64,000 bases of DNA from contig NZ_CP061379.1 in assembly GCF_015624505.1 (NCBI RefSeq), positions 5,456,001 to 5,520,000 on the forward strand, in the 5' to 3' direction. The position numbers and the translations under genes were made by a program. This document shows positions 1 through 64,000 of the stretch, one piece after another. A model generated the notes under the pieces. The model was not told where the DNA came from. It did no database searches and saw only the letters and a list, made by a program, of their open reading frames with translations. Source of the stretch: Bradyrhizobium commune. Lineage in GTDB: Bacteria > Pseudomonadota > Alphaproteobacteria > Rhizobiales > Xanthobacteraceae. How positions within the stretch are numbered: position 1 is the first letter of the stretch; every line of letters starts with the position of its first letter.

Positions 1-1323
1 GGTGCGACGGTCGTCTCCGTGGTCGCATTACCTGCCGGCGGTGTCGAGCATGTCGGCGATACCATGACATTCACGATCGGCATGGACCGCGCCGTGACGG
101 TCTCGGGGGGAACGCCGACGCTGAAGCTCAGCAACAGCGGGACGGCCGTTTATGATGCCGCAGCGACCGCAGCCCTCGGCGATCCAACCAAGCTGATTTT
201 CAGCTACACGGTCGCGGCGTCGGATGGGTCGGTGAGCAGCATTAACCCCCTGTACGTCGCGTTCGGCAGCCAGAACGGCGCTGCGATCCTGGATCTCAGC
301 GGTGCGGCCTCCGATTTCTCCGGGACGCTGACCGGATTCCCGGGCATTCAGATCGACGCGACGCCGCCGGTGACGGTGACGTCCTTCGTTGCTTCGCCCG
401 CGAGTGCGTTCGAATTCCCCGGCAACACCGTCGTGTTCACGATGACCATGAGCGGGCCCGTCACGGTCTGGGGCGGCACACCGACGTTCACGCTCAACAA
501 CCGCGGGACGGCGGTCTATGACGCGGCCGCGACCGCGGCGCTAGACGATCCGACCAAGCTGATATTCAAATACACCGTTCAGGCATCGGACTTGATAGCG
601 AACGGCCTGTCCGTTGTGCGCGGCGACCAGAACGGCGCCATCATCTTCGATGCGGCGGGGCACGGTCCCGATCTTTCCGGGGCATTCACGAACTTTCCGG
701 GCATCGCGGTTTCGACGCCGGCGACGGGAGTCATTTCAGCCTCGGCCTCGCCTTCGAGCGGAACCGAGGAGCCCGGCGATGTCATCACGCTCACTTTCAG
801 CATGAGCCGGGCCGTGACCGTGACGGGCGGCACGCCGACCTTGACGCTCAACGACGGCGGGACGGCCACCTACGACGCGGCCGCGACCGCAGCGCTGGGC
901 GATCCAACCAAGCTGGTGTTCAGTTATGCCGTCCATGCCGATTATAACGTGCACAATGTGGATTCGCTCGCTGTCGTCCAGGAGAACCAGAATGGCGCGG
1001 TCTTCGCGGACGGTAACGCGAGACCGCCGGACCTCTCTGGCTTCACGAAGCCTTTCGCGAATCTCGCAGTGAAGGTCGGCATCGACCTCACCAATGTCGC
1101 GTTCGGCGCCAGCACGACGCTCGGCTATGCCGCCAACCCGGACAACAGTGGCGGACTGCTCACGGTGAGCGACGGCACTCACAGCTCCGCGATAACCCTG
1201 CTGGGTCAGTATGCCGCGGCGGATTTCCATGCCTGGAGCGATTTCCACAGCGGCACGCTCGTCACCGATCCTGCGCTGACGGGTGCGGCAGCCGCGACGT
1301 TCCTGTCGTCGCCGCACACCTGA
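1..1323 (+). CDS. Repeat-containing surface/adhesin-like protein, 3' part only
   Basis: The reading frame is open from the first base, so the GTG at 19 is probably internal and the gene begins upstream. The visible part has three tandem units of about 120 residues. Each carries a near-identical core (VTVSGGTPTLKL, then GTAVYDAAATAALGDPTKL, then an FSYTV-like strand), which looks like stacked beta-sandwich domains of extracellular proteins. The last 80 residues (TNVAFGAS...LTVSDGTHS...LLGQY) form a different tail that I associate with the C-termini of large Bradyrhizobium secreted proteins. No enzymatic motif is visible. A surface or secreted structural role is inferred from repeat style only; the secretion route cannot be seen here. 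Confidence 0.72.
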   Translation, partial: GATVVSVVALPAGGVEHVGDTMTFTIGMDRAVTVSGGTPTLKLSNSGTAVYDAAATAALGDPTKLIFSYTVAASDGSVSSINPLYVAFGSQNGAAILDLSGAASDFSGTLTGFPGIQIDATPPVTVTSFVASPASAFEFPGNTVVFTMTMSGPVTVWGGTPTFTLNNRGTAVYDAAATAALDDPTKLIFKYTVQASDLIANGLSVVRGDQNGAIIFDAAGHGPDLSGAFTNFPGIAVSTPATGVISASASPSSGTEEPGDVITLTFSMSRAVTVTGGTPTLTLNDGGTATYDAAATAALGDPTKLVFSYAVHADYNVHNVDSLAVVQENQNGAVFADGNARPPDLSGFTKPFANLAVKVGIDLTNVAFGASTTLGYAANPDNSGGLLTVSDGTHSSAITLLGQYAAADFHAWSDFHSGTLVTDPALTGAAAATFLSSPHT

Positions 1324-1510
1324 CGCGCTTTCCGGATCGTGTGCCTGCTGTCCTCCGCGACAAGCCATGACGAGCAGGAGCGCCACGGATGCGGCCCGCG
1401 ATATTGACTTCGCCGGCCCATGCTTTTGACTGTCTCATCCCGCTTCGCAAGCCGCACCTCATACCGCGGCGCAAAATCCCCGACTGGATCAGACAACAAA
1501 GGCCCTTGAA

Positions 1511-4500
1511 ATGACGCTGATGCAGGTCGAGCTGGACGACAAATACCGGCTCGAATCGAAGCGGATCTTCCTGTCCGGTACACAAGCCTTGGTCCGCCTG
1601 CCCATGTTGCAGCGCGAACGCGACCGGCTTCAGGGGCTCAACACCGGCGGCTTCATCTCGGGCTATCGCGGCTCCCCGCTCGGCATGTACGACCACGCGC
1701 TGTGGCGCGCGAAGTCGCACCTCCAGCAACACGACATCGCCTTCGTGCCTGGCCTGAACGAGGATCTGGCGGCGACCGCGGTCTGGGGCAGCCAGCAGGT
1801 CGGGCTGTTTCCCGGCGCCAGGGTCGATGGCGTGTTCGGCATCTGGTACGGCAAGGGCCCCGGCGTCGACCGTTCCGTCGATGCGCTCAAGCACGCCAAT
1901 GCGGCCGGCACCTCGCTCAATGGCGGTGTGCTGGCGCTCGCCGGCGACGACCATGGCTGCCAGTCCTCCACGCTGGCGCATCAGAGCGAGCAGGTGTTCG
2001 CGGCAGCGTTGATCCCCGTGATCAATCCGGCCACCCTCCAGGACTATCTCGATCTCGGCCTCTACGGTTTTGCGCTGTCGCGCTTCTCCGGCTGCTGGGT
2101 CGGCTTCAAGGCGATCAGCGAGACCGTGGAAAGCTCCGCGTCCATCTACAGCGATCCAGAACGCATCCAGATCAGGCTGCCCGATGATTTCGAGATGCCG
2201 CCCGGCGGCCTCAACATCCGCTGGCCCGACCCGCCGCTGGAGGCCGAGCGGCGCCTGTTCGGCCCGAAAATGGCGGCGGTGCAGGCTTTTGCCCGCGCCA
2301 ACCAGCTTGACCGTATCGTGCTGGATTCAAAGCCGGCGCGGCTCGGCATTGTCGCGACCGGCAAGGCCTATCTCGACCTCCGCCAGGCGCTCGCCGATCT
2401 CGGCATAACCGACAAGGACGCACAGGATCTGGGCTTGCGCATCTACAAGGTCGCGCTGACCTGGCCACTGGAGGAAAGCGGCGCGCGGCGCTTCGCCGAA
2501 GGGCTTCAGGACGTGCTGGTGGTCGAGGAGAAGCGCGGCTTCATCGAAGACCAGCTGATGCGAATCCTCTACAATGTCGATGCGTCGAAGCGCCCGACCG
2601 TCACGGGAAAACGCGATGAGAGCGGGGCGCCGCTGCTGCCGAGCGAAGGGGAGTTGACGCCGACCATCGTTGCGTCCGCGTTGGTGGCGCGCTTACGCAA
2701 GCTCGGCCATCACAGCCCGATGCTGGAGCAGCGGCTGGCGCGGCTCGAAGCCTTCGACAAACCCGTCACCACCAGCGCGCCGATCAAGCTGGCGCGCACG
2801 CCGTTCTTCTGCTCGGGCTGCCCGCACAACTCCTCGACCCGCGTGCCCGAAGGCAGCCGCGCGATGGCCGGCATCGGCTGCCACGGCATGGCCCTGAGCA
2901 TGCCGACGCGCCGCACCGATCTGATCTCGCATATGGGCGCGGAGGGCGTGAACTGGATCGGCCAGTCGCCCTTCACGAACGAGAAGCACATTTTTCAGAA
3001 TCTCGGCGATGGCACCTACACTCATTCCGGGCTTCTTGCCCTTCGTGCCGCGTCGGCCGCCGGCATCAATATCACCTACAAAATCCTCTACAACGACGCC
3101 GTTGCGATGACCGGGGGCCAGCCGGCCGAGGGCGGTTTCAACGTCGCGCAGATCGCGCGCCAGGTCTGGGCCGAAGGCGTCAAGCGCCTCGCGATCGTCT
3201 CGGACGATCCGACTAAGTACCCCAAGGGCAACTACTTCCCGCAAGGCGCGACCATCCATCACCGCCGCGAGCTCGATGCTGTGCAGCGCGAGCTGCGCGA
3301 CATCAAAGGCCTGACGGTCGTCATCTACGACCAGACCTGCGCCGCGGAAAAGCGCCGCCGCCGCAAGCGCGGGCTCTATCCCGATCCCGCCAAGCGCGCC
3401 TTCATCAACGATCTCGTCTGCGAAGGCTGCGGAGATTGCTCGCAAGCCTCGAACTGCGTCTCAGTACAGCCACTGGAAACCGAGTTCGGCCGCAAACGCC
3501 AGATCGACCAGTCGAACTGCAACAAGGATTTTTCCTGCGTCGAGGGCTTTTGCCCGAGTTTTGTGACCGTGCATGGCGGTTCGCTGAAGCGCCTCAAGAC
3601 CTCTTCGGTCGATTCCGGACAGCTGTTCGCCGACCTGCCGCTGCCGCCGGCGCGTGAGCTCGACGCGCCCTACAACATCCTCGTCACTGGCATCGGCGGC
3701 ACAGGGGTCATCACCATCGGCGCGCTGCTCGGCATGGCAGCCCATGTTGACGGCCGCGGCTGCTCGGCGTTGGATTTTACCGGCCTGTCGCAGAAGAACG
3801 GCGCGGTGATGAGCCATGTCCGCATCGCACCGAAGCCGGAGGACATCTCCGCCGTCCGCATCGCCACCGGCGGCGCCGACGTGATCCTCGGCTGCGACAT
3901 GGTCGTCTCGGCCGGCCCGTCCGCACTCAGCCGTGCCGAGCGGGGCGTGACCAAGGCCTATGTCAATGCCGACCTCCAGCCGACCGCGAGCTTTGTGCAA
4001 AACCCCGATCTCGATTTCGAGATGGGCACGATGCAAACGGTGCTGCGCGACGCCGTCGGCGACAAGAATCTCGACATCATCGACGCGACGGGCATTGCCG
4101 CGGCGCTGATGGGCGACAGCATCGCGACCAACCCCTTCATGCTCGGCTTCGCCTTCCAGAAGGGCACTATCCCGCTCTCGCTCGAAGCCCTGCTCCGTGC
4201 CATCGAGATCAACGGCGCCGCGATCGAGATGAACAAGCTCGCTTTCACCTGGGGGCGCCTCGCCGCCCACGACATGTCGCGGGTGCGCAGCGTGCTCCAG
4301 TTCAAGAGCCGGGCGTCCGCGCCGACAAGATCGCTCGACGACATCATCGCGACCCGCGCGGAGTTTTTGGCCGGCTATCAGGACAAGGCCTACGCAGATC
4401 GCTACCTCGCGGCCGTCGCCAAGGTGCGCAAGGCGGAGACCGCTGCCTTGCCCGCGTCCACAGAGCTAACCGAGGCGGTGGCCAAGAATCTGTTCAAGCT

Positions 4501-4987
4501 GATGTCCTACAAGGACGAGTACGAGGTCGCACGGCTCTATACTGATGGCAGCTTTGCCAAGAAGGTGTCCGAAAAATTCGACGGCAACTTCACACTGAAA
4601 TACCACCTGGCTCCGCCGATCTTCGCGCAGCGCGACAAGACCACCGGGCATCTCAAGAAGAAGGAGTTCGGCGGCTGGATGATCCACGCGTTTCGCGTGC
4701 TCGCCATGCTGAAGTTCCTGCGCGGCGGAGCGTTCGATCCGTTCGGCCGTACCGAGGAACGCCGGATGGAGCGGAAGCTGGTCGCGGATTATCTCGGCAT
4801 GATCGACCAGCGGACGGCCGGGCTGAAGGCGGAGCAGATCCCGCTGCTGGCAAGGCTCGCGCGCGTGCCCGAGACGATTCGCGGCTTCGGTCACGTCAAG
4901 GAAGCCAATATCAAGTTGGCGGCAGCGGAGAAAGCGCGACTGGAAGCGGAGCTGGAAAACAGCCGCTTCGCGGCAGCGGCGGAGTAG
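1511..4987 (+). CDS. Indolepyruvate ferredoxin oxidoreductase family protein, fused alpha-beta type
   Basis: A 1158-residue single-chain member of the 2-oxoacid:acceptor oxidoreductases. These use TPP and Fe-S clusters to oxidatively decarboxylate aryl pyruvates to acyl-CoA. The N-terminal half is IorA-like; CSGCPHN lies near residue 434 and the TPP-binding core follows (GIGCHG, GDGTY). A cysteine-rich section near residues 637-680 (CEGCGDC, CNKDFSC) can bind clusters. From about residue 725 comes an IorB-like domain (GIGGTGVITIG). The length fits the fused proteobacterial form. ATG 1511 is used; an in-frame ATG at 1520 is an alternative. The gene stands alone, and its 3' end faces the palindromic repeat at 5012. 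The physiological substrate is not shown by the sequence. Confidence 0.9.
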   Translation: MTLMQVELDDKYRLESKRIFLSGTQALVRLPMLQRERDRLQGLNTGGFISGYRGSPLGMYDHALWRAKSHLQQHDIAFVPGLNEDLAATAVWGSQQVGLFPGARVDGVFGIWYGKGPGVDRSVDALKHANAAGTSLNGGVLALAGDDHGCQSSTLAHQSEQVFAAALIPVINPATLQDYLDLGLYGFALSRFSGCWVGFKAISETVESSASIYSDPERIQIRLPDDFEMPPGGLNIRWPDPPLEAERRLFGPKMAAVQAFARANQLDRIVLDSKPARLGIVATGKAYLDLRQALADLGITDKDAQDLGLRIYKVALTWPLEESGARRFAEGLQDVLVVEEKRGFIEDQLMRILYNVDASKRPTVTGKRDESGAPLLPSEGELTPTIVASALVARLRKLGHHSPMLEQRLARLEAFDKPVTTSAPIKLARTPFFCSGCPHNSSTRVPEGSRAMAGIGCHGMALSMPTRRTDLISHMGAEGVNWIGQSPFTNEKHIFQNLGDGTYTHSGLLALRAASAAGINITYKILYNDAVAMTGGQPAEGGFNVAQIARQVWAEGVKRLAIVSDDPTKYPKGNYFPQGATIHHRRELDAVQRELRDIKGLTVVIYDQTCAAEKRRRRKRGLYPDPAKRAFINDLVCEGCGDCSQASNCVSVQPLETEFGRKRQIDQSNCNKDFSCVEGFCPSFVTVHGGSLKRLKTSSVDSGQLFADLPLPPARELDAPYNILVTGIGGTGVITIGALLGMAAHVDGRGCSALDFTGLSQKNGAVMSHVRIAPKPEDISAVRIATGGADVILGCDMVVSAGPSALSRAERGVTKAYVNADLQPTASFVQNPDLDFEMGTMQTVLRDAVGDKNLDIIDATGIAAALMGDSIATNPFMLGFAFQKGTIPLSLEALLRAIEINGAAIEMNKLAFTWGRLAAHDMSRVRSVLQFKSRASAPTRSLDDIIATRAEFLAGYQDKAYADRYLAAVAKVRKAETAALPASTELTEAVAKNLFKLMSYKDEYEVARLYTDGSFAKKVSEKFDGNFTLKYHLAPPIFAQRDKTTGHLKKKEFGGWMIHAFRVLAMLKFLRGGAFDPFGRTEERRMERKLVADYLGMIDQRTAGLKAEQIPLLARLARVPETIRGFGHVKEANIKLAAAEKARLEAELENSRFAAAAE

Positions 4988-5011
4988 CGGGGAAAGCCCG
5001 AGTTCTCTCCA

Positions 5012-5097
5012 CGTCATTGCGAGGAGCCCTTGCTGCGAAGCAATCCAGAATCCCTCCGCGGAGGCAGCCTGGATTGCTTCCTTCGCTCGCAATGACG
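5012..5097. repeat. Nested palindromic repeat (REP/MITE-like hairpin)
   Basis: An 86-bp element with three nested inverted pairs. The outer arms are CGTCATTGCGAG (5012-5023) and CTCGCAATGACG (5086-5097). The inner arms are GAAGCAATCCAG (5037-5048) and CTGGATTGCTTC (5069-5080). The centre is CCTCCGCGGAGG (5053-5064). It lies between two convergent genes and could act as a bidirectional terminator. I recognise this type of intergenic repeat from Bradyrhizobium genomes; copy number cannot be seen here. Confidence 0.85.
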
Positions 5098-5124
5098 GTG
5101 ATTGTGGAGACGGCCCAGCGACAG

Positions 5125-6848
5125 TCAGATAGAGGCCGTTTCCGCACTCATCCCGGCCGCCACACCCTCCGCAAGATGCCGCCCAGCGATATACCCGAAC
5201 GTCAGCGCCGGCCCGAGTGTGATCCCTGGCCCAGGATAGTTGCCGTTCATGATCGAGCCCATGTCATTGCCGCAGGCATAGAGCCCCGCGACCGGCGTGC
5301 CGTTCTCGCGCAACACGCGTGCCTGCGCATCCACTTTCATCCCAATGGCGGTGCCGAGATCGGCCGGATAGATCCGCATCGCGAAGAACGGCGCGCGGAC
5401 GATGGGCGCGACGCAAGGGTTCGGCCTGTGAGCGGCATCGCCAAGGTGGCGCTGATAGATAGTGCTGCCGCGGCCGAATTCAGGATCGCGGCCCTCCTTT
5501 GCATCGGCGTTGTAATTTGCAACCGTCGCTGTGAGCGCGGGCGGCTTGATGCCGATCTTCGCCGCGAGCTGCGCGATGTCCGCCGCCTCGATCAATTCGC
5601 CGCTCGCGACATAGCGCAGAATGTTGCGCGTAAACGGCTTGATGCGGCCGACGCCGTAGCTCCACAGGAATTGCCGGTCGCAGATCAGATAGAACGGCGG
5701 TCCAGCTCGCCATTGCCGTTGCGGAGCATGGCAAACACGAACTCGTGGTAGGACAGCGCCTCGTTGACGAAGCGACGGCCGGCCGCGTTGACGGCAATCA
5801 GGCCGGGCTTGGCGCGGTCGGTGACCGTATGCGGGAAGACGCCTCGGCTGCCGTCGGCGCGGGTGAACAGCGAGGCCGGCACCCAATAGGCCGGACTCGT
5901 CGCATCGGCGTTGAGCGCAGCGCCGGCCGCGGTCGCGAGCCGAAGCCCGTCGCCGGTGCCGGACGTGCTGGTCGCCGAGACAAAGCCTACAGCCGGCGGA
6001 AAGAAACGTTTGCGCAAGGCCGGATCGTGCGAGAAGCCGCCGGTCGCCAGGACAACGCCACGGCGCGCGGCAATCAGGCGATCACGTGAGCCGTGGCGGA
6101 TCACCACACCGCTGACGCGATCACCCTGCATCGAGAGATCCTCAACGTCAGTGCTGAAGAGGATCTCGACCTGCCGCGCCAGCAGTGAGGCGTATAGCCG
6201 TGCCGCGAGCGCATTGCCGAGATGCAGCGTCGTGCCGCGCGGCGAGCGAAGCCGCTGCAACGCGTATTCGGAGACGAGCCTGGCCGCGCGCAGGGTCGAG
6301 CGCAGCGATTTTCCGGCCTTGCGTAGATGCGGGATGTCGAGCCGGTTGACCATCATCCCGCCGAACAGCGTGAACTCCGGCAGCGGTGGCCGCAGCCGCG
6401 CGAAGTTTTTGCCCAGCCGCATGCCGTCGAAAGCAACCGGCTCCAGCACACGCCCGCCGGACGTCGCGCCCAGCCGTTCCGGATAATAATCGGGATATGC
6501 TTTCACAGGCTGGAGCCGCACCTCTGTCCTGTTCTCGAGATAGGCGACAGCCTCTGGCCCGCGCGCAAGGAAGGCGGCGCGCAGGCTGGCATTGGCGGGC
6601 TCGGGCACCGTGCTCGACAAATATTGAACGGCGTCAGCGACGCTGTCGGAGAGGCCCGCCTCTCTCATCTTGGGATTGGCGGGAATCCAGACCATGCCGC
6701 CGGACCAGGCGGTGGTGCCGCCGACAAAGGCGGTCTTCTCGATCAACAGCACGCGAAGGCCTTCGGCGGCGGCCACCGCCGCAGCCGTCATGCCGCCCGC
6801 GCCGGCACCGATGACAATGACGTCGTAGATCTCATGCGCCGGCATCAT
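5125..6848 (-). pseudogene. FAD-dependent oxidoreductase (ketosteroid dehydrogenase/fumarate reductase family), frameshifted
   Basis: Two minus-strand frames together make one flavoprotein. The N-terminal frame (to 5685) begins at the double ATG 6848/6845, after a GGGAAA ribosome site. It carries the dinucleotide fold VIGAGAGG and ends NGNGELDRRSI-stop. The C-terminal frame resumes with PPFYLICDRQF and ends with the family's second FAD-binding segment (NGNYPGPGITLGPAL). The frames meet near 5695-5702, where one missing base in the CGCCG run would explain the break. The full product would be about 573 residues, normal for the family. It is either a recent pseudogene or a base-calling error. 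The substrate is unknown; steroid-like or enoate substrates are typical of the family. Confidence 0.8.
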
Positions 6849-6907
6849 GCGGCGAGTTTCCCGGGACAAGGCATGACATCGTCATACCCCGCCTGGGGCG
6901 TCAGAGG

Positions 6908-7927
6908 CTAGCGCTGCGGCTTGCGCTCGATCGGATCGATGTCGATCGCCCGCAGGCGGCCAAGCCGCAGCACGTCCACGGCGAGCCGTCGGCCGATCCG
7001 GTCACGGTCGAGCACACGGATCAGGTCGTCGACCCCGTTGATCTCGACACCGTCGAGCCTGATCACGACATCGCCGGGCAGCAGGCCCGCTTTCGCTGCC
7101 GGGCCGTCCGGTTCGATCTGCGCCAGCAGCGCGCCCATCCTGTTCTCGACGCCGGCCAGCACAGCGTGCCGCCGCGGGACCGGCGCGGTCTGCCCGGCCA
7201 CGCCGATGAAGGCGCGGCGGACGTAACCGTGGCGGATGATCTCAGACAGCACGAATTGCGCGGTGTTGCTGGCCACCGCGAAGCAGATGCCTTGCGCGCC
7301 GTTGATGATGGCGGTGTTGATGCCGATCACCTCGGCATTCGACGACACCAGCGGACCGCCGGAATTGCCGGGATTGAGTGCGGCATCGGTCTGGATCACG
7401 TCTTCGATGGTACGGCCGCTGACCGAACGGATCGAACGGCCCAGCGCCGAGACCACGCCCGCGGTCACGGTCGACTCGAAGCCGAGCGGATTGCCGATCG
7501 CAATCACGAGCTGGCCGCGGCGCAGGCTCTTGGAGTTGCCGAGCGCGGCATAGGGCAAGTCGCGCACGCCGTTGGCGCGCAGCAATGCCAGGTCGGTGTC
7601 CGGATCAACACCGAGCACCTGGGCGTCTCCAACATGGCCCTCGACATCCCGCAGCCGGATCTCCTTGGAGGAGCCGACCACATGGCTGTTGGTGAGCACG
7701 AGCCCGTCCGGCGAGATCACGATGCCCGAGCCGAGCCCACCGCGCTCGCGGCCGTTCGGCGTCTTTGGCCCGGTCTCGACGCGCACGACCGCGGGGCCGA
7801 CGCGGTCGGTGACGTCGATCACGGCATTGGAATAGGCGTCCAGCAAGGTCCGGTCATCGACCGGAACAGCCGCCGCCGTTCGCGATGACGAACCGTCATC
7901 GGCGATATCTGAGGTAAAATCCAACAT
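6908..7927 (-). CDS. HtrA/DegP-like trypsin-fold serine protease with one PDZ domain, leaderless
   Basis: A 339-residue protein with the S1C catalytic triad visible: His82 (TNSHVVG), Asp112 (DTDLALL) and Ser189 (PGNSGGPL). One PDZ domain follows at about residues 235-320 (GLLPGDVVIRLDGVEI). HtrA proteins normally act in the periplasm, but this one begins MLDFTSDIADDGSS with no signal peptide or membrane segment, so it may work in the cytoplasm or be exported in an unusual way. The start is supported by AAGGA upstream of the ATG. It lies between the frameshifted flavoprotein and the GMC gene pair on the same strand; functional linkage is not evident. Confidence 0.88.
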   Translation of the reverse strand: MLDFTSDIADDGSSSRTAAAVPVDDRTLLDAYSNAVIDVTDRVGPAVVRVETGPKTPNGRERGGLGSGIVISPDGLVLTNSHVVGSSKEIRLRDVEGHVGDAQVLGVDPDTDLALLRANGVRDLPYAALGNSKSLRRGQLVIAIGNPLGFESTVTAGVVSALGRSIRSVSGRTIEDVIQTDAALNPGNSGGPLVSSNAEVIGINTAIINGAQGICFAVASNTAQFVLSEIIRHGYVRRAFIGVAGQTAPVPRRHAVLAGVENRMGALLAQIEPDGPAAKAGLLPGDVVIRLDGVEINGVDDLIRVLDRDRIGRRLAVDVLRLGRLRAIDIDPIERKPQR

Positions 7928-8016
7928 GGCAAGAGTCCTTGAGGCTCACACAGATGGTGGCCTGATCTCTCTCCCGCAAGTGGCCCACCGGGGGCAAGGC
8001 CGGACTGCCCAGGTAG

Positions 8017-8466
8017 CTAGGGCGCGCGCCGCAGCGTGCCTGACCTGGCCTTGACCGGATCGAGCAGCGACCAGTCGCCATCCGGCAGCACATAGCCCTT
8101 GGGGAACGGTGCGCGCAGCTCCAGCCCAAGCGATCGCAGCACGCGATCGTCGCGGTAGTAGCATTGCAAGACGACGCGGACGAGGGTCGCGGCGGCCGCG
8201 CCGCCGGTCGCTCGGAACTGCTGCGCCACTGCATCGCGCCTAGCGGCATCGAGCTCGGCAAGCGGTTGGCCTGCGAGCCGCGCCAGATGGTCCAGCGCCG
8301 CTGCCACCAATTTGGTGTCGCGGCCGAGCGTCGCAAGGATGTCTGCCTGGATCGCAGGATCGTCGGCGCCAGGCACCTTGTACTCGTCGCTGGTTGGAAC
8401 GATCATCGCAGCAATGGTGCGAAGATCGCTGCATTGGACGCGTGTCAATTGACTGTCTGCGGACAT
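8017..8466 (-). CDS. Gluconate 2-dehydrogenase subunit 3-like protein
   Basis: A 149-residue protein starting at ATG 8466, seven bases after the stop of the GMC oxidoreductase gene, so the two are almost certainly cotranscribed. The N-terminal half (LRTIAAMIVPTSDEY, PGADDPAI) resembles the small-subunit family that accompanies membrane or periplasmic GMC dehydrogenases. Those subunits usually carry a Tat leader; this one has none. It is probably an accessory or maturation subunit of the flavoprotein encoded upstream. Assignment rests on motif resemblance and operon context, so the family call is moderate. Confidence 0.65.
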   Translation of the reverse strand: MSADSQLTRVQCSDLRTIAAMIVPTSDEYKVPGADDPAIQADILATLGRDTKLVAAALDHLARLAGQPLAELDAARRDAVAQQFRATGGAAAATLVRVVLQCYYRDDRVLRSLGLELRAPFPKGYVLPDGDWSLLDPVKARSGTLRRAP

Positions 8467-8473
8467 GACGGCC

Positions 8474-10072
8474 TCAATCGAACAGATTGGCAAGGCGGCT
8501 TTTCATCTGATCAGCGATGTAGAGCGCAAGCGCCTGGATGGTGGACGTCGGATTCACGCCGCCCGAGGTGACGAAAATGCTGCCGTCGACGATGAAGAGG
8601 TTTTTCACGTCGTGCGCGCGGCCCCATTCATTGACGACGGACCTCTTGGCATCGGTGCCCATCCGCGCGGTACCGAGCAGGTGCCAGCCGCCCCACGGGA
8701 TCGGCGAGTTAATGCAGATATCGGTCGCGCCTGCCATTTCCAAAACCTCGCGGCCGCGCGCGAGCGCATGGTCCATCATCTTCCGGCTGTTCTCAGAGAT
8801 CGTGTAGTCGATCTTCGGCGCGGGAATGCCGTGGCTGTCCTTCAACACCGGATCAAGCGTGACCTGATTATGCTCCTCGGGCAGGTCCTCACAGATCGCG
8901 GAGAAGCCGAGCCTGTGGCCGTTGAGCTTGCGAAAAACGCGATGGTGGTCGGCGCCCCAGGGCAGAATGCCCTTCTGCTCGCTGACGACAGCCTCGAACA
9001 CGGGACCTGCGCCACGCACGAACTGGACGCCGTAGCCGCGCACGAAGCCGCGCGACAGGTCCGTGTCGTACCACTCCTTGCTCCACAGGCAGGTCGGCGG
9101 TGCGCGGTTAGAGTCGGTCGGCTCCTTCACATAGCCGTAGATCTGCGCATAGGGATGGAACATCAGGTTCTTGCCGACGAGCCCCGACGAATTGGCAAGG
9201 CCGTTCGGAAAGCGGCTCGACTTCGAGTTGAGCAGCAGCCGCGGCGTGCCGACGCCATTGCAGGCGATGATCACGACATGAGCCGGCTGGAACTGCTCGA
9301 CGCCGTCCTTGTCGTAATAGACCACGCCCGAGGCCATGCCGTTCTCGTCGGTGGTAATCTCCCGCACCCGGCAATGGGTGCGGAGCTCGACGCCGGCGCG
9401 GACCGCGTGCGGCCAATAGGTGATGTCGGTCGAGGACTTTGCGCCTTGCGCGCAGGCCGGCGTGCAATGGCCGAGATTGATGCAGCGCGCACGGCCCTCA
9501 TAATCCATGGTCGCGACCGTCGTATCCGACGGCCACCAGTGCCAGCCGAGCTTGTTCATCGCCTTGCCGATGATGGCGCCGGACAATCCCATCGGCTGCT
9601 GCGGCATCGGCGGATGTGTCAGCGGCGACAGCGGATCGCCTGATAACCCCGACGTACCCATCATGCGGTCGTTCTCTTCGAAGAACGGGGTCAGCGCGTC
9701 GTAGTCGATCGGCCAGTCGTCGGCGACGCCGTCCAGCGTCTTCACCTTGAAATCGGAGGGATGCAGCCGCGGCCAGTGCGCGGTGTACATCACGGTCGAG
9801 CCGCCGACGGCATTATAGTTCACGACCTTGATCGGCGAATTGTCGTCATTGATCGGATAATCCTCGGGCCGGCCGCGGACGTTGGGGCTCGACGACCATT
9901 CGCCGTAGAACTTGGCCTCCCAGTCGCGGCCCGTGCTCGGATATTCCGCCGGGTTCATCCAGCCGCCCTGCTCCAGGCAGAGAATGTGCATCTTGGTCTC
10001 GGCCAGCGACCACGCGACCGCGGCGCCAGACGCGCCGGCGCCGATGATCAGGACGTCTACGGGATCGTTCAT
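8474..10072 (-). CDS. GMC family FAD-dependent oxidoreductase (gluconate/choline dehydrogenase type)
   Basis: A 532-residue flavoprotein that oxidises an alcohol or polyol group. The Rossmann motif VLIIGAGASGAAVAW lies at the N-terminus. The C-terminal GMC domain has the catalytic-type His in GGWHLLGTARMG and the second conserved site in GGVNPTSTIQALA. The ATG at 10072 is preceded by GGGAGGAAAG, a strong ribosome site, and gives a start just before the FAD fold; further upstream extension adds only implausible sequence. No signal peptide is visible. It forms a two-gene operon with the subunit-3-like gene that follows. The substrate cannot be deduced; it groups by motifs with sugar-acid dehydrogenases rather than cholesterol oxidases. 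Confidence 0.87.
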   Translation of the reverse strand: MNDPVDVLIIGAGASGAAVAWSLAETKMHILCLEQGGWMNPAEYPSTGRDWEAKFYGEWSSSPNVRGRPEDYPINDDNSPIKVVNYNAVGGSTVMYTAHWPRLHPSDFKVKTLDGVADDWPIDYDALTPFFEENDRMMGTSGLSGDPLSPLTHPPMPQQPMGLSGAIIGKAMNKLGWHWWPSDTTVATMDYEGRARCINLGHCTPACAQGAKSSTDITYWPHAVRAGVELRTHCRVREITTDENGMASGVVYYDKDGVEQFQPAHVVIIACNGVGTPRLLLNSKSSRFPNGLANSSGLVGKNLMFHPYAQIYGYVKEPTDSNRAPPTCLWSKEWYDTDLSRGFVRGYGVQFVRGAGPVFEAVVSEQKGILPWGADHHRVFRKLNGHRLGFSAICEDLPEEHNQVTLDPVLKDSHGIPAPKIDYTISENSRKMMDHALARGREVLEMAGATDICINSPIPWGGWHLLGTARMGTDAKRSVVNEWGRAHDVKNLFIVDGSIFVTSGGVNPTSTIQALALYIADQMKSRLANLFD

Positions 10073-10272
10073 CGAGCTTCTTTCCTCCCGCCCTCGCCGC
10101 TTCCCGGGCGATTCGGCCACCACGACTTGCAAGGCCTGCAAACGATAGGATCAGAGCGACCAGCGAGTAAAGACACAGGTCCGGAATGTCGCACTTCGCC
10201 GGGCGCAGACCATTGGTGTTGCCACATCCGGATGCTAGGAACGACGGGAAAGAGCAATCCCAGCGAGACCGC

Positions 10273-11061
10273 ATGTCCTTCCAGATTTCCTTTGCCGCCG
10301 CACGCGCTGTCGCGCTCGTCTTGTTTCTCGCTCTATCAGGAATTTGGACCCCGTCCGGACCAGCCTCGGCGCTGACCGCAGCTGCGACCGTCCGGGACGC
10401 CAACTCGATCCAGCTCGGTGACGTCACCTACCGGCTCGACGGCGTCGATGCGCCGGAGCTGGACCAGGTCTGCATCGACGACCACGCCGATCCCTGGACT
10501 TGCGGGATCGAGGCCCGCGAACAGCTCACCAAGCTCATCAACGGCAGATCCGTGCATTGCGACGACGTTGGCCCTGAGAAGAACTTTGGCAAGCGCCACC
10601 GCGCGATCTGCACGGCCGAGGGCGACAAGGTCACGTTGAACGAGCAGCTGGTGAAGCTCGGCTATGCCATCGCCCGCGAGCCGATCAAGGCCAACGTCAA
10701 GCCGGCGGCGGATGAGGCCAAGACGGCCTCGGCCGGGATCTGGAAGGGTTGTTTTGTTGGACCGCAAGAATTCCGCACCGGCAAGAAGGACGGCACGCTG
10801 CTGGGCGCCGCCTGCCGTTCCGACCGCGACAAGGAGATCCGCGCGGTGCTGTTTCCGGACGAGCTGACGGCGCCGCCAAGCTGCGCCATCAAGGGCAAGC
10901 TCGCGGTGCGCGCCCGCGTCACCGGCAATATCGGCATCTATCATTTGCGGGGCTGCCCGAGCTATGCCGCGACCTCGAAGCCGGACCGCTGGTTCTGCTC
11001 GGAGGACGACGCGCAGGCCTCCGGCTTCCGCAAGGCCTACAATTGCCGGCGGCCAAAGTGA
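10273..11061 (+). CDS. Secreted thermonuclease (SNase)-family protein
   Basis: A 262-residue protein with an N-terminal signal peptide ([21 protein letters not shown], cleavage likely near PASA). A staphylococcal-nuclease-like beta-barrel follows: the strand [12 protein letters not shown] with the expected Arg and Asp residues, then CGIEAREQL and [11 protein letters not shown] cysteine-rich C-terminal extension ([26 protein letters not shown]) is typical of rhizobial members and should form disulfides in the periplasm. The probable role is hydrolysis of nucleic acids outside the cytoplasm. ATG 10273 gives a proper leader; earlier in-frame ATGs would bury it. It is convergent with the cyo operon, and a terminator follows at 11235. 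Confidence 0.85.
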
Positions 11062-11234
11062 ACAATTGGTTCACGCAGCCGTGAGTGGTAGCCGGAGACA
11101 GTATTGATCCGGAATTGAACTCTAGCGCGAGTTGCCGCACTTATAAACGTGCGCACGCGCCTTGCGCGAGTGCATCCTTGGCAGCAATCCGGCTTCGGAT
11201 TGTCCTTGCTCGGGCGTTTCCTCCCTAGACTTGG

Positions 11235-11268
11235 GCCGCTTGTCACACACAAGCGGCTCTTCTTTTTT
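11235..11268 (+). terminator. Rho-independent terminator downstream of the nuclease gene
   Basis: A perfect 9-bp stem GCCGCTTGT/ACAAGCGGC with a 5-nt loop is followed by TCTTCTTTTTT. The T-run is on the plus strand, so it ends transcription from the nuclease side, about 175 bases after that gene. The rest of the 11062-11299 gap shows no gene. Confidence 0.85.
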
Positions 11269-11299
11269 GGACCGCGCTATCTGCGCTTTCCTGCTCGCG

Positions 11300-11689
11300 T
11301 TAGCGATGCATCGGCATGATCTGGTCCATCGGCGGCATATTCTGGTTGAGATGCGACATGATCCAGACCGTGCCGCCAACGACCAGAAACACGACCAGCA
11401 GCCCAAAGGCCAGCGCCAGCACGTTGTTGGTGTTATCCGGCCCCGTCGTGATGTGCAGGAAGAACACGAGATGCACGCCCATCTGCGCGATCGCCAGCAC
11501 GATCAGCGCGACGGGAATCGACGGCTGCCAGACCAGATTGGTGCCGGCGATGAAGAACGAGGTCGCCGTCAGCAGCAGCGCGAGGCCAAGGCCAACCACG
11601 TAGCCGAGGATCCGTTCACCAACGGTATGCTGCTCTTCCTCGCCCGGCGCGAGGTCGTGCGCGGCCGGCACGTGCGTCTCGTCGCTCAT
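11300..11689 (-). CDS. cyoD: Cytochrome o ubiquinol oxidase subunit IV
   Basis: A 129-residue membrane protein with three hydrophobic helices (VVGLGLALLLTATSFFI; IPVALIVLAIAQMGVHLVFF; LALAFGLLVVFLVVGGTVWI). This is the CyoD pattern, including the MGVHLVFFLHI stretch. Subunit IV helps assemble the CuB centre of the bo-type quinol oxidase. It is the last gene of cyoABCD. Its ATG overlaps the cyoC stop as ATGA, and GGAGGTGGCGT in front is a strong ribosome site lying inside the end of cyoC. No cyoE (haem o synthase) follows, so that function must be encoded elsewhere. Confidence 0.93.
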   Translation of the reverse strand: MSDETHVPAAHDLAPGEEEQHTVGERILGYVVGLGLALLLTATSFFIAGTNLVWQPSIPVALIVLAIAQMGVHLVFFLHITTGPDNTNNVLALAFGLLVVFLVVGGTVWIMSHLNQNMPPMDQIMPMHR

Positions 11690-12327
11690 ACGCCACCTCC
11701 AAGCAGATAAACGACGGAAAAGACTCCAACCCAGATGATGTCAAGCGCGTGCCAGAACAGCGCAAAGCAGTACATCCGGCGCATGATGTCGGCGCGAAAG
11801 CCCTTGGCGAAGACCTGGGCCATCATGGTGAGGAGCCACAGCACGCCGGCGGAAACGTGCAGGCCGTGGCATCCGACCAGCGAGAAAAACGCGGTCAGGA
11901 ACGCGCTGCGCGACGGGCCGTAGCCGCGCGCGACGAGATCGGCGAATTCGCGGAACTCGATGGCGAGGAAGATCAGCCCGAGCACGCAGGTCACGGTCAT
12001 ACCCAAGTAGAACCATAACCGGTTGCGCTCGTCGGCCGCAATGCTCGCCATGCCGCAGGTGAAGCTCGACAGCAGCAGGCAGACCGTCTCGATCGCGACA
12101 TTGCGCTGCTCGAAAATCTCGGAGCCCTTCGGGCCATCGGCAGTCTGGCTGACCAGCACCGCATAGGCCGCAAAGAAGCAGGAGAACATCACGATGTCGG
12201 AGATCAGGAAGATCCAGAAACCGTACGCGGTCACGATGCGTTTCGGCGCAGGCCCGGGATGATCGACCACGAGTCCGATATGATGGGGATCGGCCTGGGC
12301 GTGGCCGGCTGTTGCGGTCATCGACAT
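11686..12327 (-). CDS. cyoC: Cytochrome o ubiquinol oxidase subunit III
   Basis: A 213-residue protein with five membrane helices, related to the COX3 family (FWIFLISDIVMFSCFFAAYAV; GCHGLHVSAGVLWLL). Subunit III stabilises the core of the haem-copper quinol oxidase. ATG 12327 shares one base with the cyoB stop (TGATG), which suggests translational coupling. A TTG one codon upstream is an alternative start. Confidence 0.93.
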   Translation of the reverse strand: MSMTATAGHAQADPHHIGLVVDHPGPAPKRIVTAYGFWIFLISDIVMFSCFFAAYAVLVSQTADGPKGSEIFEQRNVAIETVCLLLSSFTCGMASIAADERNRLWFYLGMTVTCVLGLIFLAIEFREFADLVARGYGPSRSAFLTAFFSLVGCHGLHVSAGVLWLLTMMAQVFAKGFRADIMRRMYCFALFWHALDIIWVGVFSVVYLLGGGV

Positions 12328-14330
12328 CAAATCGCTCCCGCCATGCTGACGAGGCTGCGCCGTTCCTCGAGATTGACGCGGTCGATCGCCGCGACGTCGG
12401 CGGCCGGGATGACGTATTCGTCGTGGTCACGCCAGGCGAACACGACGAAGGTCGCGAAGGCGCCGATGGCGCCCAGGATCACCATCCACCAGATGTGCCA
12501 GATCAGCGCAAAGCCCATCACGGTGGCGAAGAAGGCGCAGACGAAGCCGGTCGGCGAATTCCGAGGCATCTCGATATCATGATATTCGGGCACGGCATGG
12601 TCGAGCGCTTGCTGCTGGGCATGGATCTTCATGTCCCAATAGGCGTCCTCGCCGCGCACGTCTGGGTGGAAGGCGAAATTGAACACCGGCGGCGGTGACG
12701 AGGTCGCCCATTCCAGCGAGCGCCCGTCCCAGGGATCGCCTGTGCGGTCGCGCAAGGCCTCGCGATTGCGGATGCTCACGACGAGCTGCATGATCTGGCA
12801 GATCACGCCGATCGACAGCACCGCCATGCCGGCCGCCGCAACGAACATCCAGGGCCGCCACGCCGCGACATCGTAGTGCTGCATGCGCCGCGTCATGCCG
12901 AGCATGCCGGCGGCATAGAGCGGAACGAAGGTGACGTAAAATCCGAGGAAGGTGAACCAGAACGCGAGCTTGCCCCAGCGCTCGTCGAGGCGGAAGCCGA
13001 AGGCCTTCGGAAACCAATATTCGAAACCGGCAAAGGCGCCGAACAGGACGCCGCCGATGATGACGTTGTGGAAGTGCGCGACCAGGAACATGCTGTTATG
13101 GAGCATGAAGTCGGCCGGCGGCACTGCAACCAGCACGCCGGTCAGGCCGCCGATGATGAAGGTGACCATGAAGCCGACCGCCCACAGCATCGGCGTCGCG
13201 AAGCGGATGCGGCCGCCATACATCGTGAACAGCCAGTTGTAGATCTTCACCCCCGTCGGCACCGCGATGATCATGCTGGCGATGCCGAAGATGGCGTTGA
13301 CATCGGGCCCCGCCCCCATCGTGAAAAAATGGTGCAGCCAGACCATGAAGGAGATGACGCAGATCGCCATGGTCGCGAGCACCATGGACCGATAGCCGAA
13401 CAGCGCCTTGCCGGAGAAGGTCGAGACCACCTCGGAGAAGATACCGAAAGCGGGCAGCACGAGGATATAGACCTCCGGATGGCCCCACGCCCAGATCAGG
13501 TTCATGAACATCATCATGTTGCCGCCGGCTTCATTGGTGAAGAAATGAAAACCCAGATAGCGGTCGAGCAGCAGCATCGCGAGCGTGGCGGTGAGGATCG
13601 GGAACGCCGCAACGATCAGGAGATTCGAGGCGAGCGTGGTCCAGCAGAACATCGGCATACGCATATAATTCATGCCCTTGGTGCGCAGCTTCAGCACGGT
13701 GGTGACGAGATTGATGCCTGCGACCAGCGTCCCGATGCCGGAGATCTGAAGCGACCAGGCGTAATAATCGACGCCGACGCCGGGCGAATAGGACAATTCC
13801 GAGAGCGGCGGAAAGGCGAGCCAGCCGGTCCGCGCGAATTCGCCGACCACGAGCGAGACATTGACCAGCAGCGCCCCAGTCGCAGTCAGCCAGAAGCCGA
13901 CCGAATTGAGCGTGGGGAAAGCGACGTCGCGCACGCCGAGCTGGAGCGGCACGACAAGGTTCATCAGCCCGATCACGAACGGCATCGCCACGAAGAAGAT
14001 CATGATGGTGCCATGGGCCGAAAAGATCTGGTTGTAGTGCTCCGGCGGCAGAAAGCCATTTGCCTGGTAGGCGATCGCCTGCTGGACCCGCATCATGATC
14101 GCGTCGCTGCCGCCGCGCAGCAGCATGACCGAGGCCAGAAGCACATACATCACGCCGATACGCTTGTGATCGACGCTGGTGATCCATTCAGTCCAGAGAT
14201 AAGGCAGATGCCCCTTGACTACGACCCAGAGCACCACCGCGAGGATGACCACGATCACGACACCGCCCGTGACAAGCGGGATCGGCTGGTCGAACGGAAT
14301 CGCTGACCAATCGAGCTTACCGAGCATCAT
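12327..14330 (-). CDS. cyoB: Cytochrome o ubiquinol oxidase subunit I
   Basis: The 667-residue catalytic subunit of a bo3-type terminal oxidase, which reduces oxygen with ubiquinol and pumps protons. Haem and CuB ligands are visible: [10 protein letters not shown] (low-spin haem His), [12 protein letters not shown] (His-Tyr crosslink pair), WLHHFFTMG (CuB His-His) and [12 protein letters not shown] (two haem His). The start is the double ATG at 14330/14327, preceded by GTGGAGG; it overlaps the end of cyoA by 14 bases. Its length and 14-15 helices match E. coli CyoB, so a complete low-affinity quinol oxidase is encoded. Confidence 0.96.
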
Positions 14331-15150
14331 GGCCTCCACTGTGCGGCCGCCCGGCATCCGAGATCAGCTCCGGGCCGGGCCCGGGCGGAATGTGCTGGGT
14401 CGAGATCAGGTCGAACAGGCGGGGATCCTCGAGCCGGTAGCTCGACGGTCCCTTCGGCACGAATTGCTGCATCAGCTTCTTGTAGCTGTCCTCGTTCAGC
14501 ACCGCATCGGTCTTCGCCGTGGCCGCCACCCAATCGGGAAAAGCGAGCGGCGACACCACATGAACGTCGAACATCATCTCGGGGAAACCGTCGCCGGAGA
14601 AATGCGCCGACAGCCCCTTGAGATCACCTTCATTGTCGGCGCGCAGGTTCAGCCGCGTGACCATGCCGTTCATGGTGTAGATCATGCTGCCGAGCTGCGG
14701 GATGAAGAACACGTTCATCACGCTCGACGATGTCAGCTGGAAGTTCAGCTCCGCGCCGGCCGGCACCGTCAACGTGTTGACCGTGGCGATGCGCTGGTCC
14801 GGATAGATGAAGAGCCATTTCCAGTCGAGCGAGACTGCTTGGATCCTGACCGGACTGCCTGTGCCAGGCACGGGGACCGCGGGATCGAGCTGGTGCGCGC
14901 CGATCCAGGCGACGCCGCCGAGCAGGATCACGGTGAGCGCGGGGATCGACCACACCACGATCTCGATCCGCCCGGAATGGACGAAGTCCGGCTGAAACTG
15001 CGCCTTCGGATTGGAGGCGCGAAACCAGAAGGCGAACGCCAGGATCGCGATGATGGTGGGCACCACGATCGTGAGCATGATGAAGACGGAATCGACCAGG
15101 ATGGTGCTGTTGGCGGCAGCCACCGGCCCTTGTGGATCGAGCAGATTCAT
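14317..15150 (-). CDS. cyoA: Cytochrome o ubiquinol oxidase subunit II
   Basis: The quinol-oxidase subunit II: two membrane helices ([40 protein letters not shown]), then a periplasmic cupredoxin-fold domain ([31 protein letters not shown]). It lacks CuA ligands, as expected for a quinol oxidase. ATG 15150 gives 277 residues but no leader. The frame stays open upstream, and from the TTG at 15213 it encodes a leader-like stretch (LRRYFRATLSSWGFLIASG). Most CyoA proteins are lipoproteins with a lipobox Cys there. This one has Gly-Leu-Pro at that point, so either the true start is non-ATG or the lipid anchor has been lost. Confidence 0.88.
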
Positions 15151-15384
15151 CGGCAAGCCACTGGCGATTAGGAAGCCCCAGGACGAGAGCGTAGCGCGAA
15201 AATACCTCCGCAACAAATGCAGTTGTGTGAAGGCGGTTCCGTAAGCGCACCCGGCCTTGCATGCGCAATCTCGCGTCGCGGCATGCAATTCCATGCGATG
15301 TCAATGACATCCGCGCGGGACAACCCGCCTTCTCACCTCCGCACTCCATTGCTAACTTGCACGAAAATTTCGGGATGGAACGAC

Positions 15385-15603
15385 ATGCAGGGCTCTGAGG
15401 ACGATGCCGGCCTCGCCGGCAAGGTGGCGCTGATCAGCGGCGACGGTGCGGCGGGCAACGGCATCGGGAACGGCCGCGCCGCAGCAATCCTGCTGGCCCG
15501 TGCCGGCGCAAAAGTGCTGGCGGCCGACCGCGACCTCAAGCTTGCCGAACGTACGCTCGAGATGATCACGGCCGAGGGCGGAACGGCTGCAAGCCCCCGA
15601 ACG
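15385..15603 (+). pseudogene. Truncated N-terminal remnant of a short-chain dehydrogenase, in frame with the next gene
   Basis: ATG 15385 opens a frame encoding the first 65-70 residues of an SDR: LAGKVALISGDGAAGNGIGN, then GAKVLAADRDL, then EMITAEGGTAA. This parallels the N-terminus of the intact SDR at 16196 (KIAIVVGAGQSPGEGMGNGR, GAKVLCVDHHL, MIAERQGTAA). The similarity stops right after GTAA; no catalytic Ser-Tyr-Lys follows. The frame has no stop and continues into the carboxymuconolactone decarboxylase-family gene, so a 269-residue fusion could be translated. It is best read as the stump of a deleted SDR gene. Confidence 0.7.
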
Positions 15604-15639
15604 CGAGTCACAAGAACACTAGCAAGAGGAAGCACTGTG

Positions 15640-16194
15640 ATGGCCCGCCTGCCCTATCTCGAGGCCGACCAGGTCGCGCCCGAATATCGCGACATGCTCA
15701 AGCGCAACACCAATCTGCACAAGCTGCTGGTCAACTCTCCGGAGATGGCCCGTGCCTTTAACGGCATCGGCGGCTACATCCGCTTCAAAAGCAAGCTCGA
15801 CCCGCGCCTGCGGGAGCTCGCGATCCTCCAGGTCGGCTGGATGGAGAAATCGGAATACGAGTTCACCCATCACGTGAAGATCGGCAAGGAGTTCGGCGTC
15901 ACCGACGAGGACATCGCCGGCCTGATGGCCGAGACCGAGGGCAAGCCGTCGAAGCTCGAGCCGTTGACCAAGGCAATCCTGAAAGGCGCCCGCGAGATGG
16001 TGCGCCAGCTTGCGATGTCGGAGGCGACCTTCGCCGAGATCAAGCAGCATCTCTCCGACGAGCATATGGTCGATCTCGTTCTGACCATCGCCTTCTATTG
16101 CGGCGTGGTGCGCGTGCTCGCCACCATGAAGATCGACAACGAGCCATATTACAAAGAGGTACTCCAGCAGTACCCGATCCCGGGAGTGAATTGA
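15640..16194 (+). CDS. Carboxymuconolactone decarboxylase (CMD) family protein
   Basis: A 184-residue all-helical protein of the CMD/AhpD superfamily (LRELAILQVGWMEKSEYEFTHH, then GVTDEDIAGL). The Glu and paired His of the core helix are kept, but no AhpD-type CxxC is present, so a decarboxylase- or lactonase-like role is more likely than a peroxidase role. ATG 15640, with AAGAGGAAG in front, is the natural start, although the frame is open upstream through an SDR remnant. The SDR gene at 16196 begins one base after the stop, so the two form an operon and may act on the same ring-cleavage or lactone intermediate. Confidence 0.82.
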   Translation: MARLPYLEADQVAPEYRDMLKRNTNLHKLLVNSPEMARAFNGIGGYIRFKSKLDPRLRELAILQVGWMEKSEYEFTHHVKIGKEFGVTDEDIAGLMAETEGKPSKLEPLTKAILKGAREMVRQLAMSEATFAEIKQHLSDEHMVDLVLTIAFYCGVVRVLATMKIDNEPYYKEVLQQYPIPGVN

Positions 16195-16195
16195 G

Positions 16196-16996
16196 ATGCG
16201 CCTGAAGGACAAGATCGCAATCGTCGTCGGCGCAGGCCAGAGCCCCGGCGAAGGCATGGGCAACGGCCGCGCCACCGCGCTCACCTTCGCGCGCGAGGGC
16301 GCGAAGGTGCTGTGCGTCGACCATCATCTGGAGTCGGCGCAGGAAACAGCCGCGATGATCGCCGAGAGGCAGGGCACGGCAGCGGCGTTCAAGGCCGACG
16401 TCACCAGGTCCGCCGACATCAAGGCGATGGTGGCCGACGCGCAGGTACGCTGGGGCCGGATCGACGTGCTGCACAACAATGTCGGTGTGAGTCTCGCCGG
16501 CGGCGATGCCGAATTACTTCAACTGACCGAGGAAGCGTTCGACCGCGTCGTCGCCATCAATCTGAAGAGCTGCATCCTGGCGGCGAAAGAGGTGATCCCG
16601 GTCATGCGCGCGCAAAAGGGCGGCGCGATCATCAACATCTCCTCGATGGCAGCGATCACCACCTACCCTTACGTCGCCTACAAGGCGACGAAATCGGCCA
16701 TGATTGCCTTCACCGAACAGCTCGCCTACCAGAATGCCGAATACGGAATCCGCGCCAACGTCATCCTGCCCGGCCTGATGAACACGCCAATGGCGGTCGA
16801 TACCCGCGCCCGCGAATGGCACAAGACCCGCGCCGAGGTCGAGGCCGAACGCGACAGCAAGGTGCCGCTGCGCAGGAAGATGGGTACCGGCTGGGATGTC
16901 GCCAATGCCGCGCTGTTCCTGGCGTCGGACGAGGCGAACTTCATCACCGGCGTGACGCTGCCGGTGGATGGCGGGGCGAGTGTGAGGAGGGGATAG
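16196..16996 (+). CDS. Short-chain dehydrogenase/reductase
   Basis: A 266-residue NAD(P)-dependent SDR. The cofactor loop is in a variant form (GAGQSPGEGMGNGRA); NNVG, the catalytic serine region (IINISSMAA), YVAYKATK (Tyr and Lys) and the C-terminal DGGASVRRG are all present. It starts one base after the CMD-family stop and is presumably co-translated with it. The substrate is unknown. The stump at 15385 is a second, broken copy of the same subfamily, so this locus once held two related dehydrogenases. Confidence 0.9.
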   Translation: MRLKDKIAIVVGAGQSPGEGMGNGRATALTFAREGAKVLCVDHHLESAQETAAMIAERQGTAAAFKADVTRSADIKAMVADAQVRWGRIDVLHNNVGVSLAGGDAELLQLTEEAFDRVVAINLKSCILAAKEVIPVMRAQKGGAIINISSMAAITTYPYVAYKATKSAMIAFTEQLAYQNAEYGIRANVILPGLMNTPMAVDTRAREWHKTRAEVEAERDSKVPLRRKMGTGWDVANAALFLASDEANFITGVTLPVDGGASVRRG

Positions 16997-17060
16997 CGAC
17001 GCGGGCGCGCTGCCCCTTCTCCCCTTGTGAGCGAGGGTGCACTTTCGCTGCCGCGCGAGT

Positions 17061-18383
17061 CTAATGGGTCACCCGCCAGATCGTCCCGCCCGTATCCTCC
17101 GAGATCAGCAGCGCGCCGTCCTTGGCCACGGCGATCCCGACCGGCCGTCCCCACACCTGGGTGTCGTTGACGACGAAGCCGGTGACGAAGTCCTCGTATT
17201 CGCCGGTCGGTTTGCCCTCCTTCATCCTGATGCGGATCACCTTGTAGCCGGTGCGCTTCGATCGGTTCCAGGAGCCGTGCTCGGCGGCGAAGGCGTCGCC
17301 CTGATATTCGGAGGGAAACTGCGTGCCCTGGTAGAAGGTCATGCCGAGCGAGGCCGAATGCGGCTGCACCAGCACGTCCGGCACCGTCACCTTGTCCTTG
17401 AGGTCCGGCCGCGCGCCGGCATGGCGCGGGTCTTCGTTGCTGCCGATATAGAACCACGGCCAGCCGTAGAAGGCGCCCTCTTTCACGCTGGTCACATAGT
17501 CCGGCACGAGATCGTCGCCGAGACCATCGCGCTCGTTGGTCGAGCACCAGGGCAGGCCCGTCTGCGGCTGGATCGCGAGACCGACGCAGTTGCGGATGCC
17601 GGTGGCGTAGAGCTTGCGGTCCTTGCCGTCAGGGGCGAAGGCGAGCACGGCCGCGCGCTCGGCCTCGTAGCCCCAGGACGCGCCCACGGGCTGCGCCTTC
17701 GACCAGGCTTCGGGGCCGCCGGGCGGACTGCCCATGCCGTCGCCGACATTGCTGGCCGAGCCCACCGACACGAGCATCCGTTTGCCGTCCGGCGTGAACA
17801 CGATGTCGCGGGTGGAATGGCCCGATCCCGCCGGCAGGCTTGCAACCGTATCCGCCTTGGCGGACGCCTTGAGATCGCCGGCGCGATAAGGAAAGCGGAC
17901 CACGCCGCCGGTGTTGGCAACATAGACCCATTGCGGATTGTCGCCGTTCGGGAAGAACGCGATGCCGAAGGGACGGTTGAGCCCGCTGGCAAAGACCTCG
18001 TTGGTAACAACCTTGCCATCCTCCCCGAGACGCAGCACGCGAATGCGCCCCGGCGAAGTCTCCGCAACGAAAATGTCGCCGTTCGGCGCGACACGCAGCA
18101 CGCGCGCGTCGGCGAGGCCATCAGCAAGCAGCTCGATCTTGAATCCCGGGGGAACCAACGGTGTGGCGCTGCCACGAGACGTGACGCGCGTGGGATTGGA
18201 GACCGACGGCGAAGCCCCGGGCTTCGGCAGGTCCTCCGGGCGGATCAGCCTGACGGTGCCGGGCTTGTCGGCCTGCCAGCTGCCATAGGCGTCCTTGCCT
18301 TGCAGCACCGGCTCGGCTTGCGCGGCGGCGCAGGCTGCCACGAGCCATGCGGGCGCCAACATGCGCGAAACACGTATCTTCAC
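17061..18383 (-). CDS. PQQ-dependent sugar dehydrogenase/sorbosone dehydrogenase-like protein, periplasmic
   Basis: A 440-residue secreted beta-propeller protein. GTG 18383 is chosen because GGGAGGAAGG lies seven bases upstream and the product then begins with a signal peptide ending near ACAAAQA. The body has repeated propeller strands (VLRVAPNGDIFVAET, RDIVFTPDGKRMLVSVGS, FAAEHGSWNRSKRTGYKV) typical of soluble glucose dehydrogenase/sorbosone dehydrogenase proteins. These oxidise aldoses in the periplasm with PQQ. It is divergent from puuD, with 181 bases between them. The actual sugar and the need for PQQ are inferred from the family. Confidence 0.84.
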   Translation of the reverse strand: MKIRVSRMLAPAWLVAACAAAQAEPVLQGKDAYGSWQADKPGTVRLIRPEDLPKPGASPSVSNPTRVTSRGSATPLVPPGFKIELLADGLADARVLRVAPNGDIFVAETSPGRIRVLRLGEDGKVVTNEVFASGLNRPFGIAFFPNGDNPQWVYVANTGGVVRFPYRAGDLKASAKADTVASLPAGSGHSTRDIVFTPDGKRMLVSVGSASNVGDGMGSPPGGPEAWSKAQPVGASWGYEAERAAVLAFAPDGKDRKLYATGIRNCVGLAIQPQTGLPWCSTNERDGLGDDLVPDYVTSVKEGAFYGWPWFYIGSNEDPRHAGARPDLKDKVTVPDVLVQPHSASLGMTFYQGTQFPSEYQGDAFAAEHGSWNRSKRTGYKVIRIRMKEGKPTGEYEDFVTGFVVNDTQVWGRPVGIAVAKDGALLISEDTGGTIWRVTH

Positions 18384-18564
18384 GTCGCCTTCCTCCCGGA
18401 CTTTTCTGCTAAATCCCACGTCAGCTCATGCCCGCACGATGTGCATTTCGTGTAACCCATCGTACTGGAAAACAACGCGGATCGGTGCGACACATTGTAA
18501 GGGCACGGCCGCCGGTTGCGGTCATCAAAGCTGCGGCACCGATGTCGCGATTGATGGGGTGATC

Positions 18565-19758
18565 ATGTGGGGATCGATCGTATCGGAATGGGCAAGCCTG
18601 CTGCTGCGCTGGCTGCATGTGGTGGCGGCGATCGGCTGGATCGGCAGTTCCTTCTACTTCATCCATCTCGACCTCAGCCTGAAGCCGAAATCTGACCTGC
18701 CGGACGGCGTGCAGGGCGAGGCCTGGCAGGTCCACGGCGGCGGCTTCTACCGGATCATGAAATATCTGGTCGCGCCAAGCCAGATGCCGGAGGAGCTGAC
18801 CTGGTTCAAATGGGAGGCCTACACCACCTGGTTGTCCGGCTTCGCGCTGATGGTGGTGGTTTATTATCTCGAGGCCGATCTGTTCCTGGTCGACAAGTCG
18901 ATCCTCGACCTCACGCCATTCCAGGCTGGGCTGTTCAGCTTCTCCAGCCTTGCGCTCGCATGGCTGCTTTACGAGGTCGCCTGCCGCACCGGGCTCGCCC
19001 AGCGCGAGCTGCCCTTTGCGATCGGCGGCTATCTGTTCCTGGTCGCATTGACCTACGCCTTCACGCACGTGCTGAGCGGCCGCGGCGCCTTCAACCAGAT
19101 CGCGGCGCTGATCGGCACCATCATGGTCGCCAACGTCTTTGCGGTGATCATTCCGAACCAGAAGAAGATCGTGGCGGCGCTGGTCGCAGGACAGGCGCCG
19201 GATCCGAAGCTCGGCAAGACCAGCAAGGAGCGCTCGGTCCACAACAACTACCTGACGCTCCCAGTCGTCGTGCTGATGATCAGCAACCACTATCCCCTGC
19301 TCTATGCCACCCGCTTCAACTGGATCATCGTCGCGATCATCCTGGCGCTCGGCCCCGTGATCCGCCACTTCTTCAACGAGCGGCATGCCGGGAACAAATC
19401 GCCCTGGTGGGTGTGGGGCGTGGCCGCGATGGGCGTGATCGCCATCCTCTTCCTGTCCGCCGCCGGTCCGCGCGAGGTCAAGACGGGCGCACTGCCGACG
19501 CCGGTCACGGTCGCCAATGTCGAGGAGATCGTGATGTCCCGTTGCAGCATGTGCCATGCGGCGGAGCCGGTCTGGGAGGGCATCATCACCGCGCCGAAGG
19601 GCATCTTGCTCGATGCGCCCGAGCACATCCATCGCAACATCCGCCTGATCGGCCGCGTGGCGGCCTGGTCCACCGCGATGCCGCCGGGCAACATCACGGA
19701 AATGACCAGCGAGGAGCGCGGCGTCCTCGCCGCCTATCTCAGCGGGCAGGATCGCTGA
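18565..19758 (+). CDS. puuD: Urate hydroxylase PuuD (membrane urate oxidase with cytochrome c domain)
   Basis: A 397-residue inner-membrane protein. It has about eight hydrophobic helices (LLLRWLHVVAAIGWIGSSFY; YLFLVALTYAFTHVL; IIVAIILALGPVI; VWGVAAMGVIAILFL) and then a periplasmic c-type haem domain with CSMCH at residues 327-331 and a distal Met in TAMPPGN. This is the PuuD family, described as feeding urate electrons into the respiratory chain rather than to oxygen as uricase does. ATG 18565 follows GATGGGGT. No other urate-pathway genes (xanthine dehydrogenase, HIU hydrolase, OHCU decarboxylase) are in the window, so the rest of the pathway must be elsewhere. Confidence 0.9.
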   Translation: MWGSIVSEWASLLLRWLHVVAAIGWIGSSFYFIHLDLSLKPKSDLPDGVQGEAWQVHGGGFYRIMKYLVAPSQMPEELTWFKWEAYTTWLSGFALMVVVYYLEADLFLVDKSILDLTPFQAGLFSFSSLALAWLLYEVACRTGLAQRELPFAIGGYLFLVALTYAFTHVLSGRGAFNQIAALIGTIMVANVFAVIIPNQKKIVAALVAGQAPDPKLGKTSKERSVHNNYLTLPVVVLMISNHYPLLYATRFNWIIVAIILALGPVIRHFFNERHAGNKSPWWVWGVAAMGVIAILFLSAAGPREVKTGALPTPVTVANVEEIVMSRCSMCHAAEPVWEGIITAPKGILLDAPEHIHRNIRLIGRVAAWSTAMPPGNITEMTSEERGVLAAYLSGQDR

Positions 19759-19913
19759 CGCCATCGACGGTACGCGTCGACGATGCCTTTCGCGGAATGA
19801 AATTCCGCATCTCCCGCCGATTTGAAAATGACTCGATCGCCTATCCGGCGTAGATAGGGACAACGGCCGTTCGCGCCGTCCAGATCAGTTTGCATTGTTG
19901 CGGGGAAAGAGCA

Positions 19914-20771
19914 GTGGCCCTCAAGAACGTCATCGGGATCGACCACGCCGTGGTCATGGTGAAGGACCTCGACAAGGCCGCCGAGAACTACCGGCAGCTC
20001 GGTTTCACCCTCTCGCCGCGCGGCACCCACAGCGCGCATATGGGCACCGGCAACTACACCATCATGTTCGACCCCGACTATATGGAGCTGCTCGGCGTGC
20101 TGGTGGCGACCGAGCACAATGCGCCGGCACGCGCCTTCGTCGACCGGCAAGGCGAAGGCATCGAGCGCATTGCCTTCACAGCGGTCGATTCCGCCGCCGG
20201 CGCCGAGGAGATCCGCGCACGCGGCCTGGTGCCCATCGGCCCGACCGATTTCGAGCGGCCGGTGACGCTACCGAACGGCACGGTCTCCGCGGCAAAATTC
20301 CGCACATTCATGTGGCCCACTGCGGAAGCACCCGGCGGCGTGCGCATCTTTGCCTGCCAACACAAGACCCGCGAGACGGTGTGGATTCCTGAATTGATGA
20401 CACACGCCAATGCGGCGAAGCGCATCAAGCAGGTGCTGATCGCAACGTCGGAGCCCGCAAACGAAGCCGCGCATCTGGCGCGGCTGATCGATCGCGAGCC
20501 GAAGGCGGAGGCCGACGGAGCAGTGACGGTGACATCCGGCGGCGACCGCGCCGACTTTGTCTACCTAACGCTCGACCAACTGGCCAAGCGCTATCCCGGC
20601 GTGCCGCTCGCCGGCCTCTCCGGTCGCGGCGGCGCAGCGCTGGTGCTCGTCAGCGGCGATCTCGCCGCGACCGAGAAGGCGCTTGGTTCGGCCGGTGTTC
20701 GCAGTGGCTCCGCGATCTGCGTGCCGCCGGCGAAGGCCAACGGCACCCTGCTCGCCTTCGTTGCCGGCTGA
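19914..20771 (+). CDS. VOC/glyoxalase-like domain protein
   Basis: A 285-residue protein with a long glyoxalase-like N-terminal module (IGIDHAVVMVKDLDKAAENY, then MFDPDYMELL) and a second weaker repeat, as in the 'Glyoxalase_3'-type proteins. The first His of VOC metal sites is present in IDHAVV and the Glu in MELL. GTG 19914 follows GGGGAAAGAG. The reaction is unknown; members bind a divalent metal and handle small oxygenated molecules. It follows puuD by 155 bases on the same strand, but a shared transcript is uncertain. Confidence 0.78.
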   Translation: MALKNVIGIDHAVVMVKDLDKAAENYRQLGFTLSPRGTHSAHMGTGNYTIMFDPDYMELLGVLVATEHNAPARAFVDRQGEGIERIAFTAVDSAAGAEEIRARGLVPIGPTDFERPVTLPNGTVSAAKFRTFMWPTAEAPGGVRIFACQHKTRETVWIPELMTHANAAKRIKQVLIATSEPANEAAHLARLIDREPKAEADGAVTVTSGGDRADFVYLTLDQLAKRYPGVPLAGLSGRGGAALVLVSGDLAATEKALGSAGVRSGSAICVPPAKANGTLLAFVAG

Positions 20772-20972
20772 TTTGAGCTGATTTCAGCGTTCCACGTCTC
20801 TCTGCGATCCCCGTAGATCCGCGGAGCCACGACGCATTTTCGGCTTGCGGGAACACCGTACTAACACCGGCCACGCGTCGGAATCGCAGCTTTGCCGCAA
20901 TTGCGGTTAAGCAGTCGTTGTCACCGGCGCACGCGCTGGCCGTTCCCCCACAGTTCGAGGACTTTTCCCGAG

Positions 20973-21929
20973 ATGCGATTTCTCGTCGCAGCTTGCGCTG
21001 CGTTCCTGATTCTGATGTGCGACACCGGCTCGTCGCCGTCCTGGCAAGTCTCGCAGTTCGACCGCGCCATGCCCAAGGCCGATCGCGCGCCATCGCTGGT
21101 TCCGATCGTCGAGCTGTTTCTCGCAAGCGTGCAGGCGATCGAGCTCGCGAATGCGCGGGCGTCGTATGAGACAATCGAGCCGGCGCAAGCGATCGAGCCC
21201 GCGCCGCGCGGCCCGACCTCACCGACTGAACAATTCTGCCACGCGCTCAGAGAGGCCGCAGAAGCCAGCGGCATTCCCGTGCCGTTCTTCGCGCGCCTGC
21301 TCTGGCAAGAGAGCCGTTTCCGCTCCAACGAAGTCAGCCAGGCCGGCGCGCAAGGCGTCGCGCAGTTCATGCCGGAGACAGCCGCCGAAGTCGGGCTCGA
21401 CGATCCCTTCGATGCCATGAAGGCCCTGCCCGCGTCGGCAAAATTCCTGCGCAAGCTCCGCGACGACTTTGGCAATCTCGGCCTCGCCGCAGCCGCTTAC
21501 AACGCAGGTCCCGGCCGCATCCAGAAATGGCTCGCCAGAGAAAGCGAGCTGCCGCGTGAGACACGCGACTATGTCCGCATCATCACCGGCACCAAGGCGG
21601 AAGACTGGATCGAGCGTTCTGAAGCGCTGGCGATCCGGATCGACCTGCCCCGCGAAGCGCCTTGCGAGGGTGTCGGCAGCCTCTCCAAAACGAGAGACGT
21701 CGCCTGGGTACCCGTGAACCTGACACCGTCAGTTATCACCATCATGCGCAAGGCCGAGCAGCTGGCGGCGCGGCTGACGGCCAATCGGGCGCGCAAGCGG
21801 TTCGTGTCCTTGCTCCGGAAGAACGGCTCGGCCCATGGCAAGGCGCGCAGCATGATCGCGGCCCGCGCGACGAAGGGCGCAAGGGCCCACGCCATCCGGA
21901 TCGCGGGGCGCGAGCGTTCCTCCAGCTAG
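20973..21929 (+). CDS. Lytic transglycosylase (SLT domain), exported
   Basis: A 318-residue peptidoglycan lytic transglycosylase. It has an N-terminal hydrophobic leader (MRFLVAACAAFLILMC), a spacer of about 70 residues rich in Glu and Ala, and an SLT domain. The catalytic Glu113 sits in LLWQESRF; GVAQFMPETA and AYNAGPGRI complete the fold. It would cleave glycan strands in the periplasm. The basic C-terminus (RARKRFVSLLRKNGS...) is unusual and may contact the wall. The leader contains a Cys at residue 16 but no clear lipobox. ATG 20973 is the first start giving a leader. Confidence 0.87.
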   Translation: MRFLVAACAAFLILMCDTGSSPSWQVSQFDRAMPKADRAPSLVPIVELFLASVQAIELANARASYETIEPAQAIEPAPRGPTSPTEQFCHALREAAEASGIPVPFFARLLWQESRFRSNEVSQAGAQGVAQFMPETAAEVGLDDPFDAMKALPASAKFLRKLRDDFGNLGLAAAAYNAGPGRIQKWLARESELPRETRDYVRIITGTKAEDWIERSEALAIRIDLPREAPCEGVGSLSKTRDVAWVPVNLTPSVITIMRKAEQLAARLTANRARKRFVSLLRKNGSAHGKARSMIAARATKGARAHAIRIAGRERSSS

Positions 21930-21930
21930 C

Positions 21931-22314
21931 TCACACCGGCTTCTCGTCGTCGGTGACCGGCGAGGTCACCACCAGGAACACGAGATCGGTCAGGCCGGAA
22001 TTCGAGATCGCGTGCTCGACGCCGGGCGGCAGGAAAATCACGTCGTGCTTGCGCACGACATGGTTCTTGCCCGCGATCTCCATCAGTCCCTCGCCGTCGA
22101 GCACGTGATAGACCTGCTCCTGCACCTTGTGATGATGCCGCGCCACATAGGCCATCGGCTGGTACATCGAGATGCGGTAATCGATCCGGCGCGAGCCCGC
22201 GGTTTCCGGCATCACCAGCGGCTTCGACAGCGCGCCGCCAAAGTGGTTCGGGAATTCGCGCCAGGGCACTTCCGCAATGTTGCGGATGAAGGCGCCGCCA
22301 GTCTCCTCGGCCAT
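21931..22314 (-). CDS. Cupin-domain protein
   Basis: A 127-residue single-cupin protein. The first motif ARHHHKVQEQVYHVLDGEG provides His and Glu metal ligands, and the second LPPGVEHAISNSG provides the last His. It probably binds a divalent metal and acts as an isomerase, small dioxygenase or binding protein on a carbonyl compound. It is the third gene of a minus-strand operon (TPP enzyme, SDR, cupin), starting 11 bases after the SDR stop. Confidence 0.82.
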   Translation of the reverse strand: MAEETGGAFIRNIAEVPWREFPNHFGGALSKPLVMPETAGSRRIDYRISMYQPMAYVARHHHKVQEQVYHVLDGEGLMEIAGKNHVVRKHDVIFLPPGVEHAISNSGLTDLVFLVVTSPVTDDEKPV

Positions 22315-22325
22315 GATCGTGCTCC

Positions 22326-23030
22326 CTAGTTCACCAGCGCGCCGCCGTCGATATAGACGATCGAGCCGGTGGCAAAGCCGTTGCTCATGAAGCTCGCGAT
22401 CTGCTGGGCGATGTCCTCGGCCATGCCGACGCGACCGACCGGCAGCGCAGCCGCCGCCTTGGCCAGCATCTCCTTGCGCGCCGCTTCCGGCATCGCGGCC
22501 CGGATCGGCGTGTCGATCACGCCAGGCGACACCGCATTGACGCGCACCGGCGCAAGCTCGAGCGCCAGCGCGCGGGCGAGCGATTCCAGTGCACCATTCG
22601 CCGCGCTGATGATCGCCGAGTTCGGCCGCGGCCGCACGCTGAGGAAGCCGGTGACCAGTGTCAGCGAACCACCGGGCCGGATCTCGGCCTCGCGCGCAAC
22701 GCGCCAGGCGCCCCAGAACTTGCCTTCCATCGTGGCGCGCACATCGTCCATCGCCACCGTCTTGAACGGCCCGGTGCGCAGCTGCGCGGCCGTCAGCACC
22801 ACGTGATCGACAGGGCCGGTGCGGCGAAACAGGTCAGCGACACTCTGATCGTTGGTGACGTCGGTCGGAATCGCCGTCACCTTCAATCGCTCGGCGATCG
22901 GATCGAGTTTGACCGCGCTGCGCGAGGCGATGACAACGTCGGCGCCTTGCGCCTTGGCAAGCTCCGCCGCGGCAAGGCCGATACCTGAGGAGCCGCCTAT
23001 CACAACCACCTTCTTGCCTGCGAGCGCCAT
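22326..23030 (-). CDS. Short-chain dehydrogenase/reductase
   Basis: A 234-residue SDR with GGSSGIGLAAAEL for NAD(P), the central VDHVVLTAAQ strand and the C-terminal SPGVIDTPIR and YIDGGALVN. The usual catalytic Tyr-xxx-Lys is replaced in the expected region by NSAIISAANGALESL, so Tyr and Lys are both absent; the protein may have a changed mechanism or be non-catalytic. ATG 23030 follows GGGGAGATC. It is the second gene of the operon, 44 bases after the TPP-enzyme stop. Confidence 0.85.
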   Translation of the reverse strand: MALAGKKVVVIGGSSGIGLAAAELAKAQGADVVIASRSAVKLDPIAERLKVTAIPTDVTNDQSVADLFRRTGPVDHVVLTAAQLRTGPFKTVAMDDVRATMEGKFWGAWRVAREAEIRPGGSLTLVTGFLSVRPRPNSAIISAANGALESLARALALELAPVRVNAVSPGVIDTPIRAAMPEAARKEMLAKAAAALPVGRVGMAEDIAQQIASFMSNGFATGSIVYIDGGALVN

Positions 23031-23074
23031 TCCGATCTCCCCTATGTTTATTGTTGATTTGCGAGGTCGCGCGA

Positions 23075-24874
23075 TCAGCCCGGCTGGAAGCGCGTGCCGA
23101 TGCCGGCCTTGCTCTGGCCGAGACCAGGCAGTTCCCAGACGCCGGCGCCGGAGGGATTGACGTCGGCGGCGATGTCGACGTCGATCAGATAGGGCCTGTT
23201 GGCGGCGATGCCCTTGCGGATCGCCTCGCCAAGATCTCCGGCGCGATCGACCCGCACGCCCTCGACGCCGCAGGACCGCGCCATCGCCGCAAAATCGGGA
23301 TTGTAGCGCTCGCCCGTCTCCGGATGCTTGAAGTCGGTCGCAAGCTCGCGGCCACCGAGATAGCCGCGCTGGAGGCCGCGGATCGAGGCATACGCATAAT
23401 TGTTCCAGACCACCCAGACCACGGGCAGATTGTACTCGACCGCGGTGCCGAGCACGTTGGCGTGCATGAAGAAGGCGCCATCGCCGCACACGGACACGCA
23501 GGGACGATCGGGTGCGGCGAACTTCGCGCCCATCACGCCGGCGACGCCAAAGCCCATGGGGCCGAACCCCATCGAGCCGATCAGCGAATCCGGCCGCTTC
23601 GGCTTGCAGAAGCCGAGCAGCCAATTGTGATGCACACCGATGTCGGAGACGAGGATCGCGTTCTCCGGCAGCGCCTTGTCGATCTCGGCGGCCGCGCGCT
23701 GCGGATTGATTGGCGTCGTATCGTCGGAGAAACCGGGCGCGACGAACTTGTCCCACTCCTTGCGATAGCCGTCGATCTGCGCCAGCCATTTCTTGCGGGC
23801 GTCTTCCTTCTTGGTGAGGCTGACGCGGCGATCGAGCTCGGCGTGGATCTGCCGCAGGAAGGTGCGGACGTCGGCCATCAGCCCGAGCGCGACCGGATAG
23901 TTGCGGCCGATCTCCTCGGGATCGATGTCGACGTGGATCAGCCTGGTCGGCGGGATCGTGAAGGAATATCCGGGGATCCACGAGCTCGAGGTGCGGTCGT
24001 CGAAGCGGACGCCGAGCGCGAGCAGAACGTCAGCCTGACGCGTTGCGTGATTGGCCTGGTAGTGGCCGGCGCGCGCGACAAGACCGAGCGCGAGCGGATG
24101 ATTGACGTCGAGCGCGCCGAGGCCGCTTGCGGACGCCGCCACAGGAATCTGAAGCCGCTCGGCGAGCTTGCGCAGTTCTTCCGCCGCGCCGCCATAGCGC
24201 ACGCCCTGCCCGACCAGCATCACCGGCCGCTCGGCCGCAAGCAGCATGTCGACGGCTTTCTCCACGCCCTCCGGATCAGCACCGCAGCGGCTGGAAATAT
24301 TCGCGCTCCACTCGATCGCCTTCGGCGCCTCTTCCGCCGCAGATTCCATGAAGACGTCGAAGGGCACGTCGACCACCACGGGGCCGGGCCGCCCTGTCAC
24401 CATGGTCTTCCAGGCCTGCCGCACCGCGAGCGGCACCATCTCGCCGCGGGTCGGCTGGAACACCTTCTTGCACATCGTGCGCACGGTTGACGGGAAGTCG
24501 GCCTGATAGTGCCGGTACATCTCCTGGAACGCGCCGCGGTTGAACTGGCTGGTCGGCACATTGCCGGTGATCGCCATGAACGGCACGGAATCGAGGAAGG
24601 CGTTGGCCAGCGAGATCGGCAGGTTCGCCGAGCCCGGCCCGCAGGACGTGAAGGTCGCGGTCGGCCTGCCGGAGACACGGTAATAGACATCAGCCATGAA
24701 GCCGGCGACGCTCTCGTGATGCACGGAGATGGTCTTGATTTCGGAGGAGCGCTCGTACAGCGCGTCGATGAACTGGATGTTGCCGTGGCCGCACAGCCCG
24801 AACACCTGCGGCACGTTCTCCTGGATCAGATAATCGACAATGACCTGGGCGCCATTGAGCATGTTCTTCGACAT
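23075..24874 (-). CDS. Thiamine-diphosphate-dependent enzyme of the acetolactate synthase/decarboxylase family
   Basis: A 599-residue three-domain TPP enzyme. The PYR domain has catalytic Glu54 (HHESVAG), the central domain includes AERPVMLVGQGVRYGG, and the PP domain carries the Mg/TPP motif from GDG at 464-466 to WNN about 26 residues later. Such enzymes decarboxylate or ligate 2-oxoacids. It sits in a catabolic-looking operon with an SDR and a cupin, divergent from an IclR regulator, so it is more likely a degradative decarboxylase, lyase or sulfoacetaldehyde-type enzyme than biosynthetic IlvB. No small regulatory subunit gene is nearby. ATG 24874 follows GGGAGACGGG. The substrate is unknown. 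Confidence 0.88.
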   Translation of the reverse strand: MSKNMLNGAQVIVDYLIQENVPQVFGLCGHGNIQFIDALYERSSEIKTISVHHESVAGFMADVYYRVSGRPTATFTSCGPGSANLPISLANAFLDSVPFMAITGNVPTSQFNRGAFQEMYRHYQADFPSTVRTMCKKVFQPTRGEMVPLAVRQAWKTMVTGRPGPVVVDVPFDVFMESAAEEAPKAIEWSANISSRCGADPEGVEKAVDMLLAAERPVMLVGQGVRYGGAAEELRKLAERLQIPVAASASGLGALDVNHPLALGLVARAGHYQANHATRQADVLLALGVRFDDRTSSSWIPGYSFTIPPTRLIHVDIDPEEIGRNYPVALGLMADVRTFLRQIHAELDRRVSLTKKEDARKKWLAQIDGYRKEWDKFVAPGFSDDTTPINPQRAAAEIDKALPENAILVSDIGVHHNWLLGFCKPKRPDSLIGSMGFGPMGFGVAGVMGAKFAAPDRPCVSVCGDGAFFMHANVLGTAVEYNLPVVWVVWNNYAYASIRGLQRGYLGGRELATDFKHPETGERYNPDFAAMARSCGVEGVRVDRAGDLGEAIRKGIAANRPYLIDVDIAADVNPSGAGVWELPGLGQSKAGIGTRFQPG

Positions 24875-24962
24875 CAACCCGTCTCCCTCTCGGGCCCCTC
24901 GACTTCTTCTGTACCGATGCGGGGAACGCGGCCGGTCATCATTGGGCCGCGGGCACACTATT

Positions 24963-24997
24963 TCTCATAATGCTGTACGTCAATTTATATTGTGATA
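24963..24997. promoter_or_regulatory. Candidate IclR operator between the divergent TPP-enzyme and iclR-type genes
   Basis: The gap 24875-25098 is AT-rich in its middle and holds an imperfect inverted pair: TCTCATAAT (24963-24971) and ATTGTGATA (24989-24997), arms matching at 7 of 9 positions. The overlapping word ATATTGTGA (24987-24995) recurs exactly, on the other strand, at 26088-26096 before the ABC transporter genes. The position between a regulator and its likely target fits autoregulation. Confidence 0.5.
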
Positions 24998-25098
24998 GTC
25001 TATTGCCTTGAGGGAACGCAGAGCTCCGCGCCGACGGCCGCGCTTGATGCGTGCTACTGTCGCAAGAACGGAGCCACGACGATTCACCAGAGAGGGCC

Positions 25099-26007
25099 TT
25101 GTCCTTGAGATCGCGCACCAAGCCCACCACCGGCGAGAAGCCCGCAAGCCCGCGCAAGCCCGCGATTGCCAAGCTGGTCCCTGCTCCGAAAGCCGATGGC
25201 GACGATGACGCCGACGACAAGCAACGCGGCGGCGGCGTGCAGTCGCTGGGGCGCGCCTTCTCGATTCTCGAAGAAGTGGCGCGGCATCGCGAAGGCATCG
25301 GGCTCGCCGAGCTGAGCAAGCTCGTCGGTCTGCACAACTCGACCACCTTTCATCTCGCCAAGACGCTGGTCTCGCTCGGCTACCTCCGCCAGGAGAAGGA
25401 CAACAAGCGTTACCGCGTCGGCCGCCCCCTGTTTGCGCTCGCGGCATCCGCGCTCGACGAGATCGAGATGGTCAATGTCGCAACGCCGGTACTGGAGGAA
25501 CTATCGCGCCAGACCGGTGAAAGCAGCCATTTTGCCGTGCGGATGGGCGATGCGGTTGTCGTGATCGCCCGCACCAGCGGGCCCGGCGCGTTCCAGCTGA
25601 CCGATCGCGTCGGCGTGGTGCGGCCGGCCCATTGCACCGCGCTCGGCAAGATCATTCTGGCCTCGCTGCGCCCCGAGCAGCTGAAGCGGTTCATCGAGCG
25701 GGTGGAACTAAAGCCGTCGACGCCGAAATCGATCAGCGACGTCGGCGCACTGACGCGCGAAATCGCCGAGGTGCAGCGCACCGGCGTCGCCTTCGACGAC
25801 GGCGAGTTCAACATGGAGGTGCGCTGCGTCGCCGTGCCCGTGACCGATTTCACCGGCCAGGTGATCGGCGCGCTCGGCATTTCCGGCCCGATCTGGCGGC
25901 TCTCCAACCAAGCCCTGCACGCCAGCGCTCAGGTCGTGCAGGCCGCGGCCGACCACCTGTCGGCCGAATTCGGCGCGAAGCACAGGGGGCTCGCGCAAAA
26001 GGCGTAA
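25099..26007 (+). CDS. IclR-family transcriptional regulator
   Basis: A regulator of about 302 residues. A charged, probably disordered N-terminal tail (KADGDDDADDKQRGGG) precedes the winged helix (QSLGRAFSILEEVARHREGI, LAELSKLVGLHNSTTFHLAKTL) and an IclR effector domain (HCTALGKIILASL, GVAFDDGEFNMEVRCVAVPV). TTG 25099 is favoured because AGAGAGGG lies just before it; an upstream ATG at 25051 would add an unlikely 16 residues. It is divergent from the TPP-enzyme operon and just upstream of the ABC importer, so it probably controls both in response to the transported compound. Confidence 0.88.
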   Translation: MSLRSRTKPTTGEKPASPRKPAIAKLVPAPKADGDDDADDKQRGGGVQSLGRAFSILEEVARHREGIGLAELSKLVGLHNSTTFHLAKTLVSLGYLRQEKDNKRYRVGRPLFALAASALDEIEMVNVATPVLEELSRQTGESSHFAVRMGDAVVVIARTSGPGAFQLTDRVGVVRPAHCTALGKIILASLRPEQLKRFIERVELKPSTPKSISDVGALTREIAEVQRTGVAFDDGEFNMEVRCVAVPVTDFTGQVIGALGISGPIWRLSNQALHASAQVVQAAADHLSAEFGAKHRGLAQKA

Positions 26008-26087
26008 GACGCGCGCAAGCGGCGATTTTGCCGGTTGACACCGGCAGCGCCGTTCGGGATTATCCTCCAGCATTAAAAGAACGTCTC

Positions 26088-26096
26088 TCACAATAT
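26088..26096. promoter_or_regulatory. Second copy of the candidate IclR motif, before the ABC transporter operon
   Basis: TCACAATAT here is the exact reverse complement of ATATTGTGA at 24987-24995. It lies 53 bases upstream of the binding-protein start, in the 141-base gap after the iclR-type gene. The flanking TCTCACAAT also resembles TCTCATAAT at 24963. Confidence 0.45.
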
Positions 26097-26148
26097 CGAA
26101 TACTCGATCTTGAAGGGAGGCACGCGATGCACCCGGGAGGAGACAGAC

Positions 26149-27393
26149 ATGATCCGCTACCCACGACGGACGTTGTTGAAGGCGGGCGCCGCCTTCGTTG
26201 GCGCATCGGCACTCGGGTTTCCGGCGATCGTCAGGGCGCAGGCCGAGAAGATCCGGATCGGGCACCTGACGCCGCTGACCGGCTTCCTCGGCGTGATCGG
26301 CAGCTACGCGCAGCTGGGTGCGAAGCTCGCGGCCGAAGAGATCAACGCGTCGGGTGGCATCCTCGGAAAGCCAATCGATCTGCTCTCGGAAGACTCAATC
26401 AATCCGGCGACCGCCGCCACCAAGGCGCAGCGCATGCTGGAGCAGGACGGCGCGGTGGTGCTGCTCGGTGAAATCTCCTCAGCGTCCTCGCTTACCATCA
26501 TGCAGGTCGCCGAGCGCAACAAGAAGGTGTTCTTCTCGACCGGCGCGCGCTCGGACGCGCTGCGCGGCAAGAACTGCAACAAATACTCGTTCCACTGCGA
26601 CATCCCGAACACCGTGATGGTCAACGCGGTCGGCACCGCGCTGTCGCAGAAGGGCATGGTGAAGGGCAAGAAGTTCTTCACGCTCACGGCCGACTACATC
26701 TTCGGCCACGATTTGCTGAAGGCCGCAAAGGTGTTCTTCGGCGCGCATGATGCGAACCTGATCGGCGACGAGCTGATCGCAACCGACGTCACCGATTTCA
26801 GCCCCTATCTCCTGAAGGTACGCCAGGCCAAGCCTGACGTGGTGTGCTGCAATCTCGCCGGCAACCAGGTGACGAATCTCGTCAAGCAATATGCCGAGTT
26901 CGGCTTCCCCTACCCGCTGGTCGGCTTCAACCTCAACACCGGCGACGCCTGGGCCGCGGGCCCGGGCAATCTCAGCGGCACCTGGCCGACGGTCTGGTAT
27001 CACACGCTGGACAATCCGGCGTCGCAGGCTTTCGTCGCGGCCTTCAGCAAGAAATACGGCAAGCCGCCGGAGAACCACGCCTGGATCGACTACGTCACGC
27101 TGAAGCTTCTGGCGGAGGAGATCAACACCACGAAATCGACCGACAGTGCTGAGCTGATCGCCTATTTCGAGAAGCAGGCGCAGTTCGACATTGGCAAGGC
27201 GCGCAAGGCCTATTTCCGCGCCTGGGATCACCAGCTGGTGCAGGAGGCCTACCCGTTCACCGTCAAGCCGAAAGACCAGATGAAGGACCAGTGGGACATG
27301 CTGGTGCTCGGCGATGCCGTGCCGGCGGCGAACGATCCGCTCGAGACGATCTATCCGACCAAGGACCAGAACCCCTGCGAGATGAAGGCCTGA
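26149..27393 (+). CDS. Branched-chain amino acid-type ABC transporter substrate-binding protein (Tat leader)
   Basis: A 414-residue periplasmic LivK-type binding protein. It starts at ATG 26149 after CGGGAGGAGAC. The leader has a twin-arginine signal (RRTLLKAGAAFVG, cleavage near VRAQA), so it is exported folded. The mature part has family features (IGHLTPLTGFLGVIGSYAQL, AAEEINASGGILG). Such proteins bind amino acids, amides, urea, aromatic acids or lignin-derived acids. With the divergent catabolic operon nearby, the ligand is probably an organic acid degraded by it. First gene of the transporter operon. Confidence 0.92.
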   Translation: MIRYPRRTLLKAGAAFVGASALGFPAIVRAQAEKIRIGHLTPLTGFLGVIGSYAQLGAKLAAEEINASGGILGKPIDLLSEDSINPATAATKAQRMLEQDGAVVLLGEISSASSLTIMQVAERNKKVFFSTGARSDALRGKNCNKYSFHCDIPNTVMVNAVGTALSQKGMVKGKKFFTLTADYIFGHDLLKAAKVFFGAHDANLIGDELIATDVTDFSPYLLKVRQAKPDVVCCNLAGNQVTNLVKQYAEFGFPYPLVGFNLNTGDAWAAGPGNLSGTWPTVWYHTLDNPASQAFVAAFSKKYGKPPENHAWIDYVTLKLLAEEINTTKSTDSAELIAYFEKQAQFDIGKARKAYFRAWDHQLVQEAYPFTVKPKDQMKDQWDMLVLGDAVPAANDPLETIYPTKDQNPCEMKA

Positions 27394-27423
27394 CGCAGGT
27401 AGCCGCGGCAAGGCGGACGCAAC

Positions 27424-28299
27424 ATGCAGTTCGAGTTCTTGCTGGAACAGGTGGTGAATGGCCTCGTGCTCGGAGGCTATTACCTGCTCATCGCGCTCGG
27501 CCTGTCGCTGATCTTCTCCGTCGGCGGCATCGTCAATCTCGCGCATGGCGCCTTTTATGCGCTCGGCGCCTATGTCTGCGTTGAGCTGACGAAGCACCTC
27601 GGCTTCGGCCCGTCCGTGGTGATCTCGCCATTCGCGGTCGCGCTGCTCGGCATCCTGTTCGAACGCTTCATCCTGCGGCGCTTCTACGCGGCGGACCCGA
27701 TCCTCAGCCTGCTCGTGACCTTTGGCCTCGCGATGGTCGCAGAACAGGCGATCCGCATGATCTGGGGCGCCGCACCGGTGTCGACCGAGATCCCGCAAAG
27801 CTTTCGCGGCTCGGTCATCGTCGGCGATTTCCTGTTCTCGCGCTATCGCCTGCTGATCCTTGGCGTGGTCGCACTCGTGATGGTCGGCGTCTGGTTCCTG
27901 CTGCAAAAGACCTCGTTCGGGCGCGTGGTGCGCGCCGGCATCCAGCGGCCGGACATGGTCGCGGCGCTGGGCATCCGTCTCCAGCCCTACATGACCGCGA
28001 TCGTGATGCTCGGCGTCGGTCTCGCCGCGCTCGGCGGCGCCTTCTTCGCGCCGATCACCACCGTGCATCCGGCGATGGGCGCCGAGATCATGACCATCGC
28101 CTTCGTCGTGGTCGTCATCGGCGGCCTCGGCAGCTTTTGGGGCGTCATCATCGCAGCGCTTCTTGTCGGCGTGGTGCGCGGCGTCGCCATTCACTTCGAG
28201 CCTGCCGCGGGCGAAGCCTCGATCTACATCCTGATGTTCCTGGTGCTGCTGGTGCGCCCGCGCGGCCTGCTCGGCGAACGCATCGAGAAGTTCGAATGA
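27424..28299 (+). CDS. livH: Branched-chain amino acid-type ABC transporter permease LivH
   Basis: A 291-residue permease with eight hydrophobic helices. It starts FEFLLEQVVNGLVLGGYYLL and carries the LivH signature GIVNLAHGAFYALGAY and the ATPase-coupling loop RPDMVAALGI. It forms the membrane channel with the LivM part of the next protein. The ATG lies 31 bases after the binding-protein stop, and its own stop overlaps the following ATG (ATGA), so translation is coupled. Confidence 0.93.
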   Translation: MQFEFLLEQVVNGLVLGGYYLLIALGLSLIFSVGGIVNLAHGAFYALGAYVCVELTKHLGFGPSVVISPFAVALLGILFERFILRRFYAADPILSLLVTFGLAMVAEQAIRMIWGAAPVSTEIPQSFRGSVIVGDFLFSRYRLLILGVVALVMVGVWFLLQKTSFGRVVRAGIQRPDMVAALGIRLQPYMTAIVMLGVGLAALGGAFFAPITTVHPAMGAEIMTIAFVVVVIGGLGSFWGVIIAALLVGVVRGVAIHFEPAAGEASIYILMFLVLLVRPRGLLGERIEKFE

Positions 28300-30836
28300 C
28301 GCGCGCCTCGACCATCGACAGGCTCCGGCCGCTGCTGATCGCGACCGTCGCGGTCATCGCACTGCCCTTCCTGCTGCGGGCGCTCGGCTTGTCGCTCAAC
28401 ACCGGCACCTGGATGCTCGGGCTCGCGATCGCGGCGATGGGGCTCAACCTCTGCATCGGCTACACCGGCCTCGTCTCGTTCGGCCACAGCACCTGGTTCG
28501 GCATCGGCGCCTATGCCGCTGGCCTGATCCAGCTGCGATACTTCCCCGGCGAGATCTGGCTGCCGCTGTTGGGATCGATGATCGTCGTCGCGATGGCATC
28601 GACCGTGACAGGCCTGCTGATCCTGCGCCGGCGCGGCGTCTATTTCTCGCTGCTGACGCTGGCGCTGGCCGCACTCGTCTACACCACCGCGTTCCGCTGG
28701 ACGAGCCTGACTGGTGGCGAGGACGGGCTTGGCGGGCTGAAGCGCGGCGGCATCGGGCCCGTCAGCTTCGACAGCGCGCTCAGCTACTACATCGTGGTCG
28801 CAATCATCGGGCTCGCCGTGCTCTATGTGCTGATGCGCCTGGTACGCTCGCCGTTCGGCCATGTCCTGGTCGCGATCCGCGAGAACCAGCTGCGCGCGAG
28901 CTTTCAGGGTTATCCGGTCGAGCGCTACAAGCTCGCGGTGTTCGTGATCTCGGCCGTCGTCACCGGCATCGCCGGCGCGCTGATCGCGTTCCTGAACTAT
29001 CTCGTCTCGGCCGAAGCCGTCTCGGTGCCGTTCGCCGGCGAGCTCTTGGCGATGGTCGTGATCGGCGGCATGCGCAGCCTGCTGGGACCTGCGCTTGGCG
29101 CGGTGTTCTTCATCCTGTTCCGAGAGCTGTTCTCGATCTGGACGTCGGACTGGCTGTTCTGGTTCGGCCTCACCTTCGTGGCCTTCGTGATGTATTCGCC
29201 CGGTGGCCTCGTCGGCATTGGTTCGCTGATCATGCGGCGCTTCCGCCCGGCACCGGAAGAATCCGCCGCGATGAGCCGGCGCAAGATCTATGACGGCCTG
29301 CCGCTGCCGGACTTTTTGCGACCGCAGGCGCTGAAGGGCACGGTGCTCGAAGTCAGCGGCGTTTCGAGAAAGTTCGGCGGCATCCGCGCAGTCGTAAATG
29401 CAAGCCTCACCGTTGCCGCCGGCGAGATCCACGCGCTGATCGGGCCGAACGGTGCCGGCAAGACCACGCTGTTCAACCTGGTGTCCGGCCTCTACGCGCC
29501 GGACCAGGGCTCGATCCGCCTTAGGGGACGCGACATCGCCGGCGTACCGGCAAACCTGATCTGCCATCAGGGGCTGGCGCGTTCGTTCCAGATCACCAAT
29601 CTGTTTCGCGGGCTCTCGATCTACGAGAACCTGCGCTTGTCGTTGCAGGCCTGCCGGCCGATGCGCTTCAACATCTGGAACGACATCGACGCCTATCCGG
29701 ATATCCATGCCGAGACGGCCGCGCTGACAAAATTCCTCGGGCTCGAAGGCATCGAGGCGATCGAGGGTGGCGAGCTCTCCTATGGCGGGCAGCGGTTGGT
29801 CGATCTCGGCATCGCGCTCGGCTCCAAGCCGCAGGTGCTGCTGCTGGACGAGCCGCTCGCCGGCCTCGCCGCGGCGGAACGCGAGCGCGTGTCCAACCTC
29901 GTCAAGAACATCGCGGCCAACATTCCGGTGCTGATCGTCGAGCACGACATCGACCGTGTGCTCGGCTTCTCGCAAATCGTCACCGTGATGAACCAGGGCG
30001 AGGTCCTGATGTCCGACTGCCCCAGCGCGGTGCGGGCGGATTTGCGGGTGCAGGAGATCTACACCGGCAAGGGCATTCCGCCCGTCGAGCACCGGCGTAG
30101 CGCTGATGATACCGGCGAGCACCCGACCGTGCTGCGGCTCGACCGCGTCAACACCTTCTACGGCAAGAGCCACATCCTCAACGACGCCGCGCTCGACGTG
30201 CGCGAGGGCGAGATCGTCGCACTGCTCGGGCGCAACGGCGCCGGCAAGTCGACGCTCTTGAAGACCATCGCGGGCCTCGTGCCGGCGGCCTCTGGAACCA
30301 TCGAATACAACGGCACGGACATCGCAAGCCTGGCCGCGCCCGATATCGCGCGCCGCGGCATCGGCTATGTGCCGCAGGGCCGCGGCCTGTTCGCCGGCAT
30401 GACCGTGCGCGAAAACCTCGCGCTCGGACGTCTCGCGCGCAAGACCGACGGCAGCGACGGCGTGGTCTGGAACGAGGAGCAGATCCTGCAATATTTTCCG
30501 CGCCTGAAGGAGCGCATGAACATCGCGGCCGATTATCTCTCCGGCGGCGAGCAGCAGATGGTCGCGGTTGCCCGCGCCATGTCCGGCAATGTCCGTCTGC
30601 TGCTGCTCGACGAGCCGTTCGAGGGCCTGGCGCCGGCGGTGACGCTGGAGCTGTTCAAGGTGTTCGACCAGCTCCGCAGGCACATGTCGATCGTGATCGT
30701 CGAGCACAATCTCGATCTCGTGCTGGCGCTCGCCGACCGCGTGTTTGCGCTGGAGCGCGGCGCCGTGTTCCACCAGGGACCGGCGGCGCCGCTGCTGAAC
30801 GATCTCGGCTATCGCAAGCAGATCCTGTGGCTGTGA
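28296..30836 (+). CDS. Triple-fused ABC importer protein: LivM permease, LivG ATPase and LivF ATPase in one chain
   Basis: An uninterrupted 846-residue frame. Residues 1 to about 325 are a LivM permease (NLCIGYTGLVSFGHSTWFGI). Residues about 347-590 are a LivG ATPase (Walker A GPNGAGKTT, signature LSYGGQR, Walker B VLLLDEP). Residues about 610-846 are a LivF ATPase (Walker A GRNGAGKST, signature LSGGEQQ, Walker B LLLLDEP). LivM-LivG fusions occur in this family, but having all three in one polypeptide is less usual. With LivH and the binding protein it makes a complete importer at fixed stoichiometry. The LivG signature has Y where S is usual (LSYGG), a common LivG variant. Start ATG overlaps the livH stop. 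Confidence 0.94.
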   Translation: MTRASTIDRLRPLLIATVAVIALPFLLRALGLSLNTGTWMLGLAIAAMGLNLCIGYTGLVSFGHSTWFGIGAYAAGLIQLRYFPGEIWLPLLGSMIVVAMASTVTGLLILRRRGVYFSLLTLALAALVYTTAFRWTSLTGGEDGLGGLKRGGIGPVSFDSALSYYIVVAIIGLAVLYVLMRLVRSPFGHVLVAIRENQLRASFQGYPVERYKLAVFVISAVVTGIAGALIAFLNYLVSAEAVSVPFAGELLAMVVIGGMRSLLGPALGAVFFILFRELFSIWTSDWLFWFGLTFVAFVMYSPGGLVGIGSLIMRRFRPAPEESAAMSRRKIYDGLPLPDFLRPQALKGTVLEVSGVSRKFGGIRAVVNASLTVAAGEIHALIGPNGAGKTTLFNLVSGLYAPDQGSIRLRGRDIAGVPANLICHQGLARSFQITNLFRGLSIYENLRLSLQACRPMRFNIWNDIDAYPDIHAETAALTKFLGLEGIEAIEGGELSYGGQRLVDLGIALGSKPQVLLLDEPLAGLAAAERERVSNLVKNIAANIPVLIVEHDIDRVLGFSQIVTVMNQGEVLMSDCPSAVRADLRVQEIYTGKGIPPVEHRRSADDTGEHPTVLRLDRVNTFYGKSHILNDAALDVREGEIVALLGRNGAGKSTLLKTIAGLVPAASGTIEYNGTDIASLAAPDIARRGIGYVPQGRGLFAGMTVRENLALGRLARKTDGSDGVVWNEEQILQYFPRLKERMNIAADYLSGGEQQMVAVARAMSGNVRLLLLDEPFEGLAPAVTLELFKVFDQLRRHMSIVIVEHNLDLVLALADRVFALERGAVFHQGPAAPLLNDLGYRKQILWL

Positions 30837-30849
30837 TGGAAGCAAGAGC

Positions 30850-30884
30850 GCTCCCTCTCCCGCAAGCGGGAGAGGTTAGGGAGC
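30850..30884. terminator. Palindromic repeat/terminator-like hairpin between convergent genes
   Basis: CCTCTCCCGC and GCGGGAGAGG pair perfectly (30854-30875). An alternative outer pair, GCTCCCT/AGGGAGC (30850-30884), overlaps it. There is no T-run, but the position between the convergent ABC gene and Bug gene suggests a bidirectional transcription barrier. This hairpin type is common between rhizobial genes. Confidence 0.6.
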
Positions 30885-30903
30885 CCGCGGTGCCAGCGAC
30901 GCC

Positions 30904-31878
30904 TCACTCCGCCTTGATGTTCGCGGCCGCGACGACCTCGGCGAGCTCCTTCGTCTCCTTCGCGATCTTGGTCACATAATCCGCCGGACTGAGCACGCTC
31001 ACGACGCCCTGTGAGCCGAGCTTGTCCGCAACCGCGGGATCCTTGGCGGCAGCGGTGATCTCCCGGTGCAGCGTCTCGAGGATCGGCGCGGGTGTCGCCT
31101 TCGGCATGAAGAAGCCGACCCAGAACGACAGGTCGAAGCCGGGATAGCCTGCTTCCGCAACGGTCGGCACATCCGGCAGCGACGGCAGCCGCTCGGCCGA
31201 TGACACCGCCAGCGCGCGCAGCTTGCCGGCCTTCACCAGCGGCACGGCGGAGAGCGGATCGAACACGGCGAGCACCTCCTGCGCGAGGATGCCGACCTCC
31301 GAGGCCGCACCGCCGCGATAGGGCACGTGGATCATCTTGATGCCGGCCTTCTCGCCGAGCAGCTCCATCGCGAGATGGGCGAGGTTGCCGTTGCCGCCCG
31401 AGCCGTAAGCGAGCGCGCCGGGTGCGGCCTTTGCCGCGGCGACGAGATCGGCCACCGTCTTGATGTCGGCGGTCTTGGGATTCTCCGGATTGACCACCAG
31501 CACCAGCGGCGCCGAGACGACGGTGGTGAGCGGCGCGAAGTCGCTGACCGGGTCGTAGCGGATATCCCTGAACAGCGTCTTGTTGAGCGTGATCGTCGAC
31601 GAGTTGCAGGCGAGCATGGTGTAGCCGTCGGCCTCGGCATGCGCGACGCCCTCGGCGGCGATCATGCCGTTGGCGCCGGCACGGTTCTCGACCACGAAGG
31701 GCTGACCCAGCTTGGCACCCAGCCGGTCGCCGATGATGCGCGCGACCACATCGACCGGGCCGCCCGCACTGAAGCCGACCATGACCTTGACCGGCCGCAC
31801 CGGATATTTTTGCGCGAGCACCTCGGTCGACACGCACAGTCCGGCGATCAGCGCCAGCACGCGAAGCGTTCGTTGCAT
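30904..31878 (-). CDS. Bug-family (tripartite tricarboxylate transporter) substrate-binding protein
   Basis: A 324-residue periplasmic binding protein with a signal peptide (MQRTLRVLALIAGLCVSTEVLAQ). Its Bug features are YPVRPVKVMVGFSAGGPVD, then VENRAGANGMIAAEGVA, IHVPYRGG and SLPDVPTVAEAG. It binds a carboxylated solute. No TctA/TctB membrane genes lie beside it, so it is an orphan as most Bug proteins are. ATG 31878 follows GGGGAGAGAACG. It is convergent with the Liv-type operon and divergent from the gene at 32290. Confidence 0.9.
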   Translation of the reverse strand: MQRTLRVLALIAGLCVSTEVLAQKYPVRPVKVMVGFSAGGPVDVVARIIGDRLGAKLGQPFVVENRAGANGMIAAEGVAHAEADGYTMLACNSSTITLNKTLFRDIRYDPVSDFAPLTTVVSAPLVLVVNPENPKTADIKTVADLVAAAKAAPGALAYGSGGNGNLAHLAMELLGEKAGIKMIHVPYRGGAASEVGILAQEVLAVFDPLSAVPLVKAGKLRALAVSSAERLPSLPDVPTVAEAGYPGFDLSFWVGFFMPKATPAPILETLHREITAAAKDPAVADKLGSQGVVSVLSPADYVTKIAKETKELAEVVAAANIKAE

Positions 31879-32289
31879 TCGTTCTCTCCCCGGACTTTTG
31901 CACCGCCTGTGCTTGTTGGTACGACACGCTTGGGATGATGATGAGCGGCCACACGGGATTTCGCAATCGCGTTTCGTCCCACGCGAGGCCCGGCATTCCG
32001 TTGCGCGGCAAGCGAACGATGCTTCCCAACAAAAATGCGAAAACAACCCCATGCACAGTAGCGGCGCTTGCGAGAACAGGGACTTGCGCGTTGCGCGCGG
32101 TGGTTTGACTCGTCGGGCAAAACAGGAGCAGGATGGCATCATCGCAACAATCGCAAGCGTGACGGCCGCCCCGACCTGGGCCGCCTCGACCTTGTTGCGC
32201 GTAAACCCTTCATCGACATTCCGAAATTCGCATTCGCGCGCAACGGCGAAGGGCCGTTCGCGCGCCTGCGCCATCACAGGACACAGCCC
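31879..32289. other. 411-base gap between divergent genes
   Basis: The gap separates the Bug-protein start from the hypothetical gene at 32290. The downstream frame is open through 32068-32289, but that stretch has no ribosome site or recognisable protein features. I see no RNA gene and no clear promoter. Confidence 0.4.
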
Positions 32290-32889
32290 ATGACGACAGC
32301 TCCGAGCCTCCGCATCACCACACCGGTTGCGGCAAACGACCGCACCGGCCCGACCACGAGCCCGCGGATAAGACTCACCAAGCGGCGCATCGCGATCAGC
32401 CATCCGGACCCGCAAGCCGGCGAGCAGCTGCTGGCCGAGGCGCTCGGCGCCGTCGACCGCGACGCGATGCACGGCATTCTGAAGCAATTGGTCAAGGCCA
32501 GCGCGATCGGACAGAAGCCCGATGAAGCCAATCTCGCCTTCATGGTCTCGATGATCCGGAGCATCGCGCCGAAGGATTCCATCGAGGCCATGCTGGTGTC
32601 CCAGATGGTCTCCGTTCATATGGCCGCGATGCGCTGCGCCTGCCGCCTCGCCTGCACCGACGACCTTCCGCAGCAGGAGGGCATCACGCGCGCATTGACC
32701 CGGCTCTCCCGCACCTTCGCGGCACAGATCGAGGCCCTGAGCCGCCACCGCAACAACGACGAGCGCACGATCACGGTGCGGAATTTGTCCGTGCAGGACG
32801 GAGGACGGGCGATCGTGGGCAACGTCACGCAGCATGCGAATGTTGCCGGAGCGAACCCAAGCGACGCACGGCGAGACATCCCCGCATGA
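32290..32889 (+). CDS. Hypothetical protein, phage/accessory-like
   Basis: A 199-residue protein I do not recognise. The first 40 residues are basic and low in order. The middle (DRDAMHGILKQLVKASAIGQ, then FMVSMIRSIAPKDSIEAML, MVSVHMAAMRCACRLA) looks helical, and the C-terminus ends in polar NVTQHANVAGANPSD. It overlaps the next small gene as ATGA, so the two are translated together. A similar pair (helical protein plus small HGG...GNRNARKHG protein) is commonly seen in rhizobial genomes near phage-like DNA; that is recollection, not proof. Confidence 0.65.
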   Translation: MTTAPSLRITTPVAANDRTGPTTSPRIRLTKRRIAISHPDPQAGEQLLAEALGAVDRDAMHGILKQLVKASAIGQKPDEANLAFMVSMIRSIAPKDSIEAMLVSQMVSVHMAAMRCACRLACTDDLPQQEGITRALTRLSRTFAAQIEALSRHRNNDERTITVRNLSVQDGGRAIVGNVTQHANVAGANPSDARRDIPA

Positions 32890-33155
32890 GCGACGGCCAC
32901 ACCCGCAACACCGCCCCGATGCTGGCCAGTCGCCGCTGCGGCGCCACGACCCGCAGCGGCGAGGCGTGCCGCTCACCGGCCGCGCGCGGCAAGACCCGGT
33001 GCCGCATGCACGGCGGCGCGCCAGGGTCAGGCGCGCCGAGGGGAAACCGGAATGCACGGAAGCATGGATTGTTCGCCCGGGATGCGATCGCCGAGCGACG
33101 AGAGATCAAGGGCCTGCTGGATGATGCGTGCAAGCTGCTGGAGGGGCTAACGTGA
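32886..33155 (+). CDS. Small protein with HGGAPGSGAPRGNRNARKHG motif
   Basis: An 89-residue basic protein. CGATTRSGEACRSPAARG and CRMHGG give an arrangement of four Cys/His that could bind zinc, followed by the distinctive GSGAPRGNRNARKHGLF stretch. This glycine/asparagine motif occurs in small phage and rhizobial proteins of unknown role, some near terminase genes. ATG 32886 overlaps the preceding stop. It marks the left edge of the AT-richer accessory patch. Confidence 0.75.
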   Translation: MSDGHTRNTAPMLASRRCGATTRSGEACRSPAARGKTRCRMHGGAPGSGAPRGNRNARKHGLFARDAIAERREIKGLLDDACKLLEGLT

Positions 33156-33487
33156 TTCTAGTGCTTGTTTGCCCATGCAGGGCTCGAATTGCCGTCGAAG
33201 GAGTAGACGTACGTCGTACGGTACGGGCCACCTGTATTGGCACCTTTCGCCCCTTGGTCCCGTCGAACTCCAACATCTGTCAAATGCTGTGCGCTAGGGA
33301 CAGCGTTAGAGGTACATATAGACCACGCCTAAAGGTTAAAACGCGTCAACAGGTTACGTACGGACTTGTCGGCACAACCCCGAATATGCATATGATGAGC
33401 TGCAAGGCTGGCCCCTGGAACCAAAGTTGTAAGAAAGTGTTGAAGAATCAAGAGCATCATGCTGGGGCCGCCCCACGGGGAGTTGCC
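33156..33487. other. 332-base AT-richer gap before the 64-residue gene
   Basis: No credible gene is seen here. Composition is clearly more AT-rich than the flanks. It contains overlapping CGTACG-type palindromes around 33204-33226 and the palindrome ATATGCATAT at 33384-33393, about 95 bases before the next start; these may be operator or promoter elements. Confidence 0.4.
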
Positions 33488-33682
33488 ATGGCCACGCTGA
33501 CACTGGAACAGATTGCTGAAAAAGCTAAAAATCATCGCGTCACTCCTTCTGAGCGCAAGGCCCAGAGGGTGAGTTTGATTATGGGTCTGCGGTCGAAAAA
33601 CTCGACCCTCACGCGCGATGAGGTGTCCAGTTTTCTTGACCAAAACGAGGGTCATGAGACAGCCGAAAAGAAAGCTGGTTGA
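33488..33682 (+). CDS. Small hypothetical protein upstream of the Fic gene
   Basis: A 64-residue charged protein (MATLTLEQIAEKAKNHRVTP...). ATG 33488 is preceded by GGGGAGT. It is predicted mainly helical (SERKAQRVSLIMGLRSKN, LTRDEVSSFLDQNEG). Its size and position suggest an antitoxin-like partner for the Fic protein. However, the [ST]xxxE[GN] inhibitory motif of known Fic antitoxins is not present and a strong terminator separates the genes, so the link is only positional. Codon use is more AT-rich than the neighbours. Confidence 0.6.
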   Translation: MATLTLEQIAEKAKNHRVTPSERKAQRVSLIMGLRSKNSTLTRDEVSSFLDQNEGHETAEKKAG

Positions 33683-33713
33683 CACCGGGGAATAGACAAC
33701 CGCTAATAGAAAG

Positions 33714-33742
33714 GCCCAGCTTTTTGCTGGGCTTTTTTATTT
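33714..33742 (+). terminator. Strong Rho-independent terminator
   Basis: GCCCAGC-TTTTT-GCTGGGC followed by TTTTTTATTT. It lies between the 64-residue gene and the Fic gene, and its T-run ends only ten bases before the Fic start, so the Fic gene must have read-through or another promoter. Confidence 0.9.
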
Positions 33743-33752
33743 GGGCGGAACG

Positions 33753-34403
33753 ATGCTCGATAGCAATTGGGAATTGATCAACGGACCATCGGCTCATCAC
33801 ATTGAGCAGCTAAATGCCGCGAACAGCATCAACGTGCTGGAAGCGCTAGTCACCTTTCTTATCCACTTCAACCAGCCGGATAAGTTGCCCTGGTCGCCAA
33901 ACGAAATGGCGCTGCGAGAGCTTCATAGATCCGGCACGCTTTTCTTACTCAACAAGCCTGGCGAATACCGAGACGTCCCCGTCCAAGTGGTAAACATACA
34001 AACGGGAGAGGTGCTGTATCAAGCCCCGCCTTGGGAGCAGGTACAGCAACTGATGACGGAATTCTTTGATGAGCTTCAAGCAATTTGGCGCGACGGAGAT
34101 GCGCTTGACGCCGCAGCATTCGCCCTTTGGCGTATCAACTGGATACATCCGTTCAGGAACGGCAATGGCCGGACGGCGCGCGCTTTCTGCTATGCCTGCC
34201 TGAATGCAAGACTCGGCGTGATCCTGCCGGGCACTACCACCGTAATCGACCAAATCATGCTTACTCGCCCGGACTATGAGGCGGCCATCCGAGTTGCGGA
34301 CCAAGCGGCAGCTGCGAACCCAACAACAAGGGATTTGGATCAGATGAAAGACTATCTGAACCGGCTGCTCCAGATTCAGATCGCCAGCATTCCAGATTCG
34401 TAA
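33753..34403 (+). CDS. Fic family protein (AMP-transferase fold)
   Basis: A 216-residue Fic-domain protein with a complete active-site motif HPFRNGNGRTAR (His132 to Arg143), which supports transfer of AMP or another phosphate group to a target hydroxyl. A beta-hairpin flap (GEYRDVPVQVVN) precedes it, as in Fic enzymes. No [ST]xxxE[GN] self-inhibitory motif is visible at either end, so it could be constitutively active unless held by a partner. ATG 33753 follows GGGCGGAACG. It lies in an AT-richer patch, a sign of transfer. Confidence 0.9.
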   Translation: MLDSNWELINGPSAHHIEQLNAANSINVLEALVTFLIHFNQPDKLPWSPNEMALRELHRSGTLFLLNKPGEYRDVPVQVVNIQTGEVLYQAPPWEQVQQLMTEFFDELQAIWRDGDALDAAAFALWRINWIHPFRNGNGRTARAFCYACLNARLGVILPGTTTVIDQIMLTRPDYEAAIRVADQAAAANPTTRDLDQMKDYLNRLLQIQIASIPDS

Positions 34404-34418
34404 ACCCAAACCAGAGCC

Positions 34419-34502
34419 CGTAGGATGGGTTCAGCTCTTCGCGAAACCCATCATCGTCGCGGATGAAGTGATGGGTTTCGCAAGAGCTCTACCCATCCTA
34501 CG
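34419..34502. repeat. Palindromic repeat, GTAGGATGGGT family, copy 1
   Basis: An 84-bp hairpin: CGTAGGATGGGT (34419-34430) pairs with ACCCATCCTACG (34491-34502), and the inner CGCGAAACCCATCA region pairs with TGATGGGTTTCGC. It follows the Fic gene. A closely similar copy lies at 42447 and a diverged copy at 43770. Confidence 0.88.
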
Positions 34503-34604
34503 TGCTGGCGGCGGAACGGTACCAACGATGTAACAGCCCTGCTCCAGTACACGGCCTTGGCGGCCCCCGTTTGGCATCTCTCTTGCTGCACTGCGTACAA
34601 ACCT

Positions 34605-34624
34605 CAGACCCGCGATAGGGTCTG
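34605..34624. repeat. Short perfect hairpin before the 82-residue gene
   Basis: CAGACCC (34605-34611) and GGGTCTG (34618-34624) enclose a six-base loop and are followed by TTTCAAATT. The hairpin ends 20 bases before the ATG at 34645; it could be a weak terminator for upstream transcripts or part of the leader. Confidence 0.5.
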
Positions 34625-34644
34625 TTTCAAATTGAGGCCATCAC

Positions 34645-34893
34645 ATGCAGCCAGCGTCCCGTTTCGACACGACCTTCTTGCACCTCGACGCACTCATTTC
34701 TGACTTGCAATGGCGGATCCAGATGCTCGATGCCGACATTCGCGAGGAAGAGGACAAAGCCGGCAATGCCGACCCGGGCAGCGCCACCTATTCCATGCTT
34801 GCTCAGACAATGAGAACGCGCCGCGACAACCTTCGCGCTTCAATCGCCCTGTTGGAGGACCGGCTGCCCGCGGACCACGCGCAGGCGGCCTAA
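34645..34893 (+). CDS. Small hypothetical coiled-coil protein
   Basis: An 82-residue protein I do not recognise. It is almost wholly helical with heptad-like spacing (LHLDALISDLQWRIQMLDADIREEEDK, split by a GNADPGSAT turn, then MLAQTMRTRRDNLRASIALLEDRL), suggesting a two-helix antiparallel coiled coil. No signal peptide or catalytic motif. It lies in the accessory patch between palindromic repeats, which limits confidence. Confidence 0.55.
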   Translation: MQPASRFDTTFLHLDALISDLQWRIQMLDADIREEEDKAGNADPGSATYSMLAQTMRTRRDNLRASIALLEDRLPADHAQAA

Positions 34894-35100
34894 TGCGGCC
34901 CGCCATCCTTCGACGTTCGGCGAAATCCGTCAGCATCGCGAATGAACCGATGGATTTCGCATCTGCTTTTACCACTTGCGCTTGACGGACGGGACACTCT
35001 CCCCGCCACGAATGAAGCGATAGGTTTCGCGTCCGCCTTTGCCCGTTGGGCTGCGGCGGACGCTCTACCCACCCTACGGCTGCGGAATGTTGCGAAAGCC
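34894..35100. repeat. Degenerate cluster related to the GTAGGATGGGT palindromes
   Basis: Fragments such as GGCGAAATCCGTCAGCATCG, then CGATGGATTTCGC, then GCGATAGGTTTCGCGTCCGC, and a final CTACCCACCCTACGG look like decayed, partly duplicated copies of the element at 34419. No gene is supported in this stretch. Confidence 0.55.
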
Positions 35101-35200
35101 GGGGCGAGCCTACGTTCGCTCCCTTCAGCCGCTGTGCGATGCGTCACCTATCTCGCCGAAGATAGACCGAATCCAAGGTCCAGCGGTCTCACGATCACGC

Positions 35201-35256
35201 TTGACATATAGGAGTATATGCTCCTATATCTCTCGGATAAGAGAGCATATGCTCTC
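35201..35256 (+). promoter_or_regulatory. Promoter with two palindromic operators for the NmrA/MarR operon
   Basis: TTGACA (35201-35206) and CTATAT (35224-35229) are spaced by 17 bases, a near-consensus vegetative promoter. The spacer is a palindrome with 9-bp arms, ATATAGGAG/CTCCTATAT (35206-35229). A second perfect 16-bp palindrome, GAGAGCATATGCTCTC, lies at 35241-35256. Both share the core GAGyATATGCTC, with centres 31 bases apart (three helical turns), so a dimeric repressor could occupy both on one DNA face. The MarR-type regulator encoded downstream is the obvious candidate. Confidence 0.8.
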
Positions 35257-35276
35257 AGTTGAAAAGGACCCTCGCC

Positions 35277-36158
35277 ATGACCAACGCAGAAATTCTCGTC
35301 AGCGGCGCCACCGGGCGCACCGGGGGTGCGGCGATCGACGAGCTCTTGAGGCTCGGCAAGCGGGTGCGGGCCTATGTGCGCAAGGACGGCGAGAAGGCCG
35401 CCGGCTTGCGGGCGCGCGGGGTCGAGACCGCGGTCGGCGATTTCACCGACATCGACGCCATTCGCGCGGCGATGGAGGGCATCCGCTCCGCCTATTTCCT
35501 GCATCCGATCGCGCCGGGGATCATCGGCGCCGCCGCCTACTTTGCGCAGGCAGCGAAGGAAGCCGGCGTCTCGGCCATCGTCAACATGTCGCAGATTTCG
35601 GCGCGCCGGGAATCGGCGAGCCATGCGGCGCAGGATCACTGGGTCTCCGAGCGCGTGTTCGACTGGTCGGGGGTCGCGACCACGCATCTGCGCCCGACCT
35701 TCTTCGCCGACTGGCTGGTCTATCCGCACTTCGCCAAAGCACTCTGGGCCAGGAAGACGATCGAATTCCCGTTCGCCAACGGCCGCCACGCGCCGATCGC
35801 GAGCGACGACCAGGGGCGCGTCATCGCCCATCTCCTGGCCAAGCCCGAAGGCCACGCCGGCAAGATCTACACGCTCCATGGCCCTGTCGAGATGAACCAC
35901 ACCGAAATCGCGGCCGCCATGAGCAAGGTGCTCGGCGCCGAGATCGCTTATGCGCCGGTTTCGATCGAAGAGTTCAGGCAGAGGATGGAGCAGCTCTACA
36001 AGTTTCCGCCATTCCTGGTGCAGCACCTCGTCGAAGTTGCCCAGAACTATCAGGACGGTATCTTCGCCGGCACCAACGACAATGTCGAAAGGATCACGGG
36101 AACGCCGGCCCTGTCGGTGCCGGCCTTCATCGAGAAATACAGGAACGCCTTCGCCTGA
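35277..36158 (+). CDS. NmrA-like NAD(P)-binding protein
   Basis: A 293-residue atypical SDR with the N-terminal NAD(P) motif ILVSGATGRTGG and NmrA/QOR2-like sequence (VRAYVRKDGEK, GVETAVGDFTD, SAIVNMSQISA, THLRPTFFADWL). These either sense the NADP redox state or reduce quinones and related compounds. ATG 35277 follows AAAAGGACC. First gene of an operon with the MarR regulator; by analogy with MarR-controlled reductases it may detoxify an electrophile or quinone that also releases the repressor. Confidence 0.87.
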   Translation: MTNAEILVSGATGRTGGAAIDELLRLGKRVRAYVRKDGEKAAGLRARGVETAVGDFTDIDAIRAAMEGIRSAYFLHPIAPGIIGAAAYFAQAAKEAGVSAIVNMSQISARRESASHAAQDHWVSERVFDWSGVATTHLRPTFFADWLVYPHFAKALWARKTIEFPFANGRHAPIASDDQGRVIAHLLAKPEGHAGKIYTLHGPVEMNHTEIAAAMSKVLGAEIAYAPVSIEEFRQRMEQLYKFPPFLVQHLVEVAQNYQDGIFAGTNDNVERITGTPALSVPAFIEKYRNAFA

Positions 36159-36173
36159 GGCGGACGCCAGGCG

Positions 36174-36662
36174 ATGAGCAGAAGTCGAGAGAACAGACAG
36201 ATGATGCAGATCAACCAGCCGCTTGGCATCGACGAATGCAACTGCAACGCCATGCGCAAGGCGAGCCGGCAGATTACGCGCCTCTACGATGCCCACCTCG
36301 CGCCAACCGGCCTTCGCATCACGCAGTTCCTGACGCTCGCGGCGCTGAACGAGGTCGGAAGCGCAGGGATCAACGCGCTGGCCGAACGGCTCGACATCGA
36401 GCGGACGGCGATGGGCAAGATGGTCGGCTTCCTGGAGCGCGACGGCCTGATCAGGCTCCGTCCGTCCCCCACCGACGGCCGCAGCCGCCTGATCGAGCTC
36501 ACCGAGAAGGGGCGCCGCCTTCACAAGGAGGCGGCTCCGCTCTGGCGCGACGCGCAACGGCAATTCGCGCAGCTGAATGGCGCGAAGAACGTCGCCGAGC
36601 TGCGCAAGGGATTGCAACAGATGGTCGTCGGCGACATGGCCGCGACCTCGTCCGACGACTGA
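36174..36662 (+). CDS. MarR-family transcriptional regulator
   Basis: A winged-helix regulator of up to 162 residues. The double ATG at 36201/36204 is an equally plausible start after GAGAGAACAG. It has the recognition helix LAERLDIERTAMGKMVGFLE, the wing DGLIRLRPSPTDGRSRLIEL, and two closely spaced cysteines near the N-terminus (DECNCNAMRKASR), which could sense oxidants or electrophiles. It lies 15 bases after the NmrA-like gene. It probably binds the two GAGyATATGCTC palindromes upstream of the operon and represses it. Confidence 0.9.
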   Translation: MSRSRENRQMMQINQPLGIDECNCNAMRKASRQITRLYDAHLAPTGLRITQFLTLAALNEVGSAGINALAERLDIERTAMGKMVGFLERDGLIRLRPSPTDGRSRLIELTEKGRRLHKEAAPLWRDAQRQFAQLNGAKNVAELRKGLQQMVVGDMAATSSDD

Positions 36663-36698
36663 ACGTCTCGGCACATCGCCCACTCCATGGAGATGATC

Positions 36699-37100
36699 AT
36701 GAAACACACTTTCGCCGCCGGCCTGACGTTGCTGCTCGGAATGCTCGGCCCGGGCGCCGGATACGCGCAATCCGCGCCACCACCGCCGACGCCGACCACG
36801 AAAATCCTTGCGATCGGCACCGTGAATCCCGGTGTCGACCCGGCAAAAGTGTTCGCGACCCTGCCGAACGAGGTTCGCGACACCGTGGACCTCTATCTGA
36901 ACGGCAAGATCGACCAATGGTATTCGCTGGCAGACCGTCGCGGCGTGGTGTTCCTGCTGAATGTCACGGATGTCGCGGCCGCCCATGAGATGCTCGAAAA
37001 GCTGCCGCTGGGCCAGGCCCATCTGATGAGCTTTGAGCTGATTCCGATCGGACCGCTCAACCCGCTGCGCGCGTTGCAGGGGATGAAGGCAAATCCGTGA
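36699..37100 (+). CDS. Exported protein with muconolactone isomerase-like fold
   Basis: A 133-residue protein. A signal peptide (MKHTFAAGLTLLLGMLGPGAGYAQ) is followed by a Pro-rich linker and a small ferredoxin-like domain (AKVFATLPNEVRDTVDLYLN, GVVFLLNVTDVAAAHEML, AHLMSFELIPIGPLNPL) resembling muconolactone isomerase/YCII-like proteins. An isomerase with a leader is unusual. It follows the MarR gene by 36 bases, so it probably belongs to the same regulon. Function unknown. Confidence 0.7.
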   Translation: MKHTFAAGLTLLLGMLGPGAGYAQSAPPPPTPTTKILAIGTVNPGVDPAKVFATLPNEVRDTVDLYLNGKIDQWYSLADRRGVVFLLNVTDVAAAHEMLEKLPLGQAHLMSFELIPIGPLNPLRALQGMKANP

Positions 37101-37153
37101 AGTCGCGCGGTCATTGCGGGACCAGCGCGGCATCGCTGCCTTCACCCACCCGA

Positions 37154-37291
37154 TCAGTCCGATGCCGTCTTGGCCGAGACCGACTGGCTCGTGCGGGTGC
37201 CTTCGCCGGTGTCGAGGCGATAGAGAGCCACCGCGCCGCCGGCCAGGACGACGACGATGACGACGATCGCGATCACGTTCTTGCTGCTCAA
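37154..37291 (-). CDS. Small single-pass membrane protein (45 residues)
   Basis: Starts at TTG 37291 after GGAGGATG. The product is SSKNVIAIVVIVVVLAGGAV then ALYRLDTGEGTRTSQSVSAK, i.e. a single hydrophobic helix at the N-terminus followed by a short polar tail. No function is recognised. A candidate EcfG-type stress promoter lies upstream on this strand: GGAAC (complement of 37344-37348), a 17-base spacer and GGTT (complement of 37323-37326). It is divergent from the CYTH-CHAD gene. Confidence 0.6.
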   Translation of the reverse strand: MSSKNVIAIVVIVVVLAGGAVALYRLDTGEGTRTSQSVSAKTASD

Positions 37292-37322
37292 GCGAACATC
37301 CTCCGGCTGATACGCTGGTTGT

Positions 37323-37348
37323 AACCGATCACGAGCGTCCCAAGTTCC
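37323..37348 (-). promoter_or_regulatory. Candidate EcfG (general stress sigma factor) promoter
   Basis: On the minus strand GGAAC-N17-GGTT, one base off the alphaproteobacterial EcfG consensus GGAAC-N16/17-CGTT. It ends 31 bases before the TTG start of the small membrane protein, a suitable distance. Confidence 0.45.
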
Positions 37349-37468
37349 GTGAAGTTTCCATGACGTCCACGCAGCGTTTTCCCGGCTACGATTCCGCGCG
37401 GGAATGTCGGCCAACAATCGGAACTTCTCGCCGTTGCGCTGCTTTGATTCCCGCAACGGAAGCCGCCC

Positions 37469-38980
37469 ATGACGACAGAAACGGAACTGAAATTCCGCCT
37501 TGCGCCGCGTCAGCTCTCGACCGTTTTGCGCAATGGCGCATCGCGCAGGCATGGCGACCCGACCGGGCAGACACTGATCTCGACCTATTACGACACGAAG
37601 AAGCACAAGCTGAGGCGGAACGGCTTGGTGCTCCGGGTCCGCAAGATCGACGACCGGTACGTCCAGACCGTGAAAGCGCGCGGCCTCACCGACGTGACGC
37701 GCGGCGAATGGGAGAACGAGGTCGCCGGCGCCAAGCCTGAGCTCGCGAAAACAAGACATACGCCGCTCGACGACATTGCCACCAGAAACTTTTCCGGCAA
37801 GTTGAAGCCGGTCTTTCAGACCGACGTCCGCCGCACGGCGCGGATGCGGCGCGTCCGGAGAAGCCGGATCGAGCTCGCGATCGACCAGGGCCGGATCACC
37901 GCCGGCCGCCGCTCCCGTCCCGTCGCCGAACTCGAGCTGGAGCTGAAGTCCGGGCAGATCGCCGACCTGTTCAGACTGGCGCGGATCTTTGAACGCAAGG
38001 CAGGGGCCGAACTCGATCCGCGCTCGAAGGCCGAGCGAGGTTTCGAGCTCGTGGCGGGGAACGGCCGGAGCGCGCAACGCGCCGAGCCGATCCGGCTCAC
38101 GCACGAGGTTTCACCGCAAGACGCTTTCCGCATCATCGCGCATTCGGCGCTTCGTCAGGTGACCACGAACGCCGATCCGGTGCGTAACAAGGATTCCGAG
38201 GGAGTTCATCAGATGCGCGTCGGCCTGCGCAGGCTGCGAGCGGCGATCTCGCTTTTCGACGACATCATGCCGCGGGTAGGCACGGGCCGGATCAAGGCCG
38301 AGCTCAAATGGCTCACCGGCGAACTCGCGCCGGCACGCGAGATCGACGTCTTTGTCAAGGACAGCATTGAACCGCTTCCCGAGCAGGGCGTCCCGCGACG
38401 CGGCGCCGGCGCGATACGCAAGAAATTCTCCGCGCAACGGATGGCAGCCTTCCGGCGTGCCGGCGAGGCGGTTGCGTCGGCGCGCTATCGCCGCCTGCTG
38501 ATCGACGTCGCCGAATGGATCGAGGCGATGCGGGCCAGCGCCGACGACGGCCGCTCGATCGCCGCCTATGCCGCCGAGATGCTCGACCGGCACACCAGGA
38601 AGGTGCGAAAGCAGGGCAAGCAGCTCGCCGAGCTCGATCCGCGGCGGCGCCACAAGCTGCGCATCAGGATCAAGAAGATCCGCTATGCCGTCGATTTCTT
38701 CAAAAGCCTCTACCGCGATCGCGACCAGAACGAGCTTGCGGATTTTTCCGGCCGGCTGAAGCAGCTGCAATCGGCGCTGGGATCGCTGAACGACTTCATG
38801 GCGCATCGCGAGCTGGCGACGAAGGCAGCGTTGGCAGCGCCGCCTGCGAACCGGCGCGCCCAGGCTTTCGCATCCGGCTTCATTGTCGGCCAGGAGCGCG
38901 AGGCGGCTCACGGCCTGATGAAGAATGCCGCGCGGGAGCTGCGTCGATTGCATCGGCTGCGGGTCGAGCCGCGCAAGTGA
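37469..38980 (+). CDS. CYTH and CHAD domain protein (triphosphatase/polyphosphate-binding)
   Basis: A 503-residue two-domain protein. The N-terminal CYTH domain begins with the ExExK metal and phosphate motif (Glu4, Glu6, Lys8) and has the paired basic strands LVLRVRKIDD and FQTDVRRTARMRRVRRSR of triphosphate tunnel enzymes. The C-terminal half is a CHAD helical domain (VHQMRVGLRRLRAAISLFDD, HKLRIRIKKIRYAVDFFKSL) with many conserved His/Arg/Lys that bind polyphosphate. Known relatives hydrolyse inorganic triphosphate. Downstream are an avidin-like gene and a Pit phosphate transporter, fitting a phosphate-storage role. Confidence 0.92.
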   Translation: MTTETELKFRLAPRQLSTVLRNGASRRHGDPTGQTLISTYYDTKKHKLRRNGLVLRVRKIDDRYVQTVKARGLTDVTRGEWENEVAGAKPELAKTRHTPLDDIATRNFSGKLKPVFQTDVRRTARMRRVRRSRIELAIDQGRITAGRRSRPVAELELELKSGQIADLFRLARIFERKAGAELDPRSKAERGFELVAGNGRSAQRAEPIRLTHEVSPQDAFRIIAHSALRQVTTNADPVRNKDSEGVHQMRVGLRRLRAAISLFDDIMPRVGTGRIKAELKWLTGELAPAREIDVFVKDSIEPLPEQGVPRRGAGAIRKKFSAQRMAAFRRAGEAVASARYRRLLIDVAEWIEAMRASADDGRSIAAYAAEMLDRHTRKVRKQGKQLAELDPRRRHKLRIRIKKIRYAVDFFKSLYRDRDQNELADFSGRLKQLQSALGSLNDFMAHRELATKAALAAPPANRRAQAFASGFIVGQEREAAHGLMKNAARELRRLHRLRVEPRK

Positions 38981-39030
38981 CCTCGCAGAAAAAAGCGACC
39001 TTGCAGAAACAAGCGACCTTGGAGAAACCG
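38977..39030 (+). repeat. Three tandem 18-bp units between the CHAD and avidin-like genes
   Basis: Three copies of GYGACCTYGSAGAAAMMR-like 18-mers run without gaps (38977-38994, 38995-39012, 39013-39030). The stop codon of the CHAD gene lies in unit 1. Unit 3 differs by GCAG to GGAG, which creates the ribosome site GGAGAAA for the avidin-like gene. Confidence 0.8.
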
Positions 39031-39032
39031 GC

Positions 39033-39401
39033 ATGGCATGGGTCGGCAGTTGGCGAAATCAATTCGGATCGATCCTGCGCATCATCAGCGATGCGGAGGG
39101 CCGCATCGAGGGAACATTCGAGACCGCGCTCGAAGACAGCGGCTTTTACGGTCAGACAATCCAGGTCATCGGATTTCACAAGGGCAATTGCATCGCCTTC
39201 GTCGCCGCAGGCGCGTCTCCGTCAGGCGACCGTGTGGTGTCATACACGGGCCTGTTGCGCCACGGGAAAATGGAGACCGCCTGGTTCGTGGTCGCCGACC
39301 AGGCGCTGAGCGCCGCCGGCGAAGGCGAACCCGCGAAGCTCAAGCCGTTGAACTGGTGGCGCGCCGTGACAACGAACGTCGACACCTTCGAGCGGGCCTA
39401 G
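39033..39401 (+). CDS. Avidin-family (bradavidin-like) protein without signal peptide
   Basis: A 122-residue beta-barrel protein of the avidin/streptavidin family. Aligned to streptavidin, biotin-site positions are kept as Asn9 (N23) and Ser13 (S27) in WRNQFGS, Trp84 (W108) in TAWFVV, Trp109 (W120) in NWWRAV and Asp117 (D128) in NVDTF. Tyr43, Ser45 and Trp79 are replaced by Phe29, Thr31 and Phe56. Avidins are normally secreted, but this one starts MAWVGSWRNQ at the fold itself, so it should be cytoplasmic. ATG 39033 follows GGAGAAA within a tandem repeat. It lies between CYTH-CHAD and Pit genes on the same strand. Confidence 0.85.
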   Translation: MAWVGSWRNQFGSILRIISDAEGRIEGTFETALEDSGFYGQTIQVIGFHKGNCIAFVAAGASPSGDRVVSYTGLLRHGKMETAWFVVADQALSAAGEGEPAKLKPLNWWRAVTTNVDTFERA

Positions 39402-39457
39402 ATCCCGCCTCCGATCCGTAAATTCCTGGCCAACACCCTGCGCAACGAGCGATCCCC

Positions 39458-41077
39458 ATGTCCGATCTCGCCCTCAACGATGCACAGCTGACCTCCGAAG
39501 CCACCGCCAGGCCCGACCTGCACCGCAAGCCGCATGTGAGCATGGTGGCGGTGTTCCTGCTCTTCCTCGTCAGCGGGATCGGCTACGCCGCCTACGGCAT
39601 CTTCACCGACACGCACAGCGTCGGCGAGCCGCTGGCGCTCACAGCAATGCTCCTTCTCGGCGTCGCCCTCATGATCGCGCTCGGCTTCGAGTTCGTGAAC
39701 GGCTTTCACGACACCGCGAACGCGGTCGCGACCGTCATCTACACGCACAGCCTGCCGCCACTGACCGCGGTGATCTGGTCGGGCCTGTTCAACTTCCTCG
39801 GCGTGCTCGTATCCACCGGCGCGGTCGCCTACAGCGTCATCACGCTGCTGCCGGTCGACCTGATCCTGCAAGTCGGCAGCACCGCCGGCTACGCCATGAT
39901 CTTCGCCTTGCTGATTGCCGCCATCATCTGGAATCTGGCGACTTGGTCGATGGGCATTCCCAACAGCTCGTCGCACTGCCTGATCGGTTCGATCATGGGC
40001 GTCGGCATCGCCAACCAGTTGATGGCACCCGCGGGCCAGGCCACGTCGGGTGTCGACTGGTCGCAGGCAATCAGCGTCGGCAAGGCGCTGCTGTTCAGCC
40101 CGGCGGTCGGCTTCGTCCTCTCCGCCCTGCTGTTGCTCCTGTTGAAAGTCGTGGTTCCCGTGCGGAAGCTGTACGAGGAGCCGAAGGGCGCGACGCCGTG
40201 GTGGATCCGCGGCATCCTGATCCTTACTTGCACCGGCGTGTCCTTTGCGCATGGCGGCAATGACGGCCAGAAGGGCATGGGCCTGATCATGCTGATCCTG
40301 ATCGGCGTGGCGCCGACCGCTTATGCGCTGAACCGGACCATGCCGGAATCGAGCACGCCGGCCTTCGTCGACGTCACCGGCAAGGCCAAGTCGGTGTTCG
40401 CAGCTCAGGCGCAAGGTGCGCAGGCGGGCAACGCCGACGACGCGCGAGGCCTGATCGGCGATGCGCTCAAGACGCGGAATCTGAACCGCCCGGAGGTGTT
40501 CGCTGCGCTGGCTGTGCTTTCGGACGACATCGCGAACGGGGTGAAGAACTATGGCTCGATCAGCCGCATTCCGGCCGCGGCGACGGCGAACATGCGCAAC
40601 GACATGTATATGGTGTCCGACGCGGTCCGCCTGTTGCCGGAAGCCGGCGCCAATCTCAACGCGGGCGACGGCGCGATCCTGAAGCAGTATCGCGCCGACC
40701 TCGAGCATGGCACGCGCTTCATTCCCAACTGGGTCAAGGTCTCGGTCGCGATCGCGCTTGGGCTGGGCACCATGGTCGGCTGGCGGCGGATCGTCGTGAC
40801 GGTCGGCGAGCGCATCGGCAAGCAGCATCTCACCTATGCGCAAGGTGCCTCTGCCGAGATCGTGGCCGCCGGAACGATTTTGGGGGCCGAGTTCTACGGC
40901 ATGCCGGTGTCCACCACGCACATCCTGTCGAGTGGTGTTGCCGGCACCATGGCAGCCAACGGCTCGGGGCTGCAAACGGCCACGATCAGGAACATCGTGC
41001 TGGCGTGGATCCTGACACTGCCGGCCGCGATGCTGATCGCAGGCTGCCTGTATCTGCTGTTCCGCATTGTGGTCTGA
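39458..41077 (+). CDS. pit: Low-affinity inorganic phosphate transporter (Pit family)
   Basis: A 539-residue membrane protein of the PiT family. The first family signature GFEFVNGFHDTANAVATVIYT is near residues 75-95, and the duplicated second half has HGGNDGQKGMGL. It transports phosphate as a metal-phosphate complex with protons or sodium. A soluble central loop of about 150 residues (SSTPAFVDVTGKAKSVFAAQ onward) splits the two halves, longer than in E. coli PitA but seen in other proteobacterial members. It follows the avidin-like gene by 56 bases. Confidence 0.93.
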   Translation: MSDLALNDAQLTSEATARPDLHRKPHVSMVAVFLLFLVSGIGYAAYGIFTDTHSVGEPLALTAMLLLGVALMIALGFEFVNGFHDTANAVATVIYTHSLPPLTAVIWSGLFNFLGVLVSTGAVAYSVITLLPVDLILQVGSTAGYAMIFALLIAAIIWNLATWSMGIPNSSSHCLIGSIMGVGIANQLMAPAGQATSGVDWSQAISVGKALLFSPAVGFVLSALLLLLLKVVVPVRKLYEEPKGATPWWIRGILILTCTGVSFAHGGNDGQKGMGLIMLILIGVAPTAYALNRTMPESSTPAFVDVTGKAKSVFAAQAQGAQAGNADDARGLIGDALKTRNLNRPEVFAALAVLSDDIANGVKNYGSISRIPAAATANMRNDMYMVSDAVRLLPEAGANLNAGDGAILKQYRADLEHGTRFIPNWVKVSVAIALGLGTMVGWRRIVVTVGERIGKQHLTYAQGASAEIVAAGTILGAEFYGMPVSTTHILSSGVAGTMAANGSGLQTATIRNIVLAWILTLPAAMLIAGCLYLLFRIVV

Positions 41078-41203
41078 GCCGCGCGGGTCCAGTTCTTACC
41101 CGCACGAAGGCCACATCCGGAATAAGGGGGCTGCTACTGTCGCCATTGGCACCCGCCCTCCAATCATGTAACCCCACCCAAAAGCTTTTCGGGACGGGAC
41201 GCT

Positions 41204-42451
41204 ATGGGGACCGCTGCCACTGACGACGCGGGAGACGGCAGCCGCGCATTGATCTTTGCGCTGGTGGCGCTTGCCTGCGGGCACATGCTCTCGACATTGC
41301 TGCGCACGATTCCGGCCCTCAGCCTCGATTTGATGGCGGCGGATTTCCGCATCGAGCCGCAGGCGCTGGCAAGCCTCACCTCGGTCTATCATTTTGCTTT
41401 CGCCGCGTCGCAGATCCCGGTTGGCGCCGCGATGGACCGGTTTGGCGTGCGGCCGGTGTCGCTCGGCCTGCTGGCGGGAACCATCGTCGGCGCGATCGCG
41501 TCGGGGTTCGCGACCGGGCCTGAGAGTTTTGCATTCGGGCAATTGCTGCTGGGGATCGCGACGTCGGGCATGCTGATGTGCCCGATGACGCTGGCAGCCA
41601 AGCAATTGTCGGCGGCGCGCTTCGGCCTGTGGTCGGGCGCGATCCTGTCGATCGGCAACATAGGGATGCTGCTGTCGTCGAGCCCGCTCGCCTTCGTGGT
41701 CGATCATTATGGCTGGCGCGCCGGGTTCTGGATCGCTGCTCTCGGCGGCGTCGCGGTGGCGCTGGCGGTACTCGCGCTGGTGCCGAACCAGAAGGCCGAG
41801 CACCAGGACGCCTCCTCGCCGCTGGCGCAGATGATCGAGGTGCTCAGGCTCGGCCTGTCGCGGCCGCTGCGCGGGCTGATCGCGCTGGCGCTGGTGTCGC
41901 TTGCGACCTCGCTGGTGCTGCGCGGGCTGTGGGGCGGGCCGTGGCTGATGCAGGTGAAGGGCCTGTCGCGGGTCGAGGCCGGCAACCAGCTCGGCGCCTA
42001 TACGCTGGCGATGATCGCGGGTCCGCTGCTGCTGGGCATGATCGACCGCAAGGTCGGCCGCCGCCGCGAGCTCGTGGCCGGCGCCCACGCGACCGCGGCG
42101 CTGCTGGTCGCGCTGATGGCGCTCGGCGCGCCGCATTTTCCCGTTGCATGGCTGTTCGGCGTATCCGTCATGCCGCCGCAATACGACCTGGTTCTGTTCG
42201 TGCTGATTGGCCTTTCGACCTCCGCGCAGCCGCTGCTGTTCGGGATGTGCCGGCAGCTGGTCGACGCGCAAACCGCCGGCAAGGCGCTGGCCGCGGTGAA
42301 CCTCGCCTTCTTCCTCGGCACGGCGCTGATGCAGTCGATCACCGGCGCGGTGGCGGCATTTGCGGGACTGCCGGCGGTGCTGCTGTTCATGGCGGCGGCG
42401 CTGCTCGCGGGGGTGACGATCTTTTTGACTTACACGTCATCGCGTTCGTAG
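41204..42451 (+). CDS. MFS transporter
   Basis: A 415-residue permease with twelve predicted helices. The MFS loop is recognisable in GAAMDRFGVRPVSLGLLAGT between helices 2 and 3, and a second, weaker one in GMIDRKVGRRRELVAG. The substrate is unknown; it resembles nitrate/nitrite- or drug-type MFS members only loosely. It is followed directly by a palindromic repeat and then by an M20-type peptidase gene. Confidence 0.87.
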   Translation: MGTAATDDAGDGSRALIFALVALACGHMLSTLLRTIPALSLDLMAADFRIEPQALASLTSVYHFAFAASQIPVGAAMDRFGVRPVSLGLLAGTIVGAIASGFATGPESFAFGQLLLGIATSGMLMCPMTLAAKQLSAARFGLWSGAILSIGNIGMLLSSSPLAFVVDHYGWRAGFWIAALGGVAVALAVLALVPNQKAEHQDASSPLAQMIEVLRLGLSRPLRGLIALALVSLATSLVLRGLWGGPWLMQVKGLSRVEAGNQLGAYTLAMIAGPLLLGMIDRKVGRRRELVAGAHATAALLVALMALGAPHFPVAWLFGVSVMPPQYDLVLFVLIGLSTSAQPLLFGMCRQLVDAQTAGKALAAVNLAFFLGTALMQSITGAVAAFAGLPAVLLFMAAALLAGVTIFLTYTSSRS

Positions 42452-42529
42452 GATGGGTAGAGCGACAGCGAAACCCATCGTTCTTGCCGGAAGGTGATGG
42501 GTTTCGCGAAGAGCTCTACCCATCCTACG
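42447..42529. repeat. Palindromic repeat, GTAGGATGGGT family, copy 2
   Basis: An 83-bp hairpin with ends CGTAGGATGGGT and ACCCATCCTACG and inner GCGAAACCCATC/GATGGGTTTCGC. It is very close in sequence to the element at 34419. It overlaps the last codons of the MFS gene by five bases and ends 18 bases before the next start, so its hairpin forms in the intercistronic RNA. Confidence 0.88.
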
Positions 42530-42547
42530 CGTCAAGGAATGACCTCC

Positions 42548-43753
42548 ATGCCAGTCGACCACCAAGCCGCCACCGACCGCCTCATGCGCTTCCTCTCCGT
42601 GGAAGGCATCACCGGACAGGAGGCGGCGATCGGGCGCGAGCTCACGGCCGCGCTGAAGGAGGGCGGCGTGCCGGCCAAGGCGATCCGGCTCGACGATGCC
42701 AACACCCGCATTCCGGTGCCGACCGAGACCGGCAATTTGATCGTCGACCTGCCCGGCCGCGGCGCGCTGCATAACCAGCCGCGGATCATGTTCATGACCC
42801 ACATGGACACCGTGCCGCTCTGCGCCGGCGCCAAGCCGAAGAAATCCGGCCGCAAAATCGTCAACTCCGCCAAGACCGCGCTCGGCGGCGACAATCGCTG
42901 CGGCTGCGGCGTGCTGGTGACCTTGGCGGCCGAGCTCGAAAAGCAGAAGCTCGATCATCCGCCGATCACGCTGCTGTTCTGCGTGCGCGAGGAGAGCGGG
43001 CTCTATGGCGCGCGCCACGTCAAGCTCGACGAGCTCGGCAAGCCGGTGATGGCCTTCAACTATGACGGCGGCTCGGCGTCCAACGTCGTGATCGGCGCGG
43101 TCGGCGCGGACCGCTGGACCGTCGAGATCTTTGGCCGCGCCTCGCATGCGGGCGGCGCGCCCGAGCGCGGCATCTCCTCGACCATGATCATGGCGCTGGC
43201 GCTGGCGGACGTGAAGGCCGGCGGCTGGTTCGGCAAGGTGGTGAAGGGCAAGGGCGCGAGCGCGCGGATGGGCACCAGCAATGTCGGGCCCGTCACCGGC
43301 GGCGAAGGCCGGCCCGCCGGCGATGCCACCAACGTCGTCACCGATTACGTGCATGTGCGCGGCGAGAGCCGCAGCCACGACGGAAAGTTCTTCAAGGAGA
43401 TCACGAAAGCCTACAAGACCGCGTTCGAGAGGGCGGCCAAGAAGGTGACGAACACGCTGGGCAAGTCCGGCAAGGTCAAGTTCAAGGCGGAGACCGATTA
43501 CTATCCGTTCCGCATGAAGGACAACCTCCCCGTCGTCAAACGCGCGATCGAGGCGGTGTCCGCGGTCGGCGGCACGCCGAACGTCCGCGCCGCCAATGGC
43601 GGGCTCGACGCCAACTGGATGGTGCGCCACGGCGTTCCGACCGTGACCTTCGGCGCCGGCCAGAACGAGGCGCACACCATCGACGAGTGGATCAATCTCG
43701 ACGAATATGATCGCGCCTGCGCGCTGGCCGTGCAGCTTGCGACGATGCGGTGA
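42548..43753 (+). CDS. M20-family metallopeptidase (peptidase T-like)
   Basis: A 401-residue di-zinc peptidase. Metal-site residues are visible in order: FMTHMDTVPL (His, Asp), LGGDNRCGCGV (bridging Asp), VREESGLYG (Glu base and ligand), NYDGGSAS (Asp) and NEAHTIDEW (His). The insert RASHAGGAPERG belongs to the dimerisation lid. It probably removes N-terminal residues from small peptides in the cytoplasm. ATG 42548 lies nine bases after AAGGA; an in-frame ATG at 42539 is too close to that site. Confidence 0.9.
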   Translation: MPVDHQAATDRLMRFLSVEGITGQEAAIGRELTAALKEGGVPAKAIRLDDANTRIPVPTETGNLIVDLPGRGALHNQPRIMFMTHMDTVPLCAGAKPKKSGRKIVNSAKTALGGDNRCGCGVLVTLAAELEKQKLDHPPITLLFCVREESGLYGARHVKLDELGKPVMAFNYDGGSASNVVIGAVGADRWTVEIFGRASHAGGAPERGISSTMIMALALADVKAGGWFGKVVKGKGASARMGTSNVGPVTGGEGRPAGDATNVVTDYVHVRGESRSHDGKFFKEITKAYKTAFERAAKKVTNTLGKSGKVKFKAETDYYPFRMKDNLPVVKRAIEAVSAVGGTPNVRAANGGLDANWMVRHGVPTVTFGAGQNEAHTIDEWINLDEYDRACALAVQLATMR

Positions 43754-43769
43754 GCCGTTGAGACGCACT

Positions 43770-43861
43770 CGTAGGGTGGGTTGGCCGAAGGCGTAACCTA
43801 CCTCTTGACTTTCCACGCAGACAGAGACGCGGTGGGTTACGCTTCGCTAACCCACCCTACG
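43770..43861. repeat. Palindromic repeat, diverged copy 3 (GTAGGGTGGGTT form)
   Basis: CGTAGGGTGGGTT at 43770 pairs with AACCCACCCTACG ending at 43861, and GCGTAACC pairs with GGTTACGC inside. It has the same architecture as copies 1 and 2 but with G for A in the arms and a different centre. It lies between the two M20-family genes. Confidence 0.8.
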
Positions 43862-43876
43862 ATCCACCGGCAACCG

Positions 43877-45043
43877 ATGCGAGAGACCCGCGCCTTGACC
43901 CCCGAGCTGCATCAAAAACTCACCGAATGGCGCCGGCATCTGCACGCCCACCCCGAGCTCTCCTTGCAGGAGAAAGCCACCGCCGCCTTCGTGCAGGAAA
44001 AACTCACCGAGCTCGGCATTCCCTTCGAGGCCGGCATCGGCGGCCACGGCATCGTCGCGACGCTCACACGAGGCTCGGCGCAAAGCCGTGTCGGCCTGCG
44101 CGCCGACATGGACGCGCTGCCGATCACCGAGGATACCGGCCTTGCCTACGCCTCGACCAATCCCGGCGTGATGCACGCCTGCGGCCATGACGGGCACACC
44201 GCCTCGCTGCTCGGCGCCGCCGCGCTGCTGGTGGCCGACTCGAGCTGGAGCGGCTCGGTCGACTTCATCTTCCAGCCGGCCGAGGAAGGTTATGGCGGCT
44301 CGCGCGCGATGGTCGCGGCCGGGCTGTTCGAGCGCTTTCCGATGGATCGGGTGTTCGGCTTCCACAACTGGCCGGGGCTTGCGGCCGGCACCATCGCGGT
44401 GCATGACGGCGTGGTGATGGCCTCGGGCGGACGCGTCACCATCACCATCGAGGGCCACGCAGGCCACGCCGGCATGCCGCATCTGACGCGCGATCCGGTG
44501 ATGGCGGCGGGCCACCTCATCGTCGCGATGCAATCGATCGTCTCGCGCAGCGTCGATCCGCTCGACGCCGCCGTGCTCTCGCTCTGCACCATCGAGGGCG
44601 GCACCGCGCCCAATCAGATCGCCGGCAAGGTCGTGATCCGCGGCACGCTGCGGCATCACCGCAATGCCGTGAAGGACATCATCGTCGGGCGGATCGGCGA
44701 GATCTGCGCCGGCATTGCCACGAGCTTCGATGTCAAGGTCACGCCCGACATCGTCATGGGCGTCGGCGTGGTGATCAACACGCCGGAGGAAGCAGGCTTC
44801 GCGCGCATGGCGGCCGACAAGGCGCGGGCGCAGCTCACGCGCGATCTCGCGCCGAGCATGGCCGGCGAGGATTTCGCCTTCTACCTCCAGCAGCGGCCGG
44901 GCGCCTTCGTGTGGATCGGCAACGGCGAATTGCGCGCCGGCGCCGAGCTGCACGGCCCGCGCTACGATTTCAACGACGCGATCCTTCCGGTCGCCTCGAC
45001 CTGGATGGCCGAAGTCGCCAAGACAGCGCTGTCGGCGAACTAG
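43877..45043 (+). CDS. M20 family amidohydrolase (hippurate hydrolase/aminoacylase type)
   Basis: A 388-residue zinc or manganese hydrolase of the HipO/AbgA group, which cleaves N-acyl amino acids. The signatures are GLRADMDALPI, MHACGHDGHTASLLG (Cys-His metal site), FIFQPAEEGYGGS (catalytic Glu pair), GHAGHAGMPH (lid-domain His) and HGPRYDFND (last His). ATG 43877 follows the palindromic repeat. A second M20 gene lies upstream; whether they share a transcript depends on read-through of that hairpin. Confidence 0.93.
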   Translation: MRETRALTPELHQKLTEWRRHLHAHPELSLQEKATAAFVQEKLTELGIPFEAGIGGHGIVATLTRGSAQSRVGLRADMDALPITEDTGLAYASTNPGVMHACGHDGHTASLLGAAALLVADSSWSGSVDFIFQPAEEGYGGSRAMVAAGLFERFPMDRVFGFHNWPGLAAGTIAVHDGVVMASGGRVTITIEGHAGHAGMPHLTRDPVMAAGHLIVAMQSIVSRSVDPLDAAVLSLCTIEGGTAPNQIAGKVVIRGTLRHHRNAVKDIIVGRIGEICAGIATSFDVKVTPDIVMGVGVVINTPEEAGFARMAADKARAQLTRDLAPSMAGEDFAFYLQQRPGAFVWIGNGELRAGAELHGPRYDFNDAILPVASTWMAEVAKTALSAN

Positions 45044-45090
45044 CGTGGGAGCGACGGGCCGGTCGCGCGGCCCGTCACCTTCCACCATGA

Positions 45091-45375
45091 TCAGCAGCCG
45101 CGGCAGATGATCAGCTTGCGATCAATCTCTGCGTCAAGCCGTCGCAACTCGGCATCGCCGGGCGCGGCTTGCACAGGCTCGGACATGTCGCTCGGCCGCG
45201 GCTGGCGGTGACCAATCGGCGCCTGCCGGAACAGGTCGGCGTACCTTGTCGGAGCGGGCGAGGCGATGGTCGTGTGCGTCCCGGCCGGCGTGCTTCCTCC
45301 CGCCCTGAGGTTTGATGCTGAACCCAACAAGAAACTCGCTGCGAGAACGCTCACGCCAAATCTGAATGCCATCAT
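45091..45375 (-). CDS. Small exported hypothetical protein
   Basis: A 94-residue protein with a signal peptide (MAFRFGVSVLAASFLLGSAS). The mature part is Pro/Thr-rich and ends in a helix with a two-cysteine tail (AELRRLDAEIDRKLIICRGC). No family is recognised. A start at either of two adjacent ATGs follows AGGAGAG. It is convergent with the M20 gene upstream and on the same strand as the sensor kinase but 121 bases from it. Confidence 0.65.
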   Translation of the reverse strand: MMAFRFGVSVLAASFLLGSASNLRAGGSTPAGTHTTIASPAPTRYADLFRQAPIGHRQPRPSDMSEPVQAAPGDAELRRLDAEIDRKLIICRGC

Positions 45376-45496
45376 CTCTCTCCTGTCGCGGTGACATTTC
45401 GCGCATGCGAATGCGCGCCTGCGATGGATAGGAGATGCCGGCTACCCGACCATGTCGTCCGCACCGATATCGCGTTACCGCTGAAATCGCGGCGCG

Positions 45497-47998
45497 CTAG
45501 GACGCACCGGCGGCTCGCTTCAACCGGCCGCTCCGCGCCGAGGTCACGAGGCTCCGCGCCAGCACGCCGGCGAGTTCCGCCGAGACCAGCGGGTGATGAA
45601 CGAGCGCGGTGATGCCGGATGTCTTGAGCGACGGCATCGCCAGGTCGCGCGTCGAGGGCGTCGCCAGAATGATCCGCAGCGCCGGCGCGGCATCATGCAA
45701 CGCCGCCGCGAGATCGAGCGAGGAGCCACCGGGCAGATGACACACCAGCGCCACGTCGAAACGGGTCTGGGCGGCCCGGCAGGCGGCAATCGCCTCCGCC
45801 AGCTTGGTGAAGCCAACCGGCTCGTAACCCAGTGCCGCGAGGATTTCCTCGTAGCGCAACAGGCGGCGGCCATCGGTCTCGAGCACGAGCACGGTTTCGC
45901 CGGCGCCGCGGAACGCCGGTTCGGAGCCGGGTTGAACCACCTGTAGCTCGTCCGGCTCGCCGGACGGCAACCAGACGTCGAAGCGCGTGCCGGCGTCCGG
46001 CTCGCTCTGCACGCCGACGGCACCGCCATGCTGCTCGACGATCTCGCGAACCGTTGCGAGCCCGAGTCCGTTGCCGTCCGGCCGGGTCGTGAAGAACGGC
46101 TCAAAGATCCGCTCCAGCGTCGCCTCGTCCATGCCGGGCCCGGGATCGGCGACCGAAATGACGGTGAAGCGGCCAGGACCGACTTCGTTGCGCCCGATCA
46201 GCATGGCATGCGGAAGATCGCGCACTTTGATGCGAAGCTCGATGCGACCGGGCTCCTGCATCGCCTGCGCCGCGTTGTTGCACAGATTGAGGATCACCTG
46301 CTGCAACTGGCCCGGCTCGCCCATCACGACTGCGGTCTCGATCGGCTCGTTCACCACGACCTTGACGTGCGAGGGTAGCGAGGCAGCCAGCAGCGATCTG
46401 GTTTCGTCGACCAGGATCTTGACGCACACGCGTTCCCGCCTGCCCTCGCCGCGGCGTCCGAAGCCGAGAATTTGCTCGACCAGCTCGCGCGCCCGCTCGC
46501 CGGCACGGCGAATCTCGGCAAGGCTCGCGGCCGACCCGCTTCCCGACGCGACCCCAGCGTCGGCCATTTCGGCGTAGCCGAGAATGGCGCCGACGATATT
46601 GTTGAAGTTGTGGGCGATGCCGCTGGCAAAGGTTCCGATGGTCTCCATGCGACGGGCGTGCTGCAGGCTCGCCTGGAGGCGCTCCTTCTCGCCTTCCAGC
46701 CGGGCGCGCCGGATCGCGTTGCCGATGGCGTCGAAGGCCATGCGAAACAGCGAGACCTCCGACCAATAGGTGAGCGCGCCGCCCTGCACGGCATCGAAGC
46801 CGAGAATGCCGTCGCGGTTTCCACGGGCCGCCATGATGCACAGCCAGCCACTCACGCCGGCATCGGCCAGGAGGTTCATCGTGTCGTAGGGATGGGCAGG
46901 CTTCACGCTGGGGATATAGACGATGCCCTCCTCGCCGCCGTCAAATCGCGGCGCGAGGCTGAGCACCCGCTCCGGCCAGCCCTGCTCGAATTCGACGCCC
47001 TCGCGGGACCACCGATAGGCATGCATCGTCGAGCCGGACACGCAGGCAAAATAGGCCCGGTCCGCGCCGATGCAATCCGCAAGCTGATGCAGCGCCGTCT
47101 CGACATCGGCGGCGATCCTCTCGCTGCCCGAATTGATGAAGCGCATCGAGATGTTGGCGATCAGATGTTCGAATGCGGCGCGACGGCGCAGCGTCATCGC
47201 CCGTTTGCGCAACAGCATGCCGAAATAGATGATGCCGGTGAGCAGCAGCAGCGAGGTGATGTATTGCAGCAGGCGCGTCTTGCGCGCCGAAGACCGCGCG
47301 GCCAGCTGGCGCTTCATGATCACCCCCAGCACGGCATCCTGCTCGCGATTGTTGGATTCGGCGACCAGCGTCTTCAGGATGGTGTCGATATCCGGCAGCA
47401 GGTCATGCAGCATCTGTCCGTGGGTCAGGAGCGCGCGGACCGAGTCCGCTTCCGCCGGCGGCGCCGGCAGCTGCGCGAGTTCCTCCAACCGGTCCTGGAC
47501 CTGGCGCGCCGTGACCACGGACGTATCGAGGGTCAGCCGCAGCATCGCTGCCGCCAAAGCGGAGGAAGCCGTCACCAGCGGCCGGGTCTCCGATGTGGCC
47601 AGCTTGTCGCTGAACATCGCGAAATAGGCGAAGGAGTTCTGGAGCAACGCGTTCCTGCTCTTGAACCGCTCGATCATATCCTCCTGCCGGCTGGCGCGCG
47701 CCGACAGCACGTCGATCGCCCTGGTTTGCTCGGCGTCGAGGCCCGCGGTGTCGCGCAGCCGCGCCAGGGCATCGTCATAGGCATTCACCATCTGCACCAG
47801 CCCGTCATAGTTGCGCGACAGGCCGCTACGCGCGGTGAGCACTTCCCTGGTCATACCGCGCTCGTAGCGGGTGAAATCATCGAGCGCCCGCAGCTGGCTG
47901 TCATAGCGCGCCGAATTGACGTTCAGCCCGTTCAGCAACAGCCAGGTGAGAAGGGCGAGCACGAACGCGAAGCCGGCCACGGCGGGGGCAGATCTCAT
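45497..47998 (-). CDS. Membrane sensor histidine kinase with degenerate C-terminal receiver domain
   Basis: An 833-residue sensor. A first membrane helix (residues 5-23) is followed by a large all-helical periplasmic domain of about 220 residues (DAHL-like) and a second helix (244-264). Then come a GAF-like domain (about 270-435), the HisKA dimer with phospho-His463 (IAHNFNNIVGAIL), an ATPase domain (NLCNNAAQAM, DPGPGMDEATLERIFEPFFT, GNGLGLATV) and a receiver-like end from about residue 700. In the receiver the phospho-acceptor Asp is replaced by Cys (DVALVCHLPGG), so it cannot accept phosphate normally. Its ATG overlaps the stop of the cytochrome gene (ATGA), so it is translated with it and probably senses a related ligand or redox signal. 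Confidence 0.88.
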   Translation of the reverse strand: MRSAPAVAGFAFVLALLTWLLLNGLNVNSARYDSQLRALDDFTRYERGMTREVLTARSGLSRNYDGLVQMVNAYDDALARLRDTAGLDAEQTRAIDVLSARASRQEDMIERFKSRNALLQNSFAYFAMFSDKLATSETRPLVTASSALAAAMLRLTLDTSVVTARQVQDRLEELAQLPAPPAEADSVRALLTHGQMLHDLLPDIDTILKTLVAESNNREQDAVLGVIMKRQLAARSSARKTRLLQYITSLLLLTGIIYFGMLLRKRAMTLRRRAAFEHLIANISMRFINSGSERIAADVETALHQLADCIGADRAYFACVSGSTMHAYRWSREGVEFEQGWPERVLSLAPRFDGGEEGIVYIPSVKPAHPYDTMNLLADAGVSGWLCIMAARGNRDGILGFDAVQGGALTYWSEVSLFRMAFDAIGNAIRRARLEGEKERLQASLQHARRMETIGTFASGIAHNFNNIVGAILGYAEMADAGVASGSGSAASLAEIRRAGERARELVEQILGFGRRGEGRRERVCVKILVDETRSLLAASLPSHVKVVVNEPIETAVVMGEPGQLQQVILNLCNNAAQAMQEPGRIELRIKVRDLPHAMLIGRNEVGPGRFTVISVADPGPGMDEATLERIFEPFFTTRPDGNGLGLATVREIVEQHGGAVGVQSEPDAGTRFDVWLPSGEPDELQVVQPGSEPAFRGAGETVLVLETDGRRLLRYEEILAALGYEPVGFTKLAEAIAACRAAQTRFDVALVCHLPGGSSLDLAAALHDAAPALRIILATPSTRDLAMPSLKTSGITALVHHPLVSAELAGVLARSLVTSARSGRLKRAAGAS

Positions 47999-48978
47999 GG
48001 CGAGCCTCCGACGGGCGCGCCGCGATAGGTTCCGGTCAGGCTGCCGAGAAAGGCGACCAGCGCGCTCGCCTGCTGGTCCGTCAGCGTCGCGTTCAACTGC
48101 GCCACCGCCATCTTGCGAACCGCGTCATCGAGCGTCGGCGCGCTGCCGTCATGGAAATACGGCGGCGTCGTCGCGACGTTGCGCAGGCTCGGCACGCGCA
48201 GGATTTTCGGCTCGGGCGAGGCGAGCGGATGGAATATGCCGTGGCGCTCGTACAGATTGCCGCCGACATTGACGCCCTGATGGCAGGCCGAGCACCCCAG
48301 CGATTTGAACAGGCGGTATCCGTCCAGCTCGTCGGCCGACAGTGCCGAATCGTCGCCCGCCAGCCAGCGATCGAACTTGCTGCCCGGCGTGACCAGCGTG
48401 CGCTGGAAGCTTGCAAGCGCGTCGATGACATCGGCGCCCTCCGGCCGGCGGCCATAGGCCGCGAAGAAGCGATCACGCATGTCGGCATCGGCATCGAGCT
48501 TTGCGGCAATCTCTGCCGCGCTGCTCCCCATGGTGTTCGGGCTTTCCAGCGATGACTTGATATCGGCCTCGACGGTGCGGAATTTTCCTTCCCAGCCGTA
48601 GCGAAAGCTCAGCGTCGAATTGAAGACGGTGAGCGTGTTGAGCGGAAGCTCCGCGCCGTTGAGGCTCACATCGTGCCGCTTCTGGCTCGCGCCGTTGGTC
48701 GCGACATCGTGGCAATCCTGGCAGGTGCGCGAATCGTCGTGCGACAGCCGGCGATCGCCGAACAGTTTCTCGCCGAGCGCGACCTTCAACGGATCGATGG
48801 CGGGAGCTGCGAGAATTGGCGTCACTGGCTCACCACGGTCCGATGCAGTCGGCGGCGGCGACTGCGACGGCGCGGGAGTGACCTCCAGGCAGCACAACAG
48901 CACCGCGCAAATGGCGATCACGCCGCCCCGATAGCCGGCACCTAATCCGGCTCCGCGAAATCTGATCAACCGTTGCAC
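47995..48978 (-). CDS. Periplasmic diheme cytochrome of the MauG/cytochrome c peroxidase family
   Basis: A 327-residue exported protein. Its N-terminal hydrophobic leader (GVIAICAVLLCCLEVTPA) is followed by two haem c motifs, CQDCH (86-90) and CSACH (229-233), as in bacterial cytochrome c peroxidase and MauG. Family features include LGEKLFGDRRLSHDDSRTC and SLRNVATTPPYFHDGS. It would reduce peroxide or carry out a MauG-like oxidation in the periplasm. It is translationally coupled to the sensor kinase that follows, an arrangement suggesting that the cytochrome participates in or is monitored by signalling. Confidence 0.88.
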   Translation of the reverse strand: MQRLIRFRGAGLGAGYRGGVIAICAVLLCCLEVTPAPSQSPPPTASDRGEPVTPILAAPAIDPLKVALGEKLFGDRRLSHDDSRTCQDCHDVATNGASQKRHDVSLNGAELPLNTLTVFNSTLSFRYGWEGKFRTVEADIKSSLESPNTMGSSAAEIAAKLDADADMRDRFFAAYGRRPEGADVIDALASFQRTLVTPGSKFDRWLAGDDSALSADELDGYRLFKSLGCSACHQGVNVGGNLYERHGIFHPLASPEPKILRVPSLRNVATTPPYFHDGSAPTLDDAVRKMAVAQLNATLTDQQASALVAFLGSLTGTYRGAPVGGSP

Positions 48979-49150
48979 AATCAGGGATATGGGGTGGAAG
49001 CGAACAGCAACTGCATCTGTTCAAGGGCTTTTGATCGCAGAGTGGTGATTCCGTGAACGCGGCCAGATGCGGCGACTGAGGCCGCCCGAGACGATCGAGC
49101 GGCACGCCGCATGACATAGACCCAGTCCGGCGAAGGCGAGATAGACCGCG

Positions 49151-49756
49151 TCAGCAATCACGACCGGATCTCACCACCCGCTCGATGTCCGCCCGGCCAC
49201 AAATGCCGAGATCCCGCAAGGTCCGGTCGTCGAGTTCCATCAAAGTGTCAACCGCCCTTTTGATTTCGTGCTCCCGGCGCCATTGCGATGGCAGAGCCAC
49301 CAGTGTCTCACCGACCGACCGCAGCCAATTCCAACGCCGTTGCGCGTTGGCCGGCGAGATGCGATCGAGCTCAATGACATTGCCGCTGCGTCCGGCCGCA
49401 TCGCTCGCACTGACCTGCATTCGCTCCGGCGGCTCACAACCATCCGGCAGCCGTTGCCAGTCCTTCCTGGCCGCCAACATCGTGTGAACCGGCACCGCCG
49501 CAGTCGGATGCAACGCCGCGCCGTACAGGGCAAACCCCTCCATGAAGAAGGTGAAGACCGCCCACCAGAATGTCGCGACCTCTTCGGTCGGCTCCGCCGG
49601 GCGGGACTCGATCTCGTCAAAGCGCCGCCTCGCGGTGTCGTCAGGATCGAGACGGACAATGCCCCGACGATCGGACCATCCGACCCAGCCCAGCCCATCA
49701 AGCTCCGTGTCATCCGGCCGAACGGGACGGACCGCACTGTAAGAACGCGTGCTCAT
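49151..49756 (-). CDS. Hypothetical protein with C-terminal DUF1127 (YjiS-like) tail
   Basis: A 201-residue protein. The last 45 residues match the DUF1127 pattern (WRREHEIKRAVDTLMELDDR, then LRDLGICGRADIERVV), a short module that in other bacteria binds RNA or regulates phosphate and carbon responses. The N-terminal 150 residues contain one hydrophobic helix (VATFWWAVFTFFMEGFALYG) and are not recognised. The motif GTTACAATTGCAATCC lies upstream at 49838-49853. It lies between the sensor-cytochrome pair and the response-regulator gene on the same strand. Confidence 0.72.
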   Translation of the reverse strand: MSTRSYSAVRPVRPDDTELDGLGWVGWSDRRGIVRLDPDDTARRRFDEIESRPAEPTEEVATFWWAVFTFFMEGFALYGAALHPTAAVPVHTMLAARKDWQRLPDGCEPPERMQVSASDAAGRSGNVIELDRISPANAQRRWNWLRSVGETLVALPSQWRREHEIKRAVDTLMELDDRTLRDLGICGRADIERVVRSGRDC

Positions 49757-49837
49757 CGTAGATCTCCCACATGTCGTTCGTGGGAGGCAATGTGCCGGCC
49801 TGCCGTTACGCCGAGGTCACGGCCCAGGGGCAAAGAG

Positions 49838-49853
49838 GTTACAATTGCAATCC
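49838..49853. promoter_or_regulatory. GTTAC-type motif upstream of the DUF1127-tail gene
   Basis: GTTACAATTGCAATCC matches GTTACGATTGTAATCC at 52018-52033 at 14 of 16 positions. A further GTTAC lies nearby (about 49805). A shared binding site for the local OmpR-type regulator is plausible. Confidence 0.45.
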
Positions 49854-49864
49854 AGCGGTTGTGC

Positions 49865-50590
49865 TTAGAACGGTTCTACAGGGATCGCGAAGACATAGCC
49901 GACGCCGCGCTCGGTCTGAATGACACGCGGTGCGCTTGGATCGGCCTCCAGCTTGCGCCGCAGCCGCAACACCTGGACGTCGATGCTGCGATCGAAAATG
50001 TCCTCATGGATGCGGGTCGCCTGAAGCAGATGCTCGCGGGTCAGGGGCCGCTGCGGCGCCTCGAGAAAGGCCAGCAACAGCGCATACTCTCCCTTGCTGA
50101 GCGCGACCTGCGTTTCGCCGGGATCGATCAGCTTGCGGCCGCGGCGCTCCAGCTTCCAGCCGCTGAAGCGATAGCCGCCGCGTTCGGGATCGCGGGCGCG
50201 CGCGGCACGGCCCATCTCCTGCCGCCGCAACACCGCGCGAACGCGTGCCAGCAACTCTCTCAGCGAAAACGGCTTGATGATGTAGTCGTCAGCGCCGAGC
50301 TCGAGCCCGACGATACGATCGATCTCGTCGGGTCGATGGCCGGTCGTGATGATGACGGGCACATCCGAATGCGACCGGATCTCGCGCAACAGGTCCAGAC
50401 CGTCGTCCTGACCAAGACGAAGATCCAGAATGATCAGGCTGGGCTGGCTGGCTTCGAGGTGGTGATTCAATTCAGATCTGTTGGAGGCTGCCCTGGTCGG
50501 GACATCGTGCTCCTCCAGATATCTGATCACCATCTGTCGTAAGGTAGGATCGTCATCGACAACAACGATGTGGCCAACATCTGCAAGCAT
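49865..50590 (-). CDS. OmpR-family response regulator
   Basis: A 241-residue two-domain regulator. The receiver domain has the acidic pocket VVVDDDPT and phospho-acceptor Asp in LIILDLRLGQ, Thr in VIITTGH and Lys in YIIKPFS. The winged-helix DNA-binding domain has ALSKGEYALLLAFLEAP, the recognition region IDVQVLRLRRKLE and the wing GVGYVFAIP. It is likely partnered with the sensor kinase at 45497, whose own receiver is degenerate. GTAACGCGGTAAT upstream at 50718-50730 resembles the GTTAC motifs near neighbouring genes, consistent with autoregulation. Confidence 0.93.
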   Translation of the reverse strand: MLADVGHIVVVDDDPTLRQMVIRYLEEHDVPTRAASNRSELNHHLEASQPSLIILDLRLGQDDGLDLLREIRSHSDVPVIITTGHRPDEIDRIVGLELGADDYIIKPFSLRELLARVRAVLRRQEMGRAARARDPERGGYRFSGWKLERRGRKLIDPGETQVALSKGEYALLLAFLEAPQRPLTREHLLQATRIHEDIFDRSIDVQVLRLRRKLEADPSAPRVIQTERGVGYVFAIPVEPF

Positions 50591-50717
50591 ACGTCTCTCT
50601 CAAAATCGGCCCCCGCCTAATTGAGTCGCTTTAACATCCGCAATCATTCAAAATAATATAGGCGACGACCAGAACGTCGCCATGCGACGGCAGCGTTCAT
50701 GACGCCTCGATGACGCT

Positions 50718-50730
50718 GTAACGCGGTAAT
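50718..50730. promoter_or_regulatory. Tandem GTAA motif upstream of the response-regulator gene
   Basis: GTAACGCGGTAAT contains two direct GTAA[CT] half-sites seven to eight bases apart, 128 bases upstream of the start. OmpR-type proteins often bind such direct repeats. Confidence 0.4.
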
Positions 50731-50907
50731 TCTGCGGCCAATTCCGCTGACTATCGCAGACGTGAAGAATTGTGATCCTAGCGCCTGCTACTTTTGGGCG
50801 ATGTCCCGTGCGCCGCCTGCGCGACTGTTCGGCAGTAACGACAGGACTGTTCGGCGATGGCGACGGGCCGCGCGAGCGGCCCGCACCAGATCATTCGCCG
50901 GGATACA

Positions 50908-51858
50908 TCAGGAACGCGGCAGGCCTGCGAGGTACTGGTACATCGCAGACAGCTCGTCGTCATCCATCCGCCCGATCGGCCGCCACGGCATCTGCTCGTC
51001 GAGCCGATGTCCGTTCGGATCGACGCCCGTGCGCATGGTGGCGACGAACTGCGCCAGGCTCCACTCCTTGACGATTCCGAGATCGGGCCCAAGCGGAGGC
51101 AATTGTCCGGGCACGCCACCGCCGAGATCCTTGCCGTGACACTCGCGGCAATCCTGATAGGACAGCAGGTACTTGCCATAGCGCGCCGTCGGCGCCTTCG
51201 GCGGAGCAATGATCACACCGGTGAAGACCGGCTTGGCGTCCGGCAACATCCCGGCGCCGAGCATGGCGAGGCCCAGCAGCGTGAAACGATCCGGAGGATC
51301 CGGGGTCCGTTCGCCGCTCTCGGGCAGGCTGCGGATATAGGCAATCACGGCCTTGGTGTCGTCGTCACTGAGCCGGTTGGCATTGGTGAAGGACATGATC
51401 GCCAGCCAGCGCCCTCGCGCGTCGATGCCGTTGCGAATCGCGCGAAAGATCTCGCCGTCGGACCAGTGCTTCAGGTCTCCGGCGGCGGTCAGATTCGCGG
51501 GCACGAACGAGCCGATCGGAATCGGGAGATCCTTGCCGACATCGCCGCCACCCGACAGCACGCCAGTCTTCGAGTGGCATCCGGCGCAGAAACCATCTGC
51601 GACTGCCCTGCCACGGGCAATTCGTTCCGCTGTCGCCTCGACCTTGAGATCCGGGACCGGCGCGGAACGCATATGCTGCCTGACGATGCCGGTTGCCGTC
51701 AACGCGCTGACGCCGGACAACGCGACGGCCAGAATCGCCGCCAGCATCACGCCGCCCCACCTCACCAGAGAATTCCTGGCCCGCAAGGCGCGGACCCCCA
51801 ACCAGATGAAAAGCGCGATGACAACGACCATCGCGATCAGGGCGACAATATTCTGCAT
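50908..51858 (-). CDS. Membrane-anchored diheme cytochrome c (alcohol dehydrogenase cytochrome-like)
   Basis: A 316-residue protein starting at ATG 51858, five bases after GAGG. Two N-terminal membrane helices (IVALIAMVVVIALFIWLGV; WGGVMLAAILAVALSGVSAL) precede two haem c domains with CAGCH (91-95) and CRECH (237-241), each followed by a Met ligand region (WLAIMSFTNA; EQMPWRPIG). It resembles electron-transfer subunits that pass electrons from periplasmic dehydrogenases to quinone or oxidases. It lies next to the response regulator, in the same orientation, with the start of a divergent glycosyltransferase beyond. Confidence 0.88.
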   Translation of the reverse strand: MQNIVALIAMVVVIALFIWLGVRALRARNSLVRWGGVMLAAILAVALSGVSALTATGIVRQHMRSAPVPDLKVEATAERIARGRAVADGFCAGCHSKTGVLSGGGDVGKDLPIPIGSFVPANLTAAGDLKHWSDGEIFRAIRNGIDARGRWLAIMSFTNANRLSDDDTKAVIAYIRSLPESGERTPDPPDRFTLLGLAMLGAGMLPDAKPVFTGVIIAPPKAPTARYGKYLLSYQDCRECHGKDLGGGVPGQLPPLGPDLGIVKEWSLAQFVATMRTGVDPNGHRLDEQMPWRPIGRMDDDELSAMYQYLAGLPRS

Positions 51859-52190
51859 GTGGTCCTCAACGAATTCTGCGCGGTCAGGCCCGCGCGATAT
51901 CTCGGTCGTCAATAATCAGGACCGGCCCACGCCGCTCAATGCCTGCGGCACGCCAACCGGCGATCTGCCCGATTACGCGCGCGGCATTACCGCCCCGTTT
52001 CATGGCCGGCCGCTCGCGTTACGATTGTAATCCTCGTGCGGCGACATCATCGCGCCACGATGCGTTGCCGCCGTAACCATTTGCCGGCCATCGGAAGCCT
52101 TGGTGTAACGGCGATCCCCTCAACTGCCTCTGCTCACGCGAGCGGCCGCCCTGCAGCGACCGTGCATCGATCATCAAGAGGTCAGCTTCC
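51859..52190. promoter_or_regulatory. 332-base divergent regulatory region rich in GTTAC/GTAAC half-sites
   Basis: The region lies between the diheme cytochrome and glycosyltransferase starts and holds no gene. It contains ATTAC (51972 and 51986), the motif GTTACGATTGTAATCC (52018-52033), and GTAAC (52073 and 52105), i.e. six half-sites in about 140 bases. A putative OmpR-type binding cluster controlling one or both divergent genes. Confidence 0.5.
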
Positions 52191-53543
52191 ATGAAGATTC
52201 TTATCGCTTCGACGCCTGCGACGGGTCATCTCAATCCGCTCCTGGCGATCACGAAGATCCTGCTCGCCGAAAACCACGAGATTGCCTTCCTCACGGGTAG
52301 CGCTTTCCGCGACCGCGTCGAAGCGAGCGGCGCCAGGTTCTTTTCCCTCTCCGGAGACGCGGACTTCGATCCAAGCAACGTCTTCTCGCGTGCTCCCGAG
52401 CTCAAGACCACCCCGCCGGGATTCGATTGGCTGCGCATCGCCTGCGAGCGCCTGTTCGTCGAGGCCATTCCCGCCCAGCACGACGGGCTGCTGCAAGTGC
52501 TGCGGCAATTCCCCGCCGACGTCATCGTCGGCGACGACATGCTGTTCGGCGTGCTGCCGATGCTGCTCGGCCCGCGCTCGCAGCGGCCGCCCATCGTTCT
52601 CTGCGGGACGTCTTTCCTGCACTGGACGCGCGAAGACGGCGCGCCGAATTTCCTCGGCCTGCCGCCGGCGACGAGCAACGAGCAACGCGATCAATATGCG
52701 GTCATCGGGAGGGAGTACGATGCGGCGGTCGATCAGCCGGTTCTATTGCGCCTGAACAGGGCCCTGAAGAGCCTTGGCGTCGGGCCGATATCAATGCCGA
52801 TGTTTCATTCCGTGGTCGCTCTCGCCGACGCCTATCTGCAATTGTCGGTGCCGAGCTTCGAATTTCCGCGCGAGATCCCGCCAGGCGTGCATTTCGTCGG
52901 CACGCCTCCGATCATTGCCAAGCAGGTCCCGCCGCCGTCATGGGGCAAGGACCTCGACGGTTCGCGCAAGGTCGTTCTGGTGACGCAGGGAACGGTGGCC
53001 AACCACAATTTCGATCTGCTGGTCGCCCCGACGCTGGCGGCACTTGCCGACGAGCCCGACATCCTGGTGGTCGCGACCGCCGGCGGCCGCCCGGTCGACG
53101 CCATCCCGGGCAAGGTGCCGTCGAACGCACGAGTCGCCAGCTATCTGCCGTTCGAATGGCTGCTGCCGAAAGTCGACGTGCTCGTCACCAATGGCGGCTA
53201 TGGCAGCGTCAACCAGGCGATGAGCTTCGGCATCCCGCTGGTCACAGCGGGAACAACCGAAGACAAGGCCGACGTCAACGCGCGCGTCGCGTGGTCCGGT
53301 GTCGGCATCAACCTCGCGACCAACGAGCCGACGCAGGAGGCCTTGCGCAAAGCGGTGCGGACGGTGCTCGACCGTCCCAGCTACAAACTGCGCGCATCGC
53401 AGATCGCGGACGAGTTCGCCGAGATCGACACACGGTCGGAAATTCTCCGGGTCATCGGCGAGCTCGTGACCGACGAGACAGGCGTGTCACGCCTCCGCGC
53501 GGCCGCGGCGAGCCAGGGGCGTCGCGCCGGCCGGCGCGGCTGA
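52191..53543 (+). CDS. GT1-family glycosyltransferase (macrolide/UGT type)
   Basis: A 450-residue GT-B enzyme. The N-terminal acceptor domain starts MKILIASTPATGHLNPLLAI, with the catalytic-type His in TGHLNP. The C-terminal nucleotide-sugar domain has the plant-UGT-like segment FEWLLPKVDVLVTNGGYGS, then GIPLVTAGTTEDK. It would transfer glucose, rhamnose or a similar sugar to a lipophilic acceptor. The ATG follows AAGAGGTCAGC. A drug-type MFS exporter follows, so the glycosylated product may be exported or a toxin neutralised. Confidence 0.88.
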   Translation: MKILIASTPATGHLNPLLAITKILLAENHEIAFLTGSAFRDRVEASGARFFSLSGDADFDPSNVFSRAPELKTTPPGFDWLRIACERLFVEAIPAQHDGLLQVLRQFPADVIVGDDMLFGVLPMLLGPRSQRPPIVLCGTSFLHWTREDGAPNFLGLPPATSNEQRDQYAVIGREYDAAVDQPVLLRLNRALKSLGVGPISMPMFHSVVALADAYLQLSVPSFEFPREIPPGVHFVGTPPIIAKQVPPPSWGKDLDGSRKVVLVTQGTVANHNFDLLVAPTLAALADEPDILVVATAGGRPVDAIPGKVPSNARVASYLPFEWLLPKVDVLVTNGGYGSVNQAMSFGIPLVTAGTTEDKADVNARVAWSGVGINLATNEPTQEALRKAVRTVLDRPSYKLRASQIADEFAEIDTRSEILRVIGELVTDETGVSRLRAAAASQGRRAGRRG

Positions 53544-53560
53544 TCCAGCTACGAGCGAAC

Positions 53561-53592
53561 GATGGAGGCGCGGGTGCAATCGCGCCTCCATC
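53561..53592. terminator. Perfect 12-bp hairpin between the glycosyltransferase and MFS genes
   Basis: GATGGAGGCGCG and CGCGCCTCCATC pair perfectly around an eight-base loop. There is no T-run. It may reduce read-through from the glycosyltransferase gene into the exporter, or stabilise the upstream transcript. Confidence 0.7.
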
Positions 53593-53626
53593 GGCTTCAT
53601 TCATCGAACAATGTCGGATCTCGTCC

Positions 53627-54982
53627 ATGCGCATCGAGCCTGAAACCTTTGCCTTCACGCTGCTGCTCGGCTTTCTCGCGGCCGTGCCCTATTCCGGCAT
53701 CGACATCAATCTGCCGGCACTGGCGGCCACCGGTGCCGCGCTTGGCGTGACCGCCTCGGATGTCGGGCTGACCATGAGCGCGTTCATGCTGAGCCTCGCC
53801 ACTGCGCCGCTGATGTACGGACCGGTCTCCGATCGTGTCGGCCGCAAGCCGGTTCTGGCATTCGGCCTCGCGCTGTTCGTTGCCGCCAGCCTCGGCTGTG
53901 CGGGTTCCACCTCGCTGCCGGCTCTCCTGCTGTGCCGCTTCCTTCAGGGCGTCGGTGCCGCCGCAACCTCGACGACCTTTGCCATCATCCGCGATCTCTT
54001 CGGCGGCAACGCCGCACGCGGCAAGATTGCCAATGTCATGGTCGCGGTGAACGTCGCAACCGTGATCGCGCCGACGGCGGGTGCTGCGCTACTGGCGGCC
54101 GCCGGCTGGCAATCGATCTATGCGACCCAGGCCGGAATCGGTCTGGCGCTGCTGGTGGTGGTGATGTGCCGGTTCAATGAGACTGCGACGATCGCTCCAT
54201 CCGGGCGGCTGATGCCGTCTACCGTGATCGACAGCTATCACAGGGTGCTGATGCATCCGGTCGCGCTGCCCTTCATCCTCGTCGGCGCCGCGGGCGGCGC
54301 GACGGTGTTTGCCTATGTCACCGGCGCCTCGCTGTACTTCATCGGCGCCGTCGGACTGCCGCCTGAGCAATACGGCCTGATCTTCAGCGCCTGCTCGGCG
54401 GCGGTGATGATTGGCGCCTTTCTCGACGGCCAGCTCGGCCGGCGCGGACTCTCATCGGCACGTATGCTTGCAACGGGCCTGACGCTGTCGACGACAGCCA
54501 GCGTCGCCCTGCTCGCCATGACGCTGGCCGGCTGGATGCCCACGGCAGTCGTCGTCGCGCTGCTGATGGCGGTGGCGCTCGGCTTCGGGCTCAGCGTGCC
54601 GAACGTGATGAGCGCGACGATGCAGCGCCTGCCGGAGATCGCCGGCGCCGTGAGCGCCGCGGCCGGCAGCATTCAATTGACCGCGGGCGCGATATCGAGC
54701 GCGCTGGTCTCGGTCCGCTTCGACGGGCGGACCGCACTCTCGATGACCTCGGTCATGGCGGCCTCGTCGCTGCTCGCGCTGGGCCTTTATCTGCTGGTCG
54801 CGCGTCCCGCCGAACGTCGTCTTCAATCGCTGACGATCGATGCCAACGCTGCGATCCAAAGCCCCGCGAAACTCCTGAGTTCGCGGGATCGCGCGTCCCT
54901 TGCGCTCCGCGATCACGCCTCGTCCAGCAGTTCGAACATTTCCTCGACGCGGTCGAACGGGGCATCCCGCATCGGGCTGTGA
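53627..54982 (+). CDS. Bcr/CflA-type MFS drug exporter
   Basis: A 451-residue transporter with twelve helices and the MFS motif GPVSDRVGRKPVLAFGLAL; AIIRDLFGGNAARGKIANVM belongs to the Bcr/CflA subgroup (motif RxxxGxxA...). It would export drugs or sulfonamide-like compounds with protons. The final 24 residues are read from sequence antisense to the C-terminus of the Mfd-like gene (70-base tail-to-tail overlap), explaining a serine-rich, unconserved end. The ATG lies 35 bases after the hairpin. Confidence 0.85.
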   Translation: MRIEPETFAFTLLLGFLAAVPYSGIDINLPALAATGAALGVTASDVGLTMSAFMLSLATAPLMYGPVSDRVGRKPVLAFGLALFVAASLGCAGSTSLPALLLCRFLQGVGAAATSTTFAIIRDLFGGNAARGKIANVMVAVNVATVIAPTAGAALLAAAGWQSIYATQAGIGLALLVVVMCRFNETATIAPSGRLMPSTVIDSYHRVLMHPVALPFILVGAAGGATVFAYVTGASLYFIGAVGLPPEQYGLIFSACSAAVMIGAFLDGQLGRRGLSSARMLATGLTLSTTASVALLAMTLAGWMPTAVVVALLMAVALGFGLSVPNVMSATMQRLPEIAGAVSAAAGSIQLTAGAISSALVSVRFDGRTALSMTSVMAASSLLALGLYLLVARPAERRLQSLTIDANAAIQSPAKLLSSRDRASLALRDHASSSSSNISSTRSNGASRIGL

Positions 54983-57900
54983 TAGACGACGCGATCGCCG
55001 TCGCGTTGCAGCGAGCGTCCTTTGGATTTCCGTAACCGTCCCGGCAGGAACGTCGCGGCCACCGCGCCTGACCCGACATCGAGGCGGATGATGCCTCTGC
55101 GCTTGCAATCCAGTCTCAGTCGCGCTGCCGCAAAGACGTCGCGGGCCGCCGGCGGCAATGGTCCGAAGCGGCGGGAGGTTTCCTCCTCGAGATCGTCAAG
55201 CTCGTCCTCGCTGGCACACCGCGCGGCGCGGGCATAGAGCTCGAGCCGCACCGGCTCGGATTGCACGTAACTTTCGGGGAGCATGTCCGCGACCGGAAGA
55301 TTGAGGTCGGGCACCCACACCGCGGCCCTGCCGTGATCGACCTTCTCCGAAGCCATTTTCAGGAGGCGGCTGTAGAGCACGGGTCCGAACACCTGGACAT
55401 GGCCGGATTGCTGTTCCGAGAACAGATCGCCGGCGCCTCTGAGATCGAGGTCGCGCTCGCTGATGGCAAAGCCCGCGCCCGGCCGGCTGAATTCTTCCAG
55501 CACAGCGAGCCGCTTCTCGGACTGCTCGGAAGCCGTCTCGGTCAAGAGATACGCGAAGGCGCGGATGCCGCCACGGCCGACGCGGCCGCGCAGCTGATGA
55601 AGCTGGGCGAGGCCGAACTTTTCGGGCCAGCACACCACGATCGTATTCGCGCGCGGGATATCGAGGCCGCTCTCCACGATATTGGTCGCGAGTAGAACGT
55701 CGGCCTCGCCCTCGACGAAGCTCATCATGCGGTCGTCGATCTCGTCGGCCGGCAACCGGCCGTGGAGAGAGACGATGCGCAGATCGGGCGCCAGCGCCTG
55801 AACGCGCGCCAGCATGGGATCCAGATCCTGGATGCGCGGGCAGATCAGAAAGCTCTGGCCGTGCCGCCGCTGCTCCCGCAGCAGCGCCGACGCGATGGCG
55901 GCGTCCGACAGGGGCGCGATCTTCGTTGCGACCGGAAGCCGATATGCCGGCGGCGTCGCGATGACGCTCAGATCCCTGAAGCCGGCAAGACCGGCGGCGA
56001 GCGTACGCGGGATCGGCGTCGCGCTCATCCACAGCGTATGGACGCCTTTGGCGAGGCCCGAAAGCTTCGCCTTCTCCGCCGCGCCAAAATGCTGCTCCTC
56101 GTCGATGATGACGAGACCGAGATCGCTAAACTTCACGTCCTTCGAGGTAAGCGCCTGCGTGCCGATCGCGACCTTGATTCGGCCGCTGCGTAAGCTCTCT
56201 TTCGTTTCCCGCATCTCTGCGCCCGAGACGGCTTGCGACAGGATACCCACCTCGATGTCGAACGGGGCGAAGCGCCGGCGGAACGTGGCGACATGCTGCC
56301 GCGCCAGCACGGTCGTCGGCACCGCGATCGCCACCTGCTTTCCCGACAGCACCACGGCTGCGGCCGCACGCAGCGCCACCTCGGTCTTGCCGAAGCCGAC
56401 GTCGCCGCAGATCACCCGGTCCATCGGGTGACCGGAGGCGAGATCATCCAGTACATCCCGGATCGCCTTGGCCTGATCGGCCGTCGTGAAGTAAGGAAAG
56501 CGCGCGACGAATTTCTCATAGGCCGATCCCGGCGGGACCAGCTTTTCCGCACGCCGCCGCCGGCGCTGGCTGATGTGTTTGGCGAGCACCTTGCCGGCGA
56601 TCTGGATCTCCCGCTCGGCTTCGGTGCGGCGGGCCCACCATGTGCTGCCGTCCGCCTTGTCGAGCGATAGCTTGCCGCGCTCTTCCGCATAAGGCCACAT
56701 CAGCGCCAGATCAGGCGGCGGCACCAGAACCGCATTGTCTCCCGCGAAGGAGAGCCTGACCATCTCCCGCAACGCGCCGCCGCCCGTGTTCACGGTCTGC
56801 AAGCCATCGAGCACGGCAAGGCCGCGCTGGAGATGCACGACCACCGTGCCCTGTTCCGGCACGTCGGCATGATCGAAGGCCGTGCTCCAGCTTCGCGCCA
56901 ACGGCTGCGGATGATGCGCCCTGCTGCCGAGCACGTCGGACGCCGTCACGAGCACAAGCGGCTTTTTCCCGGGCACCACGAAGCCTGAGTCGAGATCGGC
57001 GAGCAGCGCCGCGTCGCGGCCGCTCCCGCTCGTCACCTCATTCCAGTCCGCAAGACGCTCCGCCTTGACGCCACTCATCCGCTCCATCGCACGCAGGTCC
57101 TCCTCCTGCGCTGCCACGAAGACCAGGCGTGAACCCGCGCGCTGCGCCTCATCGACATAGGCACGAAGCGCTTTCCTGGCGGATGTCAGCTTCGAAAATT
57201 CCGGCGTGGGCTGGAAGGGAGCTGCCTTCGGCAACACCTTCATGCCCCGGGTCGCCTGCTTCCAGTCGCGACGTCCGAGATATTCGCGCTCCCTGTCCGC
57301 GCGTCCCGCCACGTCCTCGATCGTGTTCAGCCAACCGTCGGCGTGCGCGGGAACGCCGGCATCCGCGATCCATTTGGCGCGTCCGCAATAATCGAACAGT
57401 GTCGTGCGCTTGGCCCGCGTCCCGGCGAAAGCGAGCCGCTCCGACATCGGATCGACCAGGAGCTCTTTGGTCTCGAAGATGATCTCGTGCTCCTTCGGAT
57501 CGAATGCCACGATCCGATTGATGGCGCGCCCGGAATGCTCGATCCGGAACGGCCCCAATGCGCCTGCGGGAAATATCTCGAACGTCTGCCCATGAAACAG
57601 GACGCCGCCCGGATAATCCGGCTCCTCGTCCAGATCGTAACCGAGCGCTTCGAGACGGACGCGAAGATCTGCTTCCGAAAATTTGCCGCCGACCTTCAGA
57701 TCCGTAGTCAGGCGCAACAGGCTCGCCGGTAGCGGCAGCCTCTCCATCACGGCTTCCGCTGTCGCGACCAGAAAGACCGGCTTTTTCGATTTCGCGAGAC
57801 GCCTCAGCACCGCGGCTCTGCGGCCTGCGATTTCGCGCGATGGCTCCAATTGATCGAACGGCAAGGTGTTCAGACGCGGAAACACCAGAACCTCGCAGGA

Positions 57901-58161
57901 CGGGTCGAGCGCATGGATGACGCTGCCGAGCCGCTCCGCCCTGCTCTCATTCTCGGCGAGAAACACCAGCCCGCTCCGGCCGGACTCCTTCCATTGCGCC
58001 AACAGATGCAACGCCATCATGCCAAGGGGCGACGACGACGAGATCGTGGCGCGTTGCGCCGCGTTGCTTCTCTTGGGCGGACTCCTGGTCGGCGGGCTCT
58101 TGACCGGTAAGCGCCTGGTCGGCGAGTTCTTGGCCAGACGCACTTTTTTGGAATGACGCAC
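54913..58161 (-). CDS. Mfd-like transcription-repair coupling factor (probable paralogue)
   Basis: A 1082-residue DNA translocase. After a basic low-complexity N-terminus (SPTRRLPVKSPPTRSPPKRS) comes the UvrB-homology region (VFPRLNTLPFDQLEPSREI). The RNA-polymerase-interacting CarD-like domain follows (TVVVHLQRGLAVLDGL), then a RecG-type motor (Walker A GDVGFGKTE, DEEQHFG, SATPIPRT, QLRGRVGRGG) and the C-terminal TRCF domain. The canonical Mfd motif DEEHRFG is DEEQHFG here, and the length is shorter than the usual 1150-1180. It starts at GTG 58161 after GGATTAAC. It may be a second copy beside a housekeeping mfd elsewhere. Confidence 0.87.
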   Translation of the reverse strand: MRHSKKVRLAKNSPTRRLPVKSPPTRSPPKRSNAAQRATISSSSPLGMMALHLLAQWKESGRSGLVFLAENESRAERLGSVIHALDPSCEVLVFPRLNTLPFDQLEPSREIAGRRAAVLRRLAKSKKPVFLVATAEAVMERLPLPASLLRLTTDLKVGGKFSEADLRVRLEALGYDLDEEPDYPGGVLFHGQTFEIFPAGALGPFRIEHSGRAINRIVAFDPKEHEIIFETKELLVDPMSERLAFAGTRAKRTTLFDYCGRAKWIADAGVPAHADGWLNTIEDVAGRADREREYLGRRDWKQATRGMKVLPKAAPFQPTPEFSKLTSARKALRAYVDEAQRAGSRLVFVAAQEEDLRAMERMSGVKAERLADWNEVTSGSGRDAALLADLDSGFVVPGKKPLVLVTASDVLGSRAHHPQPLARSWSTAFDHADVPEQGTVVVHLQRGLAVLDGLQTVNTGGGALREMVRLSFAGDNAVLVPPPDLALMWPYAEERGKLSLDKADGSTWWARRTEAEREIQIAGKVLAKHISQRRRRRAEKLVPPGSAYEKFVARFPYFTTADQAKAIRDVLDDLASGHPMDRVICGDVGFGKTEVALRAAAAVVLSGKQVAIAVPTTVLARQHVATFRRRFAPFDIEVGILSQAVSGAEMRETKESLRSGRIKVAIGTQALTSKDVKFSDLGLVIIDEEQHFGAAEKAKLSGLAKGVHTLWMSATPIPRTLAAGLAGFRDLSVIATPPAYRLPVATKIAPLSDAAIASALLREQRRHGQSFLICPRIQDLDPMLARVQALAPDLRIVSLHGRLPADEIDDRMMSFVEGEADVLLATNIVESGLDIPRANTIVVCWPEKFGLAQLHQLRGRVGRGGIRAFAYLLTETASEQSEKRLAVLEEFSRPGAGFAISERDLDLRGAGDLFSEQQSGHVQVFGPVLYSRLLKMASEKVDHGRAAVWVPDLNLPVADMLPESYVQSEPVRLELYARAARCASEDELDDLEEETSRRFGPLPPAARDVFAAARLRLDCKRRGIIRLDVGSGAVAATFLPGRLRKSKGRSLQRDGDRVVYHSPMRDAPFDRVEEMFELLDEA

Positions 58162-58361
58162 GTTAATCCGTTTCTGGTCGTCGGCTTCGTCAATTGCGGG
58201 CGATTCGGCAGTCCCCGGTCATGCATAGGGGATTTGCCGCTCGAACGCACGCATCCGGCCCCCGCGCCGTCGGACCAAACAGGGCGATGCGGGTTACCCC
58301 AGGCACCGCCGGGTGACAACCGGACACAACGGGGACGATGAACAGCCTCGGCGCCGTTCGA

Positions 58362-58970
58362 TCACTCTCTCCAGAACTCCGTCAGCTCCTCGGCCGTCGC
58401 CAAGTCCACCTGACCGTGAAAGCGGGTGCGGTACATCGTCATCAACGCGTCGTGGCCGACGTCGGACGAACTGCATAACGCGTCTTCAACGATCACGACC
58501 CTGAAGCCGAGATCGACGGCGCTCAGGACCGTCGAGAGAACGCAGACATCTGTCTCGGCACCGGTGATCACCACGGTGCCGATACCTTTCTCGATCAGCA
58601 GGCTCGCTAGCGCCGAGTTGCTGAATGCGGAATAGGCGGGCTTGTCGATGATGCGGGCCGGAGGAGCGAACCTTGCCAGCGCCGGCACGAGTTCGAGAGC
58701 GGATGGCGGGAGCTGGCTGCGGGTCGCCTGGCGCCATCGTCGAAAGTAGCTCTGCCACTGCCCTGGGCGATCCCCGGGATCCTGCGGCGTGATGAAACGC
58801 GAAAACACGGTTCTGACCTGATAGCGCGAGACGATCGAGACGATCGTCGGCAACACCTTCTCCATCCACGGCGTTTCCCAGAGCCCCCCGGGCGCAAAAA
58901 TATTCTGCATATCGATGCAAAGATGCACTGCATCCCGAATTGGGCTTGCGGGCGATTTTGCGTCCATCAT
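58362..58970 (-). CDS. Isochorismatase-family cysteine hydrolase
   Basis: A 202-residue alpha/beta hydrolase with the catalytic triad Asp20 (LCIDMQN), Lys110 (IDKPAYSAF) and Cys143 (ETDVCVLST). Relatives cleave nicotinamide, N-carbamoyl compounds or isochorismate; the residues do not decide which. The cis-peptide region before Cys (VVITGAETDV) fits nicotinamidase-like members. It starts 12 bases after the VOC gene stop, so the two form an operon. Confidence 0.9.
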   Translation of the reverse strand: MMDAKSPASPIRDAVHLCIDMQNIFAPGGLWETPWMEKVLPTIVSIVSRYQVRTVFSRFITPQDPGDRPGQWQSYFRRWRQATRSQLPPSALELVPALARFAPPARIIDKPAYSAFSNSALASLLIEKGIGTVVITGAETDVCVLSTVLSAVDLGFRVVIVEDALCSSSDVGHDALMTMYRTRFHGQVDLATAEELTEFWRE

Positions 58971-58982
58971 CGGTCCGCTCGA

Positions 58983-59375
58983 TCAGAGACCGAAGCTCTC
59001 GCGCCCCGTGTAGGTCACGGTTTCGATCTTGTTGCCATCGAGATCGCGCACAAAGGCCCCATAATAGTTGGCGTTGTAGTCGTCACGGATGCCCGGGCCT
59101 CCCTCATCGCTTCCGCCATTTGCCACAGCTGCGCTATGGAAGCGCCTCACGGTCTCGCGGTCGGGCGCTTGAAAGGCAATATGTACGCCATTTCCCGGGC
59201 TGGCAGGCTTGCCATTCACCGGCGTTTCGAGACTGAAGACGATGTCAGACGCGCCGTAGTGAACGGATCGCTCCGAAGCCTTCAGGACCCGAAAGCCGAT
59301 CAACGTCATCAACGGATCATAGAAAGCGCGCGCGCGACGCACGTCGTTGGTTCCGACCGATACGTGATGGATCAT
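58983..59375 (-). CDS. VOC-family protein (glyoxalase/bleomycin resistance fold)
   Basis: A 130-residue single VOC domain. MIHHVSVGTNDVRRARAFYD at the start carries a metal-ligand His, and FVRDLDGNKIETVTY at the end provides the Glu. It lacks a clear glutathione site, so a dioxygenase-like or resistance-binding role is more likely than glyoxalase I. ATG 59375 follows AAGGATAA. First gene of a pair with the isochorismatase-fold hydrolase. Confidence 0.87.
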   Translation of the reverse strand: MIHHVSVGTNDVRRARAFYDPLMTLIGFRVLKASERSVHYGASDIVFSLETPVNGKPASPGNGVHIAFQAPDRETVRRFHSAAVANGGSDEGGPGIRDDYNANYYGAFVRDLDGNKIETVTYTGRESFGL

Positions 59376-59455
59376 CGGTTTATCCTTACCGGTGCAGGCG
59401 GGAGGAGGCTTGGCATCGGCCTCCCCCTCTCGTCCTCCGTTGCAATGCCGATGAC

Positions 59456-59758
59456 TCAGCAGTCCTTGTCGCTGGCGGCGCCGGTCGTCTTCGACTGTTC
59501 GGCCGCGGTCGGCTGTCCCTGCATCTGACGCTGGGCATCCTGCGACGAGGTCGCCGTGTTCTCGCTCGCCTTGTTCATGGCCGACGTCGGTGGATGTTCC
59601 TTGGCGTTTGACGACGCGGTGCCCGTGGCCTGGCTGGTCCAGCCGGTCGTTGCCGGCCCTGATCCGGCGTCGCGGCTGGCGGTATTGCAGGGACCGCCGA
59701 GAGCGATGGTGGAGCTGGCGGCCAGGACTGCGCCTACCAGCAATGATTTCGTCAGCAT
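59456..59758 (-). CDS. Small exported, probably disordered stress protein
   Basis: A 100-residue protein with a signal peptide (MLTKSLLVGAVLAASSTIAL). The mature chain is Ser/Thr/Ala/Gln-rich and looks disordered. One Cys lies at each end (GGPCNTAS and SDKDC-stop), which could join in a disulfide. The ATG follows AGGAGAC. It is divergent from the DUF892 gene, and the shared spacer contains a symmetric EcfG-type promoter, so both are likely induced in the general stress response. Similar small proteins are frequent in Bradyrhizobium; their role is unknown to me. Confidence 0.72.
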   Translation of the reverse strand: MLTKSLLVGAVLAASSTIALGGPCNTASRDAGSGPATTGWTSQATGTASSNAKEHPPTSAMNKASENTATSSQDAQRQMQGQPTAAEQSKTTGAASDKDC

Positions 59759-59827
59759 GACTGTCTCCTCTCTGCCTTGCCGGAATTGCAGCCGGCCGGG
59801 TCGATGCTCCTCTCCAGCCCCGGAATA

Positions 59828-59854
59828 GGAACGACAGGCGCCTGCCGCCGTTCC
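59828..59854. promoter_or_regulatory. Symmetric, bidirectional EcfG-type stress promoter
   Basis: On the plus strand GGAAC (59828-59832), 16 bases, CGTT (59849-59852). On the minus strand GGAAC (complement of 59850-59854), 16 bases, CGTT (complement of 59829-59832). The -35 of one direction overlaps the -10 of the other, around the central palindrome CAGGCGCCTG. Both read-outs match the EcfG consensus exactly and point at the starts at 59892 (plus) and 59758 (minus). Confidence 0.85.
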
Positions 59855-59891
59855 AAAGCTTTCCCGCCGAAAAGAAAAGGAGACATTTGAA

Positions 59892-60407
59892 ATGGGTTTG
59901 TTCACCAAGGACATCAAATCGATGGAAGACCTGCTGATCCACGGTTTGCAGGATATCTATTACGCCGAACAGCAGATCCTGAAGGCGCTGCCGCAAATGA
60001 TCGACAAGGCCACCAACCGGGACCTTGTGACCGGCCTCAAGAACCATCTCGAGGAAACCAACAAGCAGGTCGAGCGGCTCGAGAAGATTTTCGCGAAGCT
60101 TGGCAAGGAGCCCAGCGGAACGCAGTGCCCGGCCATCGACGGGATCATCAAGGAAGCCAACGAGACGGCGGGCGAGATCGAGGACAAGGCCGTCCTTGAT
60201 GCGGCGATCGTCGCGAACGCGCAGGCCGTCGAGCATTACGAAATGTGCCGCTATGGAACGCTGATCGCCTGGGCCGAGGGACTCGGTCACGACGAGATCG
60301 TGCGCTTCCTGACGACGAACCTTAACGAGGAGAAGGCCGCCAATACCAAGTTGAATACGGTTGCCTTGCGCAAGGGCGTCAATGCCAAGGCATCAAGTGC
60401 GGCGTAG
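59892..60407 (+). CDS. YciE/YciF-like ferritin-fold protein (DUF892)
   Basis: A 171-residue four-helix protein with the DUF892 pattern: SMEDLLIHGLQDIYYAEQQI, then GLKNHLEETNKQVERLEKIF, and later helices with AQAVEHYEMCRYGTLIAWAE. The Glu/His sets (HLEETNKQ, EHYE) could bind a di-iron centre. Related YciE/YciF proteins are induced by osmotic and other stresses. It starts 40 bases after the EcfG-type -10 and eight bases after AAAGGAGA. No partner gene follows on this strand. Confidence 0.92.
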   Translation: MGLFTKDIKSMEDLLIHGLQDIYYAEQQILKALPQMIDKATNRDLVTGLKNHLEETNKQVERLEKIFAKLGKEPSGTQCPAIDGIIKEANETAGEIEDKAVLDAAIVANAQAVEHYEMCRYGTLIAWAEGLGHDEIVRFLTTNLNEEKAANTKLNTVALRKGVNAKASSAA

Positions 60408-60467
60408 ACTGACAACCTCGCGGCTCCGCAGATAGCGGAGCCGCTCGTACAGCGCCTCGCATGCCCT

Positions 60468-61655
60468 TCAAATGATCCTGCTCTGTCGAAGCGCCGCGAT
60501 CGCGGCCTCGTCATAGCCGAGTTCCGCCAGCACGGCATCCGTATGTTCGCCGAGCGTCGGCGGACGCGTCGCGATTTTGCCCGGCGTTTCCGAAAGCCGC
60601 ACCGCGGCGCGGGCGACCGGCGCCTGTTTCGGCAGGCCCGGATAGTCCACGCCTTGCAAGAAGCCCGCGGCACGAATGTGAGGATGATCCAGCGCCTGTT
60701 GCGGGCTCAGGACGGGCCCGGTCGGAATCATCGCTTTGCCCAGCGTGTCGACCGCCTCCTGCGTGGTGCGCTCGGCGCACCAGCGCGCCATCCGCTCGCT
60801 GATGATGGGGCCGTGATTGCCGCGGCTGATGTCATCGGCAAAGCGGGGATCGTTGAGCCATTTGTCCTCCTCGCCCATCAGCTTCGCCCAGCGCTTGAAC
60901 AGGGGATGACCGGTGACCTGGCACAGCACCCAGCCATCCTTGGTGCGGTAGATGTCGACGGGCGCCGCGGTCTGGCCGAGATTGCCGGTCGGCACGCGAT
61001 TGACGTTGATGACGGCCTGCTCGATCAGCGTCGCATTGGTGAAGGACAACGCGGTTGCGAGCAGCGCACCCTCGACGATCTGGCCGCGCCCGGACTTGCC
61101 GCGCGCGATCAGCGCTGCGAGCGTCCCGAACGCGCAGTGCAGCGCGGTTCCGAAATCGACCCAGTTCACCGCCGCGCGATAGGGCGGATCGCCGGCACCG
61201 GTCATGTAGACCGAACCCGACATCGCCTGCCCGACGCCGTCGAAGCCGACACGGTCGGACCAGGGTCCCGGCCCGCCGAACGCCGTTGCCGTCGTCAGGA
61301 TGATGTCCGGCTTGATCGCCTTGAGCTGCTCGTAGTCGAGCTTCATCGCGCGGAGCGTCTGCGGCGGCAGATTGGCGACGACGACGTCGGCGGTCGCCAC
61401 GAGGCGGCGCATCACCTCCTGCCCCTCCGGCTTCATCGGATCGAGCGTGATGCACTTCTTGTTGCGGTTGACCTGGAGGAACAGCGCGCCCTCGCCGCCT
61501 TCGCCGACCGGCGCGACGAAGCGGTCCTCGCTGCCGTCGCGCTTTTCCACGCGAATGACCTCGGCGCCGAACTCGGCCAGCAATGTCGCGCAATAGGGCC
61601 CGGCGATATAGCGCCCGAAATCGAGCACGCGCACGCCCTCCAGAACTCCTCCCAT
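60468..61655 (-). CDS. Class III CoA-transferase (CaiB/BaiF family)
   Basis: A 395-residue CoA-transferase which moves CoA between carboxylic acids through an aspartyl-CoA intermediate; the Asp in VNWVDFGTALH is at the expected place. Family marks are VLDFGRYIAGPYCATLLAEFGAEVIRVEK, then NRNKKCITLD and GPGPWSDR. The acid handled is unknown. It is divergent from a VOC gene at 61824 (168 bases), which could serve the same aromatic or organic-acid pathway. Confidence 0.92.
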   Translation of the reverse strand: MGGVLEGVRVLDFGRYIAGPYCATLLAEFGAEVIRVEKRDGSEDRFVAPVGEGGEGALFLQVNRNKKCITLDPMKPEGQEVMRRLVATADVVVANLPPQTLRAMKLDYEQLKAIKPDIILTTATAFGGPGPWSDRVGFDGVGQAMSGSVYMTGAGDPPYRAAVNWVDFGTALHCAFGTLAALIARGKSGRGQIVEGALLATALSFTNATLIEQAVINVNRVPTGNLGQTAAPVDIYRTKDGWVLCQVTGHPLFKRWAKLMGEEDKWLNDPRFADDISRGNHGPIISERMARWCAERTTQEAVDTLGKAMIPTGPVLSPQQALDHPHIRAAGFLQGVDYPGLPKQAPVARAAVRLSETPGKIATRPPTLGEHTDAVLAELGYDEAAIAALRQSRII

Positions 61656-61823
61656 CGATCCCTTCCCTTAATTCTTATGTCGCCAGATTACAGGGACTGG
61701 CTGCCACGGCAAGGCGGCAACGGGCATGATGCCCTGCCCCCAAGATGTGATCGGCCGGCCGTTTCGGCTGGCGGAAATTCTGCTCTAGTATGGCTCCGTC
61801 AGTCCCCAGCGAGAAGCACAGCC

Positions 61824-62711
61824 ATGCCGCAACAATTCGATCGATCCGCAGAAGATCTCGGCAACGCGATCCATTTCGAGCACGTCAACATCCAGGTCCC
61901 GGACCAGCGTCTCGCCGCGCTGTTCTATGTCACGGGCCTTGGGCTTACCCGCGATCCCTTTCTGATGGTGTCCGACACCAACATGTGGATCAATGCCGGA
62001 CGCAGCCAGTTTCACTTGCCGAGCGGCAGGCCGCAGGTGCTGCGCGGCCATACCGGGCTGGTCATCGAGGGGCGGGAGGCGCTGCTGCAACGGCTGGCAT
62101 CCGTGGCCAAGAAGCTCGAGGGCACGGCCTTCGCGTTCGCCGAGCATAACGACCATGTCGAGGCGACCTGCCCCTGGGGCAACCGCATGCGCTGTTACGA
62201 GCCCGACGCGGCGCGCTTCGGGCGCATCACGCTCGGCATCCCCTATGTCGAGTTCGACGTTCCCGTTGGGACCACGCCTTCGATCTGCGCCTTCTATCCT
62301 GACGTCATGGGCATGCCGGCCCAGTTGCGCAACGGCGACGGCAAGGTTGCGGCGGTCAAGACCGGCCGCGACCAGCATCTCTTGTTCCGCGAGACGGATC
62401 GGCCGCAACCGGATTATGACGGCCACCATGTGCAGATGTACATCACCGACTTCTCCGGCCCCTACCGCAGGCTGCTCGCGCGCAACCTCGTCTCGCGCGA
62501 GGACAATCAATATCAGTACCGGTTCTGCGACATCGTCGATCTCGACAGCGGCAAGCCGCTGTTCACGGTCGAGCACGAGGTGCGCAGCGCGACCCATCCG
62601 ATGTTCATGCGGCCGATGGTCAATCGCAATCCCGTGGTGAACAACCGCAACTACGCGTACGGCCACGATCAGTCGTCGTGGGCAATGGGGCCGGATCAAT
62701 ACGACGGGTAG
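61824..62711 (+). CDS. Two-module VOC protein (extradiol dioxygenase-like)
   Basis: A 295-residue protein with two VOC modules: FEHVNIQVPDQRLAALFYVT in the first and IPYVEFDVPVG...YPDVMGMPA in the second. Metal-type residues include His in FEHVNI, His in HHVQMYI and Glu in FTVEHEV. The arrangement resembles extradiol ring-cleavage enzymes but the match is weak, so the activity is left open. The N-terminus follows GCGAGAAGC. The 3' end overlaps nothing; a TPR/GlcNAc-transferase gene begins 70 bases later. Confidence 0.8.
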   Translation: MPQQFDRSAEDLGNAIHFEHVNIQVPDQRLAALFYVTGLGLTRDPFLMVSDTNMWINAGRSQFHLPSGRPQVLRGHTGLVIEGREALLQRLASVAKKLEGTAFAFAEHNDHVEATCPWGNRMRCYEPDAARFGRITLGIPYVEFDVPVGTTPSICAFYPDVMGMPAQLRNGDGKVAAVKTGRDQHLLFRETDRPQPDYDGHHVQMYITDFSGPYRRLLARNLVSREDNQYQYRFCDIVDLDSGKPLFTVEHEVRSATHPMFMRPMVNRNPVVNNRNYAYGHDQSSWAMGPDQYDG

Positions 62712-62781
62712 CGGCGAAACGTCACAGAATGGTTATGTCGGATCGATAGGGATTGCCGGCTGAGCTTTCTCATGCGGGGCG

Positions 62782-64000
62782 ATGTCAGTTGCCATGAAGA
62801 TCGACGACCCCCGGCAGTTGTTGCATTCGGCCATGCAACACTTCCACGCCGGACAGCTGGAGCAGGCGGACTTCCTCTGCCGCACGGCGCTGAAGGGGCA
62901 TAACAGTGCAGATGGCTGGCATCTGCTCGGCATGATCGCGCTGCGCAGCGGGCGCATCGAGGAGGCCGCATCCTGCCTGAAGAAATGCACCAAGCGTCAG
63001 CCTGACAATCCGGCGGCGTTGTGCAGCCTGGGCATTGCCTACAAGGCGTTGGGGCGATTGAGCGAGGCGGCGACCGCCTTCGAGCAGGCCGCGCGCGCGG
63101 ACCCGCGCAGCAGCCAGATCCTGTACAATCTCGGCAATGCACGTACCGCATCGGGTGAGTTCAAGGCCGCCATCACGGCCTACCGTCAGGCGCTGACGCT
63201 GGATCCGTCGCGACCGGAGTACCATACAAACCTGATCTTCGCGCTCAATTTCGATCCCGCGGCCGGGCCGGAAGATCATCAGCGCGAGCGGCTCAGCTAT
63301 GGCGACATGCAGCGTGCGCAGACTGCGCCGGCGCCTGCCGCCGAGAGCCGTCCATACGACCCCGAGCGGCGCTTGCGCGTCGGCTATGTCAGCGCGCATT
63401 TCCGCCATCAGGCCGCGACCTACGCCTTCGCGCCCGTCATCATCAACCACGACCCGACTGCCTTCGACGTCGTCTGCTATTCCGACACGGCGATCGAGGA
63501 CGATCTGACGCGCCGACTGCGCGGCCATGTGAAAACCTGGCGCGCGACCGCCACACTGTCCGATGCGGAATTGATCGCGCTGATCAGGGCCGACGACATC
63601 GACATCCTCGTCGATCTGGTCGGGCACATGGTCGGAAACCGGCTCGAGGTGTTCGCCCGCAAGCCGGCGCCGGTGCAGGTGACCGGCTGGGGCGAGCCGA
63701 CGGGGACGGGCCTCACCACGATGGACTATCTCCTCGCAGATCCGGTTCTGGTCCCGCCCGACATGCGCTTCCGCTTGCGGGAGGAGGTGATCGATCTGCC
63801 CTGCTTTCTCAGCTTCTGGACGCCGGAGCCGCTGCCAGATCCGGGACCGCTGCCGGCGCTGGCCGCCGGCCATGTCACGTTCGGTTCGTTCAACCGGCCC
63901 GAGAAGCTGTCCGATCCGGTGCTGCGGCTCTGGGCCGCCATGCTGCGCGCGCTGCCCAATGCACGCCTCGTTCTGAAAAGCTCGAGCTTCGGAAATGCTG
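62782..64000 (+). CDS. TPR/O-linked GlcNAc transferase-like (SPINDLY type) protein, 3' end outside window
   Basis: The frame stays open to the last base (over 400 codons). ATG 62782 and in-frame ATG 62794 are both possible starts. The first 150 residues form TPR helices (LHSAMQHFHAGQLEQADFLC, then WHLLGMIALRSGRIEEAASC, LCSLGIAYKALGRLSEAATA, LYNLGNARTASGEFKAAITA). The rest is the GT41 catalytic region (LRVGYVSAHFRHQAATYAFA, VTGWGEPTGTGLTTMDYLLA, FGSFNRPEKLSDPVLRLWA). Such proteins may glycosylate proteins or polysaccharides such as flagellins. The UDP-binding end is beyond the window. Confidence 0.85.
   Translation, partial: MSVAMKIDDPRQLLHSAMQHFHAGQLEQADFLCRTALKGHNSADGWHLLGMIALRSGRIEEAASCLKKCTKRQPDNPAALCSLGIAYKALGRLSEAATAFEQAARADPRSSQILYNLGNARTASGEFKAAITAYRQALTLDPSRPEYHTNLIFALNFDPAAGPEDHQRERLSYGDMQRAQTAPAPAAESRPYDPERRLRVGYVSAHFRHQAATYAFAPVIINHDPTAFDVVCYSDTAIEDDLTRRLRGHVKTWRATATLSDAELIALIRADDIDILVDLVGHMVGNRLEVFARKPAPVQVTGWGEPTGTGLTTMDYLLADPVLVPPDMRFRLREEVIDLPCFLSFWTPEPLPDPGPLPALAAGHVTFGSFNRPEKLSDPVLRLWAAMLRALPNARLVLKSSSFGNA

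Follow-up and report, generated by a model that had tools for sequence, protein, structure and literature searches.

Comparison of sequences indicates that the avidin-like protein encoded in a window of Bradyrhizobium commune DNA (the whole stretch analysed, 64,000 nucleotides) belongs to a separate leaderless subfamily of avidins with members in several bacterial phyla. The reading we prefer, at slightly under even odds (a probability of roughly 0.45), is that it binds biotin, or a ligand resembling biotin, in the cytosol; it would conserve the vitamin, and its gene would stand alone, without a role in phosphate metabolism. A widespread leaderless class combining an intact urea cradle with a rebuilt tail pocket might represent an intracellular biotin buffer or store, a deterrent of grazing, or the binder of a new ligand.

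Gene order, avidin fold and neighbourhood

Three open reading frames (ORFs) lie in a row on the + strand: a CYTH-CHAD protein (37469..38980; 503 residues; Pfam CHAD 5.4e-51, CYTH 4.3e-19), the avidin-family protein without leader (39033..39401; 122 residues; Pfam Avidin) and a Pit-type phosphate transporter (39458..41077; 539 residues; Pfam PHO4 2.1e-84). Their coordinates confirm the originally predicted consecutive order and the gaps of 52 bases (38981-39032) and 56 bases (39402-39457), but not the start of the CYTH-CHAD gene at 37154: its frame opens at 37469, and an ORF on the minus strand ends at 37154. The N-terminus of the CYTH-CHAD protein carries ETELK, a motif of the ExExK type that is presumably catalytic in CYTH proteins. 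A tandem repeat with an 18-bp unit (3.1 copies; 38974..39028, + strand; Tandem Repeats Finder score 82) spans from the end of this gene to just ahead of the avidin start, and was absent from the CYTH-CHAD/avidin gaps at three other loci (L154, L158 and L161). Consensus scans returned neither a terminator-like site on the coding strand nor a promoter-like site between the three genes, and the avidin gene may be co-transcribed with both neighbours.

Membership of the 122-residue protein in the avidin family is established by a PF01382 score of 30.1 bits (E 6.8e-7; curated Pfam cut-off 24), and an AlphaFold2 model (pLDDT 95) predicts the eight-stranded avidin barrel. The 7.62-Mb genome holds a single PF01382 match, and 135 homologues at E<=1e-3 were obtained from 149 candidates.

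The suggested search for conserved CYTH-CHAD/avidin/Pit neighbourhoods was run on the best 30 loci per search, where genus loci hold 1.5 kb either side of the match and some named loci stop at a contig end; among these best loci, the intact order is confined to four genomes, all of the same genus. Of 80 named loci, 15 have CYTH-CHAD next to the avidin gene and one has an intact Pit gene there; for the 30 best genus loci these numbers are 18 (the window's own included) and four, the single named locus being among the four. No intact Pit lies beside 13 of 17 CYTH-CHAD-avidin pairs, and CYTH-CHAD is joined to Pit without avidin in 3 of 30 loci (G055, G128 and G133); at such empty sites 69-87 bases separate the stop codon from the Pit start. 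Neither CYTH-CHAD nor Pit was present near avidin in the Mesorhizobium, Ralstonia, Labrys, Actinomycetota and Bacteroidota relatives examined, nor, in the loci surveyed, beside any avidin gene outside one Bradyrhizobium lineage. A conserved operon with phosphate genes is hence rejected, the order not being kept beyond close relatives, and the proximity of avidin to two phosphate genes seems coincidental rather than informative about its function.

Another conserved partner was likewise sought and rejected: ORF clustering of 80 loci in 27 avidin clusters yielded no broad same-strand family, the widest (excluding avidin and overlapping ORFs) comprising 5 clusters and 6 loci, with scattered spacing. 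The broadest of all families lies on the opposite strand (20 clusters, 57 loci, 140 ORFs) and is taken to consist of shadow ORFs; further families span 4-6 clusters. According to Pfam, 40 chosen neighbour ORFs from 26 loci have mixed functions, including one GDPD and one ribose-phosphate pyrophosphokinase, and several of the 40 are without a match. In Streptomyces, an avidin gene has been reported beside an acidomycin-type antibiotic cluster (PMC13111796); no NRPS cluster was found among the 40 neighbour ORFs checked.

Distribution of the subfamily and absence of a leader

Members of the subfamily occur in four phyla. Within the genus, 33 of 146 genomes have the gene intact; G019, G050 and G098 carry a broken or partial copy, G010 and G018 contain fragments, and avidin remnants adjoin CYTH-CHAD in G018, G067 and G109. 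Since broken copies exist, the gene is dispensable; it is also under purifying selection, with dN/dS values of 0.10-0.155 between the window gene and the seven relatives giving computable values. Across the order, 11 of 297 genomes match, counting the host's own and three weak matches, and a plasmid search gave three distant Rhizobium matches at 39.7% identity.

Secreted avidins in the genus fall into two further classes, which account for all 30 loci read (L002-L031); 27 of these show a hydrophobic leader by eye, including 8 of the 10 that are bradavidin II-like (L022-L031) and thus differ from the leaderless window protein. Strain WSM3983, listed in Table 1 of a survey of bacterial avidins (PMC8033661), has a gene of the present subfamily (L034/L194) as well as a classical avidin. 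That survey names clades including Bradavidins3 and Metavidins, with putative avidins in Bradyrhizobium and Mesorhizobium. A brief mention in PMC5398887, not backed by data, concerns new avidin-like sequences from Bradyrhizobium, Mesorhizobium, Burkholderia, Catenulispora and Actinocatenispora, among which the leaderless subfamily may be included. In the open literature we found no description of its function or its CYTH-CHAD neighbourhood.

That the avidin lacks a signal peptide, as originally predicted, is borne out by hydrophobicity, on which, rather than on a trained predictor, this judgement rests; the relatives examined are alike in this respect, with a moderately hydrophobic upstream stretch at one of 79 loci (L102). 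Just two residues precede the first-strand Trp, and the frame upstream, which from 38925 runs over the end of CYTH-CHAD, lacks hydrophobic character, with a 12-residue Kyte-Doolittle maximum of 0.76 versus 2.33-3.21 in three bradavidin-type leaders. In the 79 loci, an in-frame upstream start is absent from 28 and adds fewer than 15 residues in 19; among the other 32, with at least 15 upstream residues, only L102 reaches a 12-residue mean of at least 1.6 within the last 60 upstream residues, and its moderately hydrophobic 12-mer (1.88) is taken as chance. A missed upstream leader can thus be dismissed, as the stretch is neither hydrophobic nor common to the relatives. Because no export signal is evident, the protein probably stays in the cytosol. 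The broader premise that avidins are secreted holds for part of the family: in the survey, roughly half of the putative avidins from bacteria have a predicted signal peptide (PMC8033661), and the fungal tamavidins are cytoplasmic (PMC6238071).

The ligand pocket

Site residues were mapped by profile alignment to bradavidins, using streptavidin numbers, and conservation was counted over 161 aligned sequences, window protein included. The five residues originally singled out as kept are indeed present at the ureido end: Asn9 (N23; Asn in 157/161), encoded within Asn9-Gln10-Phe11 (39057..39065, + strand) and equivalent to a residue contacting the ureido oxygen, Ser13 (S27; 160/161), Trp84 (W108; 161/161), Trp109 (W120; 160/161) and Asp117 (D128; Asp in 158/161), encoded within Asp117-Thr118-Phe119 (39381..39389, + strand). 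Elsewhere the canonical site is changed. The codons Phe29 to Gly40 (FETALEDSGFYG; 39117..39152, + strand) place Phe29 at Tyr43, Thr31 at Ser45 (159/161 each) and an Asp-Ser-Gly-Phe sequence in the L3,4 loop (Asp35, Ser36 and Phe38, 160/161 each), while Gly60 stands for Trp79, Arg67 for Ser88, Val69 for Thr90 and Tyr71 for Trp92 (Tyr in 157/161). Replacement of Tyr43, Ser45 and Trp79 was foreseen correctly, Gly60 being read from the profile alignment in the least certain stretch of the mapping. A by-eye assignment of Phe56 to Trp79 was abandoned: profile and wilavidin alignments give Gly60, or a gap nearby, and move Phe56 to Trp75. In the close clade the tail end thus unites Gly60 (142/161) and Val69 (161/161) with the conserved Tyr71, Asp35 and Phe38; across the broader set of 79 loci, with weighting by their 26 avidin clusters, the frequencies are 0.97 for Asp35, 0.99 for Phe29, 0.58 for Val69, 0.62 for Tyr71 (remainder Phe) and 0.47 for Gly60.

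The proposal that these substitutions imply another ligand holds up in that the pocket is remodelled, and loses force in that Thr31 and Phe29 match residues of known avidins. Thr at the Ser45 position is chicken avidin Thr35, and biotin-binding bradavidin has Phe instead of chicken avidin Trp70, the Trp79 equivalent (PMC5398887); agroavidin (PDB 8amh, 8an6), which has a biotin complex in the PDB, shares Phe at the Tyr43 position, although its identity to the window protein is low (20-23%). As chicken avidin, bradavidin and agroavidin each carry some of the changes singly, the substitutions are weakened as evidence for another ligand; joint replacement of the Trp79, Thr90 and Ser88 equivalents could nevertheless abolish biotin binding.

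Identity to bradavidin II (4ggr, 4ggt) and wilavidin (7ouq, 7our, 7p8y) is about 24%. Bradavidin (core-bradavidin 4bbo) has a 25-residue leader, a Brad-tag and a disulphide, and rhizavidin (3ew1, 3ew2) is a dimer with a disulphide (PMC5398887), whereas the window protein has one Cys only and thus no L3,4-L5,6 disulphide. It also has Phe, Val and Tyr where bradavidin has Tyr31, a Thr contacting the biotin sulphur, and Trp75; with Tyr71 it departs from the bacterial avidins known to the authors in 2017, which have Trp at this position (streptavidin W92), as stated in the same paper. Its Ser36 aligns to bradavidin Ser38, reported there to move onto biotin. The fungal tamavidins (2zsc), tight biotin binders (PMC6238071), show 13% identity over the structural alignment.

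Possible functions and biotin supply

Ligand, affinity, cytosolic location and role are what we infer. Judging from the residues kept, the barrel would bind biotin or a biotin-type ureido compound in a cradle of Asn9, Ser13, Thr31, Asp117, Trp84 and Trp109; given its rebuilt tail end, the pocket would probably do so more weakly or more reversibly than that of streptavidin. The most likely job, by analogy with rhizavidin of Rhizobium etli, would be the conservation or buffering of intracellular biotin: growth of a rhizavidin mutant was lost on subculture and restored by biotin, which its authors interpreted as evidence of biotin storage (PMC8914248). The avidin gene would then be a stand-alone accessory gene, located behind CYTH-CHAD in one Bradyrhizobium lineage and, at the window locus, followed by Pit, with a function not tied to phosphate. 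The storage role is no proof for a cytosolic protein, as rhizavidin has a leader; it is also not known to have a Trp120 equivalent.

It is doubtful, yet worth weighing, that the subfamily has come to bind some other ligand in the cell, one whose head is urea-like and whose tail differs, e.g. tail-blocked biotin such as biocytin or a biotinyl protein. Such a shift would fit the near-invariant head residues and the fixed manner in which the tail end is rebuilt within the close clade, and an acid (Asp35) near the expected biotin carboxylate could disfavour free biotin; however, Val69, Tyr71 and Gly60 vary in the wider set, so that no single fixed design emerges, several replacements occur singly in biotin-binding avidins, and no co-conserved neighbour indicates another ligand. 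Equally tentative is the thought that a cytosolic avidin class of at least four phyla, with its urea end kept and its tail end rebuilt (in the rhizobial clade Tyr43 to Phe, Trp79 to Gly, Thr90 to Val, Trp92 to Tyr, and the DSGF loop), acts within the cell as a receptor that recognises not free biotin but another ligand (for example tail-blocked biotin or another cyclic urea), or as a reversible buffer of the vitamin; if true, such a use of the avidin fold would be new to the literature found. The subfamily may, furthermore, supply small, disulphide-free avidins with reversible binding.

We consider it unlikely that a cytosolic store sequesters biotin in the gut of nematode or amoeba predators, as do mushroom tamavidins, even though tamavidin 1, a cytoplasmic protein, is toxic to nematodes yet harmless to producing E. 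coli and Ashbya (PMC6238071), a leaderless protein requires no export, and patchy presence with losses suits an accessory defence gene. A functionless relic of a formerly secreted avidin would account for the broken copies, fragments and remnants beside CYTH-CHAD, and is very improbable given the 33 intact copies, the low dN/dS and the spread over four phyla. Hardly credible is the original idea that the protein binds some phosphate- or polyphosphate-linked small molecule and acts with CYTH-CHAD and Pit: shared strand, short gaps, the lack of terminator- or promoter-like sites and the frequent CYTH-CHAD neighbour are in its favour, whereas intact Pit is rare beside avidin, CYTH-CHAD and Pit also stand together without avidin, neither gene was found next to avidin outside one Bradyrhizobium lineage in the loci surveyed, and the pocket is of the ureido type. 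The phosphate link is disfavoured and should be dropped.

For the preferred vitamin-conserving role, the supply of biotin is of interest. The host probably imports it, because BioB (best match 35 bits, cut-off 225) and BioA (best 340, cut-off 405) fall below their cut-offs and the importer BioY is present. In keeping with the preferred role, BioB or BioY exceeds its cut-off in all 33 genomes with an intact copy. A link between avidin gene and biotin auxotrophy, which the own genome fits, is rejected on the genus-wide counts: BioB exceeds its cut-off in 29 of these 33 genomes and in 76 of the 113 without an intact copy (p 0.027 by Fisher's test, with no correction for shared ancestry), and BioY in 26 of 33 versus 75 of 113 (p 0.20). 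The host genome further contains seven strong biotin-carboxylase-type matches, three of them over cut-off.

Gene order around the avidin

The window carries three consecutive plus-strand genes, recognized from their open reading frames and Pfam matches: CYTH-CHAD at 37469-38980, an avidin-family member at 39033-39401 and a Pit-type phosphate transporter at 39458-41077, with spacers of 52 and 56 bases; the CYTH-CHAD start originally placed at 37154 lies too far upstream, the frame opening at 37469. According to Pfam, the triple is flanked upstream by NmrA-like and MarR genes and by a MIase-like one that scores under the cut-off, and downstream by MFS and M20 peptidase genes. Consensus scans across 37100-41300 yielded no promoter-like sites; of terminator-like sites there were two, each on the minus strand, a number not above that of shuffles. 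An 18-bp unit, present 3.1 times at 38974-39028, occupies the CYTH-CHAD/avidin gap and forms part of the open frame that precedes the avidin start; the corresponding gaps of three other triples inspected lack the repeat array.

The original prediction called for a search for conserved CYTH-CHAD/avidin/Pit neighbourhoods; the survey of relatives speaks against such conservation. Among the best 80 of 96 named loci, CYTH-CHAD is immediately upstream of the avidin in 15, in every case in Bradyrhizobium, while downstream an intact Pit is found once (L034, strain WSM3983, whose avidin is also the closest among named loci, at 89%) and a Pit remnant once (L046). Within the 30 best matches from 146 genus genomes (own genome included, 1.5 kb per side), CYTH-CHAD is nearby in 18 loci, one truncated, and an intact Pit begins in four (B. 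commune itself, G009, G105 and G116); since G116 and WSM3983 are one genome, as identical coordinates reveal, four distinct genomes carry the triple. With CYTH-CHAD as the starting point (67 of 146 genomes matched at 1e-80; best 30 loci used), an intact avidin adjoins in 17 loci, a remnant in 3 and none in 10, and Pit adjoins the avidin in 4 of these 17 but not in 13. Three genomes (G055, G128, G133) have Pit directly after CYTH-CHAD without an avidin, and by eye their gaps of 69-87 bases contain no avidin sequence. Outside this Bradyrhizobium lineage, tblastn with the window's proteins found neither CYTH-CHAD nor Pit beside the avidin in named loci, a 29% CYTH-CHAD match in L074 lying more than 5 kb away; the neighbours there include an ABC-F-type ATPase, GDPD, FMN reductase, LacI, histidine kinase, Ku, ribose-phosphate pyrophosphokinase, GH127, a WYL regulator and a sigma factor, among others. 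Hence the avidin is a separable accessory gene.

Two relatives (L046:6934-7077 and L138:784-927) retain, downstream of CYTH-CHAD and avidin, a remnant of Pit from which a large internal part is deleted, so that Pit was lost here in some relatives. In Bradyrhizobium sp. Rc3b (L043), CYTH-CHAD is followed by an avidin-start stub, with an intact avidin about 4 kb away from the stub (coordinates 9004-10662 and 5990-6367), which suggests a move or a duplication of the avidin.

Leader and distribution

The claim that the avidin has no signal peptide is borne out by a hydrophobicity measure, used here in place of a trained predictor: the window's upstream stretch scores 0.76, versus 2.33-3.21 for three bradavidin-type leaders, and there are just two residues ahead of the first-strand Trp. 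Among 79 named-genome loci, 28 have no in-frame upstream start, 19 fewer than 15 upstream residues and 32 more; one of these 32 (L102, 1.88) reaches a 12-residue mean of at least 1.6 in the last 60 upstream residues. According to Pfam, the same genus holds two further avidin classes, represented by 20 bradavidin-like (L002-L021) and 10 bradavidin II-like loci (L022-L031), in 27 of which a leader is seen by eye. The exceptions without a clear leader, L021, L025 and L026, are secreted-type genes of genus genomes with a decayed appearance, and an internal stop codon is reported in L025.

The single-contig B. commune genome (7.62 Mb) has one PF01382 match. Profile matches occur in 40 of 146 genus genomes, 33 taken as intact by span; the others are broken or partial (G019, G050, G098), fragments (G010, G018) or classical avidins (G046, G107). 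Order-wide, 11 of 297 genomes match, counting the own genome and three weak hits, and named members span Pseudomonadota, Actinomycetota, Bacteroidota and Verrucomicrobiota. The subfamily tree has 24 of 77 inner branches well supported and does not prove transfer. A profile search of 5.8 billion proteins returned 558 matches at E<=1e-3 (120 listed), perhaps including other avidin classes. For the window's gene, dN/dS is 0.10-0.155 against the seven relatives with computable values.

The binding pocket

Aligning the subfamily profile with 11 avidins of two secreted classes (hhalign probability 98.3, E 1.5e-14) equates, in streptavidin numbering, Asn9 with N23, Ser13 with S27, Phe29 with Y43, Thr31 with S45, Gly60 with W79, Arg67 with S88, Val69 with T90, Tyr71 with W92, Trp84 with W108, Trp109 with W120 and Asp117 with D128. 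Among the 161 sequences that are 115 residues or longer, including the window protein and dominated by its close clade, Val69 and Trp84 are kept in all 161, Ser13 and Trp109 in 160, Phe29 and Thr31 in 159, Asp117 in 158, Asn9 and Tyr71 in 157 and Gly60 in 142, while Asp35, Ser36 and Phe38 of the L3,4 loop (motif DSGF) are each found in 160. Weighted over 26 avidin clusters (79 named loci), Asn9, Ser13, Trp84 and Asp117 have frequency 1.0, Phe29 0.99, Asp35 0.97 and Ser36 and Phe38 0.88; more variable are Tyr71 (0.62, remainder Phe), Val69 (0.58) and Gly60 (0.47). The pocket thus has a fixed ureido end and a remodelled tail end, the remodelling being most uniform within the rhizobial clade. In two Chitinophaga and one Williamsia bin (L089, L109, L111), which form a long separate branch, the L3,4 loop is shortened and lacks DSGF.

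Tyr43, Ser45 and Trp79 are all substituted, as had been predicted, yet no single change excludes biotin, because the biotin binders chicken avidin and bradavidin carry Thr at the Ser45 and Phe at the Trp70/Trp79 position, respectively (PMC5398887), and agroavidin, titled as a biotin complex in PDB 8an6, shares Phe at the Tyr43 position with the window protein. At the Trp79 position the latter has Gly, in contrast to bradavidin. The subfamily also departs from the bacterial avidins known to the authors of PMC5398887, all of which have Trp at the W92 position. In combination with Val for Thr90 and the loss of Trp92, the changes may well lower affinity. Avidins without a leader were already known: of the putative bacterial avidins in a 2021 survey, which also named unverified clades, about half have a predicted signal peptide (PMC8033661). 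The subfamily, with its altered pocket and no export signal, is a variation on known avidins.

Biotin supply and proposed role

We suggest biotin conservation or buffering as the most likely role, with a probability of roughly 0.45 for this statement as a whole. The sole experimental lead that we found for a rhizobial avidin is the rhizavidin mutant, which loses growth on biotin-poor subculture and regains it with biotin, read by its authors as storage (PMC8914248). A cytoplasmic avidin that bound biotin tightly had been considered a possible hazard to carboxylases; in principle, a cytosolic avidin need not be self-toxic, as shown by E. coli and Ashbya, which tolerate tamavidin 1, the authors suggesting an absence of freely available biotin in their cytoplasm (PMC6238071). 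The same protein, when eaten, strongly prevents nematode propagation (PMC6238071), which is the basis of the main functional rival, a trap against grazers; we rank it slightly below a changed ligand, both being less likely than biotin conservation or buffering.

In the B. commune genome, BioB has no hit over cut-off (top score 35 bits versus 225), nor has BioA, less certainly (340 versus 405); one BioY is present, together with seven biotin-carboxylase-type hits of at least 461 bits, three exceeding the accC cut-off. The organism would thus be a biotin importer, and a predicted auxotroph, with biotin enzymes in the avidin's expected compartment. It differs in this from most of the genus genomes sampled, BioB being over cut-off in 105 of 146 genomes. 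The storage idea fits B. commune, but the subfamily as such is not accounted for by auxotrophy: 29 of 33 intact-avidin genomes have BioB over cut-off, versus 76 of 113 without (p 0.027, uncorrected for ancestry), BioY is found in 26 of 33 versus 75 of 113 (p 0.20), and, when the tables are crossed by hand, BioB or BioY is found in all 33.
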